Shown piece after piece: positions 1 to 64,000 of a stretch of 64,000 bases of DNA. The notes beneath the pieces were generated by a model, which was not told where the DNA came from, did no database searches, and saw nothing but the letters and a program-made list of their open reading frames with translations. Positions within the stretch are counted from its first letter, which is position 1; the number at the start of each line of letters is the position of its first letter. A program made the translations under genes and the position numbers. The DNA lies in assembly GCA_937973965.1 (NCBI GenBank), contig CALJJQ010000006.1, forward strand, positions 1 to 64,000, read 5' to 3'. Origin of the DNA: an uncultured Calothrix sp. (GTDB lineage: Bacteria; Cyanobacteriota; Cyanobacteriia; Cyanobacteriales; Nostocaceae).

Positions 1-1532
<1,532 letters not shown>

Positions 1533-1590
1533 GTTTGTTTTTTCAGGCTTATAAATCAGGTTTCTGCGAGTAGTTCAATAATAGTAATTT

Positions 1591-1617
1591 AGCTCCTGTT
1601 ACCACAGGGGCTTTTTT
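1591..1617 (+). terminator. Rho-independent terminator of psbDC
   Basis: AGCTCCTGT and ACAGGGGCT form a 9-bp stem (one G-T pair) around a 4-base loop, followed directly by a run of six T. It sits about 60 bases after the psbC stop. Confidence 0.85.
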
Positions 1618-1659
1618 CATTCGTAAACAGGAGATATTAGACTTAGTAAGTAATATAAC

Positions 1660-1826
1660 TCACATCTTGCACCAAGAGAATTTGATGGATTTTAAACACT
1701 CAGTATAAATCCTTCAATCCTTGATTTAGCGATAAAAACTCATAAAATACTCATAAAATAAATGTAGCGATATCGCCCATCTGCTAACTTTATCTGGGTA
1801 TATACATAGAGGTGCAAGATATGTGA
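1660..1826. repeat. Inverted-repeat-bounded segment after psbC
   Basis: TCACATCTTGCACC at 1660-1673 faces GGTGCAAGATATGTGA at 1811-1826, an inverted pair differing by a 2-base insertion. The 140 bases between have no coding potential that I can see. No target duplication is visible, so this could be an old MITE-like insertion or two element ends brought together. The rest of 1618-2086 has no recognisable gene. Confidence 0.4.
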
Positions 1827-1868
1827 TAACTGACTCAAACTAGTAGTCTATGTAATTAATATTGGTTC

Positions 1869-1913
1869 GTAGTAGCGATTTATCGCTTTATAAGAGGGCT
1901 AAAGCCCAACTAC
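1869..1913. repeat. Interspersed palindromic repeat (GTAGT...ACTAC type)
   Basis: Two small hairpins, AGCGATTTATCGCT and GGGCTAAAGCCC, lie between GTAGT and ACTAC ends. The same unit in reverse orientation forms the third repeat copy near 14921, and looser relatives occur near 25690, 28639 and 56356. It is an intergenic repeat, not coding. Confidence 0.7.
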
Positions 1914-2086
1914 AAGCCTTTAAATTCTTCCCCAAGTTAATGTGCAACAAAAAAGACGCTGAAATTTAACAGCGTCATGAATTCAGAGAGGAAACCCATC
2001 GAGTAAGCGAAAATAAAATTTATACAAACTTATTGAAATTTAATATTGAAATAGCGTATTCAAATTAGAGATTAAAATTAACCTAG

Positions 2087-2224
2087 GAGTTTGATGCTAG
2101 GGAGCGTCAAAATCGTTGTGGTGAGAGTTTAGCCCAAGTGTTTAACTCTCAACAATATGGAAATACACCGGGGTTGATGACGATTCCGGAAAATTTTAAA
2201 ACAAAGATTGAACTCAATCTATAA
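2087..2224 (+). pseudogene. Unidentified gene remnant (carboxyl end)
   Basis: A short open frame, closed upstream by TAG and without a start codon, reads EFDARERQNRCGESLAQV followed by FNSQQYGNTPGLMTIPEN and ends KTKIELNL. The composition looks protein-like, unlike its surroundings, and suggests the last 45 residues of a lost gene. I do not recognise the family. The flanks (2225-2696) hold only AT-rich DNA and short repeats. Confidence 0.3.
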
Positions 2225-2696
2225 CTAAGTAGGTGAGTACAAATAAACCAAACTATGTAACATAATGTAAAGTCGAATAAAAATGCTTTTTTAGCTTGAG
2301 TTTGAGCCCCTTTACAGAACTAAACATAATAGTTATGTTTTTTAACGCCGACTTACTTAATACCAAATTAATATAGGACTCATATTTGATTTCTGAAAAA
2401 CCAAATTAGCTAGAAGCCTACCATAGAAAGGTTTGTTTCTGAGTATACTTAGCAAGATTCAAGTACGATTCCTATATGAATATGAAGATGTATTCTTGCG
2501 ATCGCCCCAATTTTCCTCCCCGATATCAGGACTATGGTGTGCACACAATTACTCAAATATACTAAAATCTAGAACCCAACCCTAACCCTCCACGAAATTT
2601 TTGGAGGAACAAGAATTTAGTCCCCTACCCCAAAGTTCGGGGTAGCAGGGTGGTTTCATACGCCCAGAGAAAAAAGATAATACCTGTTGAGTGTAA

Positions 2697-3434
2697 AAAG
2701 GTGAATTATTTTACCCAGTACGTCAACATTTAAACCGGGCTATAGTCTACACAGACCCGGAGGAAATTATTGCCAAAGGTAAAAATAAAGACAATTTATA
2801 TCATCAAATTAACTTAGTAGAAAAAGCCATTAGTCAAGGACAAGCGATCGCAATTTCCCGTCAATCTTCTCCCTACAACCAAAAGCATCTGGGGATGATG
2901 GAGGTATATTCCATACAACTAATTTACCACGATATCGCCTGGTATTTGCTGTACGAATACTGTGACAACGGACATTTTGCGATTGGACGGGTAAACCGCT
3001 TTGCTAATCACTGTCAACTATTGGATACTGTTAGGGGAATAGCCATACAACAGGAAAAGCTGAAACAAGCCTATCGACTGCTGGAAAACGGTTGGGGTTT
3101 GAAGTTAGGAGATGTGGAAGAACAAAATTTAGAATTAGCAGGAGAATTGCCATTAACTCCCATTAAGGTGAGATTTTATCCACCCGTAGCCACGTTTATT
3201 TTAGAAGGCGATCGCCGTCATCCCAGTCAAAAAATTAGCAATGTAGTTAAAGACAAATCCACAGGGGAGATATTATCGGTTGACTATACAGTCACCCTTC
3301 CCCGACGCTCCTTTGACGAATTTTTGCTATGGTTGCATCGGTATATGGATGCAGCACAAATTATCACACCATCAGAATTAGCACAAAAGCACCCGCAAAC
3401 AGCACAAAGATTAATCCAACGATATTTAAATTAA
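2697..3434 (+). pseudogene. WYL-domain transcriptional regulator, 5'-truncated
   Basis: The frame is open from just after a TAA at 2694 and encodes about 245 residues resembling the carboxyl two-thirds of cyanobacterial WYL-domain regulators: a segment starting GELFYPVRQHLNRAIVY, then IYSIQLIYHDIAWYLL-like WYL core (here YSIQLIYHDIAWYLL), and a carboxyl extension with VRFYPPVATFILEGD and RRSFDEFLLWLHRYM. There is no ATG, GTG or TTG before the ATG-ATG pair at 2892/2895, and the amino-terminal winged-helix DNA-binding part expected in this family is absent. Either the gene has lost its 5' end, or a 180-residue ligand-sensing fragment is made from 2892/2895. WYL proteins often regulate defence or stress genes; the MntA/HepT pair lies immediately downstream, but a link is only inference. 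Confidence 0.65.
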
Positions 3435-3480
3435 GGGTGTTGCATAAAAAATAATTTATGAATAATATGGAATTAAGATT

Positions 3481-3786
3481 ATGATATTTAAAACAATGAA
3501 AAAAGATGAAGTTTTAAAAGTTATCGCCTTACATCGAGAAGAACTCAAAAAAATGGGAGTAAAATCTCTCAATTTATTTGGTTCTGTTGCACGAGACGAA
3601 GCAAAAACTGATAGTGATGTGGATTTTTTGGTAGAATTTGATAGCGAAATTGGCTTATTCGAGTTTATCAAAGTACGATTATTTTTAGAAGATATATTAG
3701 ATTGTTCAGTGGATATAGGAACTATAGATGCTTTGCGAGAACATATGAGGGAAGTAGTTACAAAGGATTTGATTCATGCCCTCTAG
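3481..3786 (+). CDS. mntA: MntA-type nucleotidyltransferase antitoxin
   Basis: A 101-residue minimal nucleotidyltransferase. The signature LFGSVARDEAKTDSDVDFLV (about residues 34-53) contains the GSxAR...SDxD motif that binds nucleotide and metal. In characterised MNT/HEPN systems this antitoxin AMPylates a tyrosine of the HepT RNase and so silences it. The gene overlaps the downstream HEPN gene by 11 bases, the normal order for the pair, which implies translational coupling. The listed start at 3481 and an ATG at 3496 (MKKDEVLKV) are both plausible; the latter gives a length nearer the family norm. Composition is AT-rich compared with neighbouring core genes, in keeping with a mobile toxin-antitoxin module. 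Confidence 0.9.
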   Translation: MIFKTMKKDEVLKVIALHREELKKMGVKSLNLFGSVARDEAKTDSDVDFLVEFDSEIGLFEFIKVRLFLEDILDCSVDIGTIDALREHMREVVTKDLIHAL

Positions 3787-4126
3787 AGATTGGCAGTTTC
3801 GTATCAAAGATATGATGCAAGCCTGTATAGCAATTCAAAATCGAGTGAACAATCTGAGTTTTACCGATTTTAAAAATAACGAAACAATCGTAAAAGCAGT
3901 TCTATATGATTTTTTGATAATTGGAGAAGTGGCTATCAATATTCCAGCCGAAATTCAATCAAATTACCCAGAAATACCCTGGCGAATTATGGGGGATATG
4001 AGAAATGTGATGGCTCATGAATATTTTCAAGTTAACCTCAAAATAGTTTGGAATACTGCTAAGAATAATCTGCCAAATTTAATCATGTTATTAGAATATT
4101 TAATAGAAAATGAGGGGATTCGGTAA
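3776..4126 (+). CDS. hepT: HepT-like HEPN RNase toxin (DUF86)
   Basis: A 116-residue alpha-helical HEPN protein. The RX4HxY catalytic motif is visible as MRNVMAHEYF (Arg, four residues, His, Glu, Tyr) near residue 80. In studied homologues Arg and His make the RNase centre and the Tyr is AMPylated by the partner MntA. It starts 11 bases before the mntA stop, so both are translated from one message. The intact motif suggests a working toxin that is held in check by the upstream gene. The assignment as toxin-antitoxin follows family knowledge; activity in this strain is untested. Confidence 0.9.
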   Translation: MPSRDWQFRIKDMMQACIAIQNRVNNLSFTDFKNNETIVKAVLYDFLIIGEVAINIPAEIQSNYPEIPWRIMGDMRNVMAHEYFQVNLKIVWNTAKNNLPNLIMLLEYLIENEGIR

Positions 4127-4245
4127 TTTAAACGCATCTACAGAATTTTACCCCACCCTTTAATTCCTTGCTCCCTAGGGGGAAGGGTAAATTCGAGCGA
4201 AGTACGAGAATTGAGGGTCAAAGTTAATATGAGAAATCCAAAATC

Positions 4246-6537
4246 CTAGACCTTAGCAATTTTCATCACACTAATATCGATTTTGGGTTGAGAGATGATT
4301 CTGGGTCTGAGGAGGATTTTTAACAGTAATAATAGGGATTTGAACTCATTGGGTGTACAGTGACTTTTCCACTGTCCAGGGCGACAAAATAGCATTTTCA
4401 CCAAATGACGATGTTGTTCGAGGGTGAGATTTTGGAAGTGGACACGAAAGGTGGGAAATTCATCTTTGTATGTATTGGCGATAACTATCCCCTCTAATTT
4501 TAAATCAGATTCTTTAATTTCTAAATCTAATGCGCTACCGATAACTAAATCCGTTGGTGGTGCTTGGGTGAGGGAAATTTCTAAACCGATTTCTGACATA
4601 CTGGTTGTCACACCCCAGATTTTTTTATCAGCAAAATTTAAGCTGACTATTCTCCGCAAATCAAACCATTCATATAAATCTGGTTTGGGAGTATCTAATA
4701 AAATTAACAAAGCAACTCCTAATAAAATTAAATTATAAATACTCCACATCCAACCTAAACCTAAACCTTTAATATGTTGTCCAAGTTGGGGTGCATTGGT
4801 ATCCATCCATAATTGACTCAAACACATACCCAAATTTCGCCACAAACTAATGGCTGTAGAAATGAAGAGGATAATTAAGGGTAAAGCTAAATGCCAATTA
4901 AAGTAATATTGGTGATTTGTAGTTCCTTTGGGTGTGACTTTAAAACCTTTAGAAAAAGGATTGAACATGACTTTAATCACTGTCATTGCTAGAGGAAAAA
5001 CTAAAACTAAACCGTAAATTTCTGCAAGGATAGCAGAACGCGATCGCAAGTTTAACCAAGAAAAAACAATAAGATTTGCACCCCAGTAGGGAAGTAGGTA
5101 ATATAATAACTCGGCAGTGGTAGCACGAATGGGTACAACATTTAAAAAGGAATAGGCTAGGGGCATTAATAAAAAGCCGAGACGAGAAATGCTAGTAAAC
5201 CAATGTAATAATCCTTCTAAATGGGCTAATCTTTGGATGGGTTTTAAACCTTTAATCGTTAACGGATTTGATTGAATAAAAAATGCTTGTAGGGTTCCCT
5301 GTGCCCATCTTAATCTTTGAGTTGCATGGGCAGAAATATTTTCGGTAGCTAATCCAGCACTGAGTTTTTCATCTAAATAAATTAGTTTATAACCTTTAGC
5401 TGAAAGACTAATTCCAGTAAAGTAATCTTCGCTTAAAGATTCGGTAACAAATCCCCCTGTCTCTTCTAAGGCACTGCGACGAACAACGAATGATGTCCCT
5501 GCACAAACAACACTACCAACTCCATCCCGAATCGGTTGAATTTGCCGATAAAAAACTTCCTCTTCGGGAGTTATAATATTTTCTAAACCAAGATTACGAG
5601 CTATGGGGTCGGCGTTATAAAAGCTTTGAGGCGTTTGCACAAGGGCAACTTTTTCATCTTGAAAAAACCCAAGAGTACGAATTAAAAAGTTAGTAGTGGG
5701 GATAAAATCAGCATCAAAAACTACTACTAATTCACCTTTTGTATGGGCAAGTGCATGGTTTAAATTACCAGCTTTCGCATGATGATTATTGGGTCTAATT
5801 AAATAATTACATCCTAGTTCTCTTGCTAATTGTTTCATTTCTAGACGCTGGGTATCATCCAGAAGATAAATTTGTTTATTTTGATAATCTAAGGCTTGGC
5901 AGCCGATAATTGTCCGTCGTAAGATAAATACTGGTTCATTATAGGTGGGGATGAAAATATCAACCGAGGGATGAAAATTACCATCCATTACAGCTCGGTA
6001 TTTTTCATCTGCTTCTCGACGACGATTTTTGACATTCAACATTAAAAATAATTGAATGGTACTGCTGACCAAAACCAGTAGTTCTAGCAAAAATAATCCC
6101 AAACTAAAAACACCATTTAAGGGAGTAGAAAGATTCAGGGTAGAAAGGGTTCTCCAGACAAGATAACGTCCTGTTAAAACCAAAATAATTGTCACTACTA
6201 AGCATCGTGACCAAGTTTGCGGGTAGGGAGATATTTTGGTAATCACCAACATACTTAGAAATAGCCCTACCGTCGGGAATAGCAAATATTTACCCGTCAC
6301 CATCGGAACTTCTAACCATACTGGTGGTTGTTGCTGAAAAGTATTGATTTGGGAAAAAATTTGACTAATTGTCCCTTCACCCGTAAACCAAGCGGAAACA
6401 ATAATCGCAGAGAAAATGACGATTGCGAATAAAACTAAAGTTGCAGTCCGTAATTTTAGTGAATTTTTCGTCGCAAGACTACGGGATTTTTTCTTTCTCC
6501 ACGGTGTAATTATCATCACTATTACCAGAAAAGTCAC
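4246..6537 (-). CDS. BcsA-like membrane glycan (cellulose-type) synthase with PilZ domain
   Basis: A 763-residue family 2 processive glycosyltransferase resembling bacterial cellulose synthase catalytic subunits. Several membrane helices precede the cytosolic GT domain: FIPTYNEP (about residue 195), FDADF (DxD, about 274), SLSEDYFTG (the TED-type catalytic Asp, about 368) and QRLRWAQGT (QxxRW, about 407). More helices follow and a carboxyl PilZ-like domain (about 630-725) with DLEI and related strands would sense cyclic di-GMP, though the canonical RxxxR is not obvious to me. No bcsB, bcsC, bcsZ or HlyD-type gene adjoins, so it may work with partners elsewhere, as in other cyanobacteria. The product could be cellulose or another beta-glucan; the sequence alone does not decide. 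The start at 6537 precedes the first transmembrane helix after a basic stretch (RKKKSR). Confidence 0.85.
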   Translation of the reverse strand: MTFLVIVMIITPWRKKKSRSLATKNSLKLRTATLVLFAIVIFSAIIVSAWFTGEGTISQIFSQINTFQQQPPVWLEVPMVTGKYLLFPTVGLFLSMLVITKISPYPQTWSRCLVVTIILVLTGRYLVWRTLSTLNLSTPLNGVFSLGLFLLELLVLVSSTIQLFLMLNVKNRRREADEKYRAVMDGNFHPSVDIFIPTYNEPVFILRRTIIGCQALDYQNKQIYLLDDTQRLEMKQLARELGCNYLIRPNNHHAKAGNLNHALAHTKGELVVVFDADFIPTTNFLIRTLGFFQDEKVALVQTPQSFYNADPIARNLGLENIITPEEEVFYRQIQPIRDGVGSVVCAGTSFVVRRSALEETGGFVTESLSEDYFTGISLSAKGYKLIYLDEKLSAGLATENISAHATQRLRWAQGTLQAFFIQSNPLTIKGLKPIQRLAHLEGLLHWFTSISRLGFLLMPLAYSFLNVVPIRATTAELLYYLLPYWGANLIVFSWLNLRSRSAILAEIYGLVLVFPLAMTVIKVMFNPFSKGFKVTPKGTTNHQYYFNWHLALPLIILFISTAISLWRNLGMCLSQLWMDTNAPQLGQHIKGLGLGWMWSIYNLILLGVALLILLDTPKPDLYEWFDLRRIVSLNFADKKIWGVTTSMSEIGLEISLTQAPPTDLVIGSALDLEIKESDLKLEGIVIANTYKDEFPTFRVHFQNLTLEQHRHLVKMLFCRPGQWKSHCTPNEFKSLLLLLKILLRPRIISQPKIDISVMKIAKV

Positions 6538-6573
6538 TACACATAACTTAACCTACTTAGCTTAAAAATAGCT

Positions 6574-6829
6574 GAGAAATCCCATCGGTGAGAGGTTAAG
6601 ATAATTTTGCTTTTGTCAATTAGAAATTATGCTGAAAATTTGAGAAAAAGTAGATATAAAGTTAGTTATTTTACTGAAACTATGGGGCAAGAATGAATCA
6701 TGGGTATCCAGATTAGGCGATCGCCTGCTCAAAAATTGTGTTTCTGACCCGATTTTCAGCAATATTTTCAGTACTATTACTTATTGACAAAAGGTATCCG
6801 ACCTTAACCTCTCACGAATGGAGAAATCC
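6574..6829. mobile_element. MITE-like element B with 9-bp target duplication
   Basis: The element proper runs 6583-6820 (238 bp). Its ends CATCGGTGAGAGGTTAAG and, inverted, CATTCGTGAGAGGTTAAG match at 16 of 18 positions, and similarity continues inward to CTTTTGTCAAT. Both sides carry the identical 9 bases GAGAAATCC (6574-6582 and 6821-6829), a target-site duplication. There is no transposase ORF, so it must be moved in trans. A diverged relative lies at 58075-58288. It fills most of the gap between the synthase and the DM13 gene. Confidence 0.75.
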
Positions 6830-6939
6830 CAGCAACTAAAATTTCGTTAATTCTCAGCAAATTCTCATCTGGGATTAATTTCCCTTTAGGAAAAGGGTTT
6901 TAGATTGTTCTCATAGTCAACAATGAGGACAATCACACC

Positions 6940-7410
6940 ATGAAATTCAAATACCTCACCATACTCAGTTTGGTTGCATTGTTAAACACCGCAAGTATGG
7001 GAACAGCTTTTGGACAACAATCACCCAACTACAATGCAAATGCGATCGCCATCAATCAGGTTGCAGCAAAGGTACTCAGTAAGCAAGTTGGTAATTTTCA
7101 AGCAGCAGAACATCCTACCCAAGGAAAGGTAAGAATTATTACTCATCGAGGTAAACATTATCTTGAGTTCGACCGGAGCTTTAAAACCGCTCAGGGTCCA
7201 GATTTATTCGTCATCTTACACCGCGATCGCACCCTTCCGATTTCTGGTCTTAAAGAAAAGGATTACGTAAGCGTTGCTCGATTAAGGAGAGTTCAGGGTA
7301 GACAGCGTTACGAACTTCCCCAGAATATTAATTTGGCTGATTTTAAATCTGTTGCAATCTGGTGTCGTAAATTTAATGCTACTTTTGGATTTGCGAGTTT
7401 AAATATTTAA
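6940..7410 (+). CDS. DM13-domain protein with signal peptide
   Basis: A 156-residue secreted or membrane-anchored protein. Residues 1-25 form a signal peptide (MKFKYLTILSLVALLNTAS..., cleavage likely after TAFG or nearby). The remainder is a DM13 domain: GKVRIITHRGKHYLEFDRSF, PDLFVILHR, and the conserved end VAIWCRKFNATFGFASL, with the single conserved Cys. DM13 has been proposed as a redox or electron-transfer domain in extracellular proteins; no substrate is known for this type. It stands alone, with a MITE upstream and a perfect inverted repeat downstream. Ribosome binding is not strong. Family assignment is confident, function is not. Confidence 0.88.
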   Translation: MKFKYLTILSLVALLNTASMGTAFGQQSPNYNANAIAINQVAAKVLSKQVGNFQAAEHPTQGKVRIITHRGKHYLEFDRSFKTAQGPDLFVILHRDRTLPISGLKEKDYVSVARLRRVQGRQRYELPQNINLADFKSVAIWCRKFNATFGFASLNI

Positions 7411-7436
7411 TTCGAGTATCTGGGATATAATCACGA

Positions 7437-7457
7437 GATATTATCGTTGATAATATC
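7437..7457. repeat. Perfect 9-bp inverted repeat downstream of DM13 gene
   Basis: GATATTATC and GATAATATC flank GTT. No T-run follows, so it is a weak terminator at best; an operator for the gene at 7617 is possible but unsupported. Confidence 0.4.
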
Positions 7458-7616
7458 CCTCATCAGGGAAAAACTATGGTGCTGAATTGATGTATGGATG
7501 ATAGAAAAATCTTAGTCAAGATGTAGTAATGCTATGTTGAGAGATAGTGAGATTAAATTATTTATTCATGTCTCGATTCCGCAACTCTCAAACAATATAT
7601 TCAGAACGCAAATACT

Positions 7617-8333
7617 ATGGAAATATCAGATTTTATCGCTTTAATTCATCCAGCGATCGCAGTTTTTTTTGTCTTTCCTTTAATGGGGATAGTAGTTAAT
7701 TTTGCCTGGTCAACCCGTCAGCGTCGTTTACAAACAATTGCTGGAGTCAAGAGTAAAATTCCACCAGTCAGTGGAGCAGAACATAGACGCTTGGGAAACT
7801 GGTTGACTGCTGCGGTTGTCGGGATTGCCTTGTTAGGATTACTATATCCTATTGGTAAAAATATTGTGAAGAAGCAGTTGTGGAATCAAGCTCCTATTCA
7901 AGTCGTTTTTATCCTATTTATGTTTGTCCTCACGCTTGCTTCGTTAATCTGTTTATATAGAGCTAGTACAAAACTGTGGAGAGGTATATTTGCGAGTTTA
8001 ACTGGTGCGGGAATAATTATCTTAGGCTGTCAAGAAGGAGTATTTCGTCGCGACAATGAATGGTTTTTTTCTCATTATTATATTGGTGTTGCAACAGCAA
8101 TGTTGATGATATTTTCTCTAGCGATTGTACCGGAAATTTATCGAGATAAAACCCATCGCTGGCGAATTATTCATACCATTTTAAATTGCATTGCTATCTT
8201 GTTATTTATCGGTCAAGGAATGACAGGAACACGGGATTTATTGGAAATTCCCCTAAGTTGGCAAGAATCTTACATATATAAATGTGATTTTGTCAATAAA
8301 ACCTGTCCGACACCCTTAGAAACACAAAAGTGA
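7617..8333 (+). CDS. DUF4079-like integral membrane protein
   Basis: A 238-residue protein with about six hydrophobic helices. The amino end IHPAIAVFFVFPLMGIVV and the carboxyl helix ending GQGMTGTRDLLEIPLSWQ resemble the cyanobacterial DUF4079 family, which is distantly cytochrome b561-like; a His in the first helix and HRWRIIH near the fifth could be haem ligands, but that is inference. A His-rich loop FFSHYYIG lies between helices four and five. Only 18 bases separate it from the degenerate histidine kinase frame, so the two were probably one transcript. The carboxyl tail after LSWQ (KCDFVNKTCPTPLE) has two Cys and may be outside the membrane. Biological role unknown. Confidence 0.6.
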   Translation: MEISDFIALIHPAIAVFFVFPLMGIVVNFAWSTRQRRLQTIAGVKSKIPPVSGAEHRRLGNWLTAAVVGIALLGLLYPIGKNIVKKQLWNQAPIQVVFILFMFVLTLASLICLYRASTKLWRGIFASLTGAGIIILGCQEGVFRRDNEWFFSHYYIGVATAMLMIFSLAIVPEIYRDKTHRWRIIHTILNCIAILLFIGQGMTGTRDLLEIPLSWQESYIYKCDFVNKTCPTPLETQK

Positions 8334-8351
8334 TCAGCAGCAGCGAGGAAA

Positions 8352-9005
8352 GTGAATAAATTTAAACAAGTATTGACGAACTTTCATCTATCTTCCTTAA
8401 GAGTTCGTCTCACAGTTGGGATTGCTGTATTTTCGGCTTGTGGATTGGGTGGTTTAAGCACCTGGACTGGTTGGAAAATGCAGCAACTTTTGATTAATAG
8501 CCATAAAGACAATATTGAGCAAATTATGTTCCGTTTGCCAATAGATGTGGAAGTTTATAGCCAAATACTACCGAAAACTCAATGATATTGTTAACGAAGT
8601 CGTCCAGATAGTACGACAAAATACCCAGCATGAAATTAATATTAAATCAGATAACCATCAAATATCCATCACTATTGATCGAAATCGCTTGAAACAAATT
8701 TTAATCAACTTAATCGATAACGCTGTCAAATACTCCCCCCCGATACACCGATTAAACTCAAATTAAAACAACAGCAGGAACAAGCAATCATTCAAGTATG
8801 CGATTGCGGTTATGGTATCTCTTGGCAAAACCAATCCCGAATTTTTGAAAGATTCTACCGTGTAGACGGATTCCGAACCCGCTCTGGGGGTACTGGTTTA
8901 GGTCTATCCCTCGTCAAAACCTTAGTCGAAAAGATGAATGGGAGTGTCAGCGTTAGCTCAAAACTAGGAGAAGGAAGTATTTTTACAGTTAGTTTTCCCC
9001 GTTGA
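8352..9005 (+). pseudogene. Sensor histidine kinase, degenerate
   Basis: Starts with GTG at 8352 behind a GCGAGGA ribosome site. The first 75 codons give a kinase amino end with one transmembrane helix (VRLTVGIAVFSACGLGGLST), then a stop at about 8583. After this the frame shifts into the distal part of a kinase: LNDIVNEVVQIV, an N box LKQILINLIDNAVKYSP, then, past a run of seven C at 8735-8741 needing another frameshift, G boxes GYGI, RIFERFYRVD and GGTGLGLSLVKTLV, ending at TGA 9003. The sensor region, HAMP and the phosphorylated H box (roughly 200-250 residues) are missing, so this cannot be a working kinase. The C-run frameshift alone could be a sequencing error; the internal deletion cannot. 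It is convergent with the intact response regulator gene at 9080, its probable former partner. Confidence 0.85.
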
Positions 9006-9079
9006 AATTTGTATTGCGATCGCCCACCCACTCACTTGACTAAAAAAAATATTTGTTCATCGAGATGGCTGCTGAAATC

Positions 9080-9763
9080 TTAATTGCAGCGCAAAGCATA
9101 CCCCACACCCCGAACCGTATGAATCAACCGCTTCTGTTGATTTTCTTCTAACTTGATGCGTAGGTAACGAACATACACCTCAATAATATTAGAATCCCCG
9201 ACAAAATCGTAACCCCAAACCCGTGCTAAGATTTGTTCCTTCGTAAATACCTGACGAGGGTTTTCCATCAAATAAGCCAACAAATCAAACTCTTTGGCAG
9301 TTAACTCAATTGCTCTCTGATTCCGAAATACCTCACGGGTTCGAGGATTCAAACTTAAATCTGCAAACCGTAAACTATCCCCATCAGCCTTTTCTTCCTC
9401 CAGACGACGCAAATGAGCGCGAACCCTAGCCAACAGTTCCTCTATACTAAAAGGCTTAACAACATAATCATCCGCTCCAGCATCCAAACCAGTAACGCGA
9501 TCGCTAATTTCGTCCTTAGCTGTCAACAGAATTACCGGAATTTTGCTCCCCGTTGCTCGCAAACGCCGACACAGTTCCACACCAGTTAACCCAGGTAACA
9601 TCCAGTCCAAAATAGCCAGGTCTGGATCGGATTCTCGTACCAAAGTTAATCCTGCAATTCCGTCATGGGCGATGCTAACTTGATAACCCTCGCTCGTCAA
9701 TTCCAACTCGATAAACCGAGCTAATTTTGCTTCATCTTCAACCAAAAGAATGTGGAATGTCAC
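9080..9763 (-). CDS. OmpR/PhoB-family response regulator
   Basis: A 227-residue two-component regulator. Receiver domain residues 1-118 has the acidic pair VEDE, the phosphorylated Asp53 in AILDWMLPG, LLTAKD with the conserved Thr, and VVKPFS with the conserved Lys. The carboxyl winged helix (about 130-227) contains IELTAKEFDLLAYLMENP, TKEQILARVWGYDF and IHTVRGVGYAL. It is closest in appearance to the cyanobacterial RppA/NrsR-type regulators, but I would not assign an orthologue. The likely kinase partner on the opposite strand at 8352-9005 is a wreck, so the regulator is now an orphan or is phosphorylated by another kinase. The ATG start at 9763 is the only sensible one for a full receiver. 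Confidence 0.93.
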   Translation of the reverse strand: MTFHILLVEDEAKLARFIELELTSEGYQVSIAHDGIAGLTLVRESDPDLAILDWMLPGLTGVELCRRLRATGSKIPVILLTAKDEISDRVTGLDAGADDYVVKPFSIEELLARVRAHLRRLEEEKADGDSLRFADLSLNPRTREVFRNQRAIELTAKEFDLLAYLMENPRQVFTKEQILARVWGYDFVGDSNIIEVYVRYLRIKLEENQQKRLIHTVRGVGYALRCN

Positions 9764-9933
9764 GATTTAGGCAGCATAACTCATTGACATTAGAATAGCA
9801 GAAAACGAATTGGAAATTTCTTTGCCATCACAGAGATTAACATATCTAAAAAATTTGACTGATATCCCAAGCCTTGTAATATGCAATAAGTTGCAATTGA
9901 CCCACCTTTTAAATCAGGCAAAATTTTCTGCTT

Positions 9934-10965
9934 ATGCGTAACATTCCTGGTCAGATATATCTGTGGTGTGCTGTGATTATTTTTGGGGCAGCGAATTCTG
10001 TCACCCGTAAACTGACTGAAATCGGTGCGAGTAATTTTGTGAATGGAGAAAATCCAGTTTCCCTGTGTAATGTGTTATTCGTCGGCAATATTTGTGCCTT
10101 ATGGGTTTTAGTTATAATTTACGGTAAACAACTTCAGTTGAGGAGATTACGAAAATTTTCGCAACAACAGTGGCTATATATGAGTATTACCTCCATCATG
10201 AGTGGAGCGATCGCACCAGCATTAATCTTTCAAGCTTTAGCAATTACAAATGTGAATAATGTGGTTTTAATTGGAAGATTAGAACCACCTTTAACCCTGG
10301 CTGTTTCCATTTGGTTATTACAGGAAAGGGTGAATTTTGGGGAAATACTGGGAGCATTGGTTGCTTTTATTGGCGTATTTTTGACCATTAGTTTACCAAA
10401 CAGTTGGGAAAACATGATGGTCATGCAAGATATATTTAGTTTTGGAGCAGGTGAAATATTCACTGCGATCGCCTCCATATTTCTAGCCTTTTCCACAGTG
10501 ATTAGTAAAGCCAAACTGGATAATATTCCTTTAGGAATTTATAGTATTTATCGTACAGCTTTGGGAACAGTGATATTTTTCTTTGCTGCTTTATATTTTT
10601 ATGGTTCCCATCACTTTATGGAGGTATTCTCACCATTTTTATGGCAATGGATGTTGATTTATGGTCCAGTCATCGTAGTCGTCGGTCAATCATGTTGGCT
10701 GACTGGATTAAGAACAACCAGCATCTCCCAAGCATCCTTAATTGCTTCTTTTACTCCAGTTACAGCAGTCATAGCAGCCTATTTAATCCTACGAGAAACA
10801 CCAACTTTAGCCCAATATATTGGTGGTACAGTAATTTTTATTGGTATTATTATCAGTCAACTAGGTATCTATCATAAGAATAAAATTTCTACGGCAATTA
10901 CAACAAGTAATGGAATTAAGAAAAATCAAAAAATTGAAAGCAAAATTGGCTTTAAAGGCATCTAA
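9934..10965 (+). CDS. DMT-superfamily (EamA) transporter
   Basis: A 343-residue membrane protein with about ten hydrophobic helices in two repeats, typical of EamA/RhaT exporters of metabolites such as amino acids. The first repeat includes IYLWCAVIIFGAANSVTRKLTEIG and EPPLTLAVSIWLLQERVNFGEILG; the second includes SLIASFTPVTAVIAAYLILRETPT and IGGTVIFIGIIIS, the conserved helix 4/9 pattern of this family. A basic, Lys-rich cytoplasmic tail of about 30 residues closes it. It is convergent with the histidine kinase at 11010, only 44 bases away. Substrate cannot be inferred. The start at 9934 lies 150 bases from the divergent regulator gene, so the two share an upstream region. Confidence 0.88.
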   Translation: MRNIPGQIYLWCAVIIFGAANSVTRKLTEIGASNFVNGENPVSLCNVLFVGNICALWVLVIIYGKQLQLRRLRKFSQQQWLYMSITSIMSGAIAPALIFQALAITNVNNVVLIGRLEPPLTLAVSIWLLQERVNFGEILGALVAFIGVFLTISLPNSWENMMVMQDIFSFGAGEIFTAIASIFLAFSTVISKAKLDNIPLGIYSIYRTALGTVIFFFAALYFYGSHHFMEVFSPFLWQWMLIYGPVIVVVGQSCWLTGLRTTSISQASLIASFTPVTAVIAAYLILRETPTLAQYIGGTVIFIGIIISQLGIYHKNKISTAITTSNGIKKNQKIESKIGFKGI

Positions 10966-11009
10966 AATTCACTTACATTAACTATAGTAAATTTATATAA
11001 ACTGAATTC

Positions 11010-12287
11010 CTACACCTTATATTTCCTTGGTAACATTACAGTTACAGCAGTTCCCAATTCCGCATAAGACTCTATACTTAATTCCCCATGATGAGCATCA
11101 ATAATCCGTTGAACAATAGCCAATCCCAACCCCGTACCTGAAGATTTTGTCGAGAAAAAAGGCTGAGTCATTTTCGATAATATTTCCGTCGGAATTGGCG
11201 AACCAGCATTCCAAATGGTAATTAACACATGCGGTAAATCAACATCCGTTGTCACCCATACTTTTACCTTGTTTCCAACCTCAATTGCTTCACAAGCATT
11301 ACGTACCAAATTAACTAATACTTGTTTGATTTTATCCTCATCTATTTCTATCATTAAACCATTTTTATCCTCCATTTGATAAATATTTTCATACTCAATA
11401 TACCTATCTATTGCCTCCGGTGTCGTCCTCAAAACATTCACAGTTTCCGCAACTAATTCATCAAGATTAATTCGTGATATATTTAATCGTTGCGGTTTAG
11501 CATATAACAATATCTCCCTGAGCAATCTTTCCAAACGTTCCGATTCAGCCAAAGCCAAATATAAACGCTCTTGGGACTGAATAGATAAATCCAGCTTCCG
11601 AAAATAATTCAAACCCATTTTCATCGTCGTCAACGGATTGCGAATTTCGTGAATAATTCCCGTTGCAAACTCACCAATTGCAGCCAATTTTTCCTGCTGA
11701 ATCAACTTATCTTGAGCAACCTTTAACTCCTCCGTTCTCCGTGCAACTTCCGCTTCTAAAACCTGATTAAACTGCCTTTGTTGTTCATAAAGAAAGTAAT
11801 TATCAATAGCTGTAGCAGCCCGTTCCGCAAATAATTCTACAATTCTCACTTCTTGACCAGAAAATCGACGCGATTGGCGATGAAATGAACAAATAGTGCC
11901 AATTACCTTCCCTTGAGAAGTACGCAAAGGAATTCCTAAATAAGCCTGAAAACCAGTTGGTGCTTGACCATATTGAGTACAAGTTTTCGTATTTTCAACA
12001 ATTAAACTACGTCCAGTATTGACAACAGTCCCAGCCAACTGACCATGTAACGAACTAGTCTGATTATCCTCAGTCCCCGCACTACTAGCTAACACCTGAG
12101 CGAAACCCTCTTGACAAAGGGTGACAACACAGACATCAACCTCAATTAATTGATGAACATAGTTAGCAATTTCCTGCAAATATTCCTTTAACTGACCCGT
12201 GCGATAACTCAACGACGATAAAATTTCCAAAGTTTGTTGTTTTCGTTTCCCACGGCATAGTCTGCGTAGCCGAGAATGCAAATTCAT
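11010..12287 (-). CDS. GAF-domain sensor histidine kinase (soluble)
   Basis: A 425-residue cytosolic histidine kinase. A GAF domain spans about residues 25-165 (VDVCVVTLCQEG...YLGIPLRTSQGKVIGTICSF), followed by a coiled coil of about 35 residues. The H box is FATGIIHEIRNPLTTMKMGL, the N box LVNLVRNACEAIE, and the G boxes IWNAGSPIP and SSGTGLGLAIVQRIIDAHHG, all intact. The EIRNPL pattern puts it near the NtrB-like/HPK4 type. No membrane helix is present. The first ten codons (RLRRLCRGKRK) fall on sequence resembling a Nostocales interspersed repeat (CTACGCAGACTATGCC on this strand), so the start may be a few codons downstream. No cognate regulator is adjacent. It is divergent from htpG. Confidence 0.9.
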   Translation of the reverse strand: MNLHSRLRRLCRGKRKQQTLEILSSLSYRTGQLKEYLQEIANYVHQLIEVDVCVVTLCQEGFAQVLASSAGTEDNQTSSLHGQLAGTVVNTGRSLIVENTKTCTQYGQAPTGFQAYLGIPLRTSQGKVIGTICSFHRQSRRFSGQEVRIVELFAERAATAIDNYFLYEQQRQFNQVLEAEVARRTEELKVAQDKLIQQEKLAAIGEFATGIIHEIRNPLTTMKMGLNYFRKLDLSIQSQERLYLALAESERLERLLREILLYAKPQRLNISRINLDELVAETVNVLRTTPEAIDRYIEYENIYQMEDKNGLMIEIDEDKIKQVLVNLVRNACEAIEVGNKVKVWVTTDVDLPHVLITIWNAGSPIPTEILSKMTQPFFSTKSSGTGLGLAIVQRIIDAHHGELSIESYAELGTAVTVMLPRKYKV

Positions 12288-12741
12288 AACTAGTCAGCAA
12301 TAGTTTTGCCGATGTGATTTCCCCATCCTTAAACTATATGGCATGGAGGTATCAGCCGATTGGGGATAGAACTGAAAAAACGCGTAAATCCTAGCTGAAT
12401 CACAAAAACCAAACCCAGACAGATATAGATTACAGTGCGGAAATCCGAAATACAACTAGACGGCAAACAATGCTGTCATCAAAAAGCGATCGCGTCCCCA
12501 TTGCGCGTATAATCCACCATAGGTAAGATATCCCGAAAAATAAAGAAAAAAAGGTGGTATACCAACACAGGGCAAAAATCAACACCACAGGTGTAGCAAG
12601 GAAAACAATTAATTTATCTAGTTCTTCTTCTATTCCTACCCTGACATACCCGTCAACTGTTAACAGTCAACAGTTAACCAACCACCACCAGGTATCTTCA
12701 CCTGATTATATGTACTATACTAAACTTCGGAATTGGGAATC
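12288..12741. other. Intergenic region between kinase and htpG
   Basis: Divergent promoter region of 454 bases. It holds a HIP1 site near 12487 and a run of heptad units of the GTCAACA/GTTAACA type at about 12652-12680. I see no CIRCE-type heat-shock operator in front of htpG. The 64-codon frame here has no coding character. Confidence 0.5.
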
Positions 12742-14700
12742 ATGTTAGAACAAGGCAATATCACTATTCATACTGAGAATATTTTCCCGATTATTAAAAA
12801 ATCCCTCTATTCTGACCACCAAATATTCTTTCGCGAACTCGTTTCAAATGCGGTAGACGCGATTCAAAAACTCAGTATGGTATCCCGTGCAGGAGAATAC
12901 ACCGGTGAAATTGGCGAACCAGAAATCGAAATAATTATCGATAAAAACAACAAAACCCTCGCCATCAGCGATAATGGCATTGGTATGACCGCCGAGGAAA
13001 TCAAAAAATATATTAACCAAGTAGCCTTTTCCAGCGCCGAAGAATTCATTGATAAATACAAAGGCAGTTCTGACCAACCCATCATCGGTCACTTTGGTTT
13101 AGGTTTCTACTCCTCCTTCATGGTCGCCAACCAAGTAGAAATTGATACCCTGTCCTATCAAGAAGGTTCCCAACCAGTCCACTGGGTTTGTGACGGTTCT
13201 CCCGCATTTACCATCAGTGATTCTACCCGTCGCACCACCCGTGGAACCACCATTACCCTACACTTAATGGAAGAGGAACTGGAATACCTGGAATCGGAAC
13301 GGGTCAAAAACCTGGTGAAAACCTATTGCGATTTCATGCCAGTACCAATTAAACTCAATGGCGAAGTCCTCAACCGTCAAAAAGCACCTTGGCGAGAATC
13401 AGCGAATAATTTAACCAAGGAAGATTACTTAGAATTCTATCGTTATTTATACCCCTTTCAGGAAGAACCCTTACTTTGGGTACACCTCAACACCGACTAC
13501 CCTTTCATCATCAACGGTATTTTATACTTTCCCAAACTCCGTCCCGACGTTGATGTCACCAAAGGACAAATCAAACTCTTCTGCAACCAGGTATTCGTCA
13601 GCGATAACGTCGAAGAAATCATGCCGCAATTTTTATTACCCATGCGCGGCGTTGTAGACAGTACCGACATCCCCCTCAACGTCTCCCGTAGTTCCCTGCA
13701 AGGAGATAGAACCGTCAAAAAAATCGGTGATTACATCGCCAAAAAAGTCGGCGACAGGTTAAAAGAACTATACCGCGACAACCGGGAAGAATACATTAAT
13801 GCTTGGAAAGACCTGGGAACCTTCGTTAAATTTGGCATACTCAACGACGAGAAATTTAAAAAGCAAATCGAAGACGCAGTCATCTTCCGTACCACCTACC
13901 AACCCAACCCAGATACAGCCAACGTCCAAATCCCCAACGAAGACGGTGACGCATGGCAAGATGTTAATCCAGGGGCAAAATTACCCTACACCACCCTCAA
14001 AGAATACCTCGAACGCAACAAAGAACGTCACGAAAATAAAGTATTTTACTGCACCGACGAAGCAGCTCAAGCCACCTACATCGAACTGCACAAAAGTCAA
14101 GGTCTAGAAGTCCTCTACATGGACTCCTTTATCGACACCCACTTTATCAACTTCCTCGAACAGGAATACAAAGACGTTAAATTTACCCGTGTCGATTCCG
14201 ACCTCGACAACACCCTCCTCGACAAAGAAAAAGCCAGCGAAATCATTGACCCCACCACCAACAAAACCCGCAGTCAAGTCATCAAAGAACTATTTGAAAA
14301 AGCCCTCAACAAACCCCGCGTCAACATTCGCACCGAAGCCATCAAATCCGACAATCCCCAGGGAACACCCCCCGCAATGGTATTATTACCAGAAATATTG
14401 CGTCGTCTGCGGGACATGAACGCCGTCATGCAACAAAAAATGGCTGAATTTCCCGACGACCATATCCTCGTAGTCAATACAGCCCATCCCCTAATTCAAA
14501 ACCTTGCCAATCTAAAGCAGGGTACCATAATTCAAGGCAGTGGCGAATCCCCCAACGGACAACTAGTCAACATGATTTGTCAACACGTTTATGACCTAGC
14601 CCTCATGACCCAAAAAGGCTTTGACGCAGATGGGATGAAATCCTTCGTCGAACGTTCCAACGAAGTTTTAACTAAATTAACTGAACAGGCAGCAAAATAG
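12742..14700 (+). CDS. htpG: htpG, Hsp90-family molecular chaperone
   Basis: A 652-residue homodimeric ATP-dependent chaperone. I use ATG 12742 (MLEQGNITIHTENIFPII); a TTG nine bases upstream is in frame but unlikely. The GHKL ATPase domain shows FFRELVSNAVDAIQKL, DNGIGMT and GHFGLGFYSSFMVA; the middle domain shows the catalytic-loop Arg in NVSRSSLQGDRTVKKI. The acidic linker of eukaryotic Hsp90 is absent, as usual for bacteria. The carboxyl dimerisation domain contains LNKPRVNIRTEAIKSD and ends LTKLTEQAAK. Length and motif order are normal. In cyanobacteria HtpG supports heat and light acclimation and phycobilisome and tetrapyrrole enzyme stability. No neighbouring gene is functionally linked. 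Confidence 0.97.
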   Translation: MLEQGNITIHTENIFPIIKKSLYSDHQIFFRELVSNAVDAIQKLSMVSRAGEYTGEIGEPEIEIIIDKNNKTLAISDNGIGMTAEEIKKYINQVAFSSAEEFIDKYKGSSDQPIIGHFGLGFYSSFMVANQVEIDTLSYQEGSQPVHWVCDGSPAFTISDSTRRTTRGTTITLHLMEEELEYLESERVKNLVKTYCDFMPVPIKLNGEVLNRQKAPWRESANNLTKEDYLEFYRYLYPFQEEPLLWVHLNTDYPFIINGILYFPKLRPDVDVTKGQIKLFCNQVFVSDNVEEIMPQFLLPMRGVVDSTDIPLNVSRSSLQGDRTVKKIGDYIAKKVGDRLKELYRDNREEYINAWKDLGTFVKFGILNDEKFKKQIEDAVIFRTTYQPNPDTANVQIPNEDGDAWQDVNPGAKLPYTTLKEYLERNKERHENKVFYCTDEAAQATYIELHKSQGLEVLYMDSFIDTHFINFLEQEYKDVKFTRVDSDLDNTLLDKEKASEIIDPTTNKTRSQVIKELFEKALNKPRVNIRTEAIKSDNPQGTPPAMVLLPEILRRLRDMNAVMQQKMAEFPDDHILVVNTAHPLIQNLANLKQGTIIQGSGESPNGQLVNMICQHVYDLALMTQKGFDADGMKSFVERSNEVLTKLTEQAAK

Positions 14701-14756
14701 ACAAAAAAAACAGTATTGCTGAATAAAAATATGAATTGAGAATTTTATGTAGTGTA

Positions 14757-14779
14757 GAGACGACCTATCAGGTCGTCTC
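14757..14779. repeat. AGACG-type palindrome after htpG
   Basis: Perfect 10-bp arms GAGACGACCT and AGGTCGTCTC around ATC. It is one of a set of such hairpins in this window (see findings) and may serve as the htpG transcript end, though no T-run follows. Confidence 0.75.
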
Positions 14780-14782
14780 AAG

Positions 14783-14968
14783 GGCATGTAGTAATGGCTC
14801 TAGCCCTTTGATAGAGCGATAAATCGCAACTACAAACCAATCAAAATCAAAGGCATGTAGTAATGGCTCTAGCCCTTTGATAGAGCGATAAATCGCAACT
14901 ACAAACCCATCAAAATCAAAGGCATGTAGTTGGGCTAAAGCCTTCTTATAGAGCGATAAATCATGATT
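14783..14968. repeat. Tandem repeat, 69-bp unit, 2.6 copies
   Basis: Units start at 14783, 14852 and 14921, exactly 69 bases apart. The first two are nearly identical; the third diverges and stops after GAGCGATAAATC. Each contains GTAGT...GCAACTAC ends and internal hairpins (GGCTCTAGCC; GCGATAAATCGC). It is the same family as the repeat at 1869-1913. It fills the htpG-rpmB gap; no gene is present there. Confidence 0.9.
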
Positions 14969-15097
14969 TGACCAGACAATTCCGCCAAAAACCCGACCTC
15001 TGAAACGAGCTACCCCAACAATTTCCTTTACTCACTCAGAGAAAACTGTACAATAGGAGATTGTCACGAAAAATCAAAAATTATCAGAAGTAAAACT

Positions 15098-15334
15098 ATG
15101 TCTCGTCGTTGTCAACTCACAGGCAAAAAAGCCAATAACGGATTTTCCATATCCCACTCCCACCGTCGCACCAAACGTCTACAACACGCTAACCTGCAAG
15201 TAAAACGCGTTTGGTGGGCAGAAGGGAACCGCTTTGTGAAACTTAAACTTTCCACCAAAGCCATCAAAACTCTGGAGAAAAAAGGTCTCTCGACAATGGC
15301 TAAGGAAGCAGGTCTTGACCTTAATAAATTCTAG
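15098..15334 (+). CDS. rpmB: rpmB, 50S ribosomal protein L28
   Basis: A 78-residue basic protein beginning [16 protein letters not shown] with the L28 signature [15 protein letters not shown] and ending [11 protein letters not shown]28 is a large-subunit ribosomal protein that helps subunit association. Length equals the cyanobacterial norm. It is monocistronic, preceded by the 69-bp repeat array and followed by a clear terminator. Confidence 0.97.
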
Positions 15335-15377
15335 TGATATTTTTTACGTTCTATACCAGCGAATATCCTTAACCCCC

Positions 15378-15408
15378 AACCCGGCTTCTCGACCAGAAGT
15401 CGGGTTTT
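15378..15408 (+). terminator. Rho-independent terminator of rpmB
   Basis: AACCCGGCTTCT pairs with AGAAGTCGGGTT (one mismatch-like G-T) across a CGACC loop and is followed by TTTT. It begins 43 bases after the rpmB stop. Confidence 0.85.
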
Positions 15409-15447
15409 ATAAAATTGGAAACAACGATGGGACAGATGAATTTTGTA

Positions 15448-15470
15448 GAGACGTAGTACTGCTACGTCTC
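15448..15470. repeat. AGACG-type palindrome
   Basis: Arms GAGACGTAG and CTACGTCTC (9 bp, perfect) around TACTG. It lies only 8 bases from the left target duplication of MITE A. Confidence 0.75.
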
Positions 15471-15477
15471 ATATTCT

Positions 15478-15709
15478 GGATATATTGCAATACAGTTCAG
15501 TTAGACTTAAAAGCCTGATTATTGGGTAGGTTGGGTTGAAAAATGTAGAGGCAGGGCCTAGTGGAATGCGTCCCCACGCGGAGCATGGGGACGAGATCAT
15601 CACAAAAACTGTGTGAACTTATGGGTAAATTTCCACAAAATCAACAGTCTGTGCAAAGCCTCAACCCAATCTACAGTTATCTTTCACTGAACCGTATTGG
15701 GATATATTG
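15478..15709. mobile_element. MITE-like element A, copy 1, with 10-bp target duplication
   Basis: The element is 15488-15699 (212 bp). Ends are CAATACAGTTCAG and, inverted, CAATACGGTTCAG (12 of 13). The identical 10 bases GGATATATTG stand on both sides (15478-15487 and 15700-15709). A second copy, about 90 percent alike by eye, lies at 61577-61792 with its own different duplication. No transposase frame is present. The rest of 15710-16238 is AT-rich leader DNA of hpsA in which I see no gene; a paired motif GGCGGTCATCAGCGTCACC near 16091 may form structure. Confidence 0.88.
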
Positions 15710-16238
15710 CAAACATTTTTAGAATCAGTATTGTATCCACAAAGCAGACAATCCGTCACCCCCACCAAGAGATTTTCCCTTCAAAACCCGGATTCTCGAA
15801 GCATCAGTGGAAATTTCCCATATCTTCAAAACTGGATGATAGATTTTTCTTTCTAACTGGGTAATATAAACCTACTTTCCTAACCTCCTTCAGCCACAAC
15901 TTTATCAACTTTCCTTGTATTTTTCATAAACTTGGCAAAGTTAACGTAAAGTTATGTATTTATTTTCTCTAGTCGGATATAAATTAAATAATTCAAATCA
16001 AACATTTAACAATCCGGTTAAATTTTACCAAATTCAAATTCCGAAAATAAAATCACAAGTAACAAGTAAAAAACAATCTGATGGAATGAAATGGCGGTCA
16101 TCAGCGTCACCAAAGGCTTGGTGACAATGGTTTTGTACGAATCAAATTTTGGGCTTGCGGATTTTTTCGTCAGCTTCAATTTTTCATGGCCAATCCAATT
16201 AGAAACCTGAATTAGTATTGCTGAACAGGGAATTAGCT

Positions 16239-19200
16239 ATGTCTCGAAATCGTCGATTATCCAAAAAAATACCAAGAACCTACCGAAAATTATTTCGGGC
16301 GATCGCATCCACCTTCCGCCAGCAAAAAACCTGGTTATTGCGAACCCTGTTGGTGATGAAACAACCTCGCAAATCGACGAACTCAGGGTTCGTTTTACCG
16401 ACGGTAGCAATGGTATCCCTAGTGGTTGTGTTGTTGACGGTAGCGATTTTGTTTCGCTCCTTTGAGCGGTCGAAGAATGCTAGTAATGTGCGGGTAAATG
16501 AGGCGGTTTTGAGTTCAGCGATGCCTGCAATTGACCGCGCTAAGGCGAAGATCGATGAACTGTTCAAAGATCCTCGTTTACCTCGTTCTACCCCTTCAGA
16601 TTTTTCATTGGGACAAGTATTAGAAGGAGACCGAGAAAAGTTTACATTTGGGGACGAGACTCCGTTAAAAGTCGTTTCTGAATTTAATGGAAAAGCAGGT
16701 ATTCAAGCCGATGAAGAAGCGTTGACAAGTGCCTGGAAATATCCAGTTGATACTAATAATGATGGTCTATTTGACAGCTATACGCTCTATGGAATCTACT
16801 ATCGCACCCCCCAAAGTAATCGCTCACGAGGTGCGGTAGAAGCACGTACAAGACCGATGGATGATGGTGCTAGAGGTGCGCAGTGTGAGAGTGAAGTTGC
16901 GACTAGCGCCAACTTAGTTGGAACTCAAGGCTGGTATAAAATTGGTAATAAGTTAAAAAGAAGCTTATTTGTATACACCGCAACTGTACCAATTACGGAG
17001 CAAAATTTAGTTGGTATTCCTGCTGCTGAACGAAAAAAATATAAACCTATCAATAAAAATGCTAATACAAGTTTTGCAACTCTAGAATATCAGCAAGACC
17101 GAGAAAGAATACCCTTAAATAACAATGCCGTATTATATGAAAATGATTTAGAAATTGCTCCTGGTGCAGGGATTAACCTGAATGGAAGGATTTTTACCAA
17201 TGGAAATTTACTGACAAGACAACCCTTTGACCCGATTAGGTTTTATCTAGTTAGTAGTGATAAATCTTGTTATTTTAATGAAGAAAATAGCAAAATTGTT
17301 GTTGCTGGAAATGTAATTAAAAGTCGTGTAAATGAGAGTGCAGCAAATGAACCCAAAGGCGATGTTCAAGTAGATTTGTTCTCACTACCCTATAGTGGCG
17401 GTAAGGACAAAATAAGTAATGATAATTCAACTGTACCCAAAGATGTATTTGGTAGTCTTGCTGCATACAATGATGAAGCCTATGTGCGCAGAATTGAGCG
17501 TTTAGTCGAAGCGACTATTGCTAATTATCCGAATCGAAATCAATTACCAACAGAAGTTCAAGAAGAAATCCGTCGGGATGAAGCTGATGCAAGAACATTT
17601 CAGGAAGCACGGGAAAGACAATTAAAAATCTATTTTCGCAAACGGACACGTCGTGTTCCCTATGCTGAAGTTCCTGTTGGTGGGGATGCTTTAGGAACAT
17701 ATAAAACAGGAAATCCCCTACAAGGAAATGGGGATTCACTGCGACCAATTGATGCGTGGGTATTTCCCTTCTCTCCGAACGATGGGACGACAGCTGCTGG
17801 CTTTGCAAATATCGGGATCAATACAAAAGGAGATAAAGTTTCTCTTCCAGCGACAGATCCAGATGAACAAGCCAAACTGAACGAAGAAAAATTAATCGGC
17901 GATCGCATTTTAGTGGGCAATAATATGCCTCAGCTTTGGTACGATAAGGGGAAGAAGCGATTTGTCAGTTCTCCCGATGATGGGCAAGTAATTAAAGGCA
18001 AAAAATGGAATAGTGGAGATAAAGAGCGTAAACGTTTTTCTCAAGCCTATCAGCTAGATGACCTAGGTATTACTGAACGAAATGGTTTTTGGGAACTCTC
18101 AGCAGCCCAGCAACCTCAAGGAGTTCTGGATGTTGTTGGTGGAACTCGCGTAATCACTGGTGCGGGAATATACTTGCCAGCGAGTGTAAATGAAGGTGCT
18201 GGTAGTGGTGTACTTGCCAGTTTAGGGACTACAGGTTTGTCGCCAGTTTGGCCAGATAGTATGGCAATGATTCCACCAGGTTCCAGAAGTACTCAGGAAT
18301 TGGCTGGCTATGGTATCAATAATCCAGATACCCCCTACTTACGGATGCGGGCGAGTGTCGTCTATCACTACAAAGAAGATACTTACGATCCAAAAGCAAA
18401 TAGAGACACGCAGAAGCCCATTGCTTGTGTGAGCAGTTTCTACGATCCGACTAACGAAACAACGGCAAGAAACCGTGACGGACTTCCCAATGTGTCTTTA
18501 CGTAATGCGACGACACCAAATCGTAATCTAACCGGCTTACCTTTGGTTGCTGTCGGGGCAGGTGGAAACTCCCATAATGGCGTAGTCTATTCAGCAGCAG
18601 GAATTACACCCGCAGCAATTACTACCTACCGAAAAGCACTCGATAATCAAGCTGAACTCAAATATCCGAATGGAAAGCTAGTCAATGAAGCCTTAAATAA
18701 GGCAATGAAAAAGATTGCTAACAATGGTGCTTTAACGCTAGAAGAACAATCAGCAATAGATTCAGCAATCTGTGCATTAAAAATATTTGATGGTTCAATT
18801 GGTTCACCAACAGATGCGGTGATTCCTCACGGTGCAATCATGGAAACCACATTCCTAGATGCTCGTCAAATTAAGGCAATTGATAAACCTGGAGCCAACA
18901 ACACCACAAAATATAATCTGGATGTGGAATTCCGGCAACCTTTGGAAATCCGTACCACTGTGTTGGATATGGATTTAATGCGAAGAAAAGCTTTCAAAGG
19001 GGATTTTCTCATACCCAATAGTGGGATTATATATGCTAGCCGTGATGACGCAGAACCAGATAAAAGTAATCCCAATAGCGCTGATGTGAGCGCAACAGAT
19101 TTCCAATTAGACCCCAATCGCCGACCAAACGCAATTATGCTAATTAACGGTAGTGATTTGAGTCGGAATGACACCTACAAACCAGAGGAAAAAGGTTTAA

Positions 19201-21071
19201 TTCTGGCTTCTAACACACCAGTATATGTCAAAGCACAGAAGATAACTGGTCAAGAAGTAGGATTCTTTAATCGCCACACCCAGGAAGAGTTTAGCGATAT
19301 CAAACTCAAAGAAAAACAACAGTGGGGAGAAGATTTTTATAAACGTAAAACCCTGAATCCTCAATTTGCTTGCCGTAAAGGTCAATTTAAAACCTGTACA
19401 ACTGGAGAAACATGGCGACCTGCATCAATTATTGCCGATGGAATTACCGTTCTTTCCGCTGATTTTAGAGAAGGGTATCGCAACGAGGGTGATTATGAAC
19501 TGCGAGATAATCTAGGTTATGCAACTTTGGGTTACAGCTATCCTGGTGGTTCCACAGAAACGGATTTACAAATCGATTTCAATCGTGATGGCAATATTGA
19601 TAACACTACTACTATTTCTGCTGGAAATGTACCTGCTGTTGTGGCTGCGCGCATCAATGGATTCTGGGATAATAACTTTGTGACAAGTTTCCCGTGGAAG
19701 GATGCTAAAGCTGATAATGAATATGGTTTCCCTGAGTTATTTGCTGGAGGGGAATTAAAGAGTTCCTATTTCAATAATTTTGTGACTCCAATCCAGCGTA
19801 GAGGAGATTTTAATGAGTACGTAATGGAAATCTGTCGTAAATCTACAGTTGCAGCATGTACTCCCAATGATTGGGTAGTTGGCTACGATGGAAATAAAAA
19901 CGTTAAAGCAAGAGAATTAAAGCCGAATGATACTACTTACACAGTTGATAAACTCGGTGCTGGTACAACAGCTCGTTTTCCAATAGATACACAAGATTGG
20001 CGTTATCCAAGACGCATAGCATTTTTACGCGACGAAAATAACAAGTTAGTTTTGGCTGGTGGTTTACCAATACCTTTAGGTGTGAAAGGTGATAATGTTA
20101 CCAAATTGAGTGATATTGGGTCTGATAAAGATAATAGTGGACAAATAAATTATTATCCCTACGCAGACCATACCGTTGATGGTAAACAGTATAAAGCTTT
20201 TGCTTCTGGTAACCGTCCCCGTCGCCATCGCAATGCATTATGGTTTAAAACAAATAATGCTGGTGTGGAGAATTATGGACGCAATTACCCTTTATGGATT
20301 CAAAATCCGACCCTATTTGCAACTTCCAGAAGTCAGCTAGCAGAAGATCAGCCCTTGTTAGTACCAGTACTGCAAATTCAATATCCCTTCAGAAGTCCAG
20401 CAGACAACACAACGACCCTAACAGAAAACAAGGATGTTTTCAATCATGACAACAAATGGATACAACAAGCAACAGATACCGAGACAAATCTAATTTTTGC
20501 CCAAGGCGATACACCTGCACGTCCAACCGAAAGTAACGGTGGATTGGAAAACTTTGTTCGCTACTTGGAAAAATGGAGAAACACTCGCCATATTGCTCAA
20601 GGTGCTTTCATTCAATTTAAGCGTAGTTCCTATGCAACAGCACCTTGGTGGGTATTTGAAGAAGCACACAGCAATGCCAATAATGGTTTTAGTTCTACCC
20701 CAACAACCTTTGGTTATCCACAAGGTTATCGAACTGCGGTAACAAATGTTGGCAACCTGGGACGTTCACCCTTCTATGCTGCACCCACACGTTTTTGGGG
20801 ATATGACGTAGCATTACTTAGCCAGTTACCGGATTTATTTTCACAACGATTTGCTTCCCCTACAACTAATGCACCAAATGAATATTTCAGAGAGGTGTCT
20901 CGTGATGACCGTTGGGTAAAACCACTTTTATGTGCTGCTCAACAACCTACTACCCAAGATAAAAATAATTTGACTAGTGGATATGATAGTGCACCAACCA
21001 ATCGTTATGGGACTAATCACAGATACGCATTAAACGAAGATCAACGTCCGTCAGATTGCGACAAAATTTAG
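16239..21071 (+). CDS. hpsA: hpsA, hormogonium polysaccharide secretion pseudopilin HpsA
   Basis: A very large (1610-residue) surface or pilus-associated protein of the hormogonium polysaccharide locus, needed in Nostoc punctiforme for gliding motility and polysaccharide export. I use ATG 16239 (MSRNRRLSKKIPR) behind CAGGGA; a TTG at 16218 is also in frame. Residues 1-48 are a long basic leader, then NSGFVLPTVAMVSLVVVLLTVAILFRSFE (about 48-76), a prepilin-like leader and helix. Unlike classical pilins, position +5 is Pro or Thr rather than Glu. The long passenger has acidic Ca-binding-like loops DTNNDGLFDSY (about residue 170) and DFNRDGNIDN (about 1115), and many Asn/Thr/Gly-rich stretches. 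It heads the cluster hpsA-B-C-D. A strong hairpin separates it from hpsB, which may set a higher hpsA message level. Confidence 0.92.
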   Translation: MSRNRRLSKKIPRTYRKLFRAIASTFRQQKTWLLRTLLVMKQPRKSTNSGFVLPTVAMVSLVVVLLTVAILFRSFERSKNASNVRVNEAVLSSAMPAIDRAKAKIDELFKDPRLPRSTPSDFSLGQVLEGDREKFTFGDETPLKVVSEFNGKAGIQADEEALTSAWKYPVDTNNDGLFDSYTLYGIYYRTPQSNRSRGAVEARTRPMDDGARGAQCESEVATSANLVGTQGWYKIGNKLKRSLFVYTATVPITEQNLVGIPAAERKKYKPINKNANTSFATLEYQQDRERIPLNNNAVLYENDLEIAPGAGINLNGRIFTNGNLLTRQPFDPIRFYLVSSDKSCYFNEENSKIVVAGNVIKSRVNESAANEPKGDVQVDLFSLPYSGGKDKISNDNSTVPKDVFGSLAAYNDEAYVRRIERLVEATIANYPNRNQLPTEVQEEIRRDEADARTFQEARERQLKIYFRKRTRRVPYAEVPVGGDALGTYKTGNPLQGNGDSLRPIDAWVFPFSPNDGTTAAGFANIGINTKGDKVSLPATDPDEQAKLNEEKLIGDRILVGNNMPQLWYDKGKKRFVSSPDDGQVIKGKKWNSGDKERKRFSQAYQLDDLGITERNGFWELSAAQQPQGVLDVVGGTRVITGAGIYLPASVNEGAGSGVLASLGTTGLSPVWPDSMAMIPPGSRSTQELAGYGINNPDTPYLRMRASVVYHYKEDTYDPKANRDTQKPIACVSSFYDPTNETTARNRDGLPNVSLRNATTPNRNLTGLPLVAVGAGGNSHNGVVYSAAGITPAAITTYRKALDNQAELKYPNGKLVNEALNKAMKKIANNGALTLEEQSAIDSAICALKIFDGSIGSPTDAVIPHGAIMETTFLDARQIKAIDKPGANNTTKYNLDVEFRQPLEIRTTVLDMDLMRRKAFKGDFLIPNSGIIYASRDDAEPDKSNPNSADVSATDFQLDPNRRPNAIMLINGSDLSRNDTYKPEEKGLILASNTPVYVKAQKITGQEVGFFNRHTQEEFSDIKLKEKQQWGEDFYKRKTLNPQFACRKGQFKTCTTGETWRPASIIADGITVLSADFREGYRNEGDYELRDNLGYATLGYSYPGGSTETDLQIDFNRDGNIDNTTTISAGNVPAVVAARINGFWDNNFVTSFPWKDAKADNEYGFPELFAGGELKSSYFNNFVTPIQRRGDFNEYVMEICRKSTVAACTPNDWVVGYDGNKNVKARELKPNDTTYTVDKLGAGTTARFPIDTQDWRYPRRIAFLRDENNKLVLAGGLPIPLGVKGDNVTKLSDIGSDKDNSGQINYYPYADHTVDGKQYKAFASGNRPRRHRNALWFKTNNAGVENYGRNYPLWIQNPTLFATSRSQLAEDQPLLVPVLQIQYPFRSPADNTTTLTENKDVFNHDNKWIQQATDTETNLIFAQGDTPARPTESNGGLENFVRYLEKWRNTRHIAQGAFIQFKRSSYATAPWWVFEEAHSNANNGFSSTPTTFGYPQGYRTAVTNVGNLGRSPFYAAPTRFWGYDVALLSQLPDLFSQRFASPTTNAPNEYFREVSRDDRWVKPLLCAAQQPTTQDKNNLTSGYDSAPTNRYGTNHRYALNEDQRPSDCDKI

Positions 21072-21088
21072 GTTGCTGTCATGGGATT

Positions 21089-21123
21089 CTCGCCCCTAAA
21101 TTGTTGGGAATATTAGGGGCGAG
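21089..21123 (+). promoter_or_regulatory. Strong intercistronic hairpin between hpsA and hpsB
   Basis: CTCGCCCCTAA and TTAGGGGCGAG make a perfect 11-bp stem around 13 bases, 17 bases after the hpsA stop. There is no T-run, so it looks like a message-processing or 3'-stabilising structure, or a partial terminator, rather than a full terminator. Confidence 0.6.
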
Positions 21124-21174
21124 TTGCATATATTTGACAAATAGTATATTCCTTATTTTCGATAATTAAAAACA

Positions 21175-21906
21175 ATGGTTTTCCCAAAAATTAATCCCCC
21201 AAGACAGGAAGCACAATTTAGTGAGTCAGGGTTCACAATTATTGAATCTTTAATTGCAATTGTGATTGTTTCAATTCTCCTGTCAGCGATCGCTCCTGTA
21301 ATTCTTTTATCAGTTAGCACCCGTGTCCAATCCCGACGAGTGGAACTCGCAGCAGATGCAGCTAGCGCATATATTGATGGTGTACGCTCTGGCAGAATTC
21401 AAGAACCAGGAACATTAGCTGAACTCACGACAACACCTGGACAAACTCCTCTGGGCAATTTTCCGGTTCCCAAACCACCTTTGAATTGCGATAATAAAGC
21501 GAATCAATACTGTGTAAATACCAGCGATAGCACACTTTTCTGTATTGATGGTGATGGTGATGGTCACTGTCGAGCAGCAAGTAGGAAAGACTTTATTATC
21601 CAGGCTTTTCGCTACACAAAACCCGCGACCTCTGGTTCTCCTCCAAATACAGCAGATAATGGCTATCAATTAGGTCTACGTGTATATCGAGCAGATGCTT
21701 TTAATGGCAATGGAGCATTACAAAAATCACCGAACAAACAGCCTAGTTTCACTGGTAGATTAGGGAATCCGAAAATTCCTTATTTTGAAACCACAACTGA
21801 AATTAGCACTGGAAAAACTACATTTAGTGATTTTTGCGATCGCTTAGATTCACGTCCAGCAGGTAGCACTGCTAATAATCCGAATCCCAGTTCACTATGC
21901 AGATAG
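21175..21906 (+). CDS. hpsB: hpsB, hormogonium pseudopilin HpsB
   Basis: A 243-residue prepilin-like protein. After a 17-residue leader (MVFPKINPPRQEAQFSE) comes SGFTIIESLIAIVIVSILLS, the class III signal with Glu at +5 followed by the N-terminal alpha-helix used for assembly. Two Cys pairs (CDNKANQYC and CIDGDGDGHC) surround a short Asp/Gly loop that could bind calcium. Its place directly after hpsA and before two further pseudopilin genes is that of hpsB. Such minor pseudopilins are expected to prime or cap a type IV pilus-like fibre that drives slime export. Start ATG 21175 follows 100 bases of leader holding the hairpin. Confidence 0.9.
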   Translation: MVFPKINPPRQEAQFSESGFTIIESLIAIVIVSILLSAIAPVILLSVSTRVQSRRVELAADAASAYIDGVRSGRIQEPGTLAELTTTPGQTPLGNFPVPKPPLNCDNKANQYCVNTSDSTLFCIDGDGDGHCRAASRKDFIIQAFRYTKPATSGSPPNTADNGYQLGLRVYRADAFNGNGALQKSPNKQPSFTGRLGNPKIPYFETTTEISTGKTTFSDFCDRLDSRPAGSTANNPNPSSLCR

Positions 21907-21956
21907 TAAGTTATTCAATCATATCAAAATTTCATGTTAAAAAATAAGATTTACCA

Positions 21957-22928
21957 ATGAATAAATTGAAATCGTTTTTATTGAATCGTTATCCACGAAA
22001 GACAGTTGACTCCAATTATGGTTTTACATTGATTGAGTTATTAATCGGTTTAATCATGGCAACTCTGATTATTACACCATTGTTGGGGTTTATGGTAAAT
22101 ATTTTAGAAACCGATCGCAAAGAGCAAGCGAAAATTAATACTGAGCAGGAAATTAAAGTAGCGCTTGATTACATTAAACGAGATCTAGAACAATCTGTTT
22201 ATATATATGATGCCGATGGCATTAATAGTATTCGCAAACAATTACCTGGATATAATCAAAGAAATAATAATTTTCCTGTCCTAGTTTTTTGGAAACGCCA
22301 ATTTATTCCTAAAGGATTGAATGTAGGTGCAGGAGCGACGAAAGGAAATGACGATACTTTTGTTTATGCTTTAGTTGCTTATTACATTGTCAAAGATAAT
22401 AATGCTGCTTGGTCAAATACAGCACGCATAGAGCGTTTTCAAATCAGTAATGGCTATGGAGAAACCGCAAAAGAAATTGAAGATACACGCGATCGCGGAT
22501 TTCAAGATTTTACTAAGCTGTTTGGGGAACAGGGTGATTTAAAAACCAAAATGAACAAGTGGACAAAAGCTCCAGAAGACTATACACAAAGACCACTTGT
22601 GTTATTAGACTACATTGACCATACCCCGATCAACGCTGATCAAAATCCAGCACCAACCTGTCCGTCTTCCCCAGACCCAAATACCCCACCACTACAGCTA
22701 ATTCCCCAATATACAGGTACAGGAGATAGGGTCGCGACGGGAAACGTTGTCACCAGAGGCTTTTACGTATGTGTAGATTCCTTAAATACAGTTGCAGAAG
22801 TGAATATTCGGGGTAACGCGATCGCTCGTATCCAGAACAATAATATTGATTTTAATCGCAATAATCGAGTCTATTTCCCAGAAGTTAGTACCAGAGTTAA
22901 AGGACGCGGTTTTGTTTTTACGAAATGA
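21957..22928 (+). CDS. hpsC: hpsC, hormogonium pseudopilin HpsC
   Basis: A 323-residue prepilin-like protein with leader MNKLKSFLLNRYPRKTVDSNY and cleavage/methylation site GFTLIELLIGLIMATLIITP (about residues 22-41, Glu at +5). The globular part resembles PilW/GspJ-like minor pseudopilins: IKVALDYIKRDLEQSVYIYD is a helix followed by a strand pattern common to them. Two Cys (CPSSP and FYVCVD) may bridge. It lies 50 bases after hpsB in the same orientation and 36 bases before the next pseudopilin gene, so the three are surely co-transcribed. Family assignment is from order and architecture. Confidence 0.88.
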   Translation: MNKLKSFLLNRYPRKTVDSNYGFTLIELLIGLIMATLIITPLLGFMVNILETDRKEQAKINTEQEIKVALDYIKRDLEQSVYIYDADGINSIRKQLPGYNQRNNNFPVLVFWKRQFIPKGLNVGAGATKGNDDTFVYALVAYYIVKDNNAAWSNTARIERFQISNGYGETAKEIEDTRDRGFQDFTKLFGEQGDLKTKMNKWTKAPEDYTQRPLVLLDYIDHTPINADQNPAPTCPSSPDPNTPPLQLIPQYTGTGDRVATGNVVTRGFYVCVDSLNTVAEVNIRGNAIARIQNNNIDFNRNNRVYFPEVSTRVKGRGFVFTK

Positions 22929-22964
22929 AGTTTAAAGAAGTTTCCTGGAGATGGAAATAGGTCA

Positions 22965-23696
22965 ATGTATAGTAAAGTTATTTTTAATAAATGGTTGCTG
23001 AAATTATTTATCAGATTGCCAATACAACCAAAAAAAGCACCTCATAAACTAAATCAACAAGGATTTACCCTTCTAGAAGGATTAATTGTCATGATTATGA
23101 TTGGTGTGTTGTCTGCGATCGCAGCACCATCATGGCTAGGTTTTATTAGTCGTCAACGTCTGAATAAAGCCAATGATGCGGTTTTAGCAGCACTTCAGGA
23201 AGCTCAACGGGAAGCAAAAAGACAAAAGTTAACCTATAGTGCTAGTTTCAGGTTAAATCAGGGTGTTTTAGAGGTTGCAACTTATCGAGCAAAACAACCA
23301 AATGGACAAAGTGCAGCTCCCTCAAATTGGAGAAGGTTGGTTCAAGATTTAGATATTAAACCAGGACAGATATTACTTGGTAGTAATATTACCAACGAAA
23401 ATTCTGTTACTGGTGGAGGAAATGTGATCTATACTCTCCAGGGAGCAAATAACGATACAAACAAACCCATGACAATTACATTTGACCATTTTGGGATGCT
23501 TGATTTGCAGGTAAAAACTCGTAATGAAGGACTAACTCAACAGCAAGATATAAAGCTAGGGGGAACAAAAGGATTAATTATCGCTTTGGCAATCCCCAGA
23601 GCTAATACCAACCAACCATCTAATACAAAAAGATGTGTTGCAGTTAGAACATTACTGGGTTCAATGCAAACAAATAAGGATAGTAATTGTGATTAG
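22965..23696 (+). CDS. hpsD: hpsD, GspH/FimT-type hormogonium pseudopilin
   Basis: A 243-residue pseudopilin. A long basic leader of 32 residues ends at QQGFTLLEGLIVMIMIGVLS, with the Glu at +5 and the helix continuing AIAAPSWLGFISRQRLNKANDAV. The carboxyl domain has the GspH/FimT-type pattern of alternating strands and ends in a two-Cys loop (KRCVAVRTLLGSM...NCD). The same end motif, KRCVYVSTILGAL, occurs in the pseudopilin at 25868, so they are paralogues. A GGAGATGG ribosome site precedes ATG 22965. Assigned hpsD by position after hpsC. Confidence 0.85.
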   Translation: MYSKVIFNKWLLKLFIRLPIQPKKAPHKLNQQGFTLLEGLIVMIMIGVLSAIAAPSWLGFISRQRLNKANDAVLAALQEAQREAKRQKLTYSASFRLNQGVLEVATYRAKQPNGQSAAPSNWRRLVQDLDIKPGQILLGSNITNENSVTGGGNVIYTLQGANNDTNKPMTITFDHFGMLDLQVKTRNEGLTQQQDIKLGGTKGLIIALAIPRANTNQPSNTKRCVAVRTLLGSMQTNKDSNCD

Positions 23697-23719
23697 TAAT
23701 CCACCTAGGAGATACATCG

Positions 23720-24049
23720 CTAAAATTCTGCCTGAGAACGGGTTTCGTAAACAAGCTGCAAGCACTCTTCAAAGTCATTGCCTTGCCAAGTTCCCGCAAA
23801 TTGTAACAAATCTTCCGCTTTTGAACCTTTAAAAATCGGCGTTGCTTCCTTTGTTTCAGGTTTAGTTGTTCTCTCTTGTGACGGAGAGTGACTATTCTCA
23901 TCGGTACGATTATCTTTTGGTAAGGAATCTAGAGGTGCTTCTTCTGACCTTGTTTTTGTCTTAATAAAACGTAAAAAGTCTAGCGTTTCCGCGAGGATAA
24001 GGTCTGTAGATGATTCAATTTCTTGGAGAAGTTATTCTTTAATATCCAT
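23720..24049 (-). pseudogene. DUF2281-like antitoxin, interrupted by early stop
   Basis: On the minus strand ATG 24049 begins MDIKE, then TAA, then LLQEIESSTDLILAETLDFL and so on for 109 residues in one frame, ending GTWQGNDFEECLQLVYETRS-QAEF. The ends match the common cyanobacterial small antitoxin type in which MxIKEQLLQEIE is followed by an LDFLxFIK helix and a WQGDDFEECL tail. Codon 6 is TAA where CAA (Gln) is expected, a single-base nonsense change. No toxin gene adjoins. No start codon lies just past the stop, so the product is lost unless the stop is read through. It interrupts the hps cluster between hpsD and hpsE on the opposite strand. Confidence 0.7.
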
Positions 24050-24445
24050 AAAAAATTGCTCTACTCCTATCAGCCAATTGGTGATTAACAATACATTCGC
24101 CAAAAATATGAATGGTAAAAACTTTTTGCCATCAAGATTTTCAGCAAAAAAATCAGCTTGATTCTGTCGGGTTTTGACTCCAAAGTCATTATATCCCACA
24201 TTCCGTAATTCAAGCTGTATCGCAGTAAATTACAGAATCATTCTGGGAGGTAAGTAAACAAAAGTATACAAATATTTTCAGGGAGTAGACATTCAAAAAC
24301 AAACCTACGTGACAAAGCATAAAATGGCTCAATAAGTGATTAAATATCTGGAGTTTAACTAATTTTCCAAAAATCAGTAAATCAACTGAATTTAAATTCA
24401 TAGTTAATAATCCAAAATAGACTCACTAGGCGCGAGATAGGCTCC
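24050..24445. other. Intergenic region before hpsE
   Basis: AT-rich, 396 bases. It should hold the promoter of hpsE and of the antitoxin relic. I see no further gene, strong hairpin or recognised operator. Confidence 0.5.
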
Positions 24446-25417
24446 ATGATGAACACACAAATAGACTTCACCATCGCCATACCCACCTACAACGGAGCAA
24501 CTCGCTTACCCGAATTGCTCACCCGTCTCCAAAACCAAATTCACACAGAAAATATCAACTGGGAAATAATTATTGTTGACAACAACAGTAATGATGACAC
24601 AGCTAAAATAATCCAAAATTATCAAGCTAATTGGCCATATTCCTTTCCATTAAAATACATCTTTGAACCCAAACAAGGTGCTGGGTATGCTCGTAAACGG
24701 GCTGTTCAGGAAGCACGAGGTAAATATATCGGATTTTTAGATGATGATAATTACCCGGAATCTACATGGATAAAAAATGCCTATGAATTTGGGGAAAAGT
24801 ATCCCCAAACGGGAGCTTTTGCTAGTCAAATTCATCCCCAATGGGAAGTGGAACCACCGGAAAATTTCCAACGAATAGCACCTTTTTTAGCGATTACGGA
24901 ACGGGGTAATCAAGCATTATTATATTCTCCCAAATCGAAGTTACTTCCGCCATCGGCTGGTTTAGTTGTGCGTAGACAAGCTTGGCTAGAAAGTATACCA
25001 AAAAATTCGATTTTAAATGGTCGAATTGCGGGAAATACTCTCACCAGTGAGGATTTAGAAATGCTGGGGTATATGCAAAAGTCGGGGTGGGAAATTTGGT
25101 ATAATCCGGCGATGGAAATTTATCATCAAATTCCGGCTTGGCGATTAACACGGGAGTATTTAATTCCTTTTTTTCGCGGTATTGGTTTAAGTCGCTATGT
25201 GACGCGGATGATAGATGTGAAAGTGATTTTGCGTCCATTGGTTTACATATTGTATGTAATCAATGATGTCCGCAAGATTCTCATACATTTGTGGAAGTAT
25301 GGCTTGGTGATTAATACTGATTTAGTTGCGGCTTGTGAACTTCAGTTATATATTAGTAGTTTAATGAGTCCATTTTATTTGTGGAGTCATGGGTATTTTA
25401 AAAAATCATCAAGCTGA
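24446..25417 (+). CDS. hpsE: hpsE, family 2 glycosyltransferase of the hps locus
   Basis: A 323-residue GT-A glycosyltransferase, in the cytoplasm at the inner membrane. Residues 8-130 contain FTIAIPTYNGATRLPELLTR, IIVDNNSNDDT, PKQGAGYARKRAVQEARG and the DxD element IGFLDDDN. The carboxyl part has PPSAGLVVRRQAW and LTSEDLEMLGYMQKSGWEIW, in which SED supplies the probable base. It ends with a membrane-associated segment (PLVYILYVINDVRKILIHLW). The place after hpsA-D and the overall sequence fit HpsE, a glycosyltransferase for hormogonium polysaccharide in Nostoc. Donor sugar unknown. Two adjacent ATG codons start it; either could be used. Confidence 0.87.
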   Translation: MMNTQIDFTIAIPTYNGATRLPELLTRLQNQIHTENINWEIIIVDNNSNDDTAKIIQNYQANWPYSFPLKYIFEPKQGAGYARKRAVQEARGKYIGFLDDDNYPESTWIKNAYEFGEKYPQTGAFASQIHPQWEVEPPENFQRIAPFLAITERGNQALLYSPKSKLLPPSAGLVVRRQAWLESIPKNSILNGRIAGNTLTSEDLEMLGYMQKSGWEIWYNPAMEIYHQIPAWRLTREYLIPFFRGIGLSRYVTRMIDVKVILRPLVYILYVINDVRKILIHLWKYGLVINTDLVAACELQLYISSLMSPFYLWSHGYFKKSSS

Positions 25418-25867
25418 TTTACTTGAACTGGAATGCTGTTAATGTAGCGTGACACATCATTGAATATTCTGGGAATACAAACTAAATTAATCAAACGTGA
25501 GTTCTATTAACCTCACCCCAACCCCTCTCCAATTTCAGAGAGGGGCAGATAAATCTTTAATTTGAAATTAGAAATTAATGCTTGAAAAAACTTTGTTCCC
25601 TTTGAATAGAGGTTCTTTGAATCTGTTTATGGTGAGCCATGCCGAACCATCGTCGCTAGCTCTCTTTGTAGGAGTACTCACGTTAAACTATCATGTTGGT
25701 ATTAGTGACTAAAGCGTAACTACGAACCAACAAATTTAAGCTGACGAATTAGGGGTGGCTGATATTAATAATTTTCAGAGTTGCAATTATTAATTATTCG
25801 CTTTGATGGCATGAATTAGGGTGCATTAATTAACCAAATATTTGGACGCATTTACCAAATCACATTC
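25418..25867. other. Intergenic region with hairpin repeats
   Basis: 450 bases. A hairpin CCCCTCTCC...AGAGAGGGG at about 25514-25546 is a widespread cyanobacterial intergenic repeat and may end the hpsE message. A palindromic-repeat relative (TAGTGACTAAAGCGTAACTACGAACC type) lies near 25704. No gene is seen. Confidence 0.5.
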
Positions 25868-26491
25868 ATGTCAAAATATCATCATCAATCTAGCTCCAGT
25901 GGCTTTACGACTCTGGAGATATTAATCGTGCTGATTTTAGTAGGAATTCTCAGCGCGATCGCACTACCAACTTGGCTGAATTTCCTTGCTGTCCATCGTC
26001 TCAACACGGCTCAAAATCAAGTTTATCTAGCTCTACGTAAAGCCCAAAGTGAAGCGACTAAAAACAAACGCACTTGGCAAGTTAGTTTCCGCAGTGATAC
26101 TAATGGAGTAGTATCCTGGGCTGTTCATCCTGCAAATCCGAATCAATTTATCCACCCAGATATCCGTAATCAGGAGGGACTTTGGCAACAGTTACCCGGT
26201 GATGTACGCATTGATGAAACCACTAACACCAAAGGGAATCGGGAAACTACTATTCCGAAAGGGACATCCGCTTCAGAATGGCGGATTTTATTTAACTATC
26301 AAGGTTGTCCTGTGTACGCAGTCAGTAATGAATGTATAAAAACCTCATTACGTACCCTCGGACAAATCACCCTCCATATCCCCCCATCTAGCCAAATTAA
26401 ACGTTGTGTTTATGTATCAACAATTTTAGGAGCTTTAAGACAGGGAAGGGAACACACTAATGCTAATGATAGCGGAAAATATTGTTACTAG
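25868..26491 (+). CDS. GspH/FimT-type pseudopilin, hpsD paralogue
   Basis: A 207-residue prepilin-like protein with a short leader (MSKYHHQSSSS) and SGFTTLEILIVLILVGILSA, Glu at +5, then IALPTWLNFLAVHRLNTAQNQVYLALRKAQSEA, very like the HpsD helix. The carboxyl end (KRCVYVSTILGALRQGRE) also matches HpsD. It is therefore a fourth pseudopilin with Glu5 in the region, beside the Glu5-lacking HpsA. It stands alone, 450 bases from hpsE, so it may have its own promoter. A role in the same secretion fibre is inference from sequence and place. Confidence 0.88.
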   Translation: MSKYHHQSSSSGFTTLEILIVLILVGILSAIALPTWLNFLAVHRLNTAQNQVYLALRKAQSEATKNKRTWQVSFRSDTNGVVSWAVHPANPNQFIHPDIRNQEGLWQQLPGDVRIDETTNTKGNRETTIPKGTSASEWRILFNYQGCPVYAVSNECIKTSLRTLGQITLHIPPSSQIKRCVYVSTILGALRQGREHTNANDSGKYCY

Positions 26492-26619
26492 AACAAATTT
26501 TGCTGGCATCAATTTCAGATGAATAGGTGATTTAGAAATTCCGGTTAGACGCAATATGTGACATCTATACGTTTATAATTCGTTGTGCAATTTGATAACA
26601 CGAGAAATTTTTAATCCCC

Positions 26620-27228
26620 ATGATATTTCCTTCCCACCTAATCATTTTTACACGCTATCCTGAACCAGGCAGGACAAAAACCCGATTAATTCCCAAATTA
26701 GGTGCGGAAGGTGCAGCTAATTTACAACGGCAAATGACAGAACATACCCTTGAGCAAGTGCGTATCCTACAACAGCAAATATCTATCTCTGTGGAGATAC
26801 GTTTTGCTGGAGGAAGTTTACAATTGATGCGCAACTGGTTAGGAGATGAATGGATTTATCACCCCCAAGATGGAGATGACCTAGGAGAAAAAATGGCGCG
26901 ATCGCTAACAAATGTTTTTGCTCAAAATTGCCAAAAAGCTGTGATTATCGGTACTGACTGTCCCGACCTAGATGCAAATATTCTCGGTCATGCATTCCAA
27001 TCCCTGGATAATTCTGATATCGTGATTGGTCCTGCTGAGGATGGTGGTTACTATCTAATCGGTTGCTGTCGTCTGTACCCAGAACTATTTGTTAACATAG
27101 CCTGGGGAACTGCTGATGTGCTTAGACAGACGTGTATCCAATGGGAAAAACTGAACTTAACCCCCACCTTACTCCCCTTTCTCAGCGATATCGACCGTCC
27201 TGAAGACTTATTCAATTTTGGATTTTAG
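26620..27228 (+). CDS. DUF2064 / TIGR04282-type glycosyltransferase-like protein
   Basis: A 202-residue soluble protein with a nucleotidyl- or glycosyl-transferase GT-A-like fold. Motifs: LIIFTRYPEPGRTKTRLIPKLG at the amino end (a Pro-Gly-Lys-type nucleotide loop), VIIGTDCPDLDANIL, and VIGPAEDGGYYLIGC, then SDIDRPEDL near the carboxyl end. These are diagnostic for the TIGR04282 family, one branch of which is linked to arsenosugar synthesis. Nothing arsenic-related is nearby, so that role is not supported here. Position within the hps region suggests, weakly, a sugar-nucleotide job. Length is normal. Confidence 0.87.
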   Translation: MIFPSHLIIFTRYPEPGRTKTRLIPKLGAEGAANLQRQMTEHTLEQVRILQQQISISVEIRFAGGSLQLMRNWLGDEWIYHPQDGDDLGEKMARSLTNVFAQNCQKAVIIGTDCPDLDANILGHAFQSLDNSDIVIGPAEDGGYYLIGCCRLYPELFVNIAWGTADVLRQTCIQWEKLNLTPTLLPFLSDIDRPEDLFNFGF

Positions 27229-27657
27229 ATTTTGGATGTGAGATTACCCTTGGAGAAAGTCGCGCTACCTGCGTCTATGGATTTTAAATTCACAAGTAGG
27301 TCGGATGAAGGTGATTTTTCCCGTTGATGCGGTGAACTCATAGGGAGTATTCATATTGAATGAAAATTACTTATGTATAATATATTACTGTATTTTTTCT
27401 GAGGACACCAGAAAACCCAAGTGCTAGGTTGGGGTGGTTTGTAGGGCTTTTTATCGCTTTTTATTTCCGTATACCGTATTTCGCTATCAACTCACAGTTC
27501 CTTCGACTGCTGACTTTAGCCCCATTGTTTGCAAAAAACGGCAAAAGTGGCTATAAACAAGATTCAGTTTGTAAAGAAACTGCAAGGTTATTGGTATATC
27601 TTCCAGTAACTTTATGTATGGTAATTATTTTTGAGTGGACTGCAAAGTTAAAAAGTT
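27229..27657. other. Intergenic region before hpsJ
   Basis: 429 bases containing TTTTGGATTTTAGATTTTGG heptads right after the stop at 27228 and repeat-like CGCGCTACCTGCGTCTATGG near 27266. A 78-codon frame (27429-27665) has no family likeness and overlaps the hpsJ start; I do not accept it as a gene. Confidence 0.5.
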
Positions 27658-28485
27658 ATGGTTAATCGTTTTGCTGCAATCACTGCTTCCCGAACTCTCA
27701 AGGTTGCGGGATTGGTTTGTATTCTTTCTTTTTTCCTGGATTTTGTGATTTTGTTGTTTCCCTTTCAACCAACTGAACGGGGATGGCAAATTTCCCTTGC
27801 AACAGCTCTGGTAGATAGGGGAATTGTACCTCTTGTCGGTTTAGGCATGTTATTTGCCGCCTATTGGGCTGATAGTATGGTGGAGGATGACCGAAGCGGA
27901 TTTGATTTGCGAATGCCGGCGATGGTAATATCCTGCGTACTAGGATTGATGTTTTTGTTAATTTTCCCCCTACATCTAAATAATGTTCGCCAAGCTAGCG
28001 CTCAAACAATAGAAGATATTGGTAAGCAAGCTGAACAGGAAGAAAATCAGTTGAATAGTCAACTGAATCAATTTTTGGGGAATGCGGAGTTAAAAGCAGC
28101 TCTCGAACAGCGTAAAGCCGCAGCCAAGAAAGAATTAACGGATATAATCAACAACGAAGCAGTATATAAACAACGCTTAGAAGATCCAAACGTACCTGCT
28201 CAAACTAAAGAATTATTAAAGAGATTTAAGCAAAATCCTGCCGAAATTGACAAGTTTCTTGACGAGCAAGCAAATCCTCAACTTCAAGCAGCTCAACAAA
28301 AACGTCAGATTCGCGAACAACGGGAAAGAAGAGAAAAAGCTGCTCAAGACCAAGCCTTTAAATCGGGACTGAGAATTGGTGTGAGCAGTTTATCATTAGC
28401 AATTGGTTACATCATTATCGGTTGGACGGGTTTACGCAGTATGGGTGTCGCTCAAGGTGGTGGTCGCAAAGCCACTGCACGCTAG
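27658..28485 (+). CDS. hpsJ: HpsJ-family membrane protein
   Basis: A 275-residue protein with a four-helix membrane layout: helix 1 about residues 14-38 (VAGLVCILSFFLDFVILLF), helix 2 about 55-75, helix 3 about 89-108 (MVISCVLGLMFLLIFPLHL), then a long charged alpha-helical, coiled-coil-prone stretch (about 118-232, rich in Gln, Glu, Lys, Arg) and a last helix (SSLSLAIGYIIIGWTGL). This matches HpsJ-family proteins found with hps genes. HpsJ is required for hormogonium polysaccharide work in Nostoc but its biochemical action is unknown; the coiled coil on the cytoplasmic or periplasmic side suggests a scaffold. Start ATG 27658 is followed directly by a normal amino end. Confidence 0.8.
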   Translation: MVNRFAAITASRTLKVAGLVCILSFFLDFVILLFPFQPTERGWQISLATALVDRGIVPLVGLGMLFAAYWADSMVEDDRSGFDLRMPAMVISCVLGLMFLLIFPLHLNNVRQASAQTIEDIGKQAEQEENQLNSQLNQFLGNAELKAALEQRKAAAKKELTDIINNEAVYKQRLEDPNVPAQTKELLKRFKQNPAEIDKFLDEQANPQLQAAQQKRQIREQRERREKAAQDQAFKSGLRIGVSSLSLAIGYIIIGWTGLRSMGVAQGGGRKATAR

Positions 28486-28516
28486 ATTTAGTGCAGAGGG
28501 TAGGGTGCATTTTGGT

Positions 28517-28544
28517 AAAGACGCGACATACATATCGCGTCTTT
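28517..28544. repeat. AGACG-type hairpin after hpsJ
   Basis: AAAGACGCGA and TCGCGTCTTT (10-bp arms, perfect) surround CATACATA, 31 bases past the hpsJ stop. The remainder of the gap to 28779 has a repeat relative (TAGTAGCGCTTAAGCGCTAC, 28639) and AAAATCC heptads at 28747-28775. Confidence 0.7.
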
Positions 28545-28779
28545 AAATATTTGGGATGAATGGGGGAAAGCCAAGGGATGGAAATTAACCCCAAATTTAT
28601 ATGAGTAAGTAGGTGTAAATATTTATTACTTGTTTATAGTAGCGCTTAAGCGCTACTACGAGCCAAATCGGTTAAAACTACTCCCTTCACGGACTGTTCC
28701 CTATTCCCTACCCTCGCGAAAAGACTTTTCCGCAGACCCTATTTAATCTAAAATCCAAAATCTAAAATCCAAAATTAAG

Positions 28780-29649
28780 ATGATTTCTATTTATATTCTG
28801 ACCTATAACGAAGAAATAGATATTGCCGCTTGTATTGAATCAGCAATGTTATCCGATGATGTGATTGTCGTCGATTCCTGTAGTCGCGATCGCACTGTGG
28901 AAATTGCGCGTAGTTATCCGGTACGTGTAGTTGAACATGCTTTTGAAAGTCATGGGAAACAACGTACTTGGATGCTGGAAAATATTACCCCCAAATATAA
29001 CTGGGTATATATTCTCGAAGCTGATGAGCGCATGACACCGGAATTATTTGCTGAGTGTGTCGAAAAATCCCAAACTGGTGAGCATATTGGTTATTATGTT
29101 GCCGAACGAGTCATGTTCATGAACCATTGGATTCGTCACAGCACCCAGTATCCCCGTTACCAATTACGTTTGTTTCAACACGGAAAAGTTTGGTTTACGG
29201 ATTATGGACACACAGAACGGGAAGTTTGCGACGGTTCCACTGGATTTTTAACCCAAACTTACCCCCACTATACTAGTGGTAAGGGATTTAGTCGATGGAT
29301 TGATAAACATAACCGCTATTCCAGTGATGAAGCAGTAGAAACTATTAAACAACTGGAATCGGGGAAAATTAATTGGGTCGATTTATTCTTTGGTAAAACC
29401 GAAATTGAACGTCGTCGAGCTTTGAAGGATTTATCTTTACGGATTCCCGGTCGTCCCCTGGTTCGGTTTATATATATGTACTTTTTCCTTGGTGGTTGGT
29501 TAGATGGACGCGCTGGATTTACCTGGTGTACCCTACAAGCATTTTACGAGTATTTGATTTTACTCAAAGTTTGGGAAATCAAAAATATGCCCCCTGTTTC
29601 AGTCCAAGTTCCTTCAACCCAGGTTGAATCAGCGATAACTAGCAACTAA
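28780..29649 (+). CDS. Family 2 glycosyltransferase (WaaE/KdtX-like)
   Basis: A 289-residue GT-A glycosyltransferase. It shows SIYILTYNEEIDIAACIES, VIVVDSCSRDRTVEIA, a shortened HGKQRTWMLE segment and ILEADERMTPEL (the acidic metal site), followed by SGKGFSRWIDKHNRYSS and a hydrophobic carboxyl part (PLVRFIYMYFFLGGWLDG). This pattern resembles WaaE/KdtX-type transferases that add hexoses to polysaccharide or lipid cores. Standing at the end of the hps cluster, it is a likely second glycosyltransferase for the hormogonium polysaccharide, possibly one of the hpsF-G group, but I cannot choose a letter. The ATG start follows heptad repeats and no good ribosome site is visible. Confidence 0.85.
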   Translation: MISIYILTYNEEIDIAACIESAMLSDDVIVVDSCSRDRTVEIARSYPVRVVEHAFESHGKQRTWMLENITPKYNWVYILEADERMTPELFAECVEKSQTGEHIGYYVAERVMFMNHWIRHSTQYPRYQLRLFQHGKVWFTDYGHTEREVCDGSTGFLTQTYPHYTSGKGFSRWIDKHNRYSSDEAVETIKQLESGKINWVDLFFGKTEIERRRALKDLSLRIPGRPLVRFIYMYFFLGGWLDGRAGFTWCTLQAFYEYLILLKVWEIKNMPPVSVQVPSTQVESAITSN

Positions 29650-30562
29650 AACCAGTTTCCAACCATCCTCGCTTGTAAATAGGGAATAGGGAGGGAGTGG
29701 AAATGAGCTATTTTCTGGTTTGGTTGTGTTCAAACAATCTGGGGGGTTGACTTGAAAGTGTAGACGCACAAGAGACAAAACAAGATGTCGGGAGTGGGAA
29801 AAACCACTTTCATCTCATGGAGAAGCAGCGCTAAACGCATCTACGGTTCTGGTGTCAGCATTACATGTAGGCTACTCCCTATTCCCCACTCCCTACTCCC
29901 TATTTTTTTTGATAGGGCGGAAATCCGCGATCGCAGCACGTGAAATATAACTTAATATAGTTTACATTAGTTCTCAGGGTGACTACCTCCCGACCCAATC
30001 TGGTAAAAAGCATGTCAGAATGCTAATTAGAGAGAAATTGATTATCCTAATTCCAGGTTCAGTTTCTCATTGTGTTCACAAAAATCCCACAATTTGCAAC
30101 ATTCATTCACAAAATGAGTGTAATGAAAGTAACATAAAAAACATCAGGTAGTCGTGGATTGATTTGGGCCAAGTGATGCTGCAACAAGTATTTTTGAGCC
30201 AAAATTCAACCTCCATAGAACCTGTTGATATTTAATTTATACGGGTAAGCCTAGTACTCGACTGCACCAAAAATGTCAGGTTAAGGTCAGCAAGGGGAGC
30301 GGGGAGGAAAATACCCTCAATTCTCCCACTCACACCACTTTCGTTTCCTTGATAGGCTACTGGATAAGTAGAGTTTCCATGATTTAGGGGTTTGAAGATG
30401 AAGGAAATATGCTCATCTTAAGAGAGAAAACAACTTCAAGAATAGGATAAATTTCCAAAATCAGACATTGAGTTGAGGTGTAAGTGACCATTTGGATTTA
30501 AGCTGTGCTGATATTACTGTTTTTAGACTGGCAACTTATGTGAGTTAATCAAATCGGTTGAC
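29650..30562. other. Long intergenic region before DUF502 gene
   Basis: 913 bases. Contents: ACTCCCT/ACTCCCC heptads at about 29875-29903, a HIP1-like site near 29928, and otherwise AT-rich unique DNA. The section 30040-30540 has no coding frame I trust. It may contain the promoter of the DUF502-nusB-ftsY group. Confidence 0.5.
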
Positions 30563-31336
30563 ATGAAAATCAATCTGAGAAATTCCACTAACCAAAATAA
30601 GGAGAATCGGGGGTTGGGAATCGAACGTTGGAAGCAGGATTTAAAAAATGATTTAATCGCTGGATTGTTGGTAGTGATTCCCTTAGCGACAACAATCTGG
30701 CTCACAATCACCATTGCCAATTGGGTGATTGACTTTTTGACGCGGATTCCCAAACAACTCAATCCCTTTGAAGGGCTGAATCCAGTATTAGTTAACTTAC
30801 TGAATTTAACAGTTGGATTTGCTGTACCTTTAGTCAGTATTTTGACAATTGGGTTAATGGCCCGTAACATTGCTGGTAGATGGTTATTAGAATTGGGAGA
30901 ACGTCTACTCCAAGCCATTCCCCTGGCTGGACAAGTATATAAAACCCTCAAACAACTATTAGAAACCCTGCTAAAAGATACCAATGGTAAATTTCGGCGA
31001 GTGATTTTAGTCGAATACCCACGTCGGGGAATTTGGGCGATCGCCTTTGTGACTGGTGTAATTAGTGCTGATATCCAGGCACAGATGCCACGACCAATGT
31101 TGAGTATATTTGTACCCTCAACCCCGAATCCAACAACAGGCTGGTATGCAGTGGTTCCGGAAGATGAAGTGATCAATCTTTCTATCTCGATTGAAGAAGC
31201 TTTCAAAATTGTCATCTCCGGTGGTATCGTTGCCCCAAATACAGTACTTCCACCCATCTCTTTAGCGAAAGAACGTAAAATTGAAATCCCATCCCTGGAA
31301 TCCAAAAGACAGGTAATGCAACTCGAAGACAGTTAA
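30563..31336 (+). CDS. DUF502 family membrane protein
   Basis: A 257-residue membrane protein of the DUF502 family (bacterial relatives of plant COV proteins). After a charged amino end come DLIAGLLVVIPLATTIWLTITIANWVI (helix 1) and LNLTVGFAVPLVSILTIGLMARNIAG (helix 2), then the conserved IPLAGQVYKTLKQLLETL and VILVEYPRRGIWAIAFVTG, and FVPSTPNPTTGWYAVVPEDEV in a beta-rich cytosolic domain. Function unknown. In cyanobacteria this gene often precedes nusB and ftsY, and it does here, 188 bases upstream of nusB. A long minus-strand frame (30523-31305) is its shadow. Confidence 0.9.
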   Translation: MKINLRNSTNQNKENRGLGIERWKQDLKNDLIAGLLVVIPLATTIWLTITIANWVIDFLTRIPKQLNPFEGLNPVLVNLLNLTVGFAVPLVSILTIGLMARNIAGRWLLELGERLLQAIPLAGQVYKTLKQLLETLLKDTNGKFRRVILVEYPRRGIWAIAFVTGVISADIQAQMPRPMLSIFVPSTPNPTTGWYAVVPEDEVINLSISIEEAFKIVISGGIVAPNTVLPPISLAKERKIEIPSLESKRQVMQLEDS

Positions 31337-31524
31337 ATTTAAAATAATCAGCAGGCAAATCAACCCAAACTAGCACCAATCGAATTATTATAAGTTGTCT
31401 GCCTTCGTACATGCTTAGACTTGCTCAACCGTCGTCGGGGTCTAGCGACGACAAAAAAGGTAAGTTGATACTTAAGTTAAGTGCGATTTTGCCGACATCT
31501 ATAAATTAATTCTGCCCTAACATT

Positions 31525-32154
31525 ATGCAACCGCGTATCCCTCGTCAAATAGCCCGCGAATTGGCCCTGCTAAGTCTCAGTCAATTACCAGCCAACCCCA
31601 AAAAACTGACCGAGCAACAACTTCCCAAGTTGGTTTTAGCCGCAGTTCGCACCTTGACATCAGAAGTTCAAGAAACCCTGAATAGCGCCTCTGCGGAACT
31701 ACAACGCAGTCATGACAGGGTGTTAAGTAGCGAAACCCGTGCATCGGATCTAAATACAGCCAGAACGATGCTCAAGGAAGCTATTTCGTTTACGCAAACA
31801 GCAATTAATCAATTAGGAGCAGCAGTTGAATTCCCGGAACTGATCCAACTTGCCAACCAAGACCGAGAAGTGGCAAAGTATGCCCTAGAGATTGTCCAAA
31901 CAGTCAGCGCCAATCAAAATGCCATCGATGCAGCGATTGGTTCTGCCTTAGTGGATTGGCAAGTAACACGTTTAGCACAAATTGATCGGGATATTTTGCG
32001 CATTGCCGTGGCAGAAATGGACTTTCTCAATGTTCCTGACCGAATTGCCATCAATGAAGCGGTAGAATTAGCTAAACGTTATAGCGAGGAAGAGGGACAC
32101 AGGTTTATTAACGGTGTATTACGACGCGTTACCGAACAGAAGAAGGCTGTTTAG
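31525..32154 (+). CDS. nusB: nusB, transcription antitermination factor
   Basis: A 209-residue NusB, longer than the about 140 of E. coli because of the helical insertion after the first 40 residues usual in cyanobacteria. The family start [16 protein letters not shown] and carboxyl core [50 protein letters not shown] are clear. NusB with S10 binds boxA RNA and keeps polymerase processive on rRNA operons. It sits between DUF502 and ftsY, a conserved order in cyanobacteria. Start ATG 31525. Confidence 0.95.
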
Positions 32155-32956
32155 TTGTAAATTAATTTTCAGGAATGGGAAACCGCAGGATTTTAGATTT
32201 TGGATTTATGTAAAAATAAGTGGTGCGGGTTGTAAAGCCAAATACAGGCAAGATGCCTGTTCCACTTGATCAGTAATTATTTTGCAAAGTTCTAAAAAAG
32301 GCGGGTATGAATTACGGGGGAAACTAGCTACTGGAAGAAAATTAGCTCCTACCGATCTATGGATTTTGGATTAACCTCGTAGATAAGTAGTAGTGCAAAA
32401 TTAATTTGACATTCCAAAACGCTGAAATCCTAAGAGAATTGCAACTCTTTGAGAAAGCCTCGCCAACCTTCTAAGTCCTGTGGACATACTAGGTGTTTAC
32501 GAAGTATAGCGAAGCTAATGCTGTGGACAATATATATTTAATTTTGGGTATTGCTGAATTTGGGTATGAATTATGATTATTTACATTTTGTATTGAAACC
32601 ACAATTGTCGCAGAGAGGTAGGGATGCTACATCTCTACACAACGTCAAATCTTCAATTCATATGTGTATTCAGCAACGCCTAATTTTCCATCAGCATTGA
32701 GATCTGTTTGCTCCATACCATACCTGCAAAAAAATGCAACCAGCACCTTTACTTTGACACCACCAAATACGAAAGACCCTTAGCTATACCCTCCGGAATC
32801 CTCCGACTGTATTTTTTTCTTCCCTACTCCCCTGGAGACGACCCACCGTTTATCAATTCTTCCCCACTCCCTTGGAGACGACCCGGTGGGTCGTCTCTAC
32901 TCCCCACTCCCTACTCCCTCTGTATTCCAAGTTAGTAAACGATATATCTAGGTGTA
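32155..32956. other. Intergenic region before ftsY with repeats
   Basis: 802 bases. From 32800 on there are ACTCCC heptads, a half-copy of the AGACG hairpin at 32835, and a full one at 32875-32897 (GAGACGACCC and GGGTCGTCTC around GGT). Repeat-like GTTTACGAAGTATAGCGAAGC stands near 32494. No gene is seen. Confidence 0.6.
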
Positions 32957-34600
32957 ATGGTTTTTAATTGGTTCCGTCGTCAGCATGACGACCCTACTCC
33001 ACAAACACAAACCCCTGATAAGCAGGAAACGGATACATCGGTATCTGAACCAGTGGAAACGTCAGAAAGTAATGAATCTTCAGCTAATTCAGCACCTGAT
33101 GTTGCCAGTGATATGTTAGCTTTTGCCAAAGCTGCCTATAAAAACATTCAGCAAAAGCAAGCAGTGACAAATCCGGAAACATCCACTGCTACAGCCTCAG
33201 AGGTTGGGGAGGTGAAGACAGATGGCGAGGATTTGCCAAAAGATGCATCGGAAGTTGAACAAGCACCGGAGGTAAGTGTCACTGCAACTGGGGCAGATAT
33301 TGCCTCAGAAACAGTTAGGGAAAATGCATCTGTCGATGGGGTGATAAATGTAGAAAAAGTTGACGAAGATGCAAGCACTACCCTGAATAGGGATACAGTA
33401 GAGCCAGAGGTAAAACCAACACCGTCGTTTTTAGAACGGGCGGCGGCGGAAAGGGAAGCAAAACAGGAACGTTTGATGGCGACAGCTATCTCCGACGAAT
33501 CGCCGATTGCCAACCCAACAGAAAATGCGATCGCAACTCCAGATGCTGCTCAAGAACGGGACAGCGTATCCACAGCAGAATCAGAAGAATTAAGTTTTGA
33601 TGAGGGGTTTATTTGGTCGGCAGAGGTTTTAGCAGCCCAGGGTCGAAAAGCAGAAGATATTTCCCTGGATGAAATTACCTGGTTGAAAAAATTACGTCAG
33701 GGACTAGATAAAACCCGTCGTAGCGTTGTTAACCAACTCAAAGCCATTGTTGGCCAAGGACCCCTCAACCAAGCAGCTGTCGGGGAAATTGAAGCTTTAC
33801 TACTACAGGCTGATGTGGGAATTGACGCAACTGAATATATTATTGAAACCTTACAAAATCGTCTGCGGGAAGAAGCCCTTCCTCCCGATGCCGCGATCGC
33901 TTATTTAAAAGAAATTCTCCGAGGGATGTTAGATGCGCCTTTACAAAAATCAGCAAAACCCGTATTTGCCCCCGATAAGGATTGTTTAAATATTTGGTTG
34001 ATGACCGGAGTGAATGGGGCTGGAAAAACCACAACTATTGGTAAACTTGCCCACCTAGCCCAAAAATCCGGTTATAGATGCTTGATTGGTGCAGCCGATA
34101 CCTTCCGAGCAGCTGCGGTAGAACAAGTCAAAGTCTGGGGAAGTCGTAGCGGAGTTGAAGTAATTGCCAACCCTGGTAAAAACACTGACCCAGCCGCCGT
34201 TGTTTTCGATGCGATCGCAGCTGCCCAATCCCGTCAAACTGAGCTTTTGTTAGTTGATACCGCCGGACGACTACAAAACAAAAAGAATTTGATGGAAGAA
34301 CTCAGTAAAATCCGCCGCATCATCGATAAGAAAGCACCCGATGCCAAAATTGAATCCCTATTGGTTTTAGATGCCACCCTGGGACAAAATGGTCTACGAC
34401 AAGCAGAGGTATTTTCCCAAGCAGCCCAATTAAGCGGTGTTGTCCTAACTAAACTTGATAGTACAGCGAAGGGAGGTGTAGCTTTGGCCGTAGTCAAACA
34501 GTTAGGATTACCGATTCGCTTTATTGGCGCTGGCGAAGGCATCGAAGATTTACGCCCCTTTTCTAGCTATGAATTCGTTGAAGCCCTACTAAATGGCTAG
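32957..34600 (+). CDS. ftsY: ftsY, signal recognition particle receptor
   Basis: A 547-residue SRP-receptor GTPase that brings ribosome-SRP complexes to the membrane. Residues 1-240 are an acidic, Thr/Ser/Glu-rich A region of the type long in cyanobacteria, starting MVFNWFRRQ (an amphipathic membrane-binding start). The N domain follows (about 245-330, LKKLRQGLDKTRRSVVNQL). The G domain shows G1 TGVNGAGKTTTIGKLA (about 350), the DTFRAAAVEQ motif, G3 VDTAGRLQNKKNLMEEL, G4 TKLDSTAKGG and IGAGEGIEDLRPF. All GTPase motifs are intact. Antisense frames at 33148 and 34234 are shadows. It is followed by about 970 bases of repeats and then the phosphatase gene. Confidence 0.96.
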   Translation: MVFNWFRRQHDDPTPQTQTPDKQETDTSVSEPVETSESNESSANSAPDVASDMLAFAKAAYKNIQQKQAVTNPETSTATASEVGEVKTDGEDLPKDASEVEQAPEVSVTATGADIASETVRENASVDGVINVEKVDEDASTTLNRDTVEPEVKPTPSFLERAAAEREAKQERLMATAISDESPIANPTENAIATPDAAQERDSVSTAESEELSFDEGFIWSAEVLAAQGRKAEDISLDEITWLKKLRQGLDKTRRSVVNQLKAIVGQGPLNQAAVGEIEALLLQADVGIDATEYIIETLQNRLREEALPPDAAIAYLKEILRGMLDAPLQKSAKPVFAPDKDCLNIWLMTGVNGAGKTTTIGKLAHLAQKSGYRCLIGAADTFRAAAVEQVKVWGSRSGVEVIANPGKNTDPAAVVFDAIAAAQSRQTELLLVDTAGRLQNKKNLMEELSKIRRIIDKKAPDAKIESLLVLDATLGQNGLRQAEVFSQAAQLSGVVLTKLDSTAKGGVALAVVKQLGLPIRFIGAGEGIEDLRPFSSYEFVEALLNG

Positions 34601-35573
34601 AAACCGATTTGGGGGCAACCAGAAATTTTCAGGGGGTACGGAGAGACGCGATATATCGCGTCTGTACTAGGGAGTCGGGAGTGGGGAAAAACCACTTTTG
34701 CACCTTCTGATGTCAACATTACATGTCGGCTACTCCCGATTTCCGAACCAGTCCCCATGTCATTTGGACACTACCCAACAAGAAAACTACTCATTATTTC
34801 CACTCCCTGATTTGAAAGGGATGAGGAAAAAACACTTTATATTACTTCATATTACTTCTGGTGCCAGAATTACCTATGGGCTACTCCCTACTCCCTATTC
34901 CCCACTCCCTACTCACTCTGTTTACAAGCCAGACACGGTTACAAATACCCTAATTCTAAGTTTTCGTCTGGATTTGATGTTTTTCTTTTTAAGGCGAATA
35001 AAATTTGATTGCATTCAGGGGACACCTAGTGTATGTTTTACCAATATCAATGTTTGTTTTCATCCTGTACCATTAAGCATAAATAAAAAGGAGAGGTAGG
35101 AATATCTGGGTGAGGATGCAGGTCGCAATTGCTGTCCCAGAAATCACCTAATTTATCAAGTCAATGAAAAATAGGATTCGTTTAATATCCAAATAAAATT
35201 TAGTTACTCCAGCAACATATAGCAATTTTTGCAAATACGTTTCATATTCATTCATACCTATTGCTAGTGGAAAATACTTGGGGAGGATAAGGTCAAATAA
35301 TTTTGGAGCTTGTAGAAAATGGCTTTAAACTTGACTCTAAAGCACAAACTTTCCACAACTTATTTGGGTTTTGCCCAGTACAATCTTTACAAGCTGGTTC
35401 AATTCATTATTAAGAATAGGAACGGAAAAATGAAATACTTGTAAATTTTTCGGGTTACGTCTTTATACCCTTGCAAAAATCACATCTTTTGCTCGAATAT
35501 GGTCTAGCAATATTTAACCGCATTTAGTTGACTGAAACCAAAATCTGCATATTGAAACTGAACAAATAATTCT
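34601..35573. other. Repeat-rich intergenic region with AGACG palindrome
   Basis: 973 bases. AGACGCGATA and TATCGCGTCT form a perfect 20-bp palindrome at 34644-34663. ACTCCCT/ATTCCCC heptads occur at 34672-34690, 34725-34745 and 34878-34916. A 133-codon frame (34698-35099) is made largely of this repeat and is not a gene. 35100-35573 is unique AT-rich leader DNA. Confidence 0.6.
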
Positions 35574-36977
35574 GTGCCTCAACCACCTTCCCGACCAACA
35601 GACACAAATCATGGTGCAACAACAGCCGATGTCACCCCAGTTGTTGCACTCAAAGAGCTTGTGGCACGTCTGCACCGTGAACAGAACAAAATCCAAGATT
35701 TACTCAGCTCTTTGGGTTTTGCTTTAAGGAGTTTCAACAACCTAAATCAATTTTTGGAACTCATTCCTTTAATGGCAACACGAGTGACAGATGCAGATGG
35801 AAGTGCCCTTTTTCTCTACAAATCCAATGGACAGGTACGCCTGGAACAGTTACATTGGCAAGACAGTCGCCAGCGCAAGAATATTCGTAAAGCTTTAGAG
35901 ACGGCAACCAACCAAATCACCCAAATACCCACCATCACACCCTCGACTACAACTGTGACTACGAGTATTTTGGATGAGTATATGCACCATCATCTCGGTC
36001 CAGGAATGCAAATTTTTGGGACTGCCATACTAGTTAAACATAATGAAAGAGGTTGGTTATACGTCCTTAGTCGTGACCCAGAATATACCTGGACAGAAAC
36101 CCGACAAAAATTAGTTCGCCTAGTGGCAGACCAAACAGCCGTTGCGATTGAAAACGATGAACTGGGGGTAGAACTACGTAAAAAAGAACGTCTCGATCAA
36201 GAATTGGAAATTGGGGCGGAAATTCAACGTCGCTTATTGCCTCGTCAATGTCCGACTATTCCGGGTATTCGTATTGCTGCTACCTGTAAACCAGCTAATC
36301 GGGTTGGTGGAGATTATTACGATTTTATTCCCACTAACCACAATCAAATTCAGCCTCACGCCAAAGACAACGCTGCTGCTGCAAATGACCCGTGGGGTTT
36401 GGTAATTGGTGATGTCATGGGTAAGGGTGTCCCTGCTGGTTTAATTATGACTATGATGCGAGGGATGTTACGGGGAGAGGTGTTACATGGCCATCAGCCT
36501 CGGCGAATTTTACAAAACTTAAATAGAGTTATGTATGCCGATCTGGAAAATTCCAATCGGTTCATTACCCTTTTTTATTCTGAGTATGACCCGAAAACGA
36601 GGATTTTGTCTTTTAGTAATGCAGCTCATAATCCTCCCCTTTGGTGGCACGCAGCAACACAGACTGTGACGAGACTAGATACTTTGGGAATGTTGATTGG
36701 TCTAGATGCTAACAGTCAATATGAAGACGCACAGGTACAGTTAGAATCGGGTGACGTGGTGATGTACTATACCGATGGGTTGACGGATGCGGCTTCTGCG
36801 GATGGTAGTCATCGGTTTGATGAAGAAAACTTAATTAAGGCTTTTTGCGAATCATGTCCAATCTATGATGACCCCCAGGATATTGTCGAATATTTGTTTG
36901 AAAAGGTGCGTCAATTTATTGGTTCGGATAAAAATAACACTGATGATATGACTTTGGTGGTGTTAAAAGTTACTTGA
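35574..36977 (+). CDS. GAF / SpoIIE-type PP2C protein serine phosphatase
   Basis: A 467-residue cytosolic regulator. I accept the GTG at 35574. A helical amino end leads into a GAF domain (about 45-200: LIPLMATRVTDADGSALFLY...LVADQTAVAIEND), a signalling helix (KERLDQELEIGAEIQRRLLP), then a PP2C/SpoIIE phosphatase domain with GGDYYDFIPT, LVIGDVMGKGVPAGLIMTMM, FSNAAHNPPLWW, MYYTDGLTDAASADG and the metal-binding DDMTLVVLK at the end. Conserved Asp residues are present, so it should be active. RsbU-like phosphatases act on STAS-domain anti-sigma antagonists in partner-switch systems. No STAS or RsbW gene is adjacent. The nusB-ftsY-phosphatase order recurs in cyanobacteria, usually before argH, which is not in this window. 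Confidence 0.92.
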   Translation: MPQPPSRPTDTNHGATTADVTPVVALKELVARLHREQNKIQDLLSSLGFALRSFNNLNQFLELIPLMATRVTDADGSALFLYKSNGQVRLEQLHWQDSRQRKNIRKALETATNQITQIPTITPSTTTVTTSILDEYMHHHLGPGMQIFGTAILVKHNERGWLYVLSRDPEYTWTETRQKLVRLVADQTAVAIENDELGVELRKKERLDQELEIGAEIQRRLLPRQCPTIPGIRIAATCKPANRVGGDYYDFIPTNHNQIQPHAKDNAAAANDPWGLVIGDVMGKGVPAGLIMTMMRGMLRGEVLHGHQPRRILQNLNRVMYADLENSNRFITLFYSEYDPKTRILSFSNAAHNPPLWWHAATQTVTRLDTLGMLIGLDANSQYEDAQVQLESGDVVMYYTDGLTDAASADGSHRFDEENLIKAFCESCPIYDDPQDIVEYLFEKVRQFIGSDKNNTDDMTLVVLKVT

Positions 36978-37222
36978 TTTTTTGTTTATCAGTTTTTGGG
37001 AGAAGGTTATAACGACAAAATATACCTTTTGTGCCTGTTCCCTGTCTTCAATAAGTGGTTAATCAGGTATTTATTGACACTTGACGAACATCCTCTAACG
37101 AGGAAACCCGAACTCAGGTTAAATAGGGAACAGTAGTAAGAACCATTTTCTTGTTTGGCTTTATCCAAACGACATAGAGGACTGATTGGCACTGGGTTTA
37201 GAAATAGGTAGGTAAGGAAAAG

Positions 37223-37747
37223 TTAATTACAGGGTTTGACTTCGGTACGGTTGTTGGCGTACATATAGGTACATTGGCGTTGGGAACCAGCCCAGATTAT
37301 TTGCCACATTGGGGGCGAATTTACCAGTAGGGTTCGCCCAAAACTTGTCATTTCAACTCGATATTTAATCGCTTTTTGTAGTTTATCAACTTTTTGAGTC
37401 TGGGTAATCGTAACTAGGGCGAGGTCTGGTTCTGGGTAATCAACTTCGATTTGGCGCTGGCCTTTTCTGGCTTCAATCTCATCAAACACATCTAGGGCTA
37501 ATGCCTTAGGGTCTGTTCCTTGGCGAACAGCATCAATTTCGTCTATGGGGATGATTTTATACTTTTTCCTTTCCGCTTCAACAGTTAGGTTGGTACGGGG
37601 ATTGCTAACGGGAAAAAATTGGTTTTGATTAGGGTGTTTAGTAGCCACGGAAGTGGATTGTTCACGTTGCCAAATATAAATTGCGGTTGCCACCGTAGCC
37701 AAGGTGGTGAGTATTAAACAGAAAAGTAATTTGAACTTTGCCGACAT
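37223..37747 (-). CDS. Conserved cyanobacterial hypothetical, membrane-anchored
   Basis: A 174-residue protein I do not recognise by name. An amino-terminal hydrophobic stretch (KLLFCLILTTLATVATAIYIW, residues 6-26) is a signal anchor. The soluble part has a mixed pattern with DPKALALDVFDEIEARKGQRQ and VDYPEPDLALVTITQT, then YRVEMTSFGRTLLVNSPPMWQIIWAGSQRQC. The combination with two Cys near the end (QRQCTYMY...EVKPCN) could make a disulphide in the periplasm. No operon neighbour. Confidence 0.7.
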   Translation of the reverse strand: MSAKFKLLFCLILTTLATVATAIYIWQREQSTSVATKHPNQNQFFPVSNPRTNLTVEAERKKYKIIPIDEIDAVRQGTDPKALALDVFDEIEARKGQRQIEVDYPEPDLALVTITQTQKVDKLQKAIKYRVEMTSFGRTLLVNSPPMWQIIWAGSQRQCTYMYANNRTEVKPCN

Positions 37748-38448
37748 AATAAAAAACGTTGGAAAGGACGTTTATGAATGGTTATGGGCAATTAAGATTG
37801 AATTTTTCGACTAGATGTTCTCAATCCTCTCATCCTGGATGTACTCAGCTTTTTTTTATTCACTTACCAGAAATGTAGATAATGTCTGTCAATATCAAAA
37901 CCGTGAATATATCATGATTAAAGCCTCAAAGGTTGACAGAACTTGAGTTTGCACTTTGACAAGCTTAGTTTCCGTCCCGGGTCGAATACTGGTTGCTTGA
38001 CCATCCTTCGACAGGTTAAATACAAGATATTCACTACAATTAGGTTGACAAACTACTGGGACTTACCACTGACGAGGTGGAAATCGGGTTTTGCGATCGC
38101 TTCCCGATACTGGGTAAACGCGAAGCTCAGGGGTAAAGCCACATCGCGATTTTCCGAAGTTACTGATGCTCCTATCTGTGTCCTAATCCCAACACAAATA
38201 GATTCACCAGAGTCCTGTTGAAAACAATCTCCTAGTGATCAATATCAGTCTTAAGCCAAGACTTTCAGACACTTTTCCTCACACACACTGAGTATAGATC
38301 CTTATTGTCCAAGTCGTCATGGGCAATACATACTAATAGACATTTTGGGCGTAAAATAGTTCCTCCCGTTAGCAAAAGCAAGCTACAATTCGATTTGGCA
38401 TCACTCTGCCGTAGTCCATCAAATTATCGATTCAATAAACTGCCAATT
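37748..38448. other. Intergenic region before the pyruvate dehydrogenase E2 gene
   Basis: 701 bases, the upstream region of two divergent genes. A 92-codon frame (37943-38221) has no protein character. In-frame sequence 38305-38448 would extend E2 by 48 residues (MSKSSWAIHTNRH...) but does not resemble a lipoyl domain. I see no operator. Confidence 0.5.
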
Positions 38449-39732
38449 ATGAGCATTAACGAAGTATTCATGCCCGCACTGAGTTCCACCATGACGGAGG
38501 GGAAAATTGTCCAGTGGCTCAAATCACCAGGGGATAAGGTGGAAAAGGGCGAAACAGTGGTGGTTGTGGAGTCTGATAAGGCCGATATGGATGTGGAATC
38601 CTTCTATGAGGGGTATTTGGCTCATATTATAGTGCCTGCGGGTGAGATGGCTCCTGTCGGTGCAGCGATCGCTCTCTTAGCGGAGACGGAAGCGGAAATT
38701 GAAAATGCGATCGCTCAAGCTCAAAGTTTGGCAAGTACAACCTCGACCTCAGTACCTGCATCCAGTCAGGAGGTGACACCTGAACCCGTATCCACATCTG
38801 TCTCAACTTCTGTCAATGGTGCAACTCAGCGTAGTGGTCGGACTGTGGCTTCTCCCCGCGCTCGTAAATTAGCCAAGGAGTTAAAGGTTGATTTAAACAG
38901 TTTGATTGGTAGTGGTCCCTATGGCAGAATTGTGGCGGAAGATGTGGAAGCCGCAGTCGGAAAGGTAAGTACACCGACAACTGGAACGACTCCGGTTGTA
39001 CCTGTCACACCCACTGTACCGAAAACTACACCTACTCCCACACCCGTAGCTGTTACTCCCGGAACCACCACCCCATTTACAACCCTACAAAATGCCGTGA
39101 TTCGGGGAATGAATGCCAGTTTAAGTGTCCCCGTGTTCCGAGTTGCTTACACCATCACCACCGATGGTTTGGATCAACTTTATAAACAACTGAAATCTAA
39201 GGGTGTCACCATGACCGCTTTGATTGCCAAAGCGGTAGCGGTAACTTTACAAAAACACCCCCTATTGAATGCAAGTTATTCTGACCAAGGTATTGTGTAT
39301 CCGTCAGCCATTAACATTGCTGTAGCGGTGGCAATGGATGATGGTGGGTTAATTACCCCGGTGTTGAAAAATGCCGATCAAATCGATATTTATAGCCTAT
39401 CGCGGGAATGGAAGTCTTTAGTGGAAAGAGCCAGAGCAAAACAACTGCAACCGGATGAGTATTCCACAGGAACGTTTACAGTGTCGAATTTAGGTATGTT
39501 CGGTGTGGATTCCTTTGATGCAATTTTACCACCCGGTCAAGGCTCTATTTTAGCGATTGGTGCATCCCGTCCCCTGGTGGTTGCTACTAGTGATGGGATG
39601 TTCGGTGTGAAGCAGCAAATGCAGGTAAATATTACTTGCGACCACCGTATTATCTATGGCGCTCATGCGGCTGCCTTTTTACAGGATTTGGCAAAATTAA
39701 TCGAAACGAATGCCCAATCTTTGACAATGTAG
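38449..39732 (+). CDS. pdhC: Dihydrolipoyllysine acetyltransferase, pyruvate dehydrogenase E2
   Basis: Transfers the acetyl group from the lipoyl arm to CoA in the pyruvate dehydrogenase complex. I start at ATG 38449 (MSINEVFMPALSSTMTEGKI), giving 427 residues. The lipoyl domain (1-80) has the modified Lys44 in VESDKADMDVES. A Pro/Thr/Val linker follows, then the E3-binding domain ASPRARKLAKELKVDLNSLIGSGPYGRI (about 128-165), a second Pro/Thr-rich linker, and the catalytic domain with TFTVSNLGMFGVDSF and TCDHRIIYGAHAAAFL (about 395-412). The catalytic His lies in DHRxxYG, as in plastid-type E2, rather than the DHRxxDG of most bacteria. It is a single gene; E1 and E3 are elsewhere. Confidence 0.94.
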   Translation: MSINEVFMPALSSTMTEGKIVQWLKSPGDKVEKGETVVVVESDKADMDVESFYEGYLAHIIVPAGEMAPVGAAIALLAETEAEIENAIAQAQSLASTTSTSVPASSQEVTPEPVSTSVSTSVNGATQRSGRTVASPRARKLAKELKVDLNSLIGSGPYGRIVAEDVEAAVGKVSTPTTGTTPVVPVTPTVPKTTPTPTPVAVTPGTTTPFTTLQNAVIRGMNASLSVPVFRVAYTITTDGLDQLYKQLKSKGVTMTALIAKAVAVTLQKHPLLNASYSDQGIVYPSAINIAVAVAMDDGGLITPVLKNADQIDIYSLSREWKSLVERARAKQLQPDEYSTGTFTVSNLGMFGVDSFDAILPPGQGSILAIGASRPLVVATSDGMFGVKQQMQVNITCDHRIIYGAHAAAFLQDLAKLIETNAQSLTM

Positions 39733-39751
39733 GGTTGACAATGTAGGGATG

Positions 39752-39770
39752 GACGACCCGACGGGTCGTC
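39752..39770. repeat. AGACG-type palindrome after pdhC
   Basis: GACGACCCG and CGGGTCGTC (9-bp, perfect) around a single A, then TCTCTAC. Twenty bases past the stop. Confidence 0.75.
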
Positions 39771-39876
39771 TCTACCCAAATATTGATCAACAGTTTCCCA
39801 TTTACCGAGGCTGTGATGTATGATTGGGCATTAATCACAATCAACATACTCACAAACTTGTAGATATCGGTGCATT

Positions 39877-40992
39877 ATGACTTGGTGGCAACGATTCAAA
39901 AAAAACCCATTGGCCAAATTAGGGGCGATGATTCTGCTGATTTTCTATTTAACCGCGATCGCAGCTGATTTTGTTGCCCCCTATGACCCCTATGTTTCCC
40001 AGGTCAATGGTTCGTTGTTACCTCCAACACAAATACATTGGTTTAACGAATCGGGACAGTTAACCGCGCCCTTTGTTTATCCTACCACCCAAGGTAAAAC
40101 AGATTTGGAAACGGGCGATCGCCAGATGATTGTGGACAAAACTAAACCTTCACCAATTCGTTTGTTTACCTCTGGACATCAGTATAATTTGTTTCGTCTC
40201 AGTTTACCTTTACCACCAAAATGGGAGGAGGTGGAGGTATTTTCCGGTATTCCCATGACTCTACATTTATTTGGTGCTGATGGAGAGGGGAAAATTAATC
40301 TCCTGGGTACGGATGACCAAGGACGTGACCAATTTAGCCGTTTACTACATGGGGCACGGATTAGTTTATTTATTGGTATTGTCGGTGTGGCGATTTCTTT
40401 CCCCATTGGTCTGTTTATTGGCGGTATCTCCGGTTATTTTGCTGGGTGGACAGATAGCATCATTATGCGTCTGGTGGAAGTGATTATGACAATTCCCAGT
40501 ATTTACTTGTTAATCGCCTTGGCAGCCGTTTTACCAGCAAATTTAACCAGTGCCCAGCGTTTTCTCCTGATTATTGTCATTACTTCCCTGATTCGCTGGG
40601 CTGGATTGGCTAGGGTAATTCGCGGACAGGTCTTGTCAATTAAGGAACGGGAATACATCCAAGCCGCGCGAGCAATGGGTGGTAATTCTTTTTACATTAT
40701 TCTCCGCCATGTTTTGCCACAAACGGCAACCTATATTATCATTGCTGCGACCCTCTCCATTCCCGGATTTATCGAAGCAGAAGCGGTTTTAAGTTTGATT
40801 GGCTTGGGTATTCAACAACCTGATCCTTCCTGGGGAAATATGTTATCCCTCGCGAGTAATGCATCGATTTTGGTTTTACAACCTTGGTTAATTTGGCCAC
40901 CAGCAATTTTAATTATTGTCACCGTACTGGCATTTAATATTCTGGGGGATGGTTTACGTGACGCTCTTGACCCTCGTAGTGTTCAACGGTAA
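39877..40992 (+). CDS. ABC transporter permease, OppC/DppC type
   Basis: A 371-residue inner-membrane permease of oligopeptide/nickel-type ABC importers. It starts MTWWQRFKKNPLAKLGAMIL with the usual first helix and YDPY after it, then has an unusually long, about 100-residue extracytoplasmic part (residues 40-140), then TDDQGRDQFSRLLHGARISLFIGIVG, five more helices, and the cytoplasmic EAA loop EYIQAARAMGGNSFYIILRHVLP that contacts the ATPase. The end GDGLRDALDPR is characteristic of the family. No partner genes (OppB permease, OppA binding protein, OppD/F ATPases) lie beside it; cyanobacteria commonly scatter these. Ligand unknown. Confidence 0.93.
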   Translation: MTWWQRFKKNPLAKLGAMILLIFYLTAIAADFVAPYDPYVSQVNGSLLPPTQIHWFNESGQLTAPFVYPTTQGKTDLETGDRQMIVDKTKPSPIRLFTSGHQYNLFRLSLPLPPKWEEVEVFSGIPMTLHLFGADGEGKINLLGTDDQGRDQFSRLLHGARISLFIGIVGVAISFPIGLFIGGISGYFAGWTDSIIMRLVEVIMTIPSIYLLIALAAVLPANLTSAQRFLLIIVITSLIRWAGLARVIRGQVLSIKEREYIQAARAMGGNSFYIILRHVLPQTATYIIIAATLSIPGFIEAEAVLSLIGLGIQQPDPSWGNMLSLASNASILVLQPWLIWPPAILIIVTVLAFNILGDGLRDALDPRSVQR

Positions 40993-41052
40993 ATCACTGA
41001 AAATTTCATCACATTTTTACAGCTTTGTCATACATGCTTCATACAGAATCAG

Positions 41053-41058
41053 TATAAT
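41053..41058 (+). promoter_or_regulatory. -10 box of the Yfr1 candidate
   Basis: A perfect TATAAT, 7-8 bases before the proposed start of the small RNA. No matching -35 element at 17-base spacing is evident. Confidence 0.6.
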
Positions 41059-41064
41059 TGACTA

Positions 41065-41137
41065 TAAGCAAACATGCAGTTTGCTCCTCACACCATACCA
41101 AGCTCTCTTGTTGTCGGATACAAGGGAGCTTTTTTAT
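41065..41137 (+). ncRNA. yfr1: Candidate Yfr1 small regulatory RNA
   Basis: About 70 nt with the layout known for cyanobacterial Yfr1: a 5' stem-loop GCAAAC/GUUUGC around AUGCA (41068-41084), an unpaired CU-rich stretch UCCUCACACC (41085-41094) and AUACC, then a rho-independent terminator, AAGCUCUCUUGU/ACAAGGGAGCUU with a G-U pair, followed by a run of U (41100-41137). The family core is ACUCCUCACACC; here the first base is G (GCUCCUCACACC, 41083-41094) because it closes the first stem. TATAAT at 41053 gives a start near 41065. Yfr1 is thought to regulate outer membrane or transporter mRNAs by base pairing through the CU core. The permease gene ends only 74 bases upstream, so the RNA is intergenic. 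Confidence 0.8.
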
Positions 41138-41469
41138 TGGTTTTATTGGTTGTGAAGACGACATTATTGTTTTTCTCAAAAAATTATGATCGATGGCGAT
41201 CAAGTTAGTTCAATCAATTCAGCTGAAACTCACATAAATTGTATAGTGTATAACTACTTGATTGACCTATTGATGAATAACGGTTGATAGTTAACAGTTA
41301 TACGCAAGCAAAGTTAAGGATAATTTTAGCGAGTACTCATATCGCTTGGACACAATCAAACAATAAAGTAGTTCATATATACTTAGCCGACAAATGCGAC
41401 ATATCGCGTCTCTCCCCACTCCCTCTGCATCAAGCGAGTAAATAAAAATCAAAGTTACTAAACTTACTT

Positions 41470-41859
41470 ATGAATAGAAATCTCCAAAACATGCTGATGG
41501 TAGTTGTTTTTGTGTTTGCGATCGCATTTTTTGCACCAATCACAGAATTCCCATCAGCCAAAGCGATCGCGTTTACACAACCAATCGATAGCCTTGTTCA
41601 CAGCAATCAAGATCGATTAACTCCCCTAGCACGTCAAGAGTTACAAGCGGTTCGTCAACGCCGTAACCGCGATATAATTGAGGTTCTTGACCAAAGCCAA
41701 AGAGCGGAACTCGATTACTACGTGCGTTCGGGAGAAAAAATAGAATCTGCGGTGACAAAGTTGAGTTTAGACCGGGATCAATGGGATACAATTCAAGCTA
41801 TTGTTGAACTAAGTCGATTAAAAACGAAGGCAATACTCGCTCGACATGGGATGCTTTGA
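41470..41859 (+). CDS. Periplasmic conserved hypothetical protein
   Basis: A 129-residue protein with signal peptide (MNRNLQNMLMVVVFVFAIAFFAPITEF..., residues 1-30) and an alpha-helical, charged mature part: RLTPLARQELQAVRQRRNRDIIEVLDQSQRAELDYYVRSGEKIESAVTKLSLDRDQWDTIQAIVELSRLKTKAIL. The repeated L-x-x-x-Q/D pattern recalls small periplasmic helical proteins (Spy/CpxP-like), but I do not claim that relation. Such short secreted proteins are widespread in cyanobacteria without known function. Its promoter region contains AGACG-like CATATCGCGTC sequence and heptads. Confidence 0.7.
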   Translation: MNRNLQNMLMVVVFVFAIAFFAPITEFPSAKAIAFTQPIDSLVHSNQDRLTPLARQELQAVRQRRNRDIIEVLDQSQRAELDYYVRSGEKIESAVTKLSLDRDQWDTIQAIVELSRLKTKAILARHGML

Positions 41860-41935
41860 TTTCGGAGACAGGATACTCTGTAAACAAAAATCCAAAATTT
41901 AAAGTCCCAAATCTCAAATCGAATAATTTTTCCAG

Positions 41936-41963
41936 TCAACGGTTAACTGTTAACCGTTAACTG
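41936..41963. repeat. TAACCGTTAAC-type heptad/inverted repeat
   Basis: Overlapping GTCAACGGTTAACTGTTAAC-type heptads form a palindrome between two convergent genes (41859 and 41983). Related runs occur at 12652-12680, 41275-41305 and 61438-61480. It could be a bidirectional stop but has no T-run. Confidence 0.5.
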
Positions 41964-41982
41964 ATGACTAAATTACCAATTT

Positions 41983-43347
41983 TCAAACATTTAACGGAGT
42001 GCGATTATCTACTGGTTGATAATATTCCACTGATTGATTCACAGGATTTTTCACCCCTACATCCATTCCCGTAATCAATCTTGCTCCCCGTCTACGGGTG
42101 AAGTAGTTCCACAACCATTGCAGCATCACAACTAGTTTATTCTCAAATCCTATCAGGAAATAGATATGGACGAATAACCAAAATAACCAAGCTACAGCAC
42201 CCGTCAGTTTCGCAAAGCCTAAATCCACCACTGCTGCATGTTGACCAATCACAGCCAAACTACCATAATCCCGATATTTAAACTGGGGTAAAGGTTTATG
42301 ATTCAATTTCGCTTTGATTAAGGATGCCACAAATTGCCCTTCCTGCATCGCTACGGGTGCAACACCTGGTAACGGTTTCCCTGTTTGATGGGCATAATGG
42401 GCCAAATCTCCAATTACAAATAAATTGGGATAGCCAGGAATACTTAAATCTGCTTCCACAACCACCCGTCCTGCGCGATCGCATTCTGCTGGGGTGCGTT
42501 CGCAAATAATTTTTCCTAAAGGAGAAGCTTTCACCCCTGCTGCCCATAATACCGTTTTGGCATGGATGGTTTCCGTTTCTTCCCCAGATTTGATCGTGAC
42601 GATATCATTGTCAATATTTGTCACCAACGTATTTGTCCGGACTGTGACACCTAATTTTGTTAATGCTGCTTCCGCTTCCTGGGATAACTGGGGTGCAAAG
42701 GGTGGTAATACCCGATCCAACCCTTCCAATAATAAAACCTGTGCTTCCCCAGTATCAATATTCCGAAAATCCTTCCTCATCGTCTGGTAAGCAATTTCCG
42801 CGATCGCACCTGCTAATTCGACTCCGGTTGGTCCCCCACCCACAATCACAAAAGTTAATAAAGCTTGACGTTTTGCTGGATCAGTCTCCTTTTCTGCGGC
42901 TTCAAAGGCAGAAAAAATTTGTCTTCGCATGGCGATCGCATCTTCAACCGTCTTTAAACCCGGTGCAGATTTTTCCCACTCATCCTGACCAAAATAGGAA
43001 TGCTTCGCTCCTGTCGCCAAAATTAGGGTATCGTAGGCAATTACCTCTTCCCCCATAAACACCTTTTGACCATCCGGATCAATATCACTCACCTCTCCTA
43101 AAAACACCCGCGTATTTTGACTTTCACTCAAAACCGACCGCAAAGGAGAAGATATATCCGCAGGTGAAACCGTTCCCGTCGCTACTTGATACAACAAAGG
43201 TTGAAACAAGTGAAAATTACGCTTATCAATCAGGGTGACACTGACATTCTTGACTTTACCTAATGCCTTTGCTGCATACAACCCACCAAACCCACCCCCA
43301 ACAATCACAACCTGATGGGGTGGCTGACACTTAACTCCATTTACCAT
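41983..43347 (-). CDS. ndh: Type 2 NAD(P)H dehydrogenase (NDH-2)
   Basis: A 454-residue monotopic flavoprotein passing electrons from NAD(P)H to quinone without pumping. FAD-binding VVIVGGGFGGLYAAKAL (residues 13-29), LILATGAKHSYFG, the NADH-binding dinucleotide fold TFVIVGGGPTGVELAGAIAEIA (about 166), VLWAAGVKASPLG, FVIGDLAHY for the flavin Asp, and VAPVAMQEGQFVA are all present. The carboxyl end (WLFWLFVHIYFLIGFENKLVVMLQWLWNYF) is the membrane-binding amphipathic part typical of Ndb proteins. Which of the cyanobacterial ndbA/B/C it corresponds to I cannot decide. Transcription ends in a convergent 123-base gap with the periplasmic protein gene. Start is ATG 43347. Confidence 0.92.
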   Translation of the reverse strand: MVNGVKCQPPHQVVIVGGGFGGLYAAKALGKVKNVSVTLIDKRNFHLFQPLLYQVATGTVSPADISSPLRSVLSESQNTRVFLGEVSDIDPDGQKVFMGEEVIAYDTLILATGAKHSYFGQDEWEKSAPGLKTVEDAIAMRRQIFSAFEAAEKETDPAKRQALLTFVIVGGGPTGVELAGAIAEIAYQTMRKDFRNIDTGEAQVLLLEGLDRVLPPFAPQLSQEAEAALTKLGVTVRTNTLVTNIDNDIVTIKSGEETETIHAKTVLWAAGVKASPLGKIICERTPAECDRAGRVVVEADLSIPGYPNLFVIGDLAHYAHQTGKPLPGVAPVAMQEGQFVASLIKAKLNHKPLPQFKYRDYGSLAVIGQHAAVVDLGFAKLTGAVAWLFWLFVHIYFLIGFENKLVVMLQWLWNYFTRRRGARLITGMDVGVKNPVNQSVEYYQPVDNRTPLNV

Positions 43348-43589
43348 AAAAGGGACATCCTTTTGTTGACATATCTGTCACTATTCTTAACAAATATTTA
43401 TCAAATCGTCGTAAGAGTTTTTGTTGAGTTTGCACATGTAAATTTTTTGTAAAGTTAGGAGCTTTACATTTAGATCTGTGAAAAAGCAAAATTCTTTCCT
43501 TCTCTACTACCCCTCTTGACCTTCACCCGTCATTTCTGGGTTGATCTCCTGTATCCTATATCCTGTATCCTGTATTCCCCAATCAATCC

Positions 43590-43946
43590 ATGACTAATCA
43601 AGACACCCAAGATACTATTTTTGGCAAAATCATCCGTCGCGAAATACCCGCAGATATTGTCTATGAGGACGACCAAACCTTGGCATTTCGCGATGTTAAC
43701 CCCCAAGCACCCACCCATATCTTAGTTATTCCCAAAAAACCCATCCCCAAACTTGCCGATGCTCAAGCAGATGATACTCAATTATTAGGGCATTTGTTAC
43801 AAACCGTGAGAAAAATCGCCGAGCAAGAACAACTTACCAATGGATATCGAGTTGTGATTAATACTGGTAACGATGGCGGTCAAACAGTTTACCATCTTCA
43901 CATCCATCTTCTTGGTGGACGAGCTTTTGCATGGCCTCCCGGTTGA
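43590..43946 (+). CDS. HIT-family nucleotide hydrolase (HINT-like)
   Basis: A 118-residue histidine-triad protein. It has [21 protein letters not shown] and [20 protein letters not shown], and at the carboxyl end [10 protein letters not shown], the His-x-His-x-His triad that hydrolyses purine nucleoside phosphoramidates. Length is normal for HINT-type proteins. Directly upstream (43549-43581) is a run of TATCCTG heptads, and a ribosome site is not obvious. No link to the neighbouring NDH-2 gene, which is divergent. Confidence 0.95.
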
Positions 43947-44188
43947 TTCTTGACTTGACAAGGAGTAGGCAAAACAACTTTCATCCCTTCTGACGTAAAC
44001 CGACACGATGGCTACTCCCTACTCCCCACTCCCGATTTACAAGCAAGACAAGGCAAGATTCCACCATGTTAAGTTACCATCAAAGAGTAAGTGGTAATAA
44101 CAGCAAGTAGTATTTGTACCTATGCACTTGTCACTGTTGTTGCTTATGGTTTATCCTCGAAACCAATGGTATCGCGATAGGTGGTGCT

Positions 44189-44572
44189 ATGCCCAACCGT
44201 GACTTTCCCGACAATGAAGACCGCAAATTAGAAAAAGCCCTGACGAACAAAATTATCGATAGATATTTCGGAAGTTCGGAAAGTTGGCTGCGGGCGATTT
44301 TGCGGATGTGTTACTTTTCCCTAGGATATGTTGATGGCCAATTGGTGTTTGTCGTCGAATGTCCGAATCAGGCTGTGGCTAAACGTCTAAGTCGCAAGAC
44401 CTATCCATTTCGGGGAGTTGTATACTATTTGACAGATGACTTTAGTGCTGGAGGGCGATCGCTGTTTTGTTATTGGGATGAAAAACAGGCGATTTGGAAT
44501 TGTTTTGACACCCGGACTAATTCCTGGCAATCCTTGAGCAGTCTCACCTCTACCACCGCAAACACGGAGTAG
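44189..44572 (+). CDS. Conserved hypothetical protein
   Basis: A 127-residue soluble protein starting at ATG 44189 (MPNRDFPDNEDRKLEKALTNKI); the longer frame from 44114 adds a cysteine-rich stretch (MYLCTCHCCCLWF) that does not look real. A helical half (NKIIDRYFGSSESWLRAILRMCYFSLG) precedes a beta-rich half (QLVFVVECPNQAVAKRLSRKTYPFRGVVYYL). AGGTGGTG precedes the start by 6 bases. I do not recognise a named family, though such a protein is seen in cyanobacteria. No function is suggested by neighbours. Confidence 0.65.
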   Translation: MPNRDFPDNEDRKLEKALTNKIIDRYFGSSESWLRAILRMCYFSLGYVDGQLVFVVECPNQAVAKRLSRKTYPFRGVVYYLTDDFSAGGRSLFCYWDEKQAIWNCFDTRTNSWQSLSSLTSTTANTE

Positions 44573-44611
44573 ATGAATCAAGTATTGTCAAATCCAAAAT
44601 CCAAAATCCTA

Positions 44612-44887
44612 TCAGCGTCTTCGGCAAACAATACCCCCCAGGAACGCACCGAAAATGATTCCCGTCCATAAACCCGTCGTACTACCTTGCCACATGGCTG
44701 CGGGAGTTGTGGTCATATGGCATAATTGCTGCCATCCCCAACCTTTGGTAGTACATTTTTGGTTGTGGAGATGGGTGCTGAGTTGTCCACCGAAATAGGC
44801 AGATGACACACCAAAAACTAAAGCGATGGTAGTGCAGATGAAAGTGCCATAGGTGGGAGGCTTTGGGTTGCGCGTATCACGGGACAT
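44612..44887 (-). CDS. Small membrane protein, conserved hypothetical
   Basis: A 91-residue protein with two hydrophobic segments: YGTFICTTIALVFGVSSAYFGG (residues 13-34) and TTGLWTGIIFGAFLGGIVC (about 70-88). Between them a loop holds two Cys and two His-Met-rich bits (CTTKGWGWQQLCHMTT), which face the same side. It is the last gene of a minus-strand group with the YdcF protein 37 bases upstream. Function unknown. Confidence 0.6.
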   Translation of the reverse strand: MSRDTRNPKPPTYGTFICTTIALVFGVSSAYFGGQLSTHLHNQKCTTKGWGWQQLCHMTTTPAAMWQGSTTGLWTGIIFGAFLGGIVCRRR

Positions 44888-44924
44888 GGTTTTTTGGGGA
44901 ATGTAGAATACAGGAGACAGAATA

Positions 44925-45716
44925 TTAAATCCATCCTCGCAGACGATAGATAACCATACCGATATATTCTTTCATAGCGTTGGTAAACATGTGAATATAT
45001 TTAGCATCTGGTAACAAACTTAATATGGCAGCTTTGGGGGTAGCGGTTATTTCTGTGAGTTCGCTGTCGCTGACGAGGAAATCAGTAGGTGCAGGGATGA
45101 CATCCATCCCTTGACGTTGGAAAATTAGGAAAGAACGGGGCATATGGGTGGCGGAAGTAATTAATAGCACCTTTTTGAGGTTTTCCCTTTCCAGGATGGG
45201 TTTGACAAATTTCGCATTTTCGTAGGTATTGAGGGAATTGGGTTCCAAAATCAAAGCACTGCGGGGGATACCAATAGAGGTCAAAATAGTAGCCATATCT
45301 TCCGCTTCCGCATTCCCGCTACCTGACCATTCCACCCTACCACCACTGAGAACGATTATAGGTGCTTTTTTTTGTCGATATAACTGGGCTGCATAAATGA
45401 CGCGATCGCCTGCTTCACTCAGGTCAACACTGGGACGGGGAGGGGAGGGTGTACGGGTTGCACCACCAAGGACGACGATTGCGTCTGCGGTTGGTAATTC
45501 ACCGACGGGGATATGTTGACTTTCAAGCGATCGCACTAAATAATTGGCAACGAAGGCATTACTACTAATAAGTAAAGTCCCCAGAGCCAAAGCCATGCAA
45601 ATAGCAGCGATACGTGGACGTTTCCAGACTGTGGTCAATCCTACCACCAGCAGCATCGAACTTAAGCCGAGGGGGTAGATAAATAGGGGGAGTAATTTGG
45701 AAAGATAGAGGAACAT
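44925..45716 (-). CDS. YdcF-family (DUF218) membrane protein
   Basis: A 263-residue protein with two amino-terminal helices (LLPLFIYPLGLSSMLLVVGL and IAAICMALALGTLLISSNAF), then the DUF218 domain: AIVVLGGAT, IVLSGGRV, EAEDMATILTSIGIPRSALILEPNSLNTYENAKFV and VLLITSATHMPRSFLIFQRQGM, ending VIYRLRGWI. Characterised relatives (SanA, ElyC) affect envelope integrity and peptidoglycan precursor use. The DUF218 core residues (GG, SLNTYENA, SATHMPR) are conserved. Its ATG abuts the stop of the upstream gene (TGA|ATG), so translation is coupled. Confidence 0.9.
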   Translation of the reverse strand: MFLYLSKLLPLFIYPLGLSSMLLVVGLTTVWKRPRIAAICMALALGTLLISSNAFVANYLVRSLESQHIPVGELPTADAIVVLGGATRTPSPPRPSVDLSEAGDRVIYAAQLYRQKKAPIIVLSGGRVEWSGSGNAEAEDMATILTSIGIPRSALILEPNSLNTYENAKFVKPILERENLKKVLLITSATHMPRSFLIFQRQGMDVIPAPTDFLVSDSELTEITATPKAAILSLLPDAKYIHMFTNAMKEYIGMVIYRLRGWI

Positions 45717-46232
45717 TCATTCCCAGAATTTTAACCGATTAAAACCTTGATAACGAGGACGACGCGATCGCTGAATGGGACGACGGAATCGACGTTGAGC
45801 AATGGTGGAGGAGGGGAAGGTCTGATCGGATTCAATTAATTCCTTGGGTAAATCAGTTTGACTGCTTTCTTTGCTTCCCCACCAAGCGATAATTAATCCA
45901 CCACCTAATCCTCCTAATCCCCCCAAGAGGATGCTCATGGGAGCTTGATAGCCCAAAATAGTAAATCCCACCAGGAAGAATAGCCAGTACTTTAAACCAG
46001 CTTCTACACCGTCTGAAGATGCAACATTTTCCGGTTGGTTGGGACCAGTTTTATTGGCTTCGGTAATCCAGCCAACAATAAAACCAGCTAATATCCCGAC
46101 AAATAGACTGACCTCTAATTTTTGCCCCATCATCAGCAAAATCAAGGTCAAGAAGATACCAAAAATCAACTGCACCGAAAAATTTGGTGGTACTTTCCAG
46201 AGGTTATTTCCGTTTTTATCGTCTGAAGCCAT
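45717..46232 (-). CDS. Conserved hypothetical membrane protein
   Basis: A 171-residue protein with four predicted helices: FSVQLIFGIFLTLILLMMG, VSLFVGILAGFIVGWI, LKYWLFFLVGFTILGY and MSILLGGLGGLGGGLIIAWW. The Gly-rich last helix and a basic tail (RRFRRPIQRSRRPRYQ) suggest interaction with lipids or nucleic acid, but no family is recognised. It is cotranscribed with the YdcF gene, its TGA being immediately followed by that gene's ATG. Confidence 0.65.
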   Translation of the reverse strand: MASDDKNGNNLWKVPPNFSVQLIFGIFLTLILLMMGQKLEVSLFVGILAGFIVGWITEANKTGPNQPENVASSDGVEAGLKYWLFFLVGFTILGYQAPMSILLGGLGGLGGGLIIAWWGSKESSQTDLPKELIESDQTFPSSTIAQRRFRRPIQRSRRPRYQGFNRLKFWE

Positions 46233-46461
46233 AAGTCTAGAGGTTGATTCGGTTAATTAAATAAGAGGATAATCCAAAATCCGTAGACCCATAACCTGGG
46301 TTTCTTTCTCACAAGTCCCTCACTTTCAGGGAGTAGGGGTAGTGGGAAAATCAACTCGTTCATTCAACGCCTATAGGGATACGAATGAGAAATATGAAAA
46401 TATAGTGTTTGGTCTACGATGATGCTGCACATATCCGTAAGCATAATCCAAAATTTCAAAT

Positions 46462-48003
46462 CTAAAATCCCCAATCTAACAACTGTGGCGCGATCGCGGA
46501 AGTGGTGTCTAAAGTCTTGACATAGTTTTTCTCTTCCTCTGTAAATGGCTCGGCTGCTGCTAACTGGGATGTTAACAGGTCTGCTGTGGCATCGGCAATA
46601 TCACCAGTACGCGCTTCTAAACGACTTCTAAGGACACTTTCCGGTGCAACACATTCAATGATTTGCACGGGAATTTGGGCATTTATGGCTGGTTGCAGTA
46701 CATTTTGCCGTAATTCCACCCGGTCGAATTTGGCATCTAGAATCACTGTCCAACCTTGCTGGGCTAACAAAATTCCTAGTTCTGATAACCGACCATAGGT
46801 TCTAGCAGTCATTTCTGGTGTATAAATTTCATCTCCACCCCGTTCTAATAACCCAATTCCCGCTAAATGCTTACGCACCGCATCGGAACGAATTAAAATC
46901 GCCCCTGAATGTTGGGAAATATACTTAGCTGTAGTGCTTTTCCCGGAACCTGATACCCCCGACATCAGGAAAATTTTCCCCTGGTGGGTTTGGGTATATT
47001 TCCAAGCTTGACGATAATAGGCTGCTGCTGTTGCGGCTGCTTGTTGTTTGGCTGCTGGGGAAATTGCGGGGTCATCTAGTAAAAAAGATGTCACCTTAGC
47101 TCGAACGTAGGCTTGACGACTCAAATACAGTGGCAATACCTGCAATCCTTCCCAATCACCAGTTTGCTCCAAATAGGTATTTAAAAAGATATTGGCCAAA
47201 TCTGGTCTGTGTCGAGCTTGTAAATCCATCACCGCAAAGGCAACATCGTACATCACATCCACAAACCGAAACGGTTCATTAAATTCTATACAATCAAATA
47301 GCAAAATTTGCCCTTGCCAACAGCAGATATTTCCCATGTGCAAATCCCCGTGACACTCACGAATGAAGTTATTTGCACAACGTTGGTTAAATAACTCGAC
47401 TTTGGTGGCAAAAAAATGATCTGTATAGGCTTTGGTTTGTTCAAATTGGCTCAGGGTTTGGGCTTTACCTATATAAACTTCCGTTTGCTTATAGTTTTGG
47501 TCAATCGATTCCCGCACCTTTTCCACTGTCCCGAAACTGCGAATGTAATCGTTGGTTTCGGTATGGCGATGGTAATTGGCAACAACCCGACCTAGTTCTT
47601 CTATCTCCCCCGCCGTAATCGTACCATTTTCAAACCTTGTACTCAACAAACCATCGGCTGGAAACTGACGCATTTTTAATGCATATTCGACAGCTTCTCC
47701 CTCACCACCCAACACATAGTCACCGTTGCTTACGGTAATTGCCACCACTTCTAAATATAACTCGGCAGCACCCCGTTGATTCAATCGTAATTCTTCGTGA
47801 CAATAAAACTTTCTTTTTGCCAAAGTTGAATAATTCAAAAAGCCGAAATCCACCGGTTTTTTGACTTTATAAACAAACTCCCCAGTTAACAGTACATAGG
47901 AACAATGGGTTTGTACTAACTGAATCGGTTCCTCCACCGGATGGGGATAGAACCCTGGTTGTAACATCTTGTGAATGACGGGGGGAAGGGCTGTATCTGT
48001 CAT
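46462..48003 (-). CDS. Bifunctional APH-like / P-loop kinase protein
   Basis: A 513-residue fusion. The amino half (about 1-320) is an aminoglycoside-phosphotransferase-like kinase with FVYKVKKPVDFGFLNY, the catalytic CHGDLHMGNICCW (about 217) and FDCIEFNEPFRFVDVMYDVAF with the metal-binding Asp. The carboxyl half is a zeta-toxin/gluconate-kinase-like P-loop domain: FLMSGVSGSGKSTTAKYIS (about 344), LIRSDAVRKHLAG, GWTVILDAKFD and RLEARTGDIADATADLL. Both catalytic sets are present. Such proteins are conserved in bacteria as 'AAA family ATPase' with no defined substrate. Start ATG 48003. Monocistronic. Confidence 0.9.
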   Translation of the reverse strand: MTDTALPPVIHKMLQPGFYPHPVEEPIQLVQTHCSYVLLTGEFVYKVKKPVDFGFLNYSTLAKRKFYCHEELRLNQRGAAELYLEVVAITVSNGDYVLGGEGEAVEYALKMRQFPADGLLSTRFENGTITAGEIEELGRVVANYHRHTETNDYIRSFGTVEKVRESIDQNYKQTEVYIGKAQTLSQFEQTKAYTDHFFATKVELFNQRCANNFIRECHGDLHMGNICCWQGQILLFDCIEFNEPFRFVDVMYDVAFAVMDLQARHRPDLANIFLNTYLEQTGDWEGLQVLPLYLSRQAYVRAKVTSFLLDDPAISPAAKQQAAATAAAYYRQAWKYTQTHQGKIFLMSGVSGSGKSTTAKYISQHSGAILIRSDAVRKHLAGIGLLERGGDEIYTPEMTARTYGRLSELGILLAQQGWTVILDAKFDRVELRQNVLQPAINAQIPVQIIECVAPESVLRSRLEARTGDIADATADLLTSQLAAAEPFTEEEKNYVKTLDTTSAIAPQLLDWGF

Positions 48004-48109
48004 AATTGTGGTCAGAATTTGCGCGACAACTTTTTGATTATCGCAGCCATCCGTCTTTTCCGCACTGCTAAATGTATGCGGGAAATTTCACTTCCCTACC
48101 CCTACCCAT

Positions 48110-48553
48110 CTAACTCCGATGTTTAATCATCATCACCTGTACAATTTGCATCGCCATTTCCCGTTTGATTCCTAAAGCTTGACACAAATCGTTTAAAAAT
48201 TCATGCTCTTCCGATGTCACCTTGCCATCCATCAGTACTAAATCTACGGCGATCGCAAAGGCTGATTCACGCATCTCTTCGCTTAAAGAGGCTTTTGCGG
48301 CATTAAATAGGGCATTTAAACCGTTATTCCGGAGAACTTCTAGCAACTTCTCTAACAAGGCGTTGATTCTCTCCCGCGAATAACCTTGAAAAAGATGGAT
48401 TTTTGACAATGCTAAACAAACACTTTCTGCCTCTTTATCGCTCAGATAACCATCACAAGCTACTGCAACCAGGGTTATGGCTGCAAATGCTTCCATCGCA
48501 GTTAGTTTATTCTCAACCGTATTATTACCGAGAATATTGTCAAATAAACTCAT
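48110..48553 (-). CDS. TerB-family tellurite resistance-like protein
   Basis: A 147-residue all-helical TerB-domain protein. The two metal-binding acidic motifs are ACDGYLSDKEAESV (about residue 32-45) and MDGKVTSEEHEFL (about 108-120), on symmetry-related helices, as in the TerB structure. TerB proteins occur in tellurite or phage-stress gene clusters, but in cyanobacteria often stand alone; none of the other Ter genes is here. An alternative is a generic CNF-type metal sensor. It lies 107 bases downstream of the kinase gene's end on the same strand. Confidence 0.88.
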   Translation of the reverse strand: MSLFDNILGNNTVENKLTAMEAFAAITLVAVACDGYLSDKEAESVCLALSKIHLFQGYSRERINALLEKLLEVLRNNGLNALFNAAKASLSEEMRESAFAIAVDLVLMDGKVTSEEHEFLNDLCQALGIKREMAMQIVQVMMIKHRS

Positions 48554-49321
48554 TTTAGTGCTATCCTATTTTTTGGTAAAAAAGAAAAAATAACGTTGCA
48601 CTTAAACTGAAAATTTAGGCATAAGTGGCGGTGCAACGCTTACTTTCGATATTCTCAGTGTGCCCAATAAAATGTAAAAACTAACACATTAATTTGCGTA
48701 TACTAGTCAACAAACCATGATGTTAGTTGCAACCCCTAAAAATGCAACTGCGACAGATTTATCCAGTAACATCTCCCTTGGAGTTTCGATATTTAATTTA
48801 TGCAGAGAAAAACAAGTTAACCTTGTTTAGATATTAGGAAGGGGGCTTGCAAAATTACAAAATTATTAGTTCACACTCTTGAGTTGTAAATGCGATACAC
48901 TAATGGTTCTAAACCAAGGAAAAAAATATCTTACCATAGGACTTTTTAATCAACGATACTATTTGTGAAGATTTACGCATTTTGCGGATCGTTGAATTGT
49001 CAAAGCCTTACCCATTTCTCACTGGTGATACATTCCTCTACAACCCATGAATGTATACCGTCACAGGGTTAATATCTATGGATTTACACTTGTACGTTGA
49101 AAGCGAATTTATGTCATCGAATAGTTGTTTCTATGACCGAATCCCAAATCGGCAGATGAAACTGATGACAATAGGCTGGAATGGACTGACAGATATGGTA
49201 ATTGTCAATGCATTTTCCCAAATGTATTTTCTCTAGTTCTGCTTTTCCGGAGTAATGCAGAAGACGAATCGGCGAAATACTAATTATCTTGCGATTACAA
49301 GCAAGGATTATAGACAAAATT
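48554..49321. other. Intergenic region, no gene seen
   Basis: 768 bases of AT-rich DNA upstream of terB. A 37-codon ATG frame at 48718-48831 and a 61-codon frame at 49051 have no recognisable character. No palindrome of note. Confidence 0.4.
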
Positions 49322-49477
49322 CTAACGAGAGTATTTAGAAGGGTAGTGACTATCCGACTTTTCCAGGGTTTCGACAATCGCAATGCCAATTCCGGATACT
49401 GCAATTAAAACCACAATTGATGCCAAAAAGGCATTTACGAACAGATGTAGGGCTTCATCAAAAAACATGTAACTCAT
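49322..49477 (-). CDS. Unlisted 51-residue single-span membrane protein
   Basis: On the minus strand ATG 49477 opens a clean 51-codon frame ending TAG at 49324-49322: MSYMFFDEALHLFVNAFLAS, then IVVLIAVSGIGIAIVETLEK, then SDSHYPSKYSR. An acidic amphipathic start is followed by a 22-residue helix and a charged tail, the layout of small thylakoid or cytoplasmic membrane subunits such as those of the photosystems, cytochrome b6f or NDH-1, though I find no match. It is too short for usual ORF cut-offs. The upstream ribosome site is weak. Not proven to be expressed. Confidence 0.5.
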   Translation of the reverse strand: MSYMFFDEALHLFVNAFLASIVVLIAVSGIGIAIVETLEKSDSHYPSKYSR

Positions 49478-49995
49478 GATTAATACCTAATTTACAGTGT
49501 GTTAGCAGTTATCTGTACACTCCACAGCCTGACTGACTGATTCCGCTTAATAAATGCTGACAATACATATCTTAACAAAACTTTAGCTTATCAGGTGGAC
49601 AAAAAAATAAATTTCTCCTGAAGATGGGATGACTTTTTGCCAAATATCTGGTAATCTACCTACTCCTCCGTCAGTATAATCGGTATATTTAATACTCAAA
49701 GGATACTTAAGAGGGATTAAATAATTGATTTGTAGGGATTCTTTTTGCCCATAAATTCTTGATATTCTCTTAATATTCGGAGTATTGACGATTTATAGTT
49801 CCGTAAGTTGCCGAAATTACAATACCCTGAGATCGATTTCACAACACAATTTTCTGCAAAATCGAGAATCGTCTCCACAAGATATTCAAGAGTGGCAAGA
49901 ATTGGATTAAGATACTGCTGAATATGGCAAATACCCAGATTAAAGCTTAAGATACAACGTTATTACTTTCTTGTAGATATCCCACCGAGAAGATT
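49478..49995. other. Intergenic region before the FtsL-like gene
   Basis: 518 bases, AT-rich. It is the leader of two divergent genes. I see no repeat or RNA gene in it. Confidence 0.4.
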
Positions 49996-50664
49996 ATGGC
50001 TGTTACTCGTAAATCAGGGAATAACTCCCCCAATCCCTACATCGTCAAAAGTGGTTGGCCAGGGTCGAAACCAGTACGTCGTCGTGCGCCATTACATGTA
50101 AATCAAATCACCTCGACAGCCAATCCCGGTCAAACAGTTGTCAAACCGGAATTACCCCGATCAAGTCGTCAACCAGCACCGAGCAAAAAAAGTGTCCCGA
50201 TTAGTTCCCAGAGTCAACGAGCTAAAGCTAATTTTCCGGAGAAAGCTGCAAAAAATCCGCAAAAAATTCCATTGATGCCGACTTTGGAAGAAGTTCCCTT
50301 TTGGTTAAAAAAAATCCAGCAAATACAGCGCTACTCTTCCCTACTAACATTTGGGTTAGTAAGTGCGACTCTTGCTGTTTATGCCTTGAATGTGTATTCC
50401 CAGCAATCCTGGGGGATGGCATATCAAGAATTGCAACGTTTACAAAAACACGAACAACAGTTAACAACCAAGAACGAAGTTCTCAAAAACCAAATCATTC
50501 GGGAAGCGGAAAAGCCTTCTACTGGACTGGTGACACCGACTCCCGCAACGGCCATATTTATTCCTTCTGCCGTTTCTGGGACATCATCTGGGAATAACTT
50601 CAACCAGCCGACTGAAGAACAGTCCCATAATTTTCGCAACCAAACTACTCCGATGGGATACTAG
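49996..50664 (+). CDS. FtsL-like bitopic protein upstream of ftsI
   Basis: A 222-residue protein with a long basic, Pro/Ser-rich cytoplasmic part (1-110), one helix (about 113-133, SLLTFGLVSATLAVYALNVY) and an extracytoplasmic coiled coil (GMAYQELQRLQKHEQQLTTKNEVLKNQIIREAEKP, about 140-172) followed by a low-complexity tail. Topology and its place 6 bases in front of the ftsI gene are those of FtsL, the divisome protein that activates FtsW/FtsI through a periplasmic coiled coil. Sequence similarity to enteric FtsL is not visible to me, so this is inference. The amino part is much longer than in proteobacterial FtsL. Confidence 0.65.
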   Translation: MAVTRKSGNNSPNPYIVKSGWPGSKPVRRRAPLHVNQITSTANPGQTVVKPELPRSSRQPAPSKKSVPISSQSQRAKANFPEKAAKNPQKIPLMPTLEEVPFWLKKIQQIQRYSSLLTFGLVSATLAVYALNVYSQQSWGMAYQELQRLQKHEQQLTTKNEVLKNQIIREAEKPSTGLVTPTPATAIFIPSAVSGTSSGNNFNQPTEEQSHNFRNQTTPMGY

Positions 50665-50670
50665 AAAAGG

Positions 50671-52485
50671 ATGAAACAGAAATATCGCAGCAGACGTAAT
50701 TGGCAAGTTCCATCACGGGTCAAAGAACGTTTAGGACAGCAACCAGAATCCCATTTGAAAGCGAAAACAGGTGCTAGTTCTCAGTCCAATAATCCGGTAA
50801 TCAAATCCAGATTATTCATGGCGTGGGGTGTATTAATTGTTAGCGGATTGGGTTTAATCTTGAACTTGTATCGCTTACAAATTGTTGATGGTGCGACACT
50901 AGCTCAAAGGGCACGTAATCAACAAATGCTGACCTTACGTCCCTATATGCCCCGTCGTTCTATTATTGATCGTAATGGTAATTTTCTGGCTATCGATCAG
51001 CCTGTGTATACTCTCTATGCCCATCCCAACCTGTTTAAAAAATCCTTTGCAGAAGTTGCCACAGTCCTAGCGCCGATTTTAAATCAGGAAGTTAGCAATT
51101 TAGAACAAAAATTTCAACGCCAAAAAAGCGGCATAATTCTCCATCAACGGCTTTCGGAAGAGGATCGAAACCGGATTGTGCAATTACGCTTAGACGGGTT
51201 AGACCTACGCCAAAAGTATGCCAGGTTTTATCCCCAAGATGAACTGGTAGCAGAAACTTTAGGGTTTGTCAATGCTAATCGTAAGGGACAAGCGGGAATC
51301 GAACAAACCCAAGAAAGGTTATTGGAGCGAAAACTGAAAACCCTACGTTTAAACCGTACCCGTCAAGGGGTATTGATGCCTGATTATGCACCGGAGGGAT
51401 TTATTGATTTTGATGACTTTAAACTACAATTAACCATCGATAGTCGTCTGCAACGGGTAGCTCGTAATGCCCTCAAGGAACAAATACAGCGTTATCGAGC
51501 TAAACGGGGTGCCGTGATTGTGATGGATGCCTATGATGGCGGGTTGTTAGCAATGGTGAATCACCCCACCTTCAATCCCAATGAATTTAGTAAAGCCGAT
51601 ATGTCACTGCTGAAAAACTGGACGGTGACAGATTTGTATGAACCCGGTTCCACATTTAAACCTTTAAACGTGGCGATCGCTCTCGAAAATGGTGTAATCC
51701 AACCTAACGATACCTTCGTAGATAATGGTTCCTACCAAGTGTACGACCGTTGGATCAAAAATGCTGGCAATAAGCGCTACGGTAGAATTAATATTGCCCA
51801 AATCCTGGAACATTCCAGTAATATCGGCATGGTGCAAATAATTCAAAAAATGCGTCCCCATGCGTACTATGGTTGGCTGGAACGGTTAGGGCTAGGACAA
51901 GCGGTGCAAACAGATTTATTCGGGGCAACATCGAGTAGACTCAAACCTCAAGAGGAATTTGCTTCTACCCCCATTGAACCTGCAACTGCATCCTTCGGTC
52001 AGGGTTTTTCCCTCACACCACTCCAGTTAGTGCAAATGATTGGCGCGCTAGCTAATGGTGGCAAGTTAGTTTCCCCCCACACTGTCAAGGGTTTGGTGGA
52101 TAGCGAAGGTAAAATTCATGATGCACCATCCTTTGCTGCTCCTCGGCAGATATTTTCACCCATGACCACCCAACGAGTGGTAGAAATGATGGAAACAGTG
52201 GTTGCTGGGGGAACTGGGAAAAATGCCAGAATTCCTGGATATCGAATTGCTGGGAAAACCGGTACTGCGGAAAAAGCCAGTCAAAGCGGTGGTTATTCCA
52301 GTGCCAGAATTACCAGTTTTATCAGTATTCTCCCTGCTCAACAACCCCGTTATGTTGTCTTGGCAATTGTTGATGAACCCAAGGGTAAAGATGCCTATGG
52401 TGGAACGGTGGCTGCACCTATTTCTAAGAAGGTCATGGAAGCTTTAATTACTATTGAAAAAATTCCCCCCAGCCTTAAGGAGTAG
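50671..52485 (+). CDS. ftsI: ftsI/PBP3, divisome peptidoglycan transpeptidase
   Basis: A 604-residue class B penicillin-binding protein that crosslinks septal peptidoglycan. A basic cytoplasmic tail and one helix (FMAWGVLIVSGLGLILNLYRLQI, about 49-71) precede the pedestal domain (RPYMPRRSIIDRNGNFLAID, R1-type motif) and the transpeptidase domain, with SxxK in EPGSTFKPLNVAIALE (about 330), SxN in EHSSNIGMVQIIQ and KTG in IAGKTGTAEKASQ. All three catalytic motifs are intact. It overlaps nothing and follows the FtsL-like gene by 6 bases, so the two are one transcript. ftsW is not present here. Confidence 0.95.
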   Translation: MKQKYRSRRNWQVPSRVKERLGQQPESHLKAKTGASSQSNNPVIKSRLFMAWGVLIVSGLGLILNLYRLQIVDGATLAQRARNQQMLTLRPYMPRRSIIDRNGNFLAIDQPVYTLYAHPNLFKKSFAEVATVLAPILNQEVSNLEQKFQRQKSGIILHQRLSEEDRNRIVQLRLDGLDLRQKYARFYPQDELVAETLGFVNANRKGQAGIEQTQERLLERKLKTLRLNRTRQGVLMPDYAPEGFIDFDDFKLQLTIDSRLQRVARNALKEQIQRYRAKRGAVIVMDAYDGGLLAMVNHPTFNPNEFSKADMSLLKNWTVTDLYEPGSTFKPLNVAIALENGVIQPNDTFVDNGSYQVYDRWIKNAGNKRYGRINIAQILEHSSNIGMVQIIQKMRPHAYYGWLERLGLGQAVQTDLFGATSSRLKPQEEFASTPIEPATASFGQGFSLTPLQLVQMIGALANGGKLVSPHTVKGLVDSEGKIHDAPSFAAPRQIFSPMTTQRVVEMMETVVAGGTGKNARIPGYRIAGKTGTAEKASQSGGYSSARITSFISILPAQQPRYVVLAIVDEPKGKDAYGGTVAAPISKKVMEALITIEKIPPSLKE

Positions 52486-53730
52486 GGAAGTAGGTGGAGA
52501 ATTTTTGTGAAAGCATAGGGTTATTTAGGTTGTCGATTTGGATGTGATTTCTATTCCATTCCGGGGAAAGTTCCGATTAAGATGTGAAATACAAGATTTA
52601 AATCTACTTGACATCTCCCCTGCTTGAAACACAGAGGTTTCTAAACTTGTTGTTTCGGAGTCTTTTAAACCCACTCCGCAACGCTTACGATATGATTTGG
52701 ATAATTCTCTAAACAAATTACATCGTTTTGGAAGTGTCAAGGCTTCCCTACCCATCTTGACTAAAATTCCAGTTTTTAAATTACTGAGTCGTACAATACT
52801 GTTGCGATCGCATTACCCTTAATCTAGCTTCTATTTATATAGCTCCGGGGGCAATGTACACTATCGTAATTGGGATTTGTCAAGATGTCAATAATCAGTC
52901 CTGTAAGTATGATAATTACGTGAGAAGATTGAGAATAGAGTCATTAATATTGAGAATTGACGCTGCATTTTTGTCAATAAGTCGAATAAAGGGGAGAAAA
53001 TACAAATTTTGCATTTTTGCGTATTTAAATAACTAATCAGTTAAATCGGTTAATATCTTTGAGGGATTGCGGTGACAAAAAGCTGGATTGTTTGGAAGTA
53101 ATAATTTGTACTTTATCCTTGGATATAAAGGCAGGTTTTAGACGATGATTATACTGAAAATGCTTTTTAAAGGTATAAAAGTTCAAGATAAGTGGTTAGT
53201 AAATTTTGCCCTCTTTATTAGGTCTGTTTGCCTTGGCTATCTTGACAAGCATAGTTAAATAGAAAACACAATAATTCCCATCATCAGTAGTCACCACAAA
53301 TTAGGTAACAAATTACATCATCACCCATAATCGCCTCAAATACTCTTCTTCAATCATGGAAACAAAACTCCCAGACTTTTTCTAGTGATGATATTTCAGT
53401 ATATATACGTAATTAATGTGGTAAATTACTAAGATTGATTTGTTTATTTTTACGTAAAAAACCTGTTATCAATGGATATCACAAAAGATATATTGATGGT
53501 TAATTCGGTTTTCATATTCTTTAAGACACGCTGCATCTGCCTCAAAATTAGTTTTTTTCACAGTGCATTCACCATTCAAGATAACCAAATATTAACCCAA
53601 GTTGCTAGTTATAAAAGAATGTCGATTTTTAAGTACAAAATCTCAAATTTTCATGTCTAAAAATACAGAAAAACAGATATTATGTATCACATTGATACAT
53701 TTAGAAGTACTAACTAGCAACTTACGTTAT
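52486..53730. other. Long intergenic region with a possible element relic
   Basis: 1.2 kb. At 52525-52755 (minus) a 76-codon frame reads MGREALTLPKRCNLFRELSK and SSLETSVFQAGEMSSRFKSC; its shape, with the CTTGACATCTCCCC...GTGTTTCAAGCAGGGG hairpin, reminds me of insertion-sequence flanks of IS200/IS605 type, but I cannot confirm it. 52756-53730 is AT-rich, with no gene, RNA or hairpin that I trust. Confidence 0.3.
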
Positions 53731-54446
53731 TAAGAGGATGTATTAAAAGTCGATTTTAATACTTAACAACCTTTTTTTGGGACGAGGGAGAGGGGAACTA
53801 AAGGTTTTCGTGATTAGTAATTGGTAATTTCATTCATAGATTATTCATAATTTATTTCCCATGCAATTTTTATTTAATCGATGGAAACACCACTATTGGT
53901 TATTTGTTATATGTCCAGGAATTGCGATGGGAACAATTTATCACGCATTTGCGATCGCAGTTTCCAATACAGCTAATTTTGGCGGTGATAATCTGAATTT
54001 AATCAACACAAAAGTCAGTTCGGAAATCAAACCTGATTCCTATATTTGAATTGATAATTTAACAATCAATGCTCTTCTCCCTTTCACGCATCTATTCCTT
54101 GAGAAGATACTTACAAAAAAAATACTTTTTTTAAATCTGACTAAATATAGTAAAAAATCTCAAACTGTCTAGTTGTCTTTCTAAGTAGGTAGGTGCAATT
54201 AAACATAAAACCGCAACGTAACCAATCATTCGGCGTACAGACGACGCGACGGGTCGTCCCTACTCCCTGATCTCAGAGAATGTTTGTCAAGTATTAATTA
54301 TCACTATTTTGACTATCGTCCTGACTCTGGACATGGGGTTATAAAGCTGATTTTTCCTTTGAGAGTACAGAAGCATGTCGCGTCTCTTCCTGCTCCCAAA
54401 AACGATAATTCAAGTATTAAAATCGACTTTTAAAACATCCTCTCAA
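53731..54446. repeat. Inverted pair of a dispersed repeat bounding a small ORF
   Basis: TAAGAGGATGTATTAAAAGT... at 53731-53781 has an inverted partner at 54354-54446 (minus), with the shared text AAGTCGATTTTAATACTT. A third copy, nearly 95 bases long and extending to CTGTACTCTC-AAGGA, is at 60927-61022 (plus), and a shorter fourth at about 54511-54540 (minus). No target duplication is visible. The enclosed ORF at 53861 may be a decayed passenger. Confidence 0.6.
53861..54049 (+). CDS. Short ORF with signal-like helix, possible gene remnant
   Basis: 62 residues: a basic start (MQFLFNRWKHHYW), a hydrophobic stretch (LFVICPGIAMGTIYHAFAIAVS) like a signal peptide, then 30 polar residues. I recognise no family. 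It could be the surviving amino end of an exported protein such as those downstream, or a random frame. A HIP1 site lies within it. Confidence 0.3.
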   Translation: MQFLFNRWKHHYWLFVICPGIAMGTIYHAFAIAVSNTANFGGDNLNLINTKVSSEIKPDSYI

Positions 54447-54646
54447 CGACAATTTGTACCACTCACCCACCTACTTACACTTCTCCTGACCTAGTTAATT
54501 CCACAAAATGATAAGTCAAGTATTCAAAATAACTTTCCCAAAAACTTCTGATATATCTCCATATATTTCATTCTGTATCCTGTCTCCTGCATTCTGTCTC
54601 CTATTACTAAGTTCAAAGTACGAATTGTTGGTGTCATTGATAGTAT

Positions 54647-56221
54647 ATGAAAAGTCATAAATCGATTGATAAAAAGCTGATTACAATTTGTACAACTTTG
54701 CCTGTCGTTTCTACCGCAAGTGTACTAGCAGAAACTACAGGTACTAACAATATCCAAAATTCCCATTCACCGAATTTTGTTGAGGGAGAGTTGAATACAG
54801 GGATTAATTCTGTTTCTAGAGACAAAGGTGTAGATTTAAAAGCATCATTGACTAATTCCTATCCGGCTGATGCACCGGGTTTCCAAGTTATAGCTAGAAA
54901 TGGGGAATTTACCGTTGAACTCCAAGCTTCCCTGGAACCGCAAAATGTGAAAGTTCGTGCAGCTATTGATAATTGGCAACAACAGAATAATTTTGATACT
55001 GTACCCCAAGCCTATACAAATATTGAATTTATCACCAATCTACGACCATCCCTCGCAACTGGAAGCATTAATCTACGGATTGGTGGGGGTGGAACTAATT
55101 ATCATGGTCGTTTTCGCGATTTCCTCAATCCTCGCAAAATCGGTAGAACTGATGTAGACTTGGATGCGACTGTGTTTGCCATTGGTAAAATTGGCGATTG
55201 GTTATTCACTGGAGCATATAATAGCGATCGCAATCTGAATGAGGATTGTCTGGCAGATACTCGTTTATTTGGGGGTGGACAGGTTTGCGAACGGGTTTAT
55301 CCTGTCTACGGGGATGCTGGAAATGTTACGGCAACAACTCCTTCGATTGATAGTGTTTATGCAAAGTTGGAACGTACTCCCAATATTCCTGGTGCGGAGT
55401 CGGATTACTTTCTTTGGGGTGATTACCATACACAAGAGTTTGCCCGTCCTTCCCAGTTGTTTAGTGGGATGACACGGCAATTACATGGGTTTAAGGGGAA
55501 TTATAATTTGGGGAATTTACAGGTGACTGCCCTGTTGGCCAATAATATTGTTCGCTATCAACAAGCAGCAGGAGCAAACCAATTACTGGGTGACTTACCA
55601 AATACTGCCAATTTACGCTTTGGATTGGCCTATCGTGACCCTCGCAACGATAAACTTAATACCCTCCTTGGTTATGAATATCGTCTCAACCCAACAACTA
55701 CCCCTGAAACGCTGCTGACAGGTAATGGCAATGGTTCCACAGAACATGTATTTGCGGCTGAAGCCATTTATGCACCCCATTGGCAATGGGAATTCTATGG
55801 AAAATACGCCTTCCGTAATCATACTAGTTATCTAGCCGATAATTTTACCAACACTTCCACAGCCCATCTTGCTCAACTACGTGCTACTTACCAACTTGGT
55901 TATCGTACCGATGTAGCCGTAGAAGGGAGATGGTTAGGACAACCCAGTGTTGGATTTAATGAATTTGCGATCGCGCTGGAATCTGGATATTATCTGACAC
56001 CGGATTTACGGATTGGTGTTGGTTATGCCTTTGGTGATGCTGACGATCGAGATTTCACTGGTTATCGTTCTGCTGGGGGTCCCTATTTGAATATTACCTA
56101 CAAAATCAATGAATTATTTGCTGGTTTTGGACGGCAAAAACCTGCTCCGAAGCAACAACAGGAGTCGGAAATTGTGGTTCAGAAAACAGGAGACAGGAGA
56201 CAGGATACAGGAGGGGATTAG
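54647..56221 (+). CDS. Outer-membrane beta-barrel-type protein of unknown role
   Basis: A 524-residue secreted protein. A signal peptide (MKSHKSIDKKLITICTTLPVVSTASVLAETT) is followed by a domain with FQVIARNGEFTVELQASLEPQNVKVRAAID and LRPSLATGSINLRIGGGGTNYHGRFRDF, then strand patterns of a barrel (ATVFAIGKIGDWLFTGAYNSDRNLN; FGLAYRDPRNDKLNTLLGYEYRLNP; AEAIYAPHWQWEFYGKYAFRNH; RTDVAVEGRWLGQPSVGFNEFAIALESGYYLTPDLRIGVGYAFGDADD; PYLNITYKINELFAGFG). Paired with DUF11-type proteins such barrels occur in cyanobacteria and may anchor them. The last residues (QKTGDRRQDTGGD) are coded by CAGGAGA heptads, which have clearly run into the gene and replaced or lengthened its end. Role unproven. Confidence 0.7.
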   Translation: MKSHKSIDKKLITICTTLPVVSTASVLAETTGTNNIQNSHSPNFVEGELNTGINSVSRDKGVDLKASLTNSYPADAPGFQVIARNGEFTVELQASLEPQNVKVRAAIDNWQQQNNFDTVPQAYTNIEFITNLRPSLATGSINLRIGGGGTNYHGRFRDFLNPRKIGRTDVDLDATVFAIGKIGDWLFTGAYNSDRNLNEDCLADTRLFGGGQVCERVYPVYGDAGNVTATTPSIDSVYAKLERTPNIPGAESDYFLWGDYHTQEFARPSQLFSGMTRQLHGFKGNYNLGNLQVTALLANNIVRYQQAAGANQLLGDLPNTANLRFGLAYRDPRNDKLNTLLGYEYRLNPTTTPETLLTGNGNGSTEHVFAAEAIYAPHWQWEFYGKYAFRNHTSYLADNFTNTSTAHLAQLRATYQLGYRTDVAVEGRWLGQPSVGFNEFAIALESGYYLTPDLRIGVGYAFGDADDRDFTGYRSAGGPYLNITYKINELFAGFGRQKPAPKQQQESEIVVQKTGDRRQDTGGD

Positions 56222-56382
56222 AGATTTATTAGTTGATTTTCTGAAGATAAATAGGAGTGACACAGGTGTGATTCAAATTCTGATTTTTTGTTCTTTATCA
56301 TTTATATAGTCAGCGCTACTCTGCTAGAAATCTACGCTGAGAGTGCTGAATTTGAGGACTAAAGTCCTGACTACGAACTTAA

Positions 56383-58032
56383 AATATACCAGCTTATCAC
56401 CTATTCTCCACTAGTAATGGGATTGCCAGTAGTGGTGCGACGGGAGGTGGTATCGTTTTAATCCGCGCTGGGAATATTATCGGTAATGGTACGGTGAATG
56501 CAACGGGTGCAAATGCTCCCAATAGTCGCTTGGAAACCACAACTTTGAATGTAAATGATGGTGGTGGTGGTGCAGGGGGAAGTGTGGTAATTTCGGCTGT
56601 GAATAGTACGGGGAGTAATTTAAATATTAACGTTCAAGGTGGTGAAGGGGGAGATGTCCGCACTAGAGTTCCCCACGGACCCGGTGGGGGTGGGGGTGGA
56701 GGTGTGGTCTTAACCCGTAATGTTGGACAAACGGTGAATCTGCAAGGGGGAATTTGCGGAACTTTTATTAATACTGGTGATGATGCGAGTGAAACACCGG
56801 ATATTATTGGTGACCAGGGAAACTACGGTGCGACCAATGGAAGTGATGGGGTAGCGGGAAATATTAGTAGTATTACGGGGATTTTGTCGGGGGCAGAGTG
56901 TTTAACCGCACCAGAACCACCACCCCAGCCGTTAATTTACAAATCGGTACGTTTACTTAATGATAATGATAACTCTGGCAATATTACCGTCGGAGATGAC
57001 CTAGAGTATACCCTCACAATCATCAATCCGAGTACAACTTTACCCGTGAATGGTATGGCGATCGCCGATCGAGTTCCCAGTCAGTTGCAGGTGATCCGCA
57101 ATTCCATCCTCTTTCCCACCGGTTTTACAGCTGCATCCAGTTTACCTAAAAGTAATTTCAACGGTACAAATCAATATATCCCCTTCACCAATCCCGGTAA
57201 TTTACCCATGAATACCACTTTGACTCTGACCTACACAGCCAGAATTTTACCGGATGCAACCGGACAAATCGAAAACCAAGCAGGAATCGATTTAACCCCC
57301 ACAGACCCCAATCCCATCCCGGAAATTCTCTCCGATGCTAGCGATTCCCTCAACCCTACCCAACCAGGTTCTGGGAATAACCCTGGGAATGCCATTGATC
57401 GTAACGGTAATATTAACCAAATTACAGGAGATGGAGTCATACCCGATATCACCACCGTAAATATCCAAACCCTTCCCCCCAATCCTGAACCACCCCCACC
57501 AGGAATTGTCAACCTGTATGGAGTCAAACGTATTACTAACGTCCGTCGCAATGGAGTGCCAATTACAGAAATTAATTTTAATACCTTTGTGGATGACCCC
57601 AATGATGTCAACGATAACATGGGGGGATGGTCTCAATTTTTACCAATTGGTGTCCTCACTATCGGCAATGAGTATCCCCTCCAAAGTGGGGATGAGGTGG
57701 AATATACAATTTATTATCTGGTGGAAGGTAATCAACCAATTAATAATGCTCGCTTTTGTGACCCCATACCCGTTGGAACTACATTTATTCCCAATAGCTT
57801 GGGTAGTGGTAGGGGGATTGGGGTAAATATGGCTAATAATATGACCAATCCAACCAATATCGCTGATGCAGATAACGCCAGTTTCTTTAGTCCCGTTGCA
57901 CCCTTACCACCGGGAAATGTCTGTCCTCATCAAACTAATCCGACTGGAGCTGTAATTGTGAATTTGGGGAATTTGGACAATAATCAGGGTAATAATTTTG
58001 GTTTTGTCCGCTTTTGGGTGAGGGTCGATTAG
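56383..58032 (+). pseudogene. DUF11-domain surface protein, 5'-truncated
   Basis: The frame is open from after a TAA at 56380 and lacks a convincing start: a GTG at 56494 lies inside a conserved Gly-rich segment (GIASSGATGGGIVLIRAGNI, then GGGGAGGSVVISAVN). Further on come one DUF11 repeat, KSVRLLNDNDNSGNITVGDDLEYTLTIINPS...PMNTTLTLTYTARILPDATGQIENQAGI, and a second (YGVKRITNVRRNGVPI...VEYTIYYLVEGNQPINNARFCDPIPVGTTFIPN), ending NNFGFVRFWVRVD. Intact relatives have a signal peptide and an amino-terminal passenger, lost here; the 160 bases upstream are repeat-like (GAGGACTAAAGTCCTGACTAC). The gene may be a relic or be made as a cytoplasmic fragment. Confidence 0.6.
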
Positions 58033-58074
58033 GTGGAAGCGAAGGGGTTTGTTAATCCTATTTAGGGTCTGGTG

Positions 58075-58288
58075 CATTCGTGACCAGTTAAGGTGAAACT
58101 AAAAAGTGAGGTGAAGGAGAAGTCTTAAATTCTCCTTTGCACTGAGTTTTCAGCGCCAGAATCAATTATGCATTGAAAATTTAGCGATCGCATCCTTCAA
58201 AATCATGTTTATTCACTCAGATTTTGAGAATATTTTGAGCATTATTACTTATTGGCAAAAGATTAATAAGCTTAACTTGTGAGCAATG
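58075..58288. mobile_element. Diverged relative of MITE-like element B
   Basis: 214 bp. Ends CATTCGTGACCAGTTAAG and, inverted, CATTGCTCACAAGTTAAG; the interior near the right end (ATATTTTGAGCATTATTACT, TTATTGGCAAAAG) matches the 6583-6820 copy. No target duplication is left. It nearly fills the gap between the DUF11 remnant and mutS2, followed by ACTCCC heptads at 58288-58318. Confidence 0.6.
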
Positions 58289-58353
58289 CTCCCTACTCTC
58301 TACTCCCTACTCACTAAAAGTTTGAGGAGTTGGCTCCAAATCCGGGATTAAAA

Positions 58354-60777
58354 TTAATCAACAATATAGGCAATTGTTACCCCCGTTCCTCCATCAGCTT
58401 GTTCGGCGGGTTCATACTTAGATACCCGTGGATGCTGACGTAAATATTCATGTACCCCTTGCCGTAATTTCCCTGTACCGTGACCGTGAATAATCCAGAT
58501 GGCTCGATGGGCTTGGGCGATCGCTTGGTCTAAAATATATTCGGCATCGGCAACCCGTTTACCCCTCAAATCAATGGTATTTCGGGATGTGCGTATTAGG
58601 GGTTCTGTTGCGGCTGGGGGGGATTCGCTTTTGGTTTTATTCTCTTTGACTTTAGTTTCCTTCCCACTTGGTTCCGGTTTTTGACCATCCAGGGATTCAA
58701 TATCATCCAGTTTCACAGTCATTTTCATAATTCCGAAGCGGACATTGATTTCTCGGTCTGCGTCGGGTGCTGTTAACACTTCGGCTGTTTGTCCGAGTTT
58801 GGGTATACGAATTCTCTCCCCGATTTTGGGAATATAACCTGGTTTTGCCTTCGGTGGTGCTTGGGGTATAAATTTTTCCGCTATCTGATTGATGGCGTTG
58901 GTGGCATTTTGGGCGTCTTGACCGGTGGGTGTACCCTGTTGTAAGCGGCGAATCACCTGGGCTATTTCCTTTTTCGCTTGGGCGATCGCTTCTTGGACTG
59001 CCGCTTCTTGGAAGGCTTTGAGGGCTTGTTCCCGCTCCTGGAGGGCATCGGCTTTTGCAGATACTTCTTTATATAATTTCTCTGCTTGTTGTAGTAAATT
59101 CTGCGCCTCAGCCGCCTTGATTTCCTGACGACGACGTTGGTCTTCTAACCCGGCAATCACCAAATTCACGTCGTCAGTTACACCTCCCATTTCCTGTTTT
59201 GCTGCTGCAATCACTTCTGGTTTCAATCCCAGCCGAGATGCGATCGCCAGGGCATTAGAACGACCGGGAATTCCCCACAATAGACGGTAGGTGGGGGAAA
59301 GGGTCGCTTCATCAAATTCGACGGAGGCATTTTCAAAGCGTAAATCCTCATATTTCAACGCCTTCAATTCCCCAAAGTGGGTTGTGGCCATTGTTAACAA
59401 AGCATGGTCTGCCAAATACCGTAATAGGGCGATCGCCAGGGCACTTCCTTCCACCGGGTCGGTTCCAGCTCCCACCTCATCGAGTAAGATGAGGGAGGGG
59501 GATGGGGATTTTAAATCCTGGTCTTCCGGGGATTCCCCCGGACTAATGGCGGTCAAAATCCGACTAATCCGGCGAATATGACCGGAAAAAGTCGATAAAC
59601 TTTGTTGGAGGGATTGCTCATCGCCAATGTCTGCCAAAACCTGCTCAAACCAGGGAATTTCCACCGGTTCACGAGCCGGGATAAATAAACCCACTTTGGC
59701 CATTAAGGCTGCTAATCCCAAGGTTTTGAGGGTGACTGTCTTCCCTCCCGTATTGGGACCTGTGATGGTGACAACACGAATGTGGGGTTCAATCCGTAAA
59801 TCTACAGGGACAACGGCATGACCTTGTTCGTATTGTTGCTGCCAGAGGAGGAGGGGGTGGTGCAGTTGACGCAGGGTGATTTGTTCCTGGGTTGGATCAA
59901 CAAAGCGGGGTGGATTGCCCTTCAACCATTGACTGTAACGGGAACGAGCGCAGGCTAAGTCTAAAACGGTGATAATTGCCAGTAATCTTTCTAAATCGGG
60001 GATAATATCGGCAATTTGACCAGTTAAAGCCCGACGAATTGCTTCCTCTTCCACCTCTTCCCGTCGTAACAACTGTCGCAATTGATTTCCCATCGGCACC
60101 ACCGAATTTGGCTCCACATACAGCGTCACCCCACTGGTGGAGGTGTCATGGACAATACCGGGAATCACATCTTTGTGGGAAGCCTTTACCGGAAGTACAT
60201 AGCGATCGCCCCGTTGGGTAATAATCCCCTCCTGGAGAGCATTTGATTTGACCTGAATGATATTTTGGAGTTTTTGGTTGATTTGGCTGCGCACACGGCG
60301 GATTTCACTACGTACCTCTGCCAACTTACTACTGGCTCGATCCGCCACATGACCTCGTTCATCGATACAGCGATGGATTTCCTGTTCCACCTCCGGATAG
60401 GTGCGTAAATCCGCCACCAAAGCCAGTAAAACATCCAAATCTTCGTGATTTTCAATAGTTCGCCGCAAATTACGCGCTCCCGCCAATGTGGTAGCGATCG
60501 CGAGTAATTCATCTCCAGCCAGTAGTCCTTTTAATTCGGCTCTTTCCAGGGAATCACCTATATCCTGTATTCCCTCGAAGGATAACCCTGTAGGTGTACG
60601 TCCTTCTAAATCGTAGACCTGTTGCGTTTGTTTAAGTAACTGTTCGCTTTCCGTTAAAGTTGTGGGTATTTGTATATTCCGCGCGGCAAAAACACCTAAC
60701 TTTGTCGCTGCAAAGTTTGACAAATGTTGGCACAACCGCGACCATTCTAATAATTCTAGGGTTTCTGATTGAATCAA
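58354..60777 (-). CDS. mutS2: mutS2, endonuclease/recombination inhibitor MutS2
   Basis: An 807-residue MutS2. The MutS-like core has VVTITGPNTGGKTVTLKTLG (Walker A, about residue 334), SLQQSLSTFSGHIRRI, LILLDEVGAGTDPVEGSALA (Walker B) and MATTHFGELKAL. A coiled-coil clamp region follows (AIAGLEDQRRRQEIKAAEAQ...), then a KOW-like bit (IPKIGERIRIPKLGQTAEVL) and a carboxyl Smr nuclease domain: IDLRGKRVADAEYILDQAIAQAHRAIWIIHGHGTGKLRQGVHEYL. MutS2 suppresses recombination or rescues stalled ribosomes. Mismatch-binding domain I of MutS is absent, as expected. Start ATG 60777. Confidence 0.96.
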   Translation of the reverse strand: MIQSETLELLEWSRLCQHLSNFAATKLGVFAARNIQIPTTLTESEQLLKQTQQVYDLEGRTPTGLSFEGIQDIGDSLERAELKGLLAGDELLAIATTLAGARNLRRTIENHEDLDVLLALVADLRTYPEVEQEIHRCIDERGHVADRASSKLAEVRSEIRRVRSQINQKLQNIIQVKSNALQEGIITQRGDRYVLPVKASHKDVIPGIVHDTSTSGVTLYVEPNSVVPMGNQLRQLLRREEVEEEAIRRALTGQIADIIPDLERLLAIITVLDLACARSRYSQWLKGNPPRFVDPTQEQITLRQLHHPLLLWQQQYEQGHAVVPVDLRIEPHIRVVTITGPNTGGKTVTLKTLGLAALMAKVGLFIPAREPVEIPWFEQVLADIGDEQSLQQSLSTFSGHIRRISRILTAISPGESPEDQDLKSPSPSLILLDEVGAGTDPVEGSALAIALLRYLADHALLTMATTHFGELKALKYEDLRFENASVEFDEATLSPTYRLLWGIPGRSNALAIASRLGLKPEVIAAAKQEMGGVTDDVNLVIAGLEDQRRRQEIKAAEAQNLLQQAEKLYKEVSAKADALQEREQALKAFQEAAVQEAIAQAKKEIAQVIRRLQQGTPTGQDAQNATNAINQIAEKFIPQAPPKAKPGYIPKIGERIRIPKLGQTAEVLTAPDADREINVRFGIMKMTVKLDDIESLDGQKPEPSGKETKVKENKTKSESPPAATEPLIRTSRNTIDLRGKRVADAEYILDQAIAQAHRAIWIIHGHGTGKLRQGVHEYLRQHPRVSKYEPAEQADGGTGVTIAYIVD

Positions 60778-61576
60778 GGTGATTAGTCAAAAAATAATAC
60801 TATATTCAGCCATTGTAACAAGATTGGGGGATGAGAGATATTTAGATCAGGATACAGAGTACAGGAGATACAGGGGGAGCTTTCAGGAGGAAATGTATCA
60901 AAATTTGAGTGAAATGGTGTAAGTCCTAAGAGGTTGTTTCAAAAGTTATTTTTAATACTTGAATTACCGTTTTTGGGAATGGGAAGATACGCAACATCTC
61001 GCGTCTGTACTCTCGAAGGAATTACGTAGGCGCAGCCTTGCCTTAGGCTATTACGTAGACGCGTAGCGGCTTGCCACAGGCTATTACAAATTATCTTGTG
61101 ACTATGCTCTGGGTGGTTACTCAGTCAGCGAGGGCTACTGCCTTCATTCACGAGGTAGGAGCCTCGTAGGTTCCGCATCCACGGTAAGCATGGGTGGGAT
61201 GGAAAACATAGTTCCCAACGACAATATTTCGGTTCGTCGTCAACTAGTAACACTAACCCAGGGCATACATATTGTATATTACGAGTTTGAAGCAAGAAGA
61301 TTTTTCTACAACCAAGTAAAATAAAAAAGTCATAAAGTAAAAAATCAAAATCAATGATTAATGTATGAGCTTTTAAACATTTTCAATGATACAGCAGTCC
61401 GAGCGGGATTTGTGAAATCTGACATGTAGGGTTGTTATGGGTTGACAGTTGACGGTTAACAGTCACCAGTCATCAGTCAACGATACGCTATTTTCCTGAC
61501 TTAAATAGGGTTCTCATTCAGTTTTTTCTGTTCACCTACATTTTGTATTTGTCACTAAGTCTACCTACTTATCACC
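60778..61576. other. Intergenic region between mutS2 and MITE copy 2
   Basis: 800 bases: CAGGATACAG heptads at 60846-60878, the dispersed repeat copy at 60927-61022, and two imperfect units ATTACGTAGGCGCAGCC.../ATTACGTAGACGCGTAGC... (61021-61082) of a Nostocales-type repeat. 61084-61320 is a mostly open stretch (GWVVTQSARATAFIHEV and others) that reminds me of a transposon end, unconfirmed. AACAGT-type heptads stand at 61438-61480. Confidence 0.5.
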
Positions 61577-61802
61577 CAATACAGTTCAGTTAGACTTAAA
61601 AGCCTGATTATTGGCTAGGTTGGGTTGAAGAATGTAGAGGCAGTAAGCCCTCGTGGAATGTGTCCCCACGCGGAGCATCGGGACGAGATAATCAGAAAAA
61701 CTGTGTGAACTTATGGGTAAATTTCCACAAAATCAACAGTCTATGCAAAGCCTCAACCCAACCTACAGTTATCTTTAACACCAACTGTATTGACTTATCA
61801 CC
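61567..61802. mobile_element. MITE-like element A, copy 2, with 10-bp target duplication
   Basis: The element is 61577-61792 (216 bp), starting CAATACAGTTCAG and ending CCAACTGTATTG. ACTTATCACC stands perfectly on both sides (61567-61576 and 61793-61802). It matches the copy at 15488-15699 for almost its whole length, including GTCCCCACGCGGAGCAT and AACTTATGGGTAAATTTCCA, but with different flanks, which proves independent insertion. Confidence 0.9.
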
Positions 61803-61894
61803 CCTTGGTGAGAAATGCAGGAAATCCAAAATCCATAGACGCACGTAGTGTGGCTTCTCGAAGAGTAATCCAAAATCCAAAATCCCAAAATCCA

Positions 61895-62815
61895 ATGGCT
61901 GTCAACCAACATCAACACCATCAAACATTGACTTACAAATGGCAAAATTATCAATGTACCTATGATTATTATCCAGCCAATCCCCAAGCCAATCAAGAGA
62001 TTCCCCTGGTTTTAATTCATCCGATTGGTGTGGGATTATCCCGGTTATTTTGGCGCAGATTTTCTCAACAATGGCAGATACAAAACAAATTCAACTCCAT
62101 TTATGCACCCGATTTATTAGGGTGCGGTGATAGCGATATGCCCAATATTGCCTATACTCCAAACTTCCATGCTGAACAATTAAACTTTTTTCTGACCACA
62201 GTTATCAATAAACCAGTGATATTAGTTGTTCAAGGAGCCTTATTCCCCGTAGCCATTGAACTAGTCACAACCCATCCACAATTAATCAAAGGGATGGTAT
62301 TATCAGGACCCCCAGCATGGAATATCATTAGCAAACCCCGTCCAAAATGGCGACAAAAACTCACCTGGAGTTTCCTGATTTCCATCCTGGGAAACCTATT
62401 TTATCGATATGCAAGGACAGAAAAATTTTTACGCTCCTTTTCCACCCGTCAATTATTTGCATCCAGTCAGGACGTAGACGAGGAATGGTTAATGATGCTC
62501 CGCTTAGGGTCAGTAGATATGGCCAGTCGATTCGCCGTCTTTTCCTTTTTAGCAGGCTTTTGGCGAAAAGATTACAGCACTGCAATTACCAACCTCAATA
62601 TCCCCACCTTTGTTGTTTTTGGAGAAATAGCGTCCAGCGTCAGCAAAGAGGGAAAAATCGAATCTGCTGACGATAGATTATCCCAATACCTCACCCATCT
62701 TCCCATAGCCCAAGGTGTCAAAATTCCCGGACGTAACGTTTTACCCTACGAATCTGCACCCGAATTTGTCAATGCGATCGCACCTTTTGTAGATCAACTA
62801 ACTCTACTCTATTGA
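61895..62815 (+). CDS. Alpha/beta-hydrolase-fold protein, catalytic residues not seen
   Basis: 306 residues from ATG 61895 (MAVNQHQHHQTLTYKWQNY). The frame from 61790 adds a repeat-coded stretch I reject. The fold is clear: PLVLIHPIGVGLSRLFWRRF (oxyanion region), YAPDLLGCGDSDMPNIAY, PVILVVQGALFPVAIELV (nucleophile elbow), LVLSGPPAWN-type strand, IPTFVVFGEIASSVSKEG and IPGRNVLPYESAPEFV. In active members these last three give GxSxG, a GxxD and a GHLP motif. Here the elbow has Gln-Gly where Ser is expected (VVQGAL), the acid loop is EIASS, and Val stands in the place of the His (GRNVLPYE). By eye the catalytic triad is gone, so a non-enzymatic role is likely. Similar cyanobacterial proteins exist, but I cannot check this. 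Confidence 0.85.
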   Translation: MAVNQHQHHQTLTYKWQNYQCTYDYYPANPQANQEIPLVLIHPIGVGLSRLFWRRFSQQWQIQNKFNSIYAPDLLGCGDSDMPNIAYTPNFHAEQLNFFLTTVINKPVILVVQGALFPVAIELVTTHPQLIKGMVLSGPPAWNIISKPRPKWRQKLTWSFLISILGNLFYRYARTEKFLRSFSTRQLFASSQDVDEEWLMMLRLGSVDMASRFAVFSFLAGFWRKDYSTAITNLNIPTFVVFGEIASSVSKEGKIESADDRLSQYLTHLPIAQGVKIPGRNVLPYESAPEFVNAIAPFVDQLTLLY

Positions 62816-62853
62816 CTCTCACCGGACTAAAAGTCGCGGTGATTCAAACTGTT

Positions 62854-62890
62854 GCGACAGGAAGGGCTAAAGCCACTCCCTGTCGCTTTT
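62854..62890 (+). terminator. Terminator after the hydrolase-fold gene
   Basis: GCGACAGG pairs with CCTGTCGC, with a looser AGGGCT/AGCCA inner part, followed by TTTTT. It begins 38 bases after the stop. Confidence 0.8.
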
Positions 62891-63129
62891 TGCAGTTATT
62901 CTTCCAGAGAAAAACTTTCTGTGGGACAGTCAAAAGTCCCCTAATAGTCTTGGCTAAACCTAGATTTATTATAAGAACGTATCCTCTATTCTGATAATTA
63001 TACTGTAACCTGAGTTCGGGATAGGGTGAAACACCGATTCCATCGTTGGCTGTAAACTAGATTATCTTGTGGAAAGTATTACGAAATAGCCTTAACCCGA
63101 ACTGACGACCGTCTCCTCAGAGAAAAACA

Positions 63130-63174
63130 AAAAGTGCCTGGACGTGTTGCCGTGTTTCCACTCCAAGCACTTTT
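63130..63174. terminator. Bidirectional terminator in the convergent gap before purH
   Basis: AAAAGTGCCTGGA and TCCAAGCACTTTT (12 of 13 pair) around 19 bases. On the minus strand it is followed by TTTTTGTTTTT, the best fit as the purH terminator; on the plus strand by TTTCTGTTCTTTC. The region 62891-63367 has no gene. Confidence 0.75.
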
Positions 63175-63367
63175 CTGTTCTTTCAACTTACTCCTCACAC
63201 ACAATTACAGAATACAGGAGGTGGCGACTAAAAACAAGTATTTAGAGTGACACTTCATCAGGTGTACCAAGTTTTGTGAGGTTCGTTGATACAAACTACC
63301 GATTTTCTTTAGAATTGCCTATCAAGAGGATAAAATCAGTCTTTTGCAGTATGATATAAAGACGATA

Positions 63368-64000
63368 TTAGTGTAAAAAGTGGCGAGTTTGGGTAAATAC
63401 CATGACTAAACCCAGTTCGTTAGCTGCTTGAATGGAATCGCGATCGCGTAGACTACCACCTGGTTGGACAATGGCTGTAATTCCTGCTGCTGCTGCTGTC
63501 CTCACGGAATCATCGAAGGGAAAAAATGCGTCACTCGCGAGAAAACCCCCTCTAGCTCGCTCTTGAGCTTGTTCTAGGGCGATTTTGACCGAACCCACCC
63601 GATTCATCTGTCCTGCACCAATTCCCGTGGTGGTGCGATCACGAGTAGTGACAATTGCATTCGATTTCACATGCTTACAAACTAACCAGGCAAATTCTAA
63701 CTCGGCTAATTCTTCTGGGGTGGGTTGGCGATCGCTGACTACTTGCCATTTACTGGTATCTGTAACTATATCGTCCGCCGTTTGTACTATAAAGCCACCG
63801 GCTATTTGCTTGATGATTTGTTTTGTCCCCGTTTGTAAATCAGGGAGGATTAATACCCGTAAATTGGCTTTTTGAGCCAAAATTTGCTCTGCTTCCCCAT
63901 CACATCCCGGTGCGACAATACATTCTAAAAAGGTTTTCGTCAATTCCGTTGCCGTCGCTGCGTCAAGGGGACGGTTCAACGCCACAATCCCCCCAAATGC
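63368..64000 (-). CDS. purH: purH, AICAR transformylase/IMP cyclohydrolase (3' part)
   Basis: The frame runs off the right edge: the last 15 bases give AFGGI, then VALNRPLDAATATEL. The 210 or so residues are the carboxyl half of the AICAR transformylase domain of bifunctional PurH, which does the last two steps of purine synthesis. Conserved pieces are VRVLILP-like strands (LRVLILPDL), FAWLVCKHVKSNAIV (the AICAR-binding KSNA), GIGAGQMNRVGSVKIAL, LASDAFFPFDDSVRTAAAAGITAIVQPGGSLRDRDSI and the end FTQTRHFLH. The amino-terminal cyclohydrolase domain lies outside the window. A GTG at 63985 could look like a start, but AFGGIVALNRP is internal. Confidence 0.95.
   Translation of the reverse strand, partial: AFGGIVALNRPLDAATATELTKTFLECIVAPGCDGEAEQILAQKANLRVLILPDLQTGTKQIIKQIAGGFIVQTADDIVTDTSKWQVVSDRQPTPEELAELEFAWLVCKHVKSNAIVTTRDRTTTGIGAGQMNRVGSVKIALEQAQERARGGFLASDAFFPFDDSVRTAAAAGITAIVQPGGSLRDRDSIQAANELGLVMVFTQTRHFLH

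Follow-up and report, generated by a model that had tools for sequence, protein, structure and literature searches.

The window, a stretch of 64,000 nucleotides from the genome of an uncultured Calothrix sp., carries two copies of a short element, which we refer to as MITE family A. Copy 1 occupies positions 15488-15699 (212 bp, plus strand) and copy 2 positions 61577-61792 (216 bp, plus strand). The two are 92% identical and lie in different flanking sequence. Each is bracketed by its own perfect 10-bp target duplication, GGATATATTG at 15478-15487 and 15700-15709 for copy 1 and ACTTATCACC at 61567-61576 and 61793-61802 for copy 2. An earlier, sequence-only reading of this DNA had reported both copies with these coordinates, ends and duplications, and all of them are exactly as it described. 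It had also proposed inverted ends starting CAATAC, which reading through both copies bears out. Copy 1 opens with the bases CAATACAGTTCAG and closes with CTGAACCGTATTG; copy 2 has the same start and closes with ACACCAACTGTATTG. The terminal inverted repeats of copy 1 are CAATACAGTTCAGTTA on the left (15488-15503, plus strand) and CAATACGGTTCAGTGA on the right (15684-15699, minus strand). With their small size (212 and 216 bp) and inverted CAATAC..GTATTG ends, both copies have the dimensions and termini of a MITE.

Within copy 1 we observed a second inverted pair, GGTAGGTTGGGTTGA / TCAACCCAATCTAC, and a small internal hairpin, GTCCCC..GGGGAC; the hairpin proper lies at 15570-15592 and, together with the GAGAT that follows it, spans 15570-15597 on the plus strand. 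Copy 1 folds better than its shuffled versions, with an RNA folding energy of -72.8 kcal/mol compared with a shuffle mean of -49.9 (z -5.75), and no shuffle equalled it. Folded as DNA, copy 2 gave a z of -3.68, with 2 of 200 shuffles equally good. The open reading frame listing contains no frame of 100 aa or more overlapping copy 1, and in the 80-aa listing the sole entry for copy 2 is a mechanical TTG start within its last three bases. On its inner side the right inverted repeat varies, reading CAATACGCTTGGTG in many copies and CAATACAGTTGGTG in copy 2, compared with CAATACGGTTCAG. Copies with such altered right ends also have perfect 10-bp duplications, so this portion of the repeat tolerates change.

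Copies and target sites in two Calothrix genomes

The window's genome (G000, 5.41 Mb in 165 contigs) contains at least 51 pieces matching family A at 40 or more places, counts that are lower bounds because 40 of the 172 candidates were scored. Calothrix sp. NIES-3974 (G020), a member of the same genus represented by a single-contig chromosome, gave at least 55 matching pieces with 40 of its 183 candidates scored, and has about as many copies as the window's genome. When we searched the window's genome for the 15-base end CAATACAGTTCAGTT, allowing up to two mismatches, 99 sites were returned compared with nine for a reversed-pattern control; these numbers, with the copies at 40 places or more, put the abundance of family A far above chance. 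In a collection of 84,980 genomes, from which the window's own records may have been left out, the exact 38-base left end of the family was found in NIES-3974 only, in 22 stretches.

Family A occurs in short forms of ~204-221 bp and in long forms, mostly of ~305-350 bp, the long form being the short form with an insert of 115-125 bp between element positions 74 and 61-70. In the window's genome the short forms measure ~204-216 bp and the long ones mostly 330-350 bp, and there is also one composite of 516 bp and one of 663 bp. The insert of the long form is flanked by short direct repeats (element positions 61-74), and a long form of 343 bp in the window's genome (L038) has a short form of 210 bp (L135) as its orthologue in NIES-3974. 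On the basis of these two observations the long and short forms may interconvert. We also observed a second MITE family in the window's genome, family B, with copies of ~95-125 bp and CAATACGGTTCGGTTA-type ends (L066, L068, L070, L074 and L080), some of which have perfect or near-perfect 10-bp duplications.

To characterise the target sites, each left end was paired with the right end whose outer 10 bases matched best. Among 45 left ends in the window's genome, 22 gave a perfect 10-bp duplication, five a duplication with one mismatch and three with two; the remaining 15 had more than two mismatches or no candidate, and include truncated copies and three ends without a candidate right end nearby. 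The 59 left-end contexts from NIES-3974 gave 19 perfect duplications, seven with one mismatch, three with two and 30 with more or none, many of these last being truncated copies or other end-like sites fetched on purpose. Both genomes together therefore supplied 41 perfect duplications from these 45 and 59 left ends, all mutually different. At positions 4-7 of the duplication the 41 sequences have T in 32, A in 34, T in 29 and A in 29, which centres the stagger on TATA.

Insertion of copy 1 can be followed by comparison with NIES-3974, where the flanks align at 94-95% and the element and one target copy are absent. The empty site there reads ...CATATCCC GGATATATTA CAAAC..., with the single copy GGATATATTA at the position of the duplicated target. 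The sequence-only reading had taken the two copies as direct evidence of transposition by an element without a transposase and had suggested looking for empty sites in sister strains; the empty site of copy 1, with its one target copy, and the lack of an open reading frame of 100 aa or more uphold that view. For copy 2 the empty site is half proven, as the right flank in NIES-3974 runs uninterrupted from a single near-identical target, (G)CTTATCACC, and the left flank is unalignable there. The same reading had named two observations that would speak against it, namely copies elsewhere without duplications, and duplications that form part of a longer repeat shared by the two loci. Neither was seen: duplications accompany copies in other genomes, and those in the window do not continue into any longer shared repeat.

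We also compared the positions of the copies in the two genomes. Among 31 copies in the window's genome with a duplication of at most three mismatches, four (L013, L015, L020 and L038) share a MITE site with NIES-3974 as judged from both flanks, and L001 has an empty site in NIES-3974. For the rest of the 31, no flank pair was found beside a MITE among the NIES-3974 loci examined, which cover part of that genome. Conversely, the window has an empty site where NIES-3974 has its copy L157. As we read them, the shared sites and the empty sites in both directions indicate that insertions occurred both before and after the split of the two Calothrix lineages. With its preference for TATA targets, family A is a marker of genome change in Calothrix.

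IS4-subgroup transposases in related genomes

Using PF01609 we searched eight relatives for transposases and read 30 plus 20 loci. One relative contains an insertion sequence (IS) of 1474 bp (L226) with ends CAATACTTTTCGGTTAAG and the perfect duplication GGAATCGACC. The transposase of L226 and a longer homologue, L230, match the IS4-family model NF033592 at 199 and 187 bits, against a cut-off of 115, and also match the Pfam models Nterm_IS4 and DDE_Tnp_1. With L230 as the query, 119 of 217 genomes of the family gave a match at E <= 1e-10. At 18 of the 30 IS loci then read, paired ends are flanked by a perfect 10-bp duplication; one further locus has a single mismatch, and 11 have unmatched flanks or single ends. 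All 18 translated ISs of the relatives, including two without a matching duplication (L261 and L264), have the Y-2-R-3-E-6-K (YREK) motif, and the five end types seen in these 18 coincide with five groups by transposase identity. That relatives' ISs with such ends and 10-bp duplications encode IS4-subgroup transposases agrees with the guess of an 'IS4-like' enzyme made in the sequence-only reading.

One of these groups (L267, L269 and L270) has CAATACGGTTCAGTTAAGG at both ends, with AAAG at one end of L270, and its transposases are 83-89% identical inside the group and at most 71% identical to those outside. The three ISs are 1488 bp long, with the duplications GTTCAGATAG, GATCTAAGCC and TTCTATATTG respectively, of which only TTCTATATTG is TATA-centred. 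Their ends agree with copy 1 at 15 of 16 bases on each side, and with copy 2 at 15 of 16 on the left and ~10 of 16 on the right. Most of the other ISs measure 1473-1501 bp; L256 (1802 bp) and L246-L249 (2150-2210 bp) fall outside the size range of the subgroup. The L246-L249 clade (L246 belonging to the CTGCTCGG clade), with ends CAATACTGCTCGGTTAAGG, is ~0.7 kb longer than most of the other ISs that have a similar transposase. The CAATACGGTTCGGTTAAG group (L256, L257 and L266) fits the 95-125-bp family B of the window's genome, the ends of family B resembling this CGG clade of IS4-subgroup ISs.

We consider it very likely that family A is a non-autonomous MITE moved by cut and paste through a DDE transposase of the IS4 family, subgroup IS4, acting in trans. 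The inverted ends, the duplications, the target preference, the many independent insertions and one clean empty site support this directly, and the ISs of the relatives resemble it in their ends, share its duplication length and encode an IS4-subgroup transposase. Members of the IS4 family transpose by cut and paste, and by analogy family A would do the same. The transposase would recognise the inverted ends, CAATACRGTTCAGTTA in their best-kept form, and join them to a target cut with a TATA-centred stagger of 10 bp, whose repair would leave the 10-bp duplication. Judging from the end sequences, the enzyme would belong to the transposase clade with CAATACGGTTCAGTTAAGG ends or to a lost close relative of it. 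Ends, duplication length and target motif together allow the responsible enzyme family to be named for a large group of cyanobacterial MITEs.

The sequence-only reading had held that the enzyme could be searched for by its ends; this succeeded in other Nostocaceae, where such ISs were found, and failed in the window's genome and in its congener NIES-3974, an outcome that the reading had not anticipated. The L230 query gave no match at E <= 1e-10 in either Calothrix genome, and the L269 transposase gave nothing at E <= 1 in the two, a search for which the homologous L230 query, matching in other genomes, serves as the positive control. With NF033592, a single C-terminal fragment interrupted by a stop (83 bits) came up in NIES-3974 besides weak matches, none of them reaching the cut-off, and the locus of the fragment has no CAATAC-type end; the window's genome returned one match, at E 0.04 and below the cut-off. 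No IS with CAATAC ends was found in 40 regions of the window's genome, mostly of 3 kb and some ending at contig ends, which cover most end-like sites outside the known copies, with some ten two-mismatch sites left out. Inspection by eye of the frames at 18 plus three such loci revealed an IS110-type fragment and ordinary genes only, and eight PF01609 loci in the same genome have no CAATAC end pair.

Two transposases located near MITE sequence were rejected as candidates. The one at L106, which lies close to a Nezha-like element, is unrelated: it is bounded by separate ends, CAATACTCCGG, and has a GTTAA repeat and weak matches to IS701/IS4 models. The one at L153, near a MITE end, has its own ends CTATCCATTA and is likewise unrelated to family A; we take it to be Tn5-like.

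As no such transposase was found in either Calothrix genome, the MITE is tied to the ISs through its ends and duplication length rather than through co-residence in one cell. The assignment to the IS4 subgroup is further weakened by the poor fit of the right end of copy 2, by the targets of two of the three ISs in the matching clade, which are not TATA-centred, and by the sizes of L256 and L246-L249. The negative result is firmer for NIES-3974, the assembly of the window's genome being a draft. On this result family A looks to have been orphaned in the Calothrix lineage, an instance of MITE copies that persist in genomes in which a source transposase was looked for and not found. There is some chance, although a rather small one, that the transposase is still in the window's genome, in unassembled repeats or on a plasmid, given that the assembly is in many contigs and that some of these stop inside long MITE forms (C147 and C109). 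However, the single-contig chromosome of NIES-3974 has about as many copies and no transposase was found there either.

It is far less probable that the genus harbours some other DDE transposase that moves the element, such as that of the IS with CTATCCATTA ends, and that the match to IS4 ends is convergent. This IS does lie between perfect 10-bp duplications, CTGCATCAAG, at L153, the sole copy read, and the same 453-aa frame is present at 14 places in NIES-3974 (L153 and L305-L310 among the loci). Its ends are unlike CAATACRGTTCAGTTA, however, whereas the IS4-subgroup clade fits copy 1 at all but one base of each 16-base end, and the two kinds of MITE end in the window's genome, CAG and, for family B, CGG, each have a counterpart among the ISs. 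Spread through recombination or segmental duplication, or as REP/BIME-like repeats with incidental 10-bp repeats, could draw on the strong folding of the element and on the internal palindrome of its shorter relatives, which also matches unrelated plasmids, but is refuted by 41 different perfect duplications abutting the ends exactly and by an empty site with one target copy.

Half copies in NIES-3974

NIES-3974 also contains nine left-half copies (L152, two in L154, L157, L160, L164, L166, L172 and L175). These consist of the left end and ~106-112 bp of the element, which stops directly past GACGAGAT on the far side of the internal hairpin. The CAATAC end is precise and mostly lies at a TATA-type target. 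At two further hairpin breaks (L151 and L289) no left end was recognised nearby. By hairpin type, NIES-3974 has 39 full-type and 10 half-type sequences, the latter counted without L166, which presumably stands among the full-type ones, and with the breaks at L151 and L289, compared with 36 and one in the window's genome. The sole 'half' in the window's genome, L060, is of a different kind, with no left end nearby and a different continuation. In NIES-3974, GGGAC is preceded by A in all 10 half-type hairpins, compared with 12 of 39 full-type.

At three of the half copies the right junction leads into clear copies of the left flank. At L157 the element gives way to 66 bp that repeat the left flank (94%), and the orthologous place in the window (~37170-37236, minus strand) is empty and has one flank copy. 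At L160 the repeated stretch is 46 bp (100%) beginning 59 bp upstream, and in the L154 array the first half copy runs into 165 bp of left-flank sequence (99%). The flank match at L164 is 17 bp only. No flank copy was found at the second L154 copy, L152, L166, L172 or L175, the search at L152 and L175 having 100 bp of left flank. The orthologue of L172 in the window's genome, L013, is a full copy with the duplication CCCCATATCC, and because the corresponding site is full L172 looks as if it had lost its right half afterwards, and with it some 75-90 bp of flank. Seen from the insertion point, the broken element is joined to flanking DNA either 59-165 bp upstream, which leaves the flank repeated, or downstream, which leaves it deleted.

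We built a tree of the left halves from 55 rows and 112 columns, in which 37 of the 52 inner branches were open. The half label required seven changes on this tree; shuffled labels needed 9.4 on average, and 13 shuffles in 500 did as well, figures obtained with three labels wrong (L164 counted as full, L149 and L030 counted as half). This is a weak sign that the half copies may be clustered. A speculative explanation, and one we think improbable, is that the half copies are products of one-ended or aborted transposition that halted at the hairpin and was repaired by joining to another copy of the chromosome. Synthesis, or a broken end, would then stop at the hairpin. To our knowledge a one-ended or aborted mode has not been described for IS4-family MITEs.

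Comparison with the IS4 subgroup and published MITEs

Table 1 of De Palmenaer et al. 2008 (PMC2266710) gives subgroup IS4 a size of 1400-1650 bp, the YREK motif, direct repeats of 10-13 bp and the ends -AATR--------WTW----. Set against that table, the left end of copy 1 (CAATACAGTTCAGTTA) and the consensus CAATACGGTTCAGTTA fit and the right end of copy 1 largely does, while the altered right ends of many copies fit in their first part only. The direct repeats are 10 bp both in the MITEs and in the ISs of the relatives, and the 1488 bp of the CAATACGGTTCAGTTAAGG clade lies within the size range. The YREK motif and the match to the transposase model are features of the relatives' ISs, whereas the MITE encodes no transposase. 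Beyond the terminal repeat, we saw no likeness between MITE and IS ends when the unaligned sequences were compared by eye.

With the 212-bp copy as the query and five candidates scored per genome, a match at E <= 0.001 was obtained in 82 of 145 family genomes. Outside the genus, the matches listed mostly cover one end (~1-52 or 166-212) and sometimes the inner part (61-160 in G009). We drew 29 loci from this search, 28 of them outside the genus. Nine loci outside the genus are elements 135-261 bp long that have CAATAC ends and lie within a perfect 10-bp duplication, for example GTTTATAATA and GTATATAGGT; others have a duplication with one or two mismatches, or no partner end. Elements of 135-141 bp with CAATAC ends and perfect 10-bp duplications are present in six other Nostocaceae genomes. 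These ~135-bp MITEs of other genera are probably of the published Nezha kind, to which we liken them by description and not by sequence. Nezha, a MITE of Anabaena and Nostoc credited to Zhou and colleagues in 2008, is reportedly 134 bp long, a size with which the 135-141-bp elements agree.

The internal palindrome of a Nezha-like element (L098:1417-1552) also matches plasmids of Moraxella bovis, Methylomonas, Desulforapulum and others, in 72 records at E up to 1, many of them weak. Plasmid BLAST searches with the MITE sequences returned mostly the internal palindrome or short pieces, and one Brasilonema plasmid has most of a Nezha-like copy.

According to PMC3049150, ISNpu3-like elements have been proposed as the source of mobility for Nezha, and PMC10969869 also cites this MITE. 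Anabaena sp. 90, of a related genus, has 147 complete or partial MITEs of 77-541 bp according to PMC3542288, whose authors classed them as 'type II', with no related IS in the genome; the comparison with family A is by description and not by sequence. Judged from titles and the beginnings of abstracts among the hits listed, and with subscription papers mostly outside the search, no paper describing this Calothrix family was found. Family A differs from Nezha in being longer (~204-221 and 305-350 bp), in having an extra internal hairpin, and in having a 38-base left end confined to NIES-3974 among the 84,980 genomes, the window's own records possibly omitted. Family A is thus a genus-specific member of a familiar kind of IS4-type MITE, and one that is apparently orphaned.
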